From IMG/VR virus record IMGVR_UViG_3300030106_004869, positions 1,290-25,167 of that record: DNA of 23,878 nt. One strand, given 5' to 3'. Positions 1-23,878 of this stretch are shown one piece after another (position 1 is the first letter of the stretch; each line of letters starts with the position of its first letter). Source of the stretch: a virus. A model generated the notes under the pieces. That model was not told where the DNA came from. It ran no database searches and saw only the letters and a program-made list of their open reading frames with translations. The position numbers and the translations under genes were made by a program.

Positions 1-64
1 TTTTCTTCCCATATTGCTTCTCCATTGCTGCCTTTATTTTTTTACCTTTTTTATTTAACGGCAT
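1..64 (-). CDS. Small basic phage protein, 5' part only (runs off the window)
   Basis: The reading frame starts at the ATG whose complement lies at 62-64 and stays open to the window edge. It begins MPLNKKGKKIKAAMEKQYGK, very lysine-rich. It overlaps the 3' end of the portal gene by 14 nt, and a purine-rich AGAGAAGAAGAG sits directly upstream of the ATG as a ribosome-binding site. Short basic proteins starting MPL.KKGK are, from memory, common just after the portal gene in marine phage contigs. Their function is not known to me. Only 21 codons are visible, so the length cannot be given. The start is chosen for its overlap with the upstream stop and its binding site; an internal ATG 13 codons later is the alternative. 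Confidence 0.6.
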   Translation of the reverse strand, partial: MPLNKKGKKIKAAMEKQYGKK

Positions 65-2420
65 CTCTTCTTCTCTGATTTAAACTGCCAGTTGTCATCT
101 TGTCATACTGAACCTCAGCTCTTTTATCTGCTATATCATAATCTTTTTGTATTCTAGCCTGATCAATTGCAGTTTTTTGTCTTAATTTTTCTGCATCTAA
201 TTGTATTCTAGCTTGGTCTCTTTGTGAGTCCATTTGATCTTTCATAGCATCTTGTTGTAACTCTTGTTGCTTTAATTGTATTGCAGGGTCAGGTTTTCCA
301 CCACCAGCTAGTTGTTGTGATGTTTGTTTTAACTCTGCCATGAACTGTGCTTCTAACCTTGCAATCACCTGATCCATTTGGTCCTCTTGAACTTGGCCTT
401 GTGAAACTAAGAAAGCGGTTTGTTCCTTAGCCTTTAGAGATACATGCTCTAAGATATGTTTTTGAATTTTCATAGCCATTGGAGGATTAGCTAAAACAAT
501 TTGATTAGTTCCAAACAATAAATGATTTTGAATATGTGCGTCATGATCTTGTCCCTCATACGCGGTCATTAGATTGCCGTCTAACAAATCAGCATGTTCC
601 ATTGCAGGATCTTTTGGTTTAGCAGGTGAGTCTTTTCTTAGTATTTGATCTAAATCTTTTATGCCTAACGCCTCATACATTCTTCGATATGCTTCTTTCA
701 TATTGTGTAAATCAGGTGCACTTTGTGCTAATTGCAGCTCTGTTTGAGCTAAAGTTACTCTTTGTGCAGTAGAGAAAATGTTTGGGTCCGCCACTGGCAA
801 TACATCCAAGCTACCATCAAAGTCCTCAGATTTTACGGTTCTATCTGCTCCCTCTACAGAATAAGGATAAGTTTCAGGTAAATAATCTGCAAACACTTCG
901 TACAGAAGTTTAAATTCTTTTTTCTGAGAATAATAACAACGCTTATGAATTGCAGACATTATCTTAGATCCACGCTCTAACAATGCAATGGTGGTTCCAA
1001 CAGGAGCGTTTTGATTACCATCTCCTACTTGCATATCTGCAATGGATGCAAATCTTTGACCTGACTGAACTACAAACCCAAGTAAACTATATAATGTTTG
1101 AGACGGTTCCTTATAAGGCAACGGTATTAATGCATTTCTTAAATCACCATTAGGTGCATCAATGTCCCTAAACTCACCAGGCTGTATCGGCTCTGCGTCA
1201 TCTCTTATTCTAATACCCCTTGATTTAAAACCAGCAGGTAAGTTAGACAAAGTTCCTGCATCGATCAATTGTCTTAAAAGATCTGTAGCTGTTCTAGACA
1301 ATCCACCTATCATATGTATCAAACCAAAACCATAAAAGCCAAGGCCAGGTAGAAACTTGTAATGTACAAAATACTGTTTCTTCATTTTTTTATCGTCACC
1401 CTTTTCGAAATTTCTTCTAATGCCTACAACTTTATTAGAGCCATCCTCTACGGTGACAATGTAAGGAATTTTTATCCCATTCTCGTCTTCAAAATTTTTA
1501 AGATCTAAAGAAGTATGAAACTCATATAACTTAACAACCTTATCTCCATAATTAGGTTTTAATCCGTCTATCTCATCATATTTCTTTTTAACATTATCTT
1601 GCTCATACTCAGATGGCATGATCTCCACATCTCTATAAAAACCGGAAACTTGTTTTTTTCTAAAGTCATTGTAACTCATGTTAATAACTTGACATATTCT
1701 CTCACAGCTATCTAAGTCTGTTGCCATATAATTAACCACTAAGTCTTCTGCAGGAATAAATTTAGAGACTGCTCTATCCATTAATTCATCATAATAAACT
1801 TTTTTAAATGTCGATCCCGCTAAAGGTAAATAAAATAACATCTGATCATACTCAGGAGTGTAATCCTCCATCTTTGACATGATCTGATAATTCATAAATT
1901 CTTGAACTCTTTCTGCTCTCGAATATTTTTCAGGAGTCTCATTGCCCATAATAATTGTTCTAACAGGTCCCCCTGCTGGTAATAATTCTTTAAAAGCTGT
2001 AGCTTGAAACTGTGTTGCACTTTCTGCTAACAAAGGGTGTGTAGCACCACTAGCACCTTGAAACGGTCTGGATCTTGTCTCATAATTTAAACCTAAAAGA
2101 TCAAGTCCCTTTACATAAGAGTCTTCCCAATCTTTTCTTGAAGCTTTGTCGTTTTCAAAATCATTCATCAACTCACTAGATAGTTGATCTAAATCTTCCT
2201 CGTCTATAACCTCAGCAAGATTAGAATAGAACTCTACCTCCTCCGGTAATTCATTAGGGTCGAAGTCTATCGTGGCTCCTCCCTGTTCATCTATTTCTAT
2301 TTCTAATCCCTCAGGAGCCGGGACTCTTTGTCCATCAACCACCACTTCAGTTTCTTTTTTTAAAATTTCAAGTTCAGGTTTACCGCTAGGGTCTATAGCT
2401 TTATCAATATTATCTACCAT
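51..2420 (-). CDS. Phage portal protein
   Basis: A 789-aa protein that I recognise as the portal family of marine podovirus- and siphovirus-like phages. Twelve copies would form the ring at the head vertex through which DNA is packaged and ejected. The N-terminal 90 residues are acidic. They are followed by the characteristic stretch around residues 120-155 with RPFQGASGATHPLLAE and FKELLPAGGPV, and by a long mixed core. The C-terminal ~110 residues are rich in Q, K, D and R and probably form a long coiled-coil or barrel helix. The ATG lies inside the end of the upstream 1024-aa gene (11-nt overlap), so translation is probably coupled; no strong Shine-Dalgarno is visible. The order TerS, two genes, portal matches a late packaging module. 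The family call is from memory of conserved phrases, not from a search. Confidence 0.85.
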   Translation of the reverse strand: MVDNIDKAIDPSGKPELEILKKETEVVVDGQRVPAPEGLEIEIDEQGGATIDFDPNELPEEVEFYSNLAEVIDEEDLDQLSSELMNDFENDKASRKDWEDSYVKGLDLLGLNYETRSRPFQGASGATHPLLAESATQFQATAFKELLPAGGPVRTIIMGNETPEKYSRAERVQEFMNYQIMSKMEDYTPEYDQMLFYLPLAGSTFKKVYYDELMDRAVSKFIPAEDLVVNYMATDLDSCERICQVINMSYNDFRKKQVSGFYRDVEIMPSEYEQDNVKKKYDEIDGLKPNYGDKVVKLYEFHTSLDLKNFEDENGIKIPYIVTVEDGSNKVVGIRRNFEKGDDKKMKKQYFVHYKFLPGLGFYGFGLIHMIGGLSRTATDLLRQLIDAGTLSNLPAGFKSRGIRIRDDAEPIQPGEFRDIDAPNGDLRNALIPLPYKEPSQTLYSLLGFVVQSGQRFASIADMQVGDGNQNAPVGTTIALLERGSKIMSAIHKRCYYSQKKEFKLLYEVFADYLPETYPYSVEGADRTVKSEDFDGSLDVLPVADPNIFSTAQRVTLAQTELQLAQSAPDLHNMKEAYRRMYEALGIKDLDQILRKDSPAKPKDPAMEHADLLDGNLMTAYEGQDHDAHIQNHLLFGTNQIVLANPPMAMKIQKHILEHVSLKAKEQTAFLVSQGQVQEDQMDQVIARLEAQFMAELKQTSQQLAGGGKPDPAIQLKQQELQQDAMKDQMDSQRDQARIQLDAEKLRQKTAIDQARIQKDYDIADKRAEVQYDKMTTGSLNQRRRDAVK

Positions 2421-5400
2421 TGTTTATAGGTCTCGTTAAATAATTTATATCAACTAATCCACCATTTACAAGCGATGGTATTTTTGGAATAGAGATAAAT
2501 CCTCCTTGTCTTTTAAGTTGTATATTATTCTTTTTAAGTAGATTAATTACTTTTGTTGAGTTGAGGATGGCTTCGTATCCTTCGTCTCTTTTTTTGGAGA
2601 TGTTCTCAATTTTTGAAAAGATATCGATGAACGACTCTGCGGTAAGTTCAACTTCTTGATCTGCTCGGGTGTCATTTTGTATAAAGTCATTTATATTTTC
2701 CTCGTATTGGTTACTTTCTATATAGTCACCATACCATACTGTGTCTATAATACCAACCTTTAAATCTTTGCCAAAAACAGTTTGTAGTGCTTTTTCAACC
2801 TTTTCATTGTCTGGTTTCCCCTCAAAAGAGATTGTATCAAGAACAAATCCTCCTGTTACAGGAACTACATTGAAGTCATATCCAGATAAGCTGTGAACTT
2901 CTTGCAGTTGTTTTCTGTCAAATTTTGTATTTGGCACATAAAAAGAAGTTGTTTGCATCACTTCCGCATCAGGTTGCTCCATTCCTTCCTCCACAGTAAA
3001 AAAATTACTAGAAGCTGTTGCAGCTTGATTTAAATTTTTTCCAAGAACAGACAATACAAATTTTCTTTGATCATCAGTTAGTTGAACCATTTGACCCTTA
3101 TTATTACTATAAACTGACGGGATATATACGTTGTCTCCCACGTTACCTTCAAAAGTACCATATCCTTGTATCATCCTTGACATGGTTACTTTCTGTCCAA
3201 CAACTTGAGAAACTAATTCTTCAATTATAGAGGGTTGTTTGTCTGATTTTGTTATTAACGATTTATTAGCATTTCTGTTTACCTTATCTATGCTGGACAT
3301 TAAAACACTATCATCAGGGAAGCTTTGAATTAACTGTTCAATCTTTTGTCCTTGAGGGCTTAGAAAAGATCCTGATTCAACTGTCATCTTAATACTTTCC
3401 TCAAATGGTTTTACTGTTTTTTGTAAATCTCTAACAAAATTAGGATCAGTGATAGATTCTTTTGTAATATCGTATCCTAGTTTTTCTAATTCATTTAAGA
3501 CCTGTGGACCTATTTCTGAAAAATTTGTAGATCTGCCGCCCCGGCTTTCCGTCCACATCATAGCTTGTAATTCAAAAGGTTGAAGGGGCTCGTCTTGTGG
3601 GTCTTTTATATTGACATTTTCTGCAAGGTTATTGAGAGTCATTGTCATTAAAGCATACAAGTCTGGGTTGTTTGCTAAAGTCTCAGGATTCATTCCAAAT
3701 ATTTTTGCCATTTGTAAATCGTTAGTGGTATTTGGTAAACGGTCATCTGTTCCTGCAAAATATTTAAAAGTATCAGTATAATTTCTAAATTTTGGTGAAT
3801 TAATTTTAGAGTCTTTATCTTTTAACAATACGTCTAAACTTTGAGAAGTTTTAAATCCCATTCGTATAGGTCTGCCTGCTAATACGTCTGACATTACTCC
3901 CAAAGCTATCTCTAAGTTTTGCTTAGGGTTAACTCCTCCCGAGGTAGTAGAAACAACCTCCAAAAATAATTCTCTTTCTTTATCGTCTAAATTTAAATCA
4001 GTCATTAATCCATCTAGAAACTCTCCACTTTGTTGCCACCAATATCTTGCTTTCTCATCTCTTTGAAGAGCATTATTTAACAATGAAGTGTCTGGCATTG
4101 TAAAATTAAATTTTTTAGCTAACTCTTCTGCATTAATACCTGTGGCCTCTTCGAACTCTTCAAAGGTTTTGTTTTTAACTTGTTCTACTGTTTTATTATT
4201 AAACTCATAATTTATTTTAGGAGCCTCTTTTGTTGTATAATCTTCATTTCTTAAATCTTTATCTCCAAATACTTTTTGAGGATTAACGGCTTCAACATAT
4301 GAATAAGGCTTATCCGTTTTCATTTTGGGAGTAAATTCTTCTGGTAAAATGTTTATAGCGTCCTCTGTAAATATTTCTCCTACTTTTTTTCCTTCAATGT
4401 CATATCCAAGTATTTTTACATCAACAGGTTTTCCCTCTTCGTTAATAAAATCTGCATCTAATAAAATATCTCCTGCTTCTGTCAGTGACCTTCCATAGTT
4501 GTACGTCTGTTGATTAACAAACTGTTCTTGTCCACTTGGGGCGCTAACAGTAATATAAACAGGGATAGGGGTATCAGGATCTAATCTTCGAACATACTCT
4601 GCTCGATGTCTTCCTTCATGACCATCAATCTCTATTTGTCCTTTTTCATTTAAATTACCGTTTAAGAATGGAACACTTAGTCCTTTATTAGTGTTTTCAT
4701 AAAGCTTAAAGGCTGTCTTTGACTCTATACTGTTAAAATCTTTTTCTTCAGCCAACTTTAAAAAATCTTCTGGTTTCATGTAAGTTAAGACTCTATTTTT
4801 ATAGGATGTCTCTCCACCTGGAAAAGGATCAGCAGGATAATTAGCCCAAAATTTTCCTCCAACAGCATCACTAATATATCCTCCTTTATCAATTGCTTCT
4901 TGTTTATAATCGATATTAGGATTTCCTTTAACAAAATCTAAAATAGTTTCTTCTTTAAACATTTTGCTTTTCAGTCTTTCTTGTATTTCTTTTTCTTCGT
5001 CAGATGGACTATCTGACGGCTCAAGAACCGTCATAATAAAATCTTCTAACTTAGGAGCAGCAGCCTCTGTAAAACCTATATCACTTACTTTAGTTTTTTG
5101 TTCAGGAACATCTGGAGTAATTAAAGGCTCAGGTTTTGTGGTTGTTTCGGGCGTGCTGATAATTTGTTCAATGGAAGTTTCTGGAGGTAGAAAAATTTTT
5201 CTATTTAACTCCTCATTAAATTTTCTCTCTGCTTCAATCTCTTGTTCACTAGGGGCATAGACAGCGCCGGAGGGAGTATCTAATATTTGATTGAGAATAG
5301 ATGACGTAAGGTTCCCTTGCAAAATACTAAAGACATCATTAAAAGATATATCTCCTGAAGAGAACAATTGTTGAATCTTATCCGCGTTTTGCGCTCCAAC

Positions 5401-5484
5401 AGCACTTATTAACAAAGGACCTACAATATTAGGATTGGTTACTACTCTTTTTGCAAGTTCTTGTGCTATGTATGGTACTGCCAT
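2410..5484 (-). CDS. Large structural-module protein with ParB-like motif, function unknown
   Basis: A 1024-aa protein between the terminase block and the portal. The first ~60 residues are small and hydrophobic. Residues ~70-170 are low-complexity and rich in P, E, T and S, probably a flexible linker. Around residues 284-297 lies IEIDGHEGRHRAEYV, which resembles the G-x-HR-x-x-A core of the ParB/Srx-like nucleotide-binding nuclease domain; similar domains occur in large phage polyvalent proteins. The rest (residues ~330-1024) is not recognised. The gene starts immediately after the stop of the 85-aa gene (TAA then ATG, no gap) and overlaps the portal by 11 nt. It could be an internal virion protein delivered with the DNA, or a non-structural packaging partner. 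The ParB-like call is moderate; the role is inference. Confidence 0.65.
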   Translation of the reverse strand: MAVPYIAQELAKRVVTNPNIVGPLLISAVGAQNADKIQQLFSSGDISFNDVFSILQGNLTSSILNQILDTPSGAVYAPSEQEIEAERKFNEELNRKIFLPPETSIEQIISTPETTTKPEPLITPDVPEQKTKVSDIGFTEAAAPKLEDFIMTVLEPSDSPSDEEKEIQERLKSKMFKEETILDFVKGNPNIDYKQEAIDKGGYISDAVGGKFWANYPADPFPGGETSYKNRVLTYMKPEDFLKLAEEKDFNSIESKTAFKLYENTNKGLSVPFLNGNLNEKGQIEIDGHEGRHRAEYVRRLDPDTPIPVYITVSAPSGQEQFVNQQTYNYGRSLTEAGDILLDADFINEEGKPVDVKILGYDIEGKKVGEIFTEDAINILPEEFTPKMKTDKPYSYVEAVNPQKVFGDKDLRNEDYTTKEAPKINYEFNNKTVEQVKNKTFEEFEEATGINAEELAKKFNFTMPDTSLLNNALQRDEKARYWWQQSGEFLDGLMTDLNLDDKERELFLEVVSTTSGGVNPKQNLEIALGVMSDVLAGRPIRMGFKTSQSLDVLLKDKDSKINSPKFRNYTDTFKYFAGTDDRLPNTTNDLQMAKIFGMNPETLANNPDLYALMTMTLNNLAENVNIKDPQDEPLQPFELQAMMWTESRGGRSTNFSEIGPQVLNELEKLGYDITKESITDPNFVRDLQKTVKPFEESIKMTVESGSFLSPQGQKIEQLIQSFPDDSVLMSSIDKVNRNANKSLITKSDKQPSIIEELVSQVVGQKVTMSRMIQGYGTFEGNVGDNVYIPSVYSNNKGQMVQLTDDQRKFVLSVLGKNLNQAATASSNFFTVEEGMEQPDAEVMQTTSFYVPNTKFDRKQLQEVHSLSGYDFNVVPVTGGFVLDTISFEGKPDNEKVEKALQTVFGKDLKVGIIDTVWYGDYIESNQYEENINDFIQNDTRADQEVELTAESFIDIFSKIENISKKRDEGYEAILNSTKVINLLKKNNIQLKRQGGFISIPKIPSLVNGGLVDINYLTRPINNGR

Positions 5485-5742
5485 TTACTTATCCAAACAT
5501 AGCCCGTTGTCCAAAACTATTTTTTCATTAGTCTCAATCCAAACTCTTGCCCCACAGGATAAAGGTTTAGTAGGGCTATAAATAACTTTAGCAACAACAT
5601 TATTATTCTTATCAAAAATTTCTACATTCTTTGCGTAATCGTTTGACTTAGATGTTTTGCAAGTAATCACAGGTTCTTCTGTTCCATGTTTTTTATTTGC
5701 TCGAATCTTGTGCTGGTTAATATGAATTATCTTTTTTACCAT
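5485..5742 (-). CDS. Hypothetical protein (85 aa) between TerS and the large protein
   Basis: The ATG at 5742 is preferred over an in-frame TTG one codon earlier. It shares one base with the TerS stop (TGATG), and GGAAGGTGATTG provides the ribosome-binding site. The protein has a basic N-terminus (MVKKIIHINQHKIRANKK). It is mostly predicted beta (NVEIFDKNNNVVAKVIY, RVWIETNEKIVL), with cysteines in TCKTS, SCGA and GLCLD. I do not recognise a named domain. The position between terminase and portal genes suggests a late-expressed accessory, but nothing in the sequence gives a function. Confidence 0.75.
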   Translation of the reverse strand: MVKKIIHINQHKIRANKKHGTEEPVITCKTSKSNDYAKNVEIFDKNNNVVAKVIYSPTKPLSCGARVWIETNEKIVLDNGLCLDK

Positions 5743-6290
5743 CAATCACCTTCCACGGTCCGCTTTTCGCTAGTCAATGATCTCTTATCATCATCTACGA
5801 TCAAACCTCTATCATGAGTTATACCTTGTTGATCGTATTTTTCTAGTATTTCTACCAACTCTTCTTTTGACATCTGATCCATAGAATCTTCCGCTTTATT
5901 TTTCAAATCATAGAATCCTGCTACTCGTCCCCTTGCGACTTCCGCGTTGATAGCTGCTGAGTAATGTTTGTCACCGCGGGCCTCGTCCCGCATTTCTTTT
6001 AACGCTGTCAGGTGGGAAGCCATCGACACTCCTGATGTCTCATATAAGTCTTGTTTCATTTCATTAATGGCTTCCACGATGAAGGGACTCATTTTAGCAT
6101 TTAATAATTCGTGTGCGGTTTGTCTCGCGCGATTTTCAGAATATCCTGCCTTGCGGGCCGCCTCGCTTGCCGAAATTTTACCGGTTAGCGTTCCCTGGAC
6201 GTAGTTCGTGACGAACAACATTTGTTTCGGAGTTAACTTTTGTTTTAGTCTTCTATCCTCAGGATTTATTTTTTTAACCATAGTATTCAT
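5742..6290 (-). CDS. terS: Terminase small subunit
   Basis: A protein of 182 aa from the chosen start. The N-terminal third carries LTPKQMLFVTNYV followed by SASEAARKAGYSENRARQTA, the helix-turn-helix DNA-binding region of Terminase_2-type small subunits. Small subunits recognise the packaging site and stimulate TerL. The middle is helical (EMRDEARGDKHYSAAINAE), as expected for an oligomerisation region. The C-terminal ~30 residues are charged. The frame is open further upstream to 6332 inside terL, but the ATGs at 6290 (MNTMVKK) and 6281 (MVKK, 8-nt overlap with the terL stop) are more plausible. The binding site is poor in all cases (AAGAAAA), so coupling to terL is likely. The uncertainty is in the start, not the identity. 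Confidence 0.85.
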   Translation of the reverse strand: MNTMVKKINPEDRRLKQKLTPKQMLFVTNYVQGTLTGKISASEAARKAGYSENRARQTAHELLNAKMSPFIVEAINEMKQDLYETSGVSMASHLTALKEMRDEARGDKHYSAAINAEVARGRVAGFYDLKNKAEDSMDQMSKEELVEILEKYDQQGITHDRGLIVDDDKRSLTSEKRTVEGD

Positions 6291-7743
6291 ATTTTCTTTT
6301 ACTTCTTGGTATTTCGAAATCCTTATGATCATCGTTTAACTGTACCAAGTTACCTTCTCTATATCTTAGCAAAGCAAGTGTCGTTGCGTCAACTAAATCG
6401 TCATTCTCTCCAAAAGGGAAAGAAGCACACTCTTCCATCACGTCTATTGCCCATTCGTCCTCGGTCCGCCAAACGTGGCCCGATTCAAATATGGGAGCGA
6501 CTGTATTTACCCGAACATGTTTGTCCTGGCCGCGGTTCGGGGAGAAGGCTTGAGCGAATACTCCAAATCGTCTGAGCTCATGTATCAAGGGTGTCCCAGA
6601 TGCTTTTGCTTCTATGATAACTAATTCAGGATCATATTCTCGAAGTTGATTTTTAGCGACTTGTTTTAATTCAGGGAAGTCCCACCGCCCTTTGATCGCG
6701 TTTAACAAAATTATATGTGTTTCACTACCTTCGTTTGGATAGAATATCCCCCAAGTGGTAATGGCAGAGTAGTCAGCAGTTTCTTTTTTTGAAAATGCAG
6801 TATCGTAAGACTGTATTACAAATTGTAAATTAGGTGGTTTTTCTTTATCCCACACGTTCCACCACTCACGTTTAATAATGCTTGTACCATCATAAGTAGG
6901 GTTTTGTTGCCACTGAGCATTCCACTTAGATGGAGTCAAAGAAGCTTTTACTTTATCTAGTTCATCTAGTTTCCAATACTGTGGCCATATGGGTTTTCTC
7001 TTATCCTCTTCCTCATCATCTAAGATAGCCGGAAATTCTATAATATCCCATTTGTCTGCTTTCAGATCTCCCATTTTTTTAACCAGTTGTGCTGTTAAAT
7101 CCTTTTGAGACCAACGTGTCATAACGATGGCAATAGATCCTCCAGGTTGTAAACGCTGTCGAGGACCAGAAGTGTACCACTCGTAAGCGTTTTCCATAGC
7201 AGTTTCAGATAATGCATCCTGTTCTGAGTGAGGATCGTCAATAATTAATAAATCAGCACCACGACCTGTGATTGCACCACCTACACCTGCAGCAAAATAC
7301 TCACCACCATGATTAGTTTCCCATCTACCTGCAGCTTGATTGTCTGTTCGTAACGTTACACCAGGGAATATTCGTTTATATTCTTTTGAGTTCATAAGAT
7401 TTCTAATTTTTCTACCAAATCTTACTGCGAGTTCGCCTGTGTGTGTTGCTTGAATGATTTTTAACCTAGGATTAATGCCCATCATCCAGGCTGGGAACAA
7501 ATAACTCGCAAATTCTGACTTTGTGTGTCTTGGTGGCATGTTAATTATTAACCGACATCCTTTTTCTGTAGAAAATTTTTGAAATTTTTCTGATGTCTCC
7601 TCATGATGAGGACCTTTAACAAACTCAGGCCACACCGCTTTTACAAATCTCATAAAATTAGTGCGCGCACCCTCTTGTTCTATCTTTTGTCTAAGCAAAA
7701 CCATTGCTTTTAATTGGTTTGTGTCTAAATTTTTATAATCCAT
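6274..7743 (-). CDS. terL: Terminase large subunit (ATPase and nuclease)
   Basis: A 489-aa packaging motor. The ATPase domain shows a Walker A-like NMPPRHTKSE at residues 68-77 (T where many relatives have G) and a Walker B LLIIDD at 165-170 with PHS following. The RNase H-like nuclease domain begins around SYDTAF (D314) and continues with ETADYSA (D324), EAKASG near 379-384 and DDLVDATTLAL (D452), the acidic residues expected to bind metal. Length is normal for the family. The ATG at 7743 is chosen over a TTG at 7749; GAGAGA about 10 nt upstream is a weak ribosome-binding site. It is the first gene of a tightly overlapping leftward run. A 224-nt gap separates it from the nuclease gene upstream. 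Confidence 0.95.
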   Translation of the reverse strand: MDYKNLDTNQLKAMVLLRQKIEQEGARTNFMRFVKAVWPEFVKGPHHEETSEKFQKFSTEKGCRLIINMPPRHTKSEFASYLFPAWMMGINPRLKIIQATHTGELAVRFGRKIRNLMNSKEYKRIFPGVTLRTDNQAAGRWETNHGGEYFAAGVGGAITGRGADLLIIDDPHSEQDALSETAMENAYEWYTSGPRQRLQPGGSIAIVMTRWSQKDLTAQLVKKMGDLKADKWDIIEFPAILDDEEEDKRKPIWPQYWKLDELDKVKASLTPSKWNAQWQQNPTYDGTSIIKREWWNVWDKEKPPNLQFVIQSYDTAFSKKETADYSAITTWGIFYPNEGSETHIILLNAIKGRWDFPELKQVAKNQLREYDPELVIIEAKASGTPLIHELRRFGVFAQAFSPNRGQDKHVRVNTVAPIFESGHVWRTEDEWAIDVMEECASFPFGENDDLVDATTLALLRYREGNLVQLNDDHKDFEIPRSKRKYEYYG

Positions 7744-7800
7744 ATACAAATTTCTCTCTATGACTGTGAAAATGCTGCTTATCCTTGCTGTCGCTTGCTA

Positions 7801-8065
7801 GCGCGCGGGCCGATTTTTGTGGGTGGGGGTAAATTTTGTTCGTACTTTGTGCGTTTTTCTCTAAGTACCTAACGTTCCACAATGTGGAACAAAAATTTGT
7901 TGCATAATCTATATTATAAGAACAAAAAACAGCGTAAAAAGCCTTATTTTTCAACGTTTTTACAAAATCAATCATTTTTTATCGGAACACCCCCCACATC
8001 TAGTATGTCAAAATTTAGCTGTGCGCTGAGCGCACGCCAATTTTCACGATCCTGGGCCCGCGCGC
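7801..8065. repeat. 11-nt GC-rich inverted repeat pair (7801-7811 and 8055-8065)
   Basis: GCGCGCGGGCC at 7801-7811 is the exact reverse complement of 8055-8065. One arm is in the gap before terL and the other in the 3' end of the nuclease gene. Both lie in GC-rich patches that stand out from the AT-rich surroundings. In the leftward transcript they could form a long-range hairpin enclosing the end of the nuclease gene. Function unknown. Confidence 0.5.
7874..7890. promoter_or_regulatory. Perfect 8-bp palindrome GTTCCACA-A-TGTGGAAC
   Basis: A perfect inverted repeat with a 1-nt centre, in the short gap between the nuclease gene and terL. Half-sites of the same word recur at 8524-8540, 8598-8613 and twice in tandem at 8669-8684. 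It looks like an operator for a dimeric DNA-binding protein, possibly controlling terL transcription. Confidence 0.45.
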
Positions 8066-8396
8066 AAGGTTTGGCGGCCCATTTTGGGTCTAAAAAATCT
8101 TGATTTGTAGATCTATATAGAAAAACTTCTCTCGAAGAGAGGACTCTTTGCAAGATAAAAATTCCGTCAAAAATTTTAGAATATTTATGGTGAAAGGCTT
8201 TTTGATGAGGCCTTAAACTTTGTAACAATTTTTCACGCTCGCAAACTTTACATTCCAAGAACAAAACTTGTTTATTTTTATTAAATAAAATTAAATCCGG
8301 AAATCCATTTATTGTAGTAGTTTCAATGCGAATTGGGTTAAATTCTGACAGTTTATCTTTAACCATTTTATATAAATTCTTTTCCGGCCCTGGCAT
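7968..8396 (-). CDS. PD-(D/E)xK nuclease (VRR-NUC / resolvase-like)
   Basis: A 142-aa protein. Residues 31-50 contain GFPDLILF then LFLECK, giving the catalytic pattern G-x-PD...E-x-K (D34, E48, K50). A following helix with LRPHQKAFH (residues 61-69) matches the Q/H region seen in VRR-NUC and Holliday-junction-resolvase-like phage nucleases. Such enzymes cut branched DNA during replication, recombination or packaging. The C-terminal ~40 residues are encoded by unusually GC-rich DNA and are not conserved in any way I recognise. It is the most upstream gene of the leftward block and lies between inverted repeats. The ATG at 8396 has no strong Shine-Dalgarno. The nuclease call is good; the exact substrate is inference. 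Confidence 0.8.
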   Translation of the reverse strand: MPGPEKNLYKMVKDKLSEFNPIRIETTTINGFPDLILFNKNKQVLFLECKVCEREKLLQSLRPHQKAFHHKYSKIFDGIFILQRVLSSREVFLYRSTNQDFLDPKWAAKPCARAQDRENWRALSAQLNFDILDVGGVPIKND

Positions 8397-8470
8397 AAAT
8401 AGACCGTTACATTATTCCATAATTTGAAACAAATCAACCATACCAAAACGTTACAAGAGTATTTTCCAAA

Positions 8471-8499
8471 ATTATATTTTTAAATAAAATTTCTTTAAA
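8471..8499 (-). promoter_or_regulatory. Candidate leftward promoter for the nuclease/packaging block
   Basis: On the minus strand TATAAT (8476-8471) lies 17 nt downstream of TTTAAA (8499-8494), a perfect -10 with a 4/6 match to -35. It points into the nuclease gene starting at 8396. The region is so AT-rich that chance matches are likely. Confidence 0.3.
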
Positions 8500-8523
8500 A
8501 AACAGCCTAACTACCTAGAGAGA

Positions 8524-8684
8524 TGGAACACTGTCCACACTACTAAAAATAGAACTGTGGACAGGTTTTACTATATTTTTCAATCATTCTAGAAGAATGG
8601 AACACTGCCACACTTCTTTTTTCAAAAAACTTTTTTTTATTTTAAATTTTTTTAAAAAAACTCTTGTACTGTTCCACTGTTCCA
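8524..8684. repeat. Cluster of GGAAC/GTTCCAC motifs
   Basis: TGGAACACTGTCCACAC (8524-8540), TGGAACACTGCCACAC (8598-8613) and a tandem CTGTTCCA repeated twice (8669-8684) share a word with the palindrome at 7874-7890. Within the cluster CTGTCCACA (8531-8539) and TGTGGACAG (8556-8564) form a 9-bp inverted repeat with a 16-nt loop. Candidate protein-binding array or origin iterons; function not shown. Confidence 0.45.
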
Positions 8685-8793
8685 CGGTCCGCTGGCCAAG
8701 AGCTAATAAAAACGAACAAAGTACGAACAAACAAACAAAATACGAACAAAATCAAAAATCGCTTTTAACCCGGTTTTTTTAGCCGTAGAGTGG

Positions 8794-8812
8794 TATCATA
8801 AATTATGGTACT
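8794..8812. promoter_or_regulatory. Operator-like inverted repeat GTATCATAA/TTATGGTAC
   Basis: Two 9-nt arms pair at 8 of 9 positions with a 1-nt centre. Related words occur at 8904-8912 (GTACCATAT) and 9144-9158 (GTACCATATGGTATC), the last within the early promoter. The recurrence suggests a shared regulator. Confidence 0.4.
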
Positions 8813-8960
8813 TAATCATACAAGACGATACTAAAAACCTAGTCACAGGGGCCTTAAAACCGTTTTTATTTTTAGCACTTTTTTAAAACCATGTTATACA
8901 GTACCATATTTTATCATATAAGAGCCATACAGAGCATTTTAACATACAAAATGAAAGTTA

Positions 8961-8982
8961 TGTCAAAATAAAAAACTTGACA
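8961..8982. promoter_or_regulatory. Inverted repeat TGTCAA-N10-TTGACA
   Basis: A 6-bp inverted repeat with a 10-nt AT-rich spacer. Each arm is also a perfect -35 box, one per strand. Neither is followed by a good -10 at normal spacing, so a repressor-type operator is as likely as divergent promoters. Confidence 0.35.
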
Positions 8983-9132
8983 GCTCTACGGCTCTTAAAA
9001 CCGGTCGGCGTTCCGCGGTCCATTAATAACCAGTAAATGAGGTAATATCCTATATATGATAATATATATTAATTTATGATATAAACGCATCAATACTATT
9101 CAATCTTTGCATGAATAAATATAATAAAATAT

Positions 9133-9160
9133 TTGACACTGATGTACCATATGGTATCTT
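9133..9160 (+). promoter_or_regulatory. Early rightward promoter with overlapping operator
   Basis: TTGACA at 9133-9138 is a consensus -35. TATCTT at 9155-9160 is a 4/6 -10 after a 16-nt spacer. The perfect palindrome ACCATATGGT (9145-9154) fills the spacer, inside the larger GTACCATATGGTATC, so a repressor or activator probably binds here. An 8-bp inverted repeat TATCTTAA (9155-9162) / TTAAGATA (9172-9179) follows. Transcription from about 9167 would give a ~207-nt leader ending at the ribozyme cleavage site. Confidence 0.55.
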
Positions 9161-9166
9161 AAGTTA

Positions 9167-9302
9167 TCTTTTTAAGATAGACCGAATGGGTGACCGGCGA
9201 ACAAATAGACACCAAGTCTAAAGGGCGAACTGGTAAGAAAACAGAGACACTTATTAAGAGGGTATCACAGAAGATGCCACACCACCGGGAACAGTTATCA
9301 AA
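9167..9302 (+). other. Untranslated leader of the early transcript
   Basis: No credible ORF (one 11-codon frame at 9186 lacks a binding site). It holds a direct repeat GGCGAAC (9196-9202 and 9224-9230 approximately) and a hairpin GGTATC-ACAGAA-GATGCC (about 9260-9278). It also has AUAGACAC at 9205-9212, which is exactly complementary to the GUGUCUAU of the ribozyme cleavage sites; AGACAC recurs at 9245-9250. It may fold to control the ribozyme. Confidence 0.45.
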
Positions 9303-9385
9303 CTCCAAAGCTATACTGATGAGTCCTTAATGGACGAAACACTGACAGCGGGGATTTACTTCTCCGCTGTGTCTATGGCAGGGAG
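9303..9385 (+). ncRNA. Type I hammerhead ribozyme
   Basis: All invariant parts are present. The core CUGAUGA is at 9316-9322. Stem II is GUCC (9323-9326) / GGAC (9332-9335), with loop UUAAU and the required G-C at 10.1-11.1. GAA is at 9336-9338 and A15.1 at 9339. Stem III pairs ACAC (9339-9342) with GUGU (9369-9372) and continues, after a UGAC bulge, as an 8-bp hairpin (9347-9354 / 9361-9368, one G-U). C17 at 9373 completes the GUC triplet, so cleavage is predicted between 9373 and 9374. Stem I pairs GCUAUA (9310-9315) with UAUGGC (9374-9379; one G-U). After an internal loop (AAA / AG) suited to the usual loop-loop contact, CUCC (9303-9306) pairs with GGAG (9382-9385). That outer helix masks the Shine-Dalgarno of the first early gene. 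Activity is inferred from structure. Confidence 0.9.
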
Positions 9386-9390
9386 GCCAT
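9374..9390 (+). promoter_or_regulatory. Leader hairpin 1: Shine-Dalgarno in loop
   Basis: AUGGC (9375-9379) pairs with GCCAU (9386-9390) around the loop AGGGAG, presenting the ribosome-binding site four bases before the ATG at 9395. The 5' arm is the same sequence that forms ribozyme stem I, so the two folds exclude each other. Cleavage would leave this hairpin at the very 5' end of the mRNA. Confidence 0.75.
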
Positions 9391-9394
9391 CGTA

Positions 9395-9589
9395 ATGAAA
9401 CAATCAATTACTCTTACTCAAGACGAGATCGAATATCTAGCAGAATTACTAGACTATGAGATTGCTGATCCGGAACCAAGAATGGAATTTCTTCTTGAAG
9501 CCATTCAGATTAAAAAGTTAAGAGATAGGTTAAGAAAAAAATCTATCGACAATCCGGATACTCTAGAAAAATTATTTCAAAGCGCTTAA
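9395..9589 (+). CDS. Small early protein (64 aa), unknown
   Basis: First gene after the ribozyme. It starts MKQSITLTQDEIEYLAELLDYE, an acidic helical N-terminal half, then a charged helix with KKLRDRLRKKS. It could be a small two-helix regulator, but I recognise no family. The start is fixed by the Shine-Dalgarno GGGAGG in the loop of the leader hairpin. The stop codon falls in the loop of the next junction hairpin (9578-9599). Translation is probably controlled by the ribozyme fold, which masks GGAG. Confidence 0.75.
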   Translation: MKQSITLTQDEIEYLAELLDYEIADPEPRMEFLLEAIQIKKLRDRLRKKSIDNPDTLEKLFQSA

Positions 9590-9625
9590 CAGCGCTTTGG
9601 GAGTGTCTATAGCAGGGAGGCTATA
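9578..9625 (+). promoter_or_regulatory. Cassette junction 2: hairpin, cleavage-site motif, SD hairpin
   Basis: A 9-bp hairpin CAAAGCGCT-UAAC-AGCGCUUUG (9578-9599) is followed by GUGUC (9603-9607) and UAUAGC (9608-9613). That 5' arm pairs with GCUAUA (9620-9625) around AGGGAG. The 6-bp stem differs from hairpin 1 by a compensated change (G-C to A-U). The pairing to the ribozyme arm GCUAUA becomes perfect here. No CUGAUGA core lies nearby. Confidence 0.7.
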
Positions 9626-9629
9626 TATT

Positions 9630-10082
9630 ATGAAACTACCAAATAATATTAAACTACCTAATTTAGGTAGAGATATCGGTTCTTTAGCCGGTTATCAAAG
9701 AACTAGGGTTTATTATCCTAGTAATATGCTGGAAGTCGGTACACCGGCTACCATCAATATGTGGTCTGATAGCCACGCGGCAACGGTCCAGGAAGTCGTT
9801 CAGACTAAAGCGGGCCGTACTTACCTTAAGGTCACAAGAGACCATAAGGAAGTGATCGAGAAGGCTAAGAGCCTTGGCGATCAGCCTAAATACAAGTTCA
9901 CACCAAACCCTGAGGGGGGATGGTGCTGGGCTGAAGTTGTCTTCTTTAAAGACGACAACGATGAATTAGTCTTCGTACTTCAGAAGGCTGATTTCAACCA
10001 CAAGACTAACCGTTTTACTAAAAACGGCTGGGCTGTGGTCAGCCTCGGTGAGCGTCACGAATATCGTGACCCTCATTTCTAA
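9630..10082 (+). CDS. Hypothetical early protein (150 aa)
   Basis: The start is the ATG at 9630, after the loop-presented GGGAGG. A TTG-initiated longer frame from 9597 would run through the junction element and is rejected. The protein has a proline-rich N-terminus (KLPNNIKLPNLGRD), then GTPATINMWSDSHAATVQEVV, predicted beta strands (TYLKVTRDHKEV; CWAEVVFFKDDNDELVFVLQKA) and NGWAVVSLGERHEYRDPHF at the end. This looks like a compact, beta-rich domain that I associate with hypothetical proteins of marine phages, without a known function. Its GC content is slightly higher than its neighbours. Confidence 0.8.
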   Translation: MKLPNNIKLPNLGRDIGSLAGYQRTRVYYPSNMLEVGTPATINMWSDSHAATVQEVVQTKAGRTYLKVTRDHKEVIEKAKSLGDQPKYKFTPNPEGGWCWAEVVFFKDDNDELVFVLQKADFNHKTNRFTKNGWAVVSLGERHEYRDPHF

Positions 10083-10089
10083 ATTTCTC

Positions 10090-10135
10090 GGGGGCCTTTT
10101 TGGCCCCTGGTGTCTATGGCAATAAAGGAGGCCAT
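10090..10135 (+). promoter_or_regulatory. Cassette junction 3
   Basis: Hairpin GGGGCC-UUUUU-GGCCCC (10091-10107) just after the stop of the preceding gene, then GUGUC (10110-10114), UAUGGC (10115-10120), and GCCAU (10131-10135) closing a 10-nt loop that contains AAAGGAG. The GC hairpin is not followed by a U-run, so it is not a normal intrinsic terminator. Confidence 0.7.
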
Positions 10136-10140
10136 CAACA

Positions 10141-10242
10141 ATGTTAAACTTTGTTATTAAAAAAATAAAAAACGTTATTGCGAATAAAGAATGGAAAGCT
10201 AATAACGAACTCTATTTAAGAAGAATCAAATTAAATGGATAG
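10141..10242 (+). CDS. Tiny early protein (33 aa), unknown
   Basis: Encodes a basic peptide starting MLNFVIKKIKNVIANKEWK and ending LYLRRIKLNG. It has a complete cassette leader (loop-presented AAAGGAG, 10 nt before ATG) and a downstream hairpin, so it is very probably translated despite its size. The first half could be an amphipathic helix. It could bind nucleic acid, membrane or a host protein; nothing decides between them. Confidence 0.65.
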   Translation: MLNFVIKKIKNVIANKEWKANNELYLRRIKLNG

Positions 10243-10249
10243 AGCACCA

Positions 10250-10291
10250 GGGGCCGCAAGGCCCCAGTGTCTATAGCAATAGGAGGCTATA
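10250..10291 (+). promoter_or_regulatory. Cassette junction 4
   Basis: Hairpin GGGGCC-GCAA-GGCCCC (10250-10265) with a GNRA tetraloop, then GUGUC (10267-10271), UAUAGC (10272-10277), an 8-nt loop AAUAGGAG and GCUAUA (10286-10291). The leader downstream of the loop is identical to junction 2 (GGAGGCTATATATTATGAAA). Confidence 0.7.
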
Positions 10292-10295
10292 TATT

Positions 10296-10643
10296 ATGAA
10301 AATAGAAAAAGAAAAATTATACACTATCAACATACTTCATCATGAAGCAGTGATGGCTGCTAAAAAAGCAGTCACTGATTTTATAGAGAAACACGGACAA
10401 CCATTTTATTGTGGTTTTGCCGGTGTTGTTGTTAAAGGTGTAAGAGGCAATTCAAGAGTAGGTAAGAGACTCAAAGAATTGGGTTTTAACGATAACTACG
10501 GCGGCGGTCTATATCTTAGTGATCCCGCGGGTTTTAATTTAACTTTTCAGTCAATGGATTTAAAAGAAATTGGCGCAGAGAAGTATGCAGAAATGTTTAG
10601 AGAGTTTGGATTTGATGCTTATATGAGTTCAAATCCGGATTAA
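10296..10643 (+). CDS. Hypothetical early protein (115 aa)
   Basis: The protein begins MKIEKEKLYTINILHHEAVM with a long N-terminal helix. A glycine-rich centre follows (CGFAGVVVKGVRGNSRVGKRL, GGGLYLSDPAG), then a C-terminal helix EKYAEMFREFGFDAYM. The alpha-then-beta-with-glycines layout recalls small phage proteins found widely in marine contigs, but I cannot name a family. The start is set by the loop-presented GGAGG of junction 4. It ends 7 nt before the next junction hairpin. Confidence 0.8.
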   Translation: MKIEKEKLYTINILHHEAVMAAKKAVTDFIEKHGQPFYCGFAGVVVKGVRGNSRVGKRLKELGFNDNYGGGLYLSDPAGFNLTFQSMDLKEIGAEKYAEMFREFGFDAYMSSNPD

Positions 10644-10649
10644 TTTATA

Positions 10650-10694
10650 GGGAGGGAAATTTAGTTTTCCCTCCCAGTGTCTATAGAAGGGAGG
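10650..10694 (+). promoter_or_regulatory. Cassette junction 5 (no SD hairpin)
   Basis: A strong 10-bp hairpin GGGAGGGAAA / UUUCCCUCCC (10650-10675), then GUGUC (10677-10681) and UAUAGA (10682-10687), then GGGAGGUGAU. The 3' arm of the usual SD hairpin is missing. Instead the binding site is extended to nine matches with the 16S rRNA 3' end (GGAGGUGAU). The cleavage-site motif is kept although the local hairpin is lost. Confidence 0.65.
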
Positions 10695-10701
10695 TGATAT
10701 C

Positions 10702-10830
10702 ATGATGTCAAAAGAGATGGCAGATATGTATGAAGCTAATGTCGGATGGGGCAAACTGTTCGCTCCAAATGATGCCGGCATCAGAGCTTTCATTAAGTTC
10801 TACATGTCATATATCAACCATAAAAATTAA
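10702..10830 (+). CDS. Tiny early protein (42 aa), unknown
   Basis: Begins MMSKEMADMYEANVGWGKLF and ends FIKFYMSYINHKN. It has the best ribosome-binding site of the block (GGAGGUGAU, 4-8 nt before two adjacent ATGs). The second ATG at 10705 is an equally possible start. Aromatic and mixed-charge composition, no transmembrane segment, no motif recognised. The following 19 nt lead into the next junction hairpin. Confidence 0.65.
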   Translation: MMSKEMADMYEANVGWGKLFAPNDAGIRAFIKFYMSYINHKN

Positions 10831-10849
10831 ATTACATAGTTACTCCCAC

Positions 10850-10903
10850 GAGGCGCGGTCCACAAACCGCGTCTCAATCAGTGTCTGTAGCATAGGAGGC
10901 TAC
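10850..10903 (+). promoter_or_regulatory. Cassette junction 6
   Basis: A 10-bp hairpin GAGGCGCGGU / ACCGCGUCUC (10850-10875, one G-U), five bases, GUGUC (10881-10885), UGUAGC (10886-10891), loop AUAGGAG, GCUAC (10899-10903). The stem GUAGC/GCUAC is a second compensated change relative to AUAGC/GCUAU. The altered base still pairs with the ribozyme arm as G-U. Confidence 0.7.
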
Positions 10904-10908
10904 CAAGA

Positions 10909-11082
10909 ATGAACTTAATAATAGAACAAAAGAAAGTATATGGGAACGATCTCATATATCCAATTTGTGACAAAGCTAAAAAACTTTGTTCATTAACCGG
11001 CCAAAAAACTTTTAATAAGTTTGCAATAAATAAATTAAAAGAACTTGGCTATACATTCACACAAAAAGAAGTGAGTCTTTAA
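10909..11082 (+). CDS. Hypothetical early protein (57 aa)
   Basis: Begins MNLIIEQKKVYGNDLIYPIC, then KAKKLCSLTGQKTFNKFAINKLKELGYTF. The last third looks like two short helices of the type seen in small DNA- or RNA-binding domains, and the protein is basic. I recall similar short proteins in marine phages but no function. The start is fixed by GGAGG in the junction 6 loop. Its TAA is immediately followed by the ATG of the next gene, so the two form a translational pair. Confidence 0.75.
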   Translation: MNLIIEQKKVYGNDLIYPICDKAKKLCSLTGQKTFNKFAINKLKELGYTFTQKEVSL

Positions 11083-11220
11083 ATGAAAGAATACATTATC
11101 GAAGTAGAAAATGAAAACGAAGATACTTTAGACATGATTACAGAAGCATTAAACGCTTTTAATATTAGTGCTTATGTCTATGAGAAAGAAGAAGAAGAGG
11201 AGGCTACCAAGAATGAGTGA
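11083..11220 (+). CDS. Tiny acidic protein (45 aa)
   Basis: The ATG directly follows the preceding stop (TAAATG), so expression is probably by re-initiation; only a weak purine stretch precedes it. The sequence MKEYIIEVENENEDTLDMIT has a beta strand and helix typical of very small alpha-beta domains, then NISAYVYEK. The end is a run of glutamates encoded by the purine-rich stretch that also serves as the next gene's Shine-Dalgarno. The reading frame overlaps the next gene by 8 nt. The C-terminal EEEEEATKNE looks acquired by read-through into a former leader element. Confidence 0.6.
   Translation: MKEYIIEVENENEDTLDMITEALNAFNISAYVYEKEEEEEATKNE
11198..11216 (+). repeat. 19-nt copy of the junction 6 leader inside a coding region
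   Basis: AGGAGGCTACCAAGAATGA here is identical to 10894-10912. The upstream half of the element is degraded (ATGTCTATGAG instead of GTGTCTGTAGC), so neither the SD hairpin nor a full cleavage site remains. It still supplies the Shine-Dalgarno and start for the next gene. Confidence 0.7.
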
Positions 11221-11518
11221 AGAACTAAAGTTAGTTATAAAACGATCTAATCCTTATGAAAAACTAGATTTCATTGATAATAATATTAACGATATTATAC
11301 CGGTGATTGAAAAAACTGATATTGATTACAAAGATATCATTCTTCAAAAACTTAGACGCATTCAAGATATTCTAGATAGGCATCATGGATTACTTTTATA
11401 CGCTAAAAAAAACCATGGTTTTGATTTAACTAAAATCTTAAATGATTGGTATTCAGATCAAAACTGGGAAGGACATGAAATAATGAAAGCATACAACGGA
11501 CCGGACGAAAATGATTAA
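11213..11518 (+). CDS. Hypothetical early protein (101 aa)
   Basis: The ATG at 11213 is used because GAGGAGG lies 7-9 nt upstream; a longer frame from a GTG at 11168 reads through that site and is rejected. The protein is helical: MSEELKLVIKRSNPYEKLDF, then DIIPVIEKTDIDYKDIILQKLRRIQDIL, then LLLYAKKNHGFDLTKILNDWY. No domain recognised. It overlaps the gene before by 8 nt and the gene after by 8 nt (ATGATTAA), so the genes from 10909 to 11690 form one coupled unit. Confidence 0.75.
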   Translation: MSEELKLVIKRSNPYEKLDFIDNNINDIIPVIEKTDIDYKDIILQKLRRIQDILDRHHGLLLYAKKNHGFDLTKILNDWYSDQNWEGHEIMKAYNGPDEND

Positions 11519-11690
11519 AAGTATTTTTGAAGCGGTTGAAATAGCTGAGGGTCTTCAGGACCCTCAGGATGAAGAGCAGTATATTGAGGCATGGCAAATG
11601 TTAATTGACACCGGTTATGCCTGGACCCTCCAGGGATGGTTTGGCCGCAGAGCGGTTGAAATGATTGAGGCAGGGTATTGCACAAAATAA
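11511..11690 (+). CDS. Small phage protein with LIDTG...LQGWFGR motif (59 aa)
   Basis: Begins MIKSIFEAVEIAEGLQDPQD and contains AWQMLIDTGYAWTLQGWFGRRA then IEAGYCTK. The pattern W-Q-x-L-I-D-T-G-x-x-W-x-L-Q-G-W-F/Y-G-R is one I recognise from many short phage proteins of unknown function (a DUF7417-like family, named from memory). The gene overlaps the previous one by 8 nt and has no strong binding site of its own, so translation is probably coupled. GC content is clearly higher than in the preceding gene. Confidence 0.75.
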   Translation: MIKSIFEAVEIAEGLQDPQDEEQYIEAWQMLIDTGYAWTLQGWFGRRAVEMIEAGYCTK

Positions 11691-11700
11691 AATACATTAG

Positions 11701-11752
11701 TGCATACGCGTATATACGCGCGTATGCAGTGTCTATGGCAATAGGAGGCCAT
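11701..11752 (+). promoter_or_regulatory. Cassette junction 7
   Basis: A 10-bp hairpin UGCAUACGCG / CGCGUAUGCA (11701-11728) made of a 29-nt strictly alternating purine-pyrimidine run. It is followed without gap by GUGUC (11729-11733), UAUGGC (11734-11739), loop AAUAGGAG and GCCAU (11748-11752). The SD lies in the loop, as in junctions 1-4 and 6. Confidence 0.7.
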
Positions 11753-11757
11753 CAAAA

Positions 11758-11976
11758 ATGAACGATCAATTAAAAACAGTCGGCATGGTATCAGCTATGT
11801 TTGGTATTATGTCCGGAGACGACAGAGAAGGTAAAGTAAAATATCAAAAAAAATTTTTTGAGACAGTCAAAGGATTAAGTTTTCCGGATGATTGGGATAG
11901 TTTACCTTTAGAAGAAAAAGAGCGCAGACTAGAAGGCGTTCAAAAACTTGCATTAAACAAGGAGAATAATAAATGA
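11758..11976 (+). CDS. Hypothetical early protein (72 aa)
   Basis: Begins MNDQLKTVGMVSAMFGIMSG with a short hydrophobic helix, then a charged region (DREGKVKYQKKFFETVKG) and a C-terminal helix EEKERRLEGVQKLAL. No family recognised. The start follows the loop-presented GGAGG of junction 7. The TGA overlaps the ATG of the next gene (ATGA), so the two are coupled. Confidence 0.75.
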   Translation: MNDQLKTVGMVSAMFGIMSGDDREGKVKYQKKFFETVKGLSFPDDWDSLPLEEKERRLEGVQKLALNKENNK

Positions 11977-12275
11977 AGTATATACCAGATATTTATGAGT
12001 GGAGACGATTAACAAAATTAGATCGATACACTCATGATATGATCCATAGAATGGACGATTATGGCAGAAAAAAAGTAAAAGTGACTGCTATGGAACTTGC
12101 TATGACTGCAATCAAACGAGAGTTTGAAGATCTTATAGATGAGCATGAAGGACACAACGATAAACTTTCAGCCTCTAATAAGAAAATACTTAAAGCATTA
12201 GCAAAGATCCACAATGACTTCGGTTACAAAGTCGCCGGACAAAGCGGCGACTTTGATCACCTTGAAGTCGAGTAA
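11973..12275 (+). CDS. Hypothetical early protein (100 aa)
   Basis: Last gene of the cassette block. Begins MKYIPDIYEWRRLTKLDRYT. A long helical region follows (AMELAMTAIKREFEDLIDEH; ASNKKILKALAKIHNDFGYK). The 4-nt ATGA overlap and AAGGAG 10 nt upstream set the start. No recognised domain. It is followed at 12284-12301 by a GC hairpin like the other junctions but without the GUGUC motif, consistent with the end of the array. Confidence 0.75.
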   Translation: MKYIPDIYEWRRLTKLDRYTHDMIHRMDDYGRKKVKVTAMELAMTAIKREFEDLIDEHEGHNDKLSASNKKILKALAKIHNDFGYKVAGQSGDFDHLEVE

Positions 12276-12283
12276 TAAATATA

Positions 12284-12301
12284 AGGGGCCTTAGGGCCCC
12301 T
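12284..12301 (+). terminator. GC hairpin at the end of the cassette block
   Basis: AGGGGCC-UUAG-GGCCCCU forms a 7-bp stem 9 nt after the last stop. It is followed by AAAUAAAAAUUUU rather than an immediate U-run, so it may be a weak terminator or a 3'-end stabiliser. Confidence 0.45.
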
Positions 12302-12313
12302 AAATAAAAATTT

Positions 12314-12339
12314 TACATATGTGTATATACGCACGCGCG
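12314..12339. repeat. 26-nt alternating purine-pyrimidine tract
   Basis: Strict alternation over 26 nt ending ACGCACGCGCG. A second tract of 20 nt at 13452-13471 ends GCGCACGCGCG, and a 29-nt tract forms the junction 7 hairpin. Such tracts can adopt Z-DNA; the shared GCACGCGCGA ending suggests a repeated element. Confidence 0.5.
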
Positions 12340-12403
12340 AGGTTGAAAAAAAATTAAAATTCTACATATAGAATATAGAGATAAAAAAAGTTTATTTTTT
12401 TTG

Positions 12404-12433
12404 TTGAATTTTTTTGAAATGTCTCGATATAGT
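12404..12433 (+). promoter_or_regulatory. Promoter candidate for the structured RNA
   Basis: TTGAAT (12404-12409) and TATAGT (12428-12433) with an 18-nt spacer. Start would be near 12440, eight bases before the closing helix of the candidate RNA. Confidence 0.45.
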
Positions 12434-12686
12434 AAGTAAGAGAAATAAAGAAAGACCTAACACTAAATAGTTTGCAAGCTGTTTAGCGGCATTCTGACTG
12501 AATAATGTCTTTAAGTCAGAGGCATAAGGTGTAAGGCCCAAGGAGCATGGACAAATGTCTGAGGACTTGGGAGATAGGCACAAGTAGATGAACATAGGGT
12601 TTATCTGACCTACCGAAAGTTGTGGGTGAAAAAACTAGCCCCACGAATGCCTTTAGGTCTTTCTTCGTTTCAATAAAGGAGGCTAT

Positions 12687-12713
12687 ATGTTTATAGTTCT
12701 TGATCCATGGTAG
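12687..12713 (+). CDS. Possible 8-codon ORF with strong ribosome-binding site
   Basis: AAUAAAGGAGGCUAU precedes an ATG that reads MFIVLDPW and stops. The leader is the 3' half of the cassette leader. The ORF is followed by a hairpin (the terminator) and then by GUGUA-UAUAGC at 12738, the 5' half of the next element. It looks like a cassette reduced to a few codons, or a leader peptide. Translation is uncertain. Confidence 0.3.
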   Translation: MFIVLDPW

Positions 12714-12736
12714 CCTTCGGGCTACCATTTTTTTTT
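12707..12736 (+). terminator. Intrinsic terminator with UUCG tetraloop
   Basis: AUGGUAGCC (12707-12715), UUCG, GGCUACCAU (12720-12728), then a run of nine U (12728-12736). A classic Rho-independent terminator for the candidate RNA and anything reading in from upstream. Confidence 0.9.
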
Positions 12737-12737
12737 A

Positions 12738-12748
12738 GTGTATATAGC
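12738..12748 (+). promoter_or_regulatory. Degenerate cleavage-site motif GUGUA-UAUAGC
   Basis: Matches the repeated site GUGUC-UAURGC except for A at the cleavage position, which hammerheads tolerate. It follows a hairpin directly, as the others do, but no Shine-Dalgarno follows. It lies just downstream of a terminator. Confidence 0.4.
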
Positions 12749-12795
12749 AAATAATTTGTTATAATTAATCATAAATTGTTAGAAAGGAAAACATA

Positions 12796-12987
12796 ATGAA
12801 CGAGACAGAAGAATATTGGAAGCAGAAACACGGCCAAAGAAAACAAGAAATATTAAAAGATCTTGAAAAATATTTTAAGGTTAGAAATAAATCTAAAATT
12901 GAAATATTAAACTTACGCTTTGATTATGAAATACAAAGGCTCCAGGCGGAATTACAAAACATAAATCAAATATTAGAGGTGATCTAA
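12796..12987 (+). CDS. Small coiled-coil protein (63 aa)
   Basis: Begins MNETEEYWKQKHGQRKQEIL and continues as an almost unbroken charged helix (IEILNLRFDYEIQRLQAELQ), likely a coiled coil. AGAAAGGAAAAC before the ATG gives the Shine-Dalgarno. TATAAT at 12760-12765 is a -10 candidate for a new transcript after the terminator, without a clear -35. Its TAA overlaps the next ATG by one base (TAATG). Function unknown. Confidence 0.7.
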   Translation: MNETEEYWKQKHGQRKQEILKDLEKYFKVRNKSKIEILNLRFDYEIQRLQAELQNINQILEVI

Positions 12988-13100
12988 TGGGAAGAACTAT
13001 TGGTTTATGCAATGCAATTAAAAGTCGTCATGGGCCTGCAACGGGTGTTGCTAAAATGAAAAGAGCAGCAAAGAAAAAAAGGAGAAAAAAGAAAAGATGA
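12987..13100 (+). CDS. Tiny protein with a very basic tail (37 aa)
   Basis: Begins MGRTIGLCNAIKSRHGPATG and ends in a tail with about 14 K or R among the last 17 residues, so it almost certainly binds nucleic acid or ribosomes non-specifically. It is coupled to the gene before (TAATG) and the gene after (ATGA). The stretch AAAAAAAGGAGAAAAAAG in its end also serves as the next gene's ribosome-binding site. No family recognised. Confidence 0.6.
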   Translation: MGRTIGLCNAIKSRHGPATGVAKMKRAAKKKRRKKKR

Positions 13101-13246
13101 GTAGAGATAAAACTAAATGGGTATCTCAAATGATATCTACTAAAACTAGAAAAATGTTAGAAGAGATATGTCAAAAAACTAGACGATCTGTTCCGACAGA
13201 GCTAGAAATCATAGTAGAAGAAGCCCATAATAAAAACAGAAAGTAG
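13097..13246 (+). CDS. Small ribbon-helix-helix-like protein (49 aa)
   Basis: MSRDKTKWVSQMISTKTRKM is followed by LEEICQKTRRSVPTELEIIVEEA. A short strand (WVSQMIST), a helix, a turn with S-V-P and a second helix is the layout of Arc/CopG-type ribbon-helix-helix DNA-binding proteins, which act as dimeric repressors. Size fits that fold. It could regulate nearby promoters such as the palindrome at 13481-13500. The fold is judged by eye, so the call is tentative. The stop lies inside a hairpin shared with the convergent gene. Confidence 0.6.
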   Translation: MSRDKTKWVSQMISTKTRKMLEEICQKTRRSVPTELEIIVEEAHNKNRK

Positions 13247-13265
13247 GGTTATTCCCTACTTTCTG
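13237..13265 (-). terminator. Shared terminator hairpin between convergent genes
   Basis: CAGAAAGTAGGG (13237-13248) and CCCTACTTTCTG (13254-13265) form a perfect 12-bp stem with a 5-nt loop. On the minus strand it is followed by TTTTTATTAT, a good U-run, so it ends the leftward block. On the plus strand no U-run follows. Both convergent stop codons lie within the stem. Confidence 0.75.
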
Positions 13266-13414
13266 CCTCCACAAGTACATTTTTCATCCATTTTTAGTAA
13301 TCTTTGTTGTAAATATTTTATATATTTTTCTTGTAATTGTTTTTCTGTCATCTTATTTATCTCTAATTGTGTTAATCTATCAATAGTCTCAGTTTTAAAC
13401 TGTCTAGTTTCCAT
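13256..13414 (-). CDS. Small helical protein (52 aa), unknown
   Basis: Begins METRQFKTETIDRLTQLEIN and ends KMDEKCTCGGRK. It is mostly one long charged helix followed by CTCGG, a short cysteine motif. AAGGAG eight bases before the ATG is a good Shine-Dalgarno. It is the last gene of the leftward block, with 124 nt between it and the nuclease gene upstream. That gap contains a palindrome and an alternating purine-pyrimidine tract, so it may have its own promoter (TATACT at the palindrome edge). Confidence 0.65.
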   Translation of the reverse strand: METRQFKTETIDRLTQLEINKMTEKQLQEKYIKYLQQRLLKMDEKCTCGGRK

Positions 13415-13451
13415 ATTTTACTCCTTATATATTAATTGTATTTTTACATAT

Positions 13452-13471
13452 TGCATATGTGCGCACGCGCG
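13452..13471. repeat. 20-nt alternating purine-pyrimidine tract
   Basis: Strict alternation ending GCGCACGCGCG, followed by A, matching the end of the 12314-12339 tract. It lies in the 5' region of the 52-aa leftward gene. Confidence 0.45.
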
Positions 13472-13480
13472 AAACTCTAG

Positions 13481-13500
13481 TATATCAAATTCTTGATATA
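13481..13500. promoter_or_regulatory. Perfect palindrome TATATCAA-ATTC-TTGATATA
   Basis: An 8-bp inverted repeat with a 4-nt centre in the gap between two leftward genes. On the minus strand it overlaps a -10-like TATACT, so it could be an operator for the 52-aa gene. No U-run follows on the minus strand. Confidence 0.4.
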
Positions 13501-13538
13501 AATTTCCACACATTTATTTTTAAAAACTTAAAATAAAC

Positions 13539-13910
13539 TTATTGACTTTCTAATTTTTTTATAATCTTGGCTAAATCACAGTTACTTGGCGAAAACTTTA
13601 TGGTTTCATCGTCAATCATCATCAAAATCACTCCCATTCTTTTTTGATCCGATGTGGGGCATCTGTTAATTTCTTTTTTTGATGGGTATTTATATTTTTT
13701 TCTATGTGTAATTGTTTTAACATCAATTAAAAAAACTTCTCCATCATCATTTACAGCAATAATATCTATCAAACCATTGGGAGATGTATTAGTAAAAACT
13801 AAAAAACCATTTTTTATTAAAAATTGTGTGGCTTTTAATTCTGAAACCACTCCGGTAGCATGTTTTTGATTGAGTAAAGTTGTATTAATCGAGTATTTTT
13901 TTGCTGTCAT
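13539..13910 (-). CDS. PD-(D/E)xK endonuclease, Hjc/resolvase-like
   Basis: A 123-aa protein with the nuclease core in its first half: GVVSELKATQFLI (E24), then NGLIDIIAV (D49), then VFLIDVKT (D63, K65), the E...D...D-x-K pattern of Holliday-junction-resolvase-like and restriction-like enzymes. It would cut branched or damaged DNA during replication and recombination. The start at 13910 overlaps the upstream 93-aa gene by 26 nt and lacks a clear binding site, so coupling is likely. It is distinct from the nuclease at 7968-8396: the core spacing and flanks differ. Confidence 0.8.
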   Translation of the reverse strand: MTAKKYSINTTLLNQKHATGVVSELKATQFLIKNGFLVFTNTSPNGLIDIIAVNDDGEVFLIDVKTITHRKKYKYPSKKEINRCPTSDQKRMGVILMMIDDETIKFSPSNCDLAKIIKKLESQ

Positions 13911-14166
13911 CTGAAGAGAAAAGCTGTAAGGGGATTGTCATCCGGTAAATTATAGAACTTTTGTAAACTACAATAGTCCTGCCACCCTCTTTATCTTTCC
14001 TAATCATAGAGGCCATCAGTTTTATCTCATTCTTATTTTCTTGTAATATCCATCCTACTTCATCACAGATGGCTGTTTTTAATTTTTTCATATCATCGTA
14101 AGTATGCCAGCCGGACTCCTCCTCTACAGTGTCCCGCCAAACGATATACTCCAATTGATAATCCAT
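13885..14166 (-). CDS. Hypothetical protein (93 aa)
   Basis: Begins MDYQLEYIVWRDTVEEESGW, then a helix (DDMKKLKTAICDEVGWILQE), then strands with EIKLMASMIRK and GGRTIVVYKSSIIYRM. The layout and the phrase W-x-D-x-x-x-E-E-S-G-W are compact, but I know no named domain. The ATG at 14166 has AGG five bases upstream. It overlaps the nuclease gene by 26 nt. Confidence 0.65.
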   Translation of the reverse strand: MDYQLEYIVWRDTVEEESGWHTYDDMKKLKTAICDEVGWILQENKNEIKLMASMIRKDKEGGRTIVVYKSSIIYRMTIPLQLFSSDDSKKILD

Positions 14167-14209
14167 GCCTAAATTATAGGCTATTATGAAATTGATTACA
14201 AAATTGTTT

Positions 14210-14833
14210 TTAAATCAAGGTATTTTGGCCCGGAATTAGCCGTTCGAACCTATTATGTTTTCCATCTTTACTCATAAACCAAGTTCTTTCAGTGCTTCCA
14301 TTAACTGAATAACCTGGAGATTTAACATTCCCTGAACTAATTTTTACTGCCTCAGATACGGCTTCTAAGTAAAAATCATCTCCAAACATAACTCCATTTT
14401 CTTTTAACTTGGGCCACCAATTTTCTATGTCATCCATAACCGCTTCATGTTCATGAGCTCCGTCAACCATAATATAATCAAAAAATCCATCCTCAAATTT
14501 TTCAATTGTTTCTTTATTATCTGATCTCGATTGTATTGGTATTACTATATCTCTACCAATAAAAAATTTTAAATTTTCTTTAAAAACAGAAAAAAAATCT
14601 TTTGGAATTTTTAAACTTGCATGTTCAGAGGACCCTTCAAAAGTGTCTAAAGCATATATTTTTACATTTGTTTTGTCCGCATTATGTAACGCAGTCGCTA
14701 AGTAATGTGTAGACCTACCCATAAAAGACCCTATTTCTAATATTTTAGCATCATCAGCAACCTCATCCACAATTGTGTCGTAAGTTTCAGAGTAATTAAA
14801 CCACCCAGGTATTTTAAAATAACTATGTTTCAT
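14210..14833 (-). CDS. Class I SAM-dependent methyltransferase
   Basis: A 207-aa protein. ILEIGSFMGRSTHYLA (residues ~31-46) is SAM-binding motif I. YALDTFEGSSEH (residues ~60-71) supplies the acidic residue after strand 2. FDYIMVDGAHEHEAVMDDIENW (residues ~119-140) is the strand-4 region with the D-G-A-H-x-x-x-x-x-x-D-x pattern typical of Methyltransf_24/CmcI-like enzymes, which act on small molecules or sugars. Phage copies are often linked to surface or glycan modification, but here the neighbours are DNA enzymes. The target is not readable. The start overlaps the 55-aa gene upstream by 11 nt. Confidence 0.8.
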   Translation of the reverse strand: MKHSYFKIPGWFNYSETYDTIVDEVADDAKILEIGSFMGRSTHYLATALHNADKTNVKIYALDTFEGSSEHASLKIPKDFFSVFKENLKFFIGRDIVIPIQSRSDNKETIEKFEDGFFDYIMVDGAHEHEAVMDDIENWWPKLKENGVMFGDDFYLEAVSEAVKISSGNVKSPGYSVNGSTERTWFMSKDGKHNRFERLIPGQNTLI

Positions 14834-14990
14834 TTTTTATTTGTTTCCCTTCTAAATATTCTTCGACAATCTTAACAGATTTTTGTAAATTTACACAAGT
14901 ATCATATTTACAATAATTTATTATGTCTCTTAACGCATGTTTAAATTCATCCTCCCTGACAAATCTATATTGATCATTTAAATCAGCCAT
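14823..14990 (-). CDS. Bridging small protein (55 aa)
   Basis: The ATG lies inside the last codons of the helicase gene (13-nt overlap) and the TAG lies inside the first codons of the methyltransferase gene (11-nt overlap). GAGGAG nine bases upstream is a clear Shine-Dalgarno. The protein begins MADLNDQYRFVREDEFKHAL and contains NYCKYDTCVNLQKSVKIVEEYLEGK, mostly helical with two cysteines. It ties helicase and methyltransferase translation together. Function unknown. Confidence 0.65.
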   Translation of the reverse strand: MADLNDQYRFVREDEFKHALRDIINYCKYDTCVNLQKSVKIVEEYLEGKQIKNET

Positions 14991-16438
14991 TTTTTGAACT
15001 CCTCTCCCATTATTTGGGTAGCTATATTTATTTTTTCTCGAAGACTTTTTAAGATATTTTCATCTACGGTTCCTTCGCAAACCAAATCAACATATGTTAC
15101 TTTGTTTTCAGTTCCAATACGATGATTTCTAGCCTCCGCCTGCTCTCTTATCTCTAAATCATAATCGTTAGAATAAAAAATCATAGTTTTAGCTATTGTT
15201 AATGTCAGACCATACCCTCCAGTTCTTGGATGACCCACTAAAAATCTCATAGAATCACTATCATCCATAAATTTTTTTAATATTTTTGGTCTATCTGTGC
15301 TTGGAGTTTCACCATAAAAACCCTCCGCGGACCCCGATCCAAACTTTTTATTCAAAGCCTCAATAACTTTTTTAATATTATGGCGGTAAGAGCACCAAAT
15401 AATTACTTTACCATCTACCTCTTCAATTGTTTCTAATAATTCTTTGAGTCTATTTTCTGAAAAATCAATAATTTCTCCATTATCAGTTGTCATATATCCA
15501 CACGCGATTTGGTGGAGCCTTTTTAACTGCGCAATCAAAGTAGCCGTTGTTAGTTCTCCCTCTTCTAATTGAACTAATGCTAAATTTTTCATTTGAACAT
15601 AGGCTTTCAATTGTTTTTCATTCATGGGAACTCTTCTTTTCATGTAAATTTTATCAGGTAAATCTAAGGCTTCATCTTTAGTGACACGATAAGAGAACTG
15701 ACGCAGTTTTTCTGTTAACTCATCCAATCTTTTATAACCCGTAACCTTATTAAAACTACGGCCACCAAAAGAAAGTTTAACTTGATCACAATATCTGGCT
15801 CTAAAAGAATAAATAGAGCTAAAACCTAATAAATCCTCATTTAAAAAAGCACACTGACCATATAAATCCTCCGGGGACTTAGTAATCGGTGATCCCGTTA
15901 GTATGGTCCTATACTTAGCCATGCTTCCAATCTTTATACATTGCTTAGTTCTTTTCGTGGACATGTTTTTAATGATAGTAGACTCATCTACACACATTAA
16001 ACTTTTACCTGAGTAAACAAATTTATCAGCAATCTTTGATCCAAAGTTAGTAATGATACTATCAACATTCATAACCAAAATTTTTAACTTTGAATTAGCA
16101 GAAAAAAGTTTTTGTCTAATTTGATTTTGTTCTTTTTTTGTTTTAGCTCCCTCCCACACATGACAATCATATTCTATATGTTCTGATAAATGTTTTTCTA
16201 ACTCATCTCGCCAGTTGTATTTAATTCCATTGGGACAAATGACTAATAATTGATCAATTTTTCCATTGTCATATAAAATAGACACACCATCAATTAAAAC
16301 CTTGGTTTTTCCGCAACCCATTTCCATAAATAAAGCATACTCAGGGCTACGATTCTCAAATTGAGCCATCATTCCACCAAGACCTATTAATTGATGTTCC
16401 ATAGGCTTAGTTTTAAACTTGTATTTCTCGACTAACAT
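14978..16438 (-). CDS. SNF2/DEAD-like superfamily 2 helicase
   Basis: A 486-aa ATP-dependent translocase. Motifs in order: EHQ near residue 14 (Q motif), MGCGKTK at 40-46 (Walker A), VDEST at 150-154 (Walker B, DEST in place of DEAH), LTGSPIT at 180-186 (motif III), WCSYRH around 348-353 (motif IV), TGGYGLTLT at 406-414 (motif V) and QAEARNHRIG at 433-442 (motif VI). The R-x-H-R-I-G ending is SNF2-like. Phage members are thought to remodel or unwind DNA in replication and recombination. It is the first gene of the leftward block and is separated from the rightward block by only 31 nt, which must hold any divergent promoters. Confidence 0.9.
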   Translation of the reverse strand: MLVEKYKFKTKPMEHQLIGLGGMMAQFENRSPEYALFMEMGCGKTKVLIDGVSILYDNGKIDQLLVICPNGIKYNWRDELEKHLSEHIEYDCHVWEGAKTKKEQNQIRQKLFSANSKLKILVMNVDSIITNFGSKIADKFVYSGKSLMCVDESTIIKNMSTKRTKQCIKIGSMAKYRTILTGSPITKSPEDLYGQCAFLNEDLLGFSSIYSFRARYCDQVKLSFGGRSFNKVTGYKRLDELTEKLRQFSYRVTKDEALDLPDKIYMKRRVPMNEKQLKAYVQMKNLALVQLEEGELTTATLIAQLKRLHQIACGYMTTDNGEIIDFSENRLKELLETIEEVDGKVIIWCSYRHNIKKVIEALNKKFGSGSAEGFYGETPSTDRPKILKKFMDDSDSMRFLVGHPRTGGYGLTLTIAKTMIFYSNDYDLEIREQAEARNHRIGTENKVTYVDLVCEGTVDENILKSLREKINIATQIMGEEFKKWLI

Positions 16439-16469
16439 ATTATATCTTTATTCTAAGAAAGAAATTATT

Positions 16470-16820
16470 ATGAATGATACAAAAAGTAAAGTCTATGTTG
16501 TTCAAAATGTTATGAGAAAACATGCTGATGGAACAATAAGAGCATTAGACTATACGCAAGCTGAGAGATTTGGCGAAGTAATATTTTTATTTGATGGCCA
16601 AAAACAAGTAGTCATGTCTCCACAGCCCACAATAAGAAAAATTAAATCTATGTTGAGAGGAATAAAAGATACAGACTATATATTATTAGTTGGTGATCCT
16701 GCACTTATTGGCTTGACCACAAGTGTAGTTTCGTATATTCTCAACGGTAGATATAATATGTTGAAATATGATAGGATAGAAAAAGATTACTTTCCTATCA
16801 GAGTAGACATTAATAGCTAA
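16470..16820 (+). CDS. Hypothetical replication-module protein (116 aa)
   Basis: The ATG at 16470 follows AAGAAAGAAAUU; a longer frame from 16419 would overlap the divergent helicase gene and is rejected. Starts MNDTKSKVYVVQNVMRKHAD, continues with YTQAERFGEVIFLFDG and IKDTDYILLVGDPALIGLTT, and ends DYFPIRVDINS. The phrase LLVGDPALIG occurs in many short proteins next to phage replication genes, from memory, without known function. First gene of the long rightward operon. Confidence 0.8.
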   Translation: MNDTKSKVYVVQNVMRKHADGTIRALDYTQAERFGEVIFLFDGQKQVVMSPQPTIRKIKSMLRGIKDTDYILLVGDPALIGLTTSVVSYILNGRYNMLKYDRIEKDYFPIRVDINS

Positions 16821-16837
16821 CCAGAAAGGCAAAAAAA

Positions 16838-17332
16838 ATGAACGATAAAAACGAAAAGATAAACGGCGTAGTAACATACCATAAAAAGACGAGAGGCGGC
16901 ATGGCAGTTTTTTATCCTAAAAATGATATCACTATCAAGAAGGATGAAAAAATTATTTTACATACTGTACCAAGTAGGCAAGACATCACCAAAAATTATG
17001 AAAAGTGTCCTATCACAAGTTATACAATTTGTGATGCAACAGTTAGCACAGAGGACGCTGTGGCGGATGCATTGACTGCAAAAATTTCTGATCAAGAATT
17101 TTCTAGATCTGATAAAAGAATTATTAAGATGACTATAGATGCTTTACAAAAGATAGATCGCATGAAGTTTAAAGCAGGTGTCGATACGAAAAAGCTTAGA
17201 GAAAAAGTTTTAAATGATTTTACAAAACTTATGGCCATAGGCTTGGCACACAAAGTATTAGACAAACAATTATCAGACATACAGAAAAAGAAAGAAAAGG
17301 AAATGAGGCAACAGTATGACCCTAGATCTTAG
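16838..17332 (+). CDS. Hypothetical protein (164 aa)
   Basis: Begins MNDKNEKINGVVTYHKKTRG, with a beta-rich first half (MAVFYPKNDITIKKDEKIIL; YTICDATVSTEDAVADALT) and a helical, basic second half (LREKVLNDFTKLMAIGLAHK). AGAAAGG upstream is the ribosome-binding site. It overlaps the next gene by 17 nt. Position in the replication operon suggests a DNA-metabolism accessory; no domain is recognised. Confidence 0.75.
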   Translation: MNDKNEKINGVVTYHKKTRGGMAVFYPKNDITIKKDEKIILHTVPSRQDITKNYEKCPITSYTICDATVSTEDAVADALTAKISDQEFSRSDKRIIKMTIDALQKIDRMKFKAGVDTKKLREKVLNDFTKLMAIGLAHKVLDKQLSDIQKKKEKEMRQQYDPRS

Positions 17333-17858
17333 AAGAAGCAAAAAAGATTTTGAAGTAAACGAAGTAGACCCTATTTCAAAAGCATGTCAGGATTATTTAA
17401 AATCAGAAGACGAAATAAATAATCTTGAATTAATGCTAAAATCAAAAAAAGAAAGTTTGCGTCAACAAAATGAATTGATTGTTCAATTAATGGAAGAGCG
17501 TGGTGTTCGTTCTATTAAGATGAAGGATGGTCAATCAGTTGACATAAAACCTTTTTATACTGGAACCATAACTAAAGAGAAGCAGCAGGAGGCATTCCAA
17601 TGGCTTCGTGATAATGGTTATGATGACATTATAAAAAATCAAGTTGTAGTAAAATTTGGTCGAGCTGAAGACGAAAAAGCAAACAATGTTTTTACTGAAC
17701 TTGCTAATCAAGGCCTAGATACTGATAGAAATGTCAAAGTCGAGCCTATGACTCTTAAAGGTTTCATTCGTGAAATGATTGAGAGTGGTAAAGAACTTCC
17801 TATGGAAACTTTTGGAGTTTTTGTGGGACATAAAATAAATATAAAGAAAGGTAAATAA
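17316..17858 (+). CDS. Phage replication-module protein with N-terminal coiled coil (180 aa)
   Basis: Residues ~30-60 form a coiled coil (SEDEINNLELMLKSKKESLR). Then come RGVRSIKMKDGQSVDIKPFY, LRDNGYDDIIKNQVVVKFG, and a C-terminal VEPMTLKGFIREMIESGKEL followed by METFGVFVGHK. I recall this arrangement in phage proteins beside the SSB gene, with no experimentally named function. The coiled-coil plus beta layout is Gam-like only in a general way. It overlaps the preceding gene by 17 nt and is one base from the next. Confidence 0.75.
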   Translation: MTLDLRRSKKDFEVNEVDPISKACQDYLKSEDEINNLELMLKSKKESLRQQNELIVQLMEERGVRSIKMKDGQSVDIKPFYTGTITKEKQQEAFQWLRDNGYDDIIKNQVVVKFGRAEDEKANNVFTELANQGLDTDRNVKVEPMTLKGFIREMIESGKELPMETFGVFVGHKINIKKGK

Positions 17859-17859
17859 A

Positions 17860-18699
17860 ATGGCAGAAGCTAAAAAAGCAGAAGTAGCGAAAAAAGAAAC
17901 AGGAAACGCGATAGCAATGACGGATCTGTTAAAAAAAACAGGGCCCTCTCTCTCAGAAAGAACGACTGAAGATTTTGCAATTCCTTATTTGAATATCATT
18001 GGAGACACATCTCCACAGATAGATAAAGAAGACTCAGAGTACATACGTGGTGCAGAAGCGGGTATGATTTTTAATAATGTAACTAACAAGACTTATAATG
18101 AAATAACTGTTCTTCCTGTGTATTACAGAAGAAGGTATGTTGAGTGGGCTGAGAGAGGTGAAGGACCCGGTGCTCCAGTAAATATTTACACACCATCACA
18201 ATTTGAACAAATGAAAAGAGAGGGTAAAGTTGTGAGAGCCGAAGACAATAAAGAGAGAGTTGTTGGTGGCGATACTTACATAGAAAACACCGCTGAACAT
18301 TATGTAATTGTTATTGAGCCTGATGGTATGTGGTCTAAGGCAATAATAAAAATGAAATCTACTCAGCTAAAAAAATCAAGAACATGGAACTCTATCATGT
18401 CTAATCAAAGAAGAGTGGACGGTGATGAAGTTTATCAACCTAAAGACTTTGCTAGGTCATATACTCTAAAAACTATAAGAGAGAAAAATGACAAAGGTAA
18501 ATGGTTTGGTTGGGTAATATCAGAGAATGTTTGGATAGATCAATTAAACAATCCAAATGTTCAAAAAATCTATGAGGACGCTATGAGTTTTGAAAAACAA
18601 ATACATAGTGGTGAAGTAGATTCAGCTCCACAAAGAGATGATGAGAAGGCAACACCTCAAGGTGCTTCCGCTGAAACATCTACTGATTTACCATTTTAA
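17860..18699 (+). CDS. Single-stranded-DNA-binding-like protein with DLPF tail
   Basis: A 279-aa protein with a basic, alanine-rich start, then a beta-rich core with IPYLNIIGDTSPQIDKE, AGMIFNNVTNKTYNEITVLP and RRRYVEWAERGEG. A disordered acidic tail ends TSTDLPF. Proteins with PYL.I.....P are, from memory, the ssDNA-binding candidates of marine phages. The final D-L-P-F closely resembles the D-I-P-F C-terminus by which SSBs recruit partner proteins. Its position just before primase, helicase and polymerase fits an SSB. It is followed by an attenuator-like hairpin, so it may be made in excess over the enzymes downstream. Confidence 0.75.
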   Translation: MAEAKKAEVAKKETGNAIAMTDLLKKTGPSLSERTTEDFAIPYLNIIGDTSPQIDKEDSEYIRGAEAGMIFNNVTNKTYNEITVLPVYYRRRYVEWAERGEGPGAPVNIYTPSQFEQMKREGKVVRAEDNKERVVGGDTYIENTAEHYVIVIEPDGMWSKAIIKMKSTQLKKSRTWNSIMSNQRRVDGDEVYQPKDFARSYTLKTIREKNDKGKWFGWVISENVWIDQLNNPNVQKIYEDAMSFEKQIHSGEVDSAPQRDDEKATPQGASAETSTDLPF

Positions 18700-18709
18700 T
18701 TTAAATGGG

Positions 18710-18734
18710 GACTAGCCGATAAACTCGGCTAGTC
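18710..18734 (+). terminator. Attenuator-like hairpin between SSB and primase genes
   Basis: GACTAGCCGA (18710-18719), UAAAC, UCGGCTAGTC (18725-18734): a perfect 10-bp stem, followed by only UUU. Partial termination or 3'-end protection of the upstream mRNA is plausible. The primase Shine-Dalgarno GGAGG lies 11 nt further on. Confidence 0.55.
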
Positions 18735-18752
18735 TTTAAATTCGGAGGCTGA

Positions 18753-20312
18753 ATGAATTTAGAATTAGTACAGAAATTTAAAAATATTTTTACCGGCTTG
18801 GATAGAGCTCATGGTGTATTTGAGAAATCAAATGAACCGCAGAACGGTAAAAAAGTAGAGGCGAGGATGAAAACTGTCCATGAGCCGCCGACCATTGAAA
18901 AATTTCAATTACATCTTAAAGGCGAATATCCCGGCATGGGAATCGTACCCATAGATGATAACAACCAATGTTTATTTGGTGCAATTGACATAGATGTTTA
19001 TCCCTTAGATCACAAGGCACTACAAAAAAAGATTAAAGATAAAAAGTTTCCATTAGTGATGTGCTTATCAAAAAGTGGAGGAGCACATTTATATATGTTT
19101 ATGGAAAAAAAATTTACTGCAAAAGAGGTACAGTTAAAGTTAAGTGAGATTGCAACAGCTTTAGGTTACCCGAGTGCCGAGGTATTTCCAAAACAAATAG
19201 AATTGTTTGTAAAAGAGGGTGAAGAAAAAAGAGATACGGGTAGTTGGATTAATTTACCTTATCATGGGCGTAATAGGTATGCATTGAATGATGACGGGTC
19301 AGCAGCCTCTCTTGAACAGTTTTTTAAACTTCATGAAAAATATTTAGTATCTGACTTAAAAAAAATTAAAACTGATTTTAAAAATGAAATAATAAAAGAT
19401 GGGCCGCCCTGTCTTCAAATTTTAACTGAAGAGGGAATACAAGAGGGCGGTAGAAATAATGCGTTATTTAATGTTGGGGTTTACTATCGTAAGTTTGACC
19501 CCGATAATTATAAAAATCTTATTGAGGACTATAATCGTCAGTATATTCAGCCTCCTTTAAAATCTGACGAGGTTTTAGTAATCATTAAGCAGGTGTTCCA
19601 AAGCGATAGCAATGGTGCGCCTAGGTATTCTTACAGATGTACTCAGCCTCCAATTGAATCTCTGTGTAATAAGAGGCTCTGTAAGAAGAGAAAGTACGGG
19701 GTGGGTGGGGAAAATGACCGCGAACACCCTGTATACTCTGATCTCAAAGTATACAAATCCGATCCACCTCGTTACTTTCTAAATGTAGATGACAGAAGAA
19801 TAGAATTAGGTTCAACAGAGGATTTAATGACCCATAAAAAAGTTATTCAGGCTTGCATTGAACAGTTAAATAAAGGCATACCAAACATGGCCCTTAATGA
19901 TTGGAACCAAGCATATACAGAATTATTAGAAAATATTTCAATTGACTATCCTCCAGTAGAAGTAACAAAAAAAGGAGAATTTAGAGAGTTATTAGAAGAG
20001 TTTATTTTACATCAAGGTGAAGCTGTAAGCATAGAGGATATTTTTTTAGGAAAATCTTACACTGAGGATGGTTTCACTTACTTCGCCTTAAAAGATTTAA
20101 TGGATCATTTAAAAAGAAATGATTTCAAAGAATCAAGATCATGGGTAACGGTAAGGCTAAGAGAAGAGTATGACGCGGAGGATTTAACTAGAAGAATTAA
20201 AAAAGTAAAAGTTAGACTTTGGAAAATAAAAGAAATTTTATCTGAAGATTTAGAATTAGATGTCCCGGATATGAAAAGACCCGAGGTTAATGATGAGGAT
20301 ATACCGTTTTGA
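18753..20312 (+). CDS. Archaeo-eukaryotic-type primase with SSB-like C-terminal tail
   Basis: A 519-aa protein. The AEP catalytic signature is present: FGAIDIDVY (D79, D81), LSKSGGAHLY at 105-114 (S-x-S-G-G-x-H) and SWINLPYHG at 164-172. Residues ~285-305 hold CTQPPIESLCNKRLCKKR, a cysteine-rich motif I recall from phage AEP primases that probably binds zinc. The protein ends NDEDIPF, nearly identical to the SSB C-terminal D-D-D-I-P-F. It makes primers for the polymerase two genes downstream. GGAGG five bases before the ATG. The TGA overlaps the helicase TTG start. Confidence 0.85.
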   Translation: MNLELVQKFKNIFTGLDRAHGVFEKSNEPQNGKKVEARMKTVHEPPTIEKFQLHLKGEYPGMGIVPIDDNNQCLFGAIDIDVYPLDHKALQKKIKDKKFPLVMCLSKSGGAHLYMFMEKKFTAKEVQLKLSEIATALGYPSAEVFPKQIELFVKEGEEKRDTGSWINLPYHGRNRYALNDDGSAASLEQFFKLHEKYLVSDLKKIKTDFKNEIIKDGPPCLQILTEEGIQEGGRNNALFNVGVYYRKFDPDNYKNLIEDYNRQYIQPPLKSDEVLVIIKQVFQSDSNGAPRYSYRCTQPPIESLCNKRLCKKRKYGVGGENDREHPVYSDLKVYKSDPPRYFLNVDDRRIELGSTEDLMTHKKVIQACIEQLNKGIPNMALNDWNQAYTELLENISIDYPPVEVTKKGEFRELLEEFILHQGEAVSIEDIFLGKSYTEDGFTYFALKDLMDHLKRNDFKESRSWVTVRLREEYDAEDLTRRIKKVKVRLWKIKEILSEDLELDVPDMKRPEVNDEDIPF

Positions 20313-21895
20313 GTAAACCCATAGTTGTCATTGGTCCTCCGGGCACAGGAAAAACTACTTTTATTTTAAATAAAATAGAAGAATACATACAACAAGAAAT
20401 AAAAATAGATGAGATCGCTTTCTTTTCTTTTTCAAATAAAGCAGTTGATGAGGCAAAACAACGAGCCGCGGACCGCTTTAAAATACCAATGAATCAATTA
20501 GAAAACTTCTCTACATTACACTCTTTTGCACTTCGTCAAATGAGTTTATCGAGAGAATATATAATGAGTAAAAATGATTGGAGGAACATATCAAATGTAC
20601 TTAGGATTAATATTAATGTCAGTAATGACGATGACAGTTTTTTTAATTCATATGATGAAAAATATATACATCTTATAGAAAAAGCTAAAAGAAGGGACAT
20701 ACCCTTAGATGATGCTTGGGCCATGTTTGCTCAAAATATAGTAAAACATAAATTAGATTACATAGCTAAAGGACTTCAGGAATATAAAGATTATGGTTAT
20801 GAAAATTTTACTGATGGAGTTACGGGTTTTTTAGTAAAAGATGTTGGTCCAAAAAAAGATTTTACTGATTTAATTAGTGACTATGTAAAGAGTGATAGAG
20901 TAAAAGAATTTAAAGTAGTTTTCTTTGATGAAGCTCAAGATATGTCTACTATTCAATGGAAGATGGCTGAAAAAATTTGGAGCGCATCTGAGGTTTCATA
21001 TATAGCAATGGACCCTAATCAAGCTATTTATACCTGGGCAGACGCTGATGTGTCAAAGTCGTTAGAGGTTAAAGAGCAGGCGGATGAGCTGATTGTTTTA
21101 GATGAATCAAAAAGAGTTCCTAGAAAAGTTTGGGAGATTGTTAATCGTGTTGAGGAGCAAATAAATGATTCAAAAGACATTGAATGGAGACCCGCACAAA
21201 GAGACGGCAATGTTGAGTTTATAAAAAATTTTTATCATTTAAACATGTCAGAGAGTTCTTGGCTTATTATGGGACGCACAAGAACAATAAGAGAAGATTT
21301 AGAAGAAATGTTGGTTAAGAAAAATGTTTTTTTTAGAGTTAAAATGAGAGATAATAAGTATAGATATTCGATAAAATCACAAGAGAGAAATGCAATATTG
21401 TCTTGGAAAGATCTCACTATTTATAAAAATTCTATTTCACTTAAGATGGTTGAAAACATGTACAAAGTTCTGGGTAAGGATTTTGTTACTAGAGGTTTTA
21501 AAAAAATTGTTTCAGAGCAGAGAAAAGCTTTGCCTGATAAAAAAGTTTCCTTTGATGAATTAAAACAAGACTATGGATTAGTTGCAGAAATAAGTCAGTC
21601 ATGGGTAGATGTTATGACAACGTTAAATACAGAGACAAGGGCTTATTTAGAAAACTTAGAATCAAGGGGAGAGGATATAGGTAGAGAACCAAGAATTACT
21701 TTATCTACAATACATCAGCAAAAAGGCGGGGAAGCTGATAATGTTATTGTTTCTTTAGATATAGGTAAAATGGCCTATGATGATTATAAGAAAAATCCAA
21801 TAAGTGAACATCGACTTTTTTATGTCGCCTTTTCGAGAGCAAAAGAAAATCTTTATATAATGACACCAACGAGTAAGGAGGCATATAGAGTATGA
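20309..21895 (+). CDS. Superfamily 1 DNA helicase (UvrD/Dda-like)
   Basis: A 528-aa protein with all expected motifs: GPPGTGKTT at 9-17 (motif I), FSFSNKAVDEA around 40-49 (Ia), DEAQD at 207-211 (II), AMDPNQAIYTWADAD around 233-247 (III), ESKRVPRKVW (IV), LSTIHQQKGGEADNV (V) and YVAFSRAKENLY (VI). It would unwind duplex DNA at the phage replication fork. It starts with a TTG that overlaps the primase stop (TTGA), with GAGG ~10 nt upstream, so its level is tied to primase translation. It overlaps the polymerase gene by ATGA. Confidence 0.9.
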   Translation: MSKPIVVIGPPGTGKTTFILNKIEEYIQQEIKIDEIAFFSFSNKAVDEAKQRAADRFKIPMNQLENFSTLHSFALRQMSLSREYIMSKNDWRNISNVLRININVSNDDDSFFNSYDEKYIHLIEKAKRRDIPLDDAWAMFAQNIVKHKLDYIAKGLQEYKDYGYENFTDGVTGFLVKDVGPKKDFTDLISDYVKSDRVKEFKVVFFDEAQDMSTIQWKMAEKIWSASEVSYIAMDPNQAIYTWADADVSKSLEVKEQADELIVLDESKRVPRKVWEIVNRVEEQINDSKDIEWRPAQRDGNVEFIKNFYHLNMSESSWLIMGRTRTIREDLEEMLVKKNVFFRVKMRDNKYRYSIKSQERNAILSWKDLTIYKNSISLKMVENMYKVLGKDFVTRGFKKIVSEQRKALPDKKVSFDELKQDYGLVAEISQSWVDVMTTLNTETRAYLENLESRGEDIGREPRITLSTIHQQKGGEADNVIVSLDIGKMAYDDYKKNPISEHRLFYVAFSRAKENLYIMTPTSKEAYRV

Positions 21896-23769
21896 ATAAG
21901 CAAATAGGAATATTTAAACCTAAATCAGAGTGGTTACCCCCACAAGAATTTAAAGATATAAAAGATGCAAAAAGAATTGCTATTGACTTAGAAACAAAAG
22001 ATCCCGGTATATCTGAGAGAGGCCCAGGTTGGGCTACTAATGATGGACATATTATCGGTGTCGCTGTGGCTGTTGATGGTTGGGAGGGATATTATCCCAT
22101 TCGACATGAGAATAGTTTTAATTTTGATCCTATAGTAACTTTGGATTGGTTGAAAGAAATGCTGTCTACTGATTGTGATAAGATAGCTCATAATGCAACA
22201 TATGATTTTGGCTGGTTGCAAGCTGAAGGAGTTAGTTGGAACGGTAGAATTATTGATACAATGATTGCTGCTCCTTTAGTAGATGAGAACAAATTTAGTT
22301 ATTCCTTAAACGCTCTAGCAAAAGAATATTTAGTGGATAAAAAATCAGATTGGGCTTTGTATGAAGCTGCAGCACAATTTGGTGTCGATGCTAAATCAGA
22401 GATGTATAAAATGCCAGCAACATTTGTAGGAGAATACGCAGAGCAAGATGCGGCCCTTTGTTTACGTTTATGGGATCGCTTACAAGAAGAGATAACTAAA
22501 AATGATTTACAAACTGTTTTAGATTTAGAATTAGACTTACTACCTATTTTGATAGAAATGAGAATGAAAGGAGTAAGGGTTGATCTTGAAGCTGTGGAAA
22601 AAGCTGAGAGAGATTTGATTAAAAGAGAAAACAAACTCTTAGGTTTTATTAGAAATCAAACTGGAATGAAGTGTGATATTTGGGCTGCTAGGTCCATAGA
22701 GGAGATTTTTAAGGGATGTAAAATAGACTACCCTAAGACAGAAAAAGGTAATCCTAGTTTCACCAAAAGTTTTTTAGAAAATCACCCGCACAAAATTCCA
22801 AAAGCAATTGTTGAGGCTAGGAGTTATAACAAAGCCAGGGGAACTTTTACTAATATGATTAATAAATTTAATTATAAAGGTAGAATCCATGCAAACATAA
22901 ACCAATTACGTAGTGATAGTGGCGGCACTGTTACAGGAAGGTTTAGTTATAACAATCCAAACTTACAACAAATCCCCGCTAAAGACTCAGTAGAAGCTGA
23001 ATTAAAAATCGGAACTTTAATTAGGAGCTTGTTTTTGCCTGAAGAGGGTGAAGAGTGGGGTTCATTTGATTATTCTCAGCAAGAGCCGCGTTTGGTGGTC
23101 CACTATGCGAATAAAGTTGGACTTGACGGATCAAAAAAGCTTTTAGAGGCATATAGAGACGATAAAAACACCGACTTTCATACGATCATGGCCGAGATTG
23201 CAAATATCCCACGTAAGAGCGCTAAAACCATAAATTTAGGACTTTTTTATGGAATGGGGGTCGGAAAACTGTCAGATCAGCTAGGTATTGATCCTGATGA
23301 AGCAAAATCTTTAATTAATCAATACAATGAGAGAGTGCCTTTCGTTAGACAATTAGCAGACAAGGTTTCAGATCATGCGCAACGAAAAGGGAGAGTGAGG
23401 ACTGTTTTAGGTAGGCAATGCCGTTTTGATTTATGGGAACCTAAAAGTTTTGGGGCACATAAGGCTTACCCCTATGAAAAAGCAGTTGAAGAATATGGAA
23501 GTAACATTGGACTTAAACGTGCAGGGACTTATAAAGCTTTGAATAGGTTGATTCAAGGATCAGCCGCAGATCAAATAAAAAAAGCTATGGTGGAGCTCTA
23601 CAAAGAGGGAATAATTCCTATGATACAAATTCATGACGAATTAGCAATAAGTATGGAAAATGAAGATAAAAAAGATAAAATAATTGAAATTATGGAAAAT
23701 TGTTTGGAGATGGAAATACCCTCTAAAGTCGACTTAGCGATAGGTAACAATTGGGGAGAGGCTAAGTGA
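21892..23769 (+). CDS. polA: Family A DNA polymerase (T7-like, with 3'-5' exonuclease)
   Basis: A 625-aa replicative polymerase lacking a 5'-3' nuclease domain. Exonuclease motifs: AIDLETKD (D32, E34), HNATYDFGWL (N101, D105) and YAEQD (Y182, D186), so proofreading should be active. Polymerase motifs: FDYSQQEPR (motif A, D393), RKSAKTINLGLFYG (motif B, R441, K445) and IQIHDEL (motif C, H581 D582 E583). The residue equivalent to E. coli Pol I Phe762 is Leu449, the variant reported in viral ecology to associate with slower or temperate lifestyles. GGAGG lies ~10 nt upstream; the start overlaps the helicase stop. Confidence 0.95.
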   Translation: MNKQIGIFKPKSEWLPPQEFKDIKDAKRIAIDLETKDPGISERGPGWATNDGHIIGVAVAVDGWEGYYPIRHENSFNFDPIVTLDWLKEMLSTDCDKIAHNATYDFGWLQAEGVSWNGRIIDTMIAAPLVDENKFSYSLNALAKEYLVDKKSDWALYEAAAQFGVDAKSEMYKMPATFVGEYAEQDAALCLRLWDRLQEEITKNDLQTVLDLELDLLPILIEMRMKGVRVDLEAVEKAERDLIKRENKLLGFIRNQTGMKCDIWAARSIEEIFKGCKIDYPKTEKGNPSFTKSFLENHPHKIPKAIVEARSYNKARGTFTNMINKFNYKGRIHANINQLRSDSGGTVTGRFSYNNPNLQQIPAKDSVEAELKIGTLIRSLFLPEEGEEWGSFDYSQQEPRLVVHYANKVGLDGSKKLLEAYRDDKNTDFHTIMAEIANIPRKSAKTINLGLFYGMGVGKLSDQLGIDPDEAKSLINQYNERVPFVRQLADKVSDHAQRKGRVRTVLGRQCRFDLWEPKSFGAHKAYPYEKAVEEYGSNIGLKRAGTYKALNRLIQGSAADQIKKAMVELYKEGIIPMIQIHDELAISMENEDKKDKIIEIMENCLEMEIPSKVDLAIGNNWGEAK

Positions 23770-23878
23770 GTGATTTAAGAAACAAGAGGAGCAAATATTT
23801 GAGTGTTGTAGCTGGTGTGCCATTAAATATGATCAACAATGCTATTAAAGAGATAGCTAAAACACGTAAAGTGTTAAA
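23766..23878 (+). CDS. Gene downstream of polA, 5' part only
   Basis: An open frame to the window edge. A GTG at 23766 overlaps the polA stop (GTGA) and reads MSDLRNKRSKYLSVVAGVPL (GTG shown as M). An in-frame TTG at 23799 with AGAGGAG seven bases upstream is a better-supported start. Only 37 codons are visible, and no domain can be named. Confidence 0.5.
   Translation, partial: MSDLRNKRSKYLSVVAGVPLNMINNAIKEIAKTRKVL

Follow-up and report, generated by a model that had tools for sequence, protein, structure and literature searches.

The window analysed here is a stretch of 23,878 nucleotides of DNA from a marine virus with a bacterial host. It contains an operon preceded by a leader with a hammerhead-type element, and copies of the element's own target site recur along this operon:

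9133–9160, + strand: promoter-like site 5′ of the leader (TTGACA, 16 nt, TATCTT), from a consensus scan
9164–9302, + strand: structured leader RNA 5′ of the ribozyme; release together with the ribozyme predicted
9303–9306, + strand: CUCC, which can lengthen stem I via GGAG of the sites
9310–9315, + strand: stem I arm GCUAUA (substrate recognition), unchanged in all 19 related ribozymes
9316–9342, + strand: hammerhead core CUGAUGA, stem II (GUCC/GGAC), GAAA and CAC (stem III arm), matching the consensus
9369–9379, + strand: site 1, GTGTC-TATGGC, the ribozyme's own cis site; predicted cut 9373/9374; preceded by hairpin 9345–9370
9603–9613, + strand: site 2, GTGTC-TATAGC, coreless; predicted cut 9607/9608; flanked by upstream hairpin 9579–9599 and local hairpin 9608–9625 with GGAG in its loop
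10110–10120, + strand: site 3, GTGTC-TATGGC, coreless; predicted cut 10114/10115; after hairpin GGGGCC-TTTTT-GGCCCC
10267–10277, + strand: site 4, GTGTC-TATAGC, coreless; predicted cut 10271/10272; after hairpin GGGGCC-GCAA-GGCCCC
10677–10687, + strand: site 5, GTGTCTATAGA, near match with altered last base (TATAGA); predicted cut 10681/10682
10881–10891, + strand: site 6, GTGTCTGTAGC, near match, TGTAGC with compensating GCTACC; predicted cut 10885/10886
11729–11739, + strand: site 7, GTGTC-TATGGC, coreless; predicted cut 11733/11734
12738–12748, + strand: site 8, GTGTATATAGC, near match, GTGTA-TATAGC, without Shine-Dalgarno sequence; predicted cut 12742/12743

With respect to the element itself, a CTGANGA..GAAA scan yielded a single catalytic core candidate with a real stem II (ribozyme region 9303–9379), in agreement with an earlier note on this DNA that had placed a core at the first site only. 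CUGANGA and GAAA are joined by stem II at 9316–9339, the NUH triplet is GUC at 9371–9373, stem I (9310–9315/9374–9379) is open, and stem III is formed by 9339–9342 and 9369–9372. The CTGANGA and GAAA motifs are kept in 19 relatives, CTCC is conserved in 19/19 ribozymes, and stem II displays both-side changes at three of its four pairs with 100% of cells paired, in an alignment typed from DNA that begins at the arm and omits loop III. An Rfam scan at curated thresholds returned nothing, the best scores of the hammerhead models being 20.9 (RF00008, cut-off 48.5) and 19.5 (RF03152, cut-off 56.3); such sub-cut-off scores are a matter of the database threshold and lie outside the definition of the type I hammerhead class. 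Judged by its sequence, the leader element is a type I hammerhead ribozyme, for which self-cleavage is predicted: it shares with that class the CUGANGA/GAAA core, the NUH triplet, three stems, the open stem I and the covariation of stem II. Upstream of the ribozyme, the leader (9164–9302) matched no Rfam family, and its helices show both-side changes in an alignment of 11 relatives, e.g., GC to CG, with three pair types. The promoter-like site agrees with the consensus at 10 of 12 positions and has TG ahead of its second hexamer, in a region where promoter-like matches are no more numerous than in shuffles.

The full copies of the site and the near matches listed in the earlier note are all present where it placed them. 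The pattern GTGTHTRTRGC has seven matches in the 23.9 kb, all on the + strand and all in one operon (9369–12748), against a chance expectation of 0.02 on average and 1 at most in 100 dinucleotide shuffles; the eighth site, at 10677, falls outside this pattern owing to its altered last base. The sites lie up to 3.4 kb from the ribozyme, and the whole 25.2-kb record holds no further exact ones.

In minimum free energy folds at 18 C, the released leader is predicted to form a complete bimolecular hammerhead with each of the six coreless Shine-Dalgarno-type sites of the window, and CUCC-GGAG pairs are present in the dimer folds of all six. The site at 12738 has no GGAG and formed no complex with the leader in the dimer fold. 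It lies directly after a terminator-like hairpin (12707–12728) and is conserved as GTGTC-TRTAGC in four related contigs (G007, G008, G009 and G010). The arms are short, with 6 bp in stem I and 4 bp in stem III (roughly -4.5 and -1.9 kcal/mol at 37 C). In the majority of Shine-Dalgarno sites, a downstream arm can pair locally with the six-base arm (TATRGC..GGAG..GCYATA), and the two covary; this local hairpin, of -5 to -6 kcal/mol among window-family sites, thereby competes with the ribozyme, a feature missing from the earlier note. The short arms, the competing hairpin and the lack of a complex at 12738 count against the multi-site reading, as do the sub-cut-off Rfam scores and the prospect that, after self-cleavage, the ribozyme's own product strand would stay tethered.

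Comparison with 22 related contigs provides several lines of evidence on the relationship between ribozyme and sites. Exactly one core is present in 19 of them, the remaining three ending before the leader or having an N gap over the core, and most of the contigs have multiple sites, with a maximum of 10; no related phage with a sequenced leader has the repeated site but no ribozyme, a combination that the earlier note had taken as refuting its proposal. Among 90 distinct non-cis sites, GTGT is invariant and H17 is C in 85, T in three, A in two and G in none, fitting the NUH rule. The +1 T is present in all 90, yet a local hairpin partner fits in only 18, and the +7 A is likewise found in 90/90 although unpaired in all models. 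The six-base arm of the sites varies almost solely between A and G facing a U of the ribozyme, so that, as the earlier note had argued for the window, one arm tolerates the variation, with single wobbles only. The form TGTAGC is one of three common ones (32/102), and the double-wobble form TGTGGC occurs 0 times versus 32 and 41 occurrences of the single forms (Fisher p 4e-12, relatedness ignored); all such site-column statistics were computed without a tree and disregard the shared ancestry of sites. Orthologous sites change among the three forms with the local hairpin compensating and never reach the double wobble; the orthologues of site 7 in G005 and G008, for instance, are TGTAGC. The last base of site 5 is also altered in its orthologues (A in G005, A in G006 and G in L015), and in this group the local hairpin has disappeared but five ribozyme-facing bases are retained. 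A single-base change in the arm would improve a G-U pair in 11 of the 18 cis sites that could be read; the arm stays fixed at GCUAUA regardless. Genes also move relative to the sites: in the window, G005 and G007 the MKLP gene stands behind a coreless site, and in G008, L015, L095 and L104 it comes after the cis site. Nearly every site has a hairpin directly 5′ of it, the last pair being at most 6 nt away in 90% of 90 sites, and these hairpins average -16.4 kcal/mol versus -4.9 kcal/mol for control windows.

A second phage family (family 2) displays the same arrangement with a different arm. Its single core has the arm GGUUAA, accompanied by as many as five additional sites that match this arm; across eight contigs, the additional exact GTGTC-TTAACC sites number 25, and no homology was found between it and ten window proteins, including TerL and the replication proteins. 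Stem I covaries across the two families: GCUAUA goes with UAUAGC-type sites and GGUUAA with UUAACC sites, so that arm and sites co-vary between lineages. The comparative check that the earlier note had called for is thereby favourable in two unrelated phage families, in both of which targets away from the ribozyme retain arm complementarity through evolution (90 non-cis sites in the window family). Family 2 sites have neither a Shine-Dalgarno sequence nor a local hairpin. Among 248 hammerheads, at least two exact extra sites per core were found only in these two families, and some 20 other phage hammerheads that have the family 2 arm show one site per core. Stem III is shorter on average in multi-site than in single-site ribozymes (p 4e-4); given overlapping ranges (L018 has 7 bp and family 2 has 6 bp), an interrupted stem III as a mark of multi-site ribozymes is only a hint. 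In phage C75C1, which by its terminase is the closest annotated relative of family 2, both the core and the sites are absent; a scan of bacterial and archaeal genomes found no copy of the ribozyme, and blastn of the operon against cultivated phages gave no match. The ribozyme alone, searched by blastn, matched just one stretch of chance length, in the stem II region of a hammerhead in Agrobacterium phage OLIVR1; a candidate second site in that phage falls in a coding region and looks like a chance occurrence.

Taken together, these comparisons support the existence of the ribozyme, of its sites and of selection that keeps the sites matched to one shared arm, and make it highly likely that one hammerhead serves many sites, either in trans or along the same transcript. 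The earlier note's central proposal, a single hammerhead for many operon sites, gains the support of comparative sequence evidence; from this we infer cleavage itself, action in trans rather than within the same transcript, turnover, and an effect on message stability or translation.

Several other explanations must be considered. A sub-form of the main one, in which long-range folding would let the ribozyme act on every site along the transcript it belongs to, is unlikely in our estimate. High local concentration would aid the short arms, and every site lies downstream of the ribozyme and shares its strand and operon; however, the sites lie as far as 3.4 kb away, and self-cleavage at site 1 should detach the ribozyme before most later sites are transcribed.

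Very unlikely, in turn, is a hammerhead that cuts the leader in cis only, the other copies being sites of a host or phage protein endonuclease and the first copy sharing their sequence because the protein cuts there too. Phages do process early RNA with protein nucleases (T4 RegB, PMC3014915), and the hairpins flanking the sites could be recognised by a protein. Such an enzyme, however, would need two specificities, each equal to the local ribozyme arm (TATRGC and TTAACC), and would leave unexplained the lack of G at H17, the missing double wobbles and an arm fixed at GCUAUA against wobbling cis sites. Furthermore, no nuclease family was detected in the ten operon proteins searched, a result that bears on phage enzymes only.

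The covariation of the local hairpin, which frames GGAG at most window-family sites, is what would be expected if the copies were translation hairpins holding the Shine-Dalgarno sequence in the loop, with the ribozyme acting in cis only. We regard this as highly improbable, given that GTGTH is almost invariant yet lies outside the local hairpin, that the +1 T is fixed at sites most of which have no local partner for it, that the sites at the MSKEM gene drop the hairpin and retain the ribozyme-facing bases, that the double G form would make a good local hairpin yet is never found, and that family 2 sites exist without either element. The same family 2 sites, lacking a Shine-Dalgarno sequence, argue against the released leader being an antisense regulator that covers this region and leaves coreless sites uncut. 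CUCC and GCUAUA could indeed pair with UAURGC..GGAG of a target mRNA, but the conserved GTGT and the NUH rule at H17 serve cutting and are unneeded for covering, which leaves this possibility highly doubtful too. Finally, that the copies are boundary sequences retained for recombination shuffling genes among related phages is scarcely credible: gene order and the neighbour gene of the cis site do vary among relatives around a constant cassette, but compensatory changes, the arm match in two families and the differing hairpins ahead of each copy would go unexplained.

Returning to the multi-site hammerhead, we propose the following scenario. The single type I hammerhead in the 5′ leader of the early operon would first cut itself loose at site 1 (9373/9374), and the freed leader would be a structured RNA ending in the ribozyme and a hairpin. 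Its arms (ACAC and CUCC..GCUAUA) would pair with the 11-base site ahead of most later genes, complete a hammerhead with each site and cut between H and U. Each cut would give the upstream message a terminal hairpin and the downstream message a 5′ hairpin presenting the Shine-Dalgarno sequence. Displacement of the ribozyme after cutting, and hence turnover, could be brought about in the window family by the downstream arm copy (GCYATA). In its full form, the reading that in at least two unrelated phage lineages a released leader ribozyme acts as an RNA endonuclease, cutting in trans at every gene junction and co-evolving with its targets, is probably correct.

Hammerheads are textbook self-cleavers, and their trans cleavage is mostly a laboratory design. 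RNase P is a natural trans-acting ribozyme that processes many transcripts; it is large, bears protein and reads tRNA-like structure rather than a short complementary site. The early RNA of phage T7 is processed by host RNase III, a protein enzyme. The phage hammerhead is unrelated to RNase P and differs from it in its proposed reading of a short complementary site. T7 processing and T4 RegB resemble the proposed system in acting on the early polycistronic RNA of a phage at gene starts or close to them, but there the agents are protein enzymes (T4 review, PMC3014915). Natural hammerheads mostly cut their own strand (PMC6412130); unlike the usual ones, the phage system described here has one core matching as many as ten sites in a genome. 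Tandem hammerheads are likewise found within phage operons, in prophages, where their placement suggests that long RNAs are cut into gene-length messages (Perreault et al., 2011, PMC3088659), but these have a core at every cut site, in contrast to one core and eight sites in the window. Locus L267, with three cores, three sites and the family 2 arm, represents this usual tandem form. The account of the satellite hammerheads of Schistosoma and Dolichopoda in PMC2837043 contains no dedicated conserved target set co-varying with one ribozyme.

If correct, our interpretation would provide a natural hammerhead that cuts targets beyond itself and has a conserved, separate target set, and would imply that evolution can turn a self-cleaving ribozyme into an RNA-processing enzyme with many targets. 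Natural short-arm ribozyme-substrate pairs ready for biotechnology would be a further gain, and marine phages would have a protein-free route from an early operon to single-gene messages.

The viral record that contains the window is 25.2 kb in length, and the large terminase (TerL) encoded in the window shares 57-61% identity with its counterparts in Pelagibacter phages HTVC023P and HTVC027P, phage 023Pt_psg01 and phage DSL-LC04, so that, judged by sequence, the virus is probably a marine phage of this group. No match to a PHROG with known function was obtained for any of ten operon proteins. The elements under consideration are the following:

9133-9160: promoter-like site, upstream of the leader and the run of small genes
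9303-9306: CUCC accompanying the ribozyme
9310-9342: hammerhead ribozyme, GCUAUA-CUGAUGA-GUCC-UUAAU-GGAC-GAAA-CAC
9395-12275, + strand: run of small genes, 3' of the leader

The pattern GTGTH-TRTRGC, with the predicted cut between H and T, is present seven times in the window, in every case within the small-gene operon and on its strand, compared to 0.02 expected from shuffled sequences; an eighth copy, at 10677, has an altered last base, and a hammerhead core precedes the first copy only. The repeated sites and single core described in the earlier note are thereby confirmed. The ribozyme itself belongs to a known class, the hammerheads, and scores below threshold with the Rfam models. Natural hammerheads are described as mostly self-cutting (PMC6412130), with trans cleavage shown for a Schistosoma ribozyme and suggested for Dolichopoda (PMC2837043). 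Hammerheads in phage operons have been described as tandem copies that probably cut long transcripts (PMC3088659); however, each of those copies has its own core, whereas in the window only the first of eight site copies does. The open-access library searched yielded no description of a single natural hammerhead that serves a large set of dedicated sites; as far as could be checked, the use of one core with many sites is new.

Relatives were gathered by TerL search and DNA patterns, yielding 22 contigs of the same family, including the window. Exactly one core is present in 19 of these; of the remainder, G001 carries a stretch of N precisely where the core should be, and G010 and L098 are cut short before reaching the leader. 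Sites number up to 10 per contig, with fewer in short contigs whose sequence stops close to the leader. In the nearby TerL group L027-L038 (83-84% identical), neither core nor sites were detected in the stretches examined, and several of these contigs possess different hairpins between genes; in L027, L029, L035 and L036, repeated double hairpins on GAATACT..AGTATTC precede Shine-Dalgarno sequences, with no hammerhead seen. The scan of bacterial and archaeal genomes revealed no copy of the window ribozyme.

After removal of duplicates, 102 distinct sites remained, 90 of them without a core. Across these 90, GTGT is unchanged, and immediately 5' of the cut stands C in 85, T in 3, A in 2 and never G, a distribution that in sequence terms is the NUH rule of hammerheads. 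Within the six-base arm, T1, T3 and G5 never vary, positions 2 and 4, opposite ribozyme U, are A or G, and 86 sites have C at position 6. The forms TATGGC, TGTAGC and TATAGC are each common but TGTGGC, which would require two G-U pairs with the ribozyme yet would fit well into a local hairpin, does not occur (Fisher p 4e-12, in a test that treats related sites as independent). T1 is fixed throughout though only 18 of the 90 sites offer it a fitting local partner, and the sites 5' of the MSKEM gene (operon genes are named by the first residues of the product) have lost the local hairpin and kept the ribozyme-facing bases. Orthologous sites also change form together with the local hairpin, as at the MNDQL gene, where the window has TATGGC and the related contigs G005 and G008 have TGTAGC. 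In four genomes the MKLP gene lies 3' of the cis site, in three others 3' of a coreless one, which implies that the two kinds of site are interchangeable. The ribozyme arm is GCUAUA in 19 of 19 cases although 11 of the 18 fully readable cis sites contain a G-U pair, as expected if the arm must serve every site. The base at +7 is A in all 90 coreless sites, and also at the sites of the second family described below; its invariance in the window family, where no model gives it a pairing partner, points to a tertiary contact, for which loop II may be the counterpart.

Wider scans for hammerheads with a CAC start of stem III, and for those with the arm GGUUAA, revealed a second family. Among the matches listed, at least 8 distinct contigs combine one core, with the arm GGUUAA, with 1-5 extra copies each of GTGTC-TTAACC (25 altogether), nearly all directly 5' of a start codon and most behind a hairpin. 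A search of these contigs with ten window proteins, including TerL, primase, helicases and polymerase, detected no homologue, and their terminase matches phage C75C1 rather than pelagiphages. The sites themselves have no Shine-Dalgarno sequence and no local hairpin, and so appear pared down to the needs of the ribozyme. The earlier note had proposed comparing arm and sites between phages, and the two indeed co-vary between the families, with both-side changes in 3 of 6 stem I pairs and 100% of stem I cells paired. Other phage hammerheads with the arm GGUUAA carry a single site for each core, as in L267, where there are three of both, and among 248 distinct cis-site hammerheads in the loci examined, only these two families have at least two exact extra sites for each core. 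Additional single-core multi-site families may exist beyond those among the matches listed. A third arm type may be represented by GTAACA, at the hammerhead locus L187 (reverse strand): its site, GTGTCTGTTAC, recurs in exact form about 646 bases upstream of the hammerhead, where it has a local hairpin and lies just 5' of a gene.

With respect to the surrounding RNA, the leader region 9300-9395 has a folding z-score of -3.9, and the structured, covarying RNA 5' of the ribozyme (9164-9302), for which Rfam gave no match, includes several helices with both-side changes among 11 relatives. In four others (G006, L011, L089 and L019), the upstream leader sequence differs and the ribozyme arms are identical. 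Near the operon end, sub-threshold matches to the manA RNA (RF01745; scores of 23 to 38.9 bits, cut-off 55.2) were found in the window and three relatives and probably mark a manA-type RNA that has diverged:

window 12473-12654: manA-like match
L128 5374-5554: manA-like match
L130 681-862, minus strand: manA-like match
L127 6052-6230: manA-like match

Just 3' of site 8, at 12748-12770, a conserved block, AAATAATTTGTTATAAT, which has the short palindrome CAAATAATTTG and a TATAAT box, could perhaps be a promoter with an operator.

When the leader in its predicted released form (9297-9373) is folded at 18 C with any one of the six coreless window sites of the Shine-Dalgarno type, the minimum-energy structure is a complete bimolecular hammerhead that includes the CUCC-GGAG pairing; the 12738 site folded in this way with the leader gave no bimolecular hammerhead. 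The ribozyme arms are short, and the local site hairpin is about equal to stem I in stability. The data are compatible with both diffusible trans action and action on the same transcript and do not tell them apart. Taken together, the comparative evidence strongly supports the reading of one ribozyme serving many sites, as the earlier note suggested, with cleavage itself predicted. After cleavage, the product end of site 1 in the window could fold into the leader hairpin (ACAGCGG/CCGCUGU), freeing ACAC for a new substrate, and the downstream arm of each site, GCYATA, a copy of the ribozyme arm, could displace the ribozyme. Messages cut in this way would end 3' in a hairpin; those of the window family would also begin 5' with a Shine-Dalgarno hairpin.
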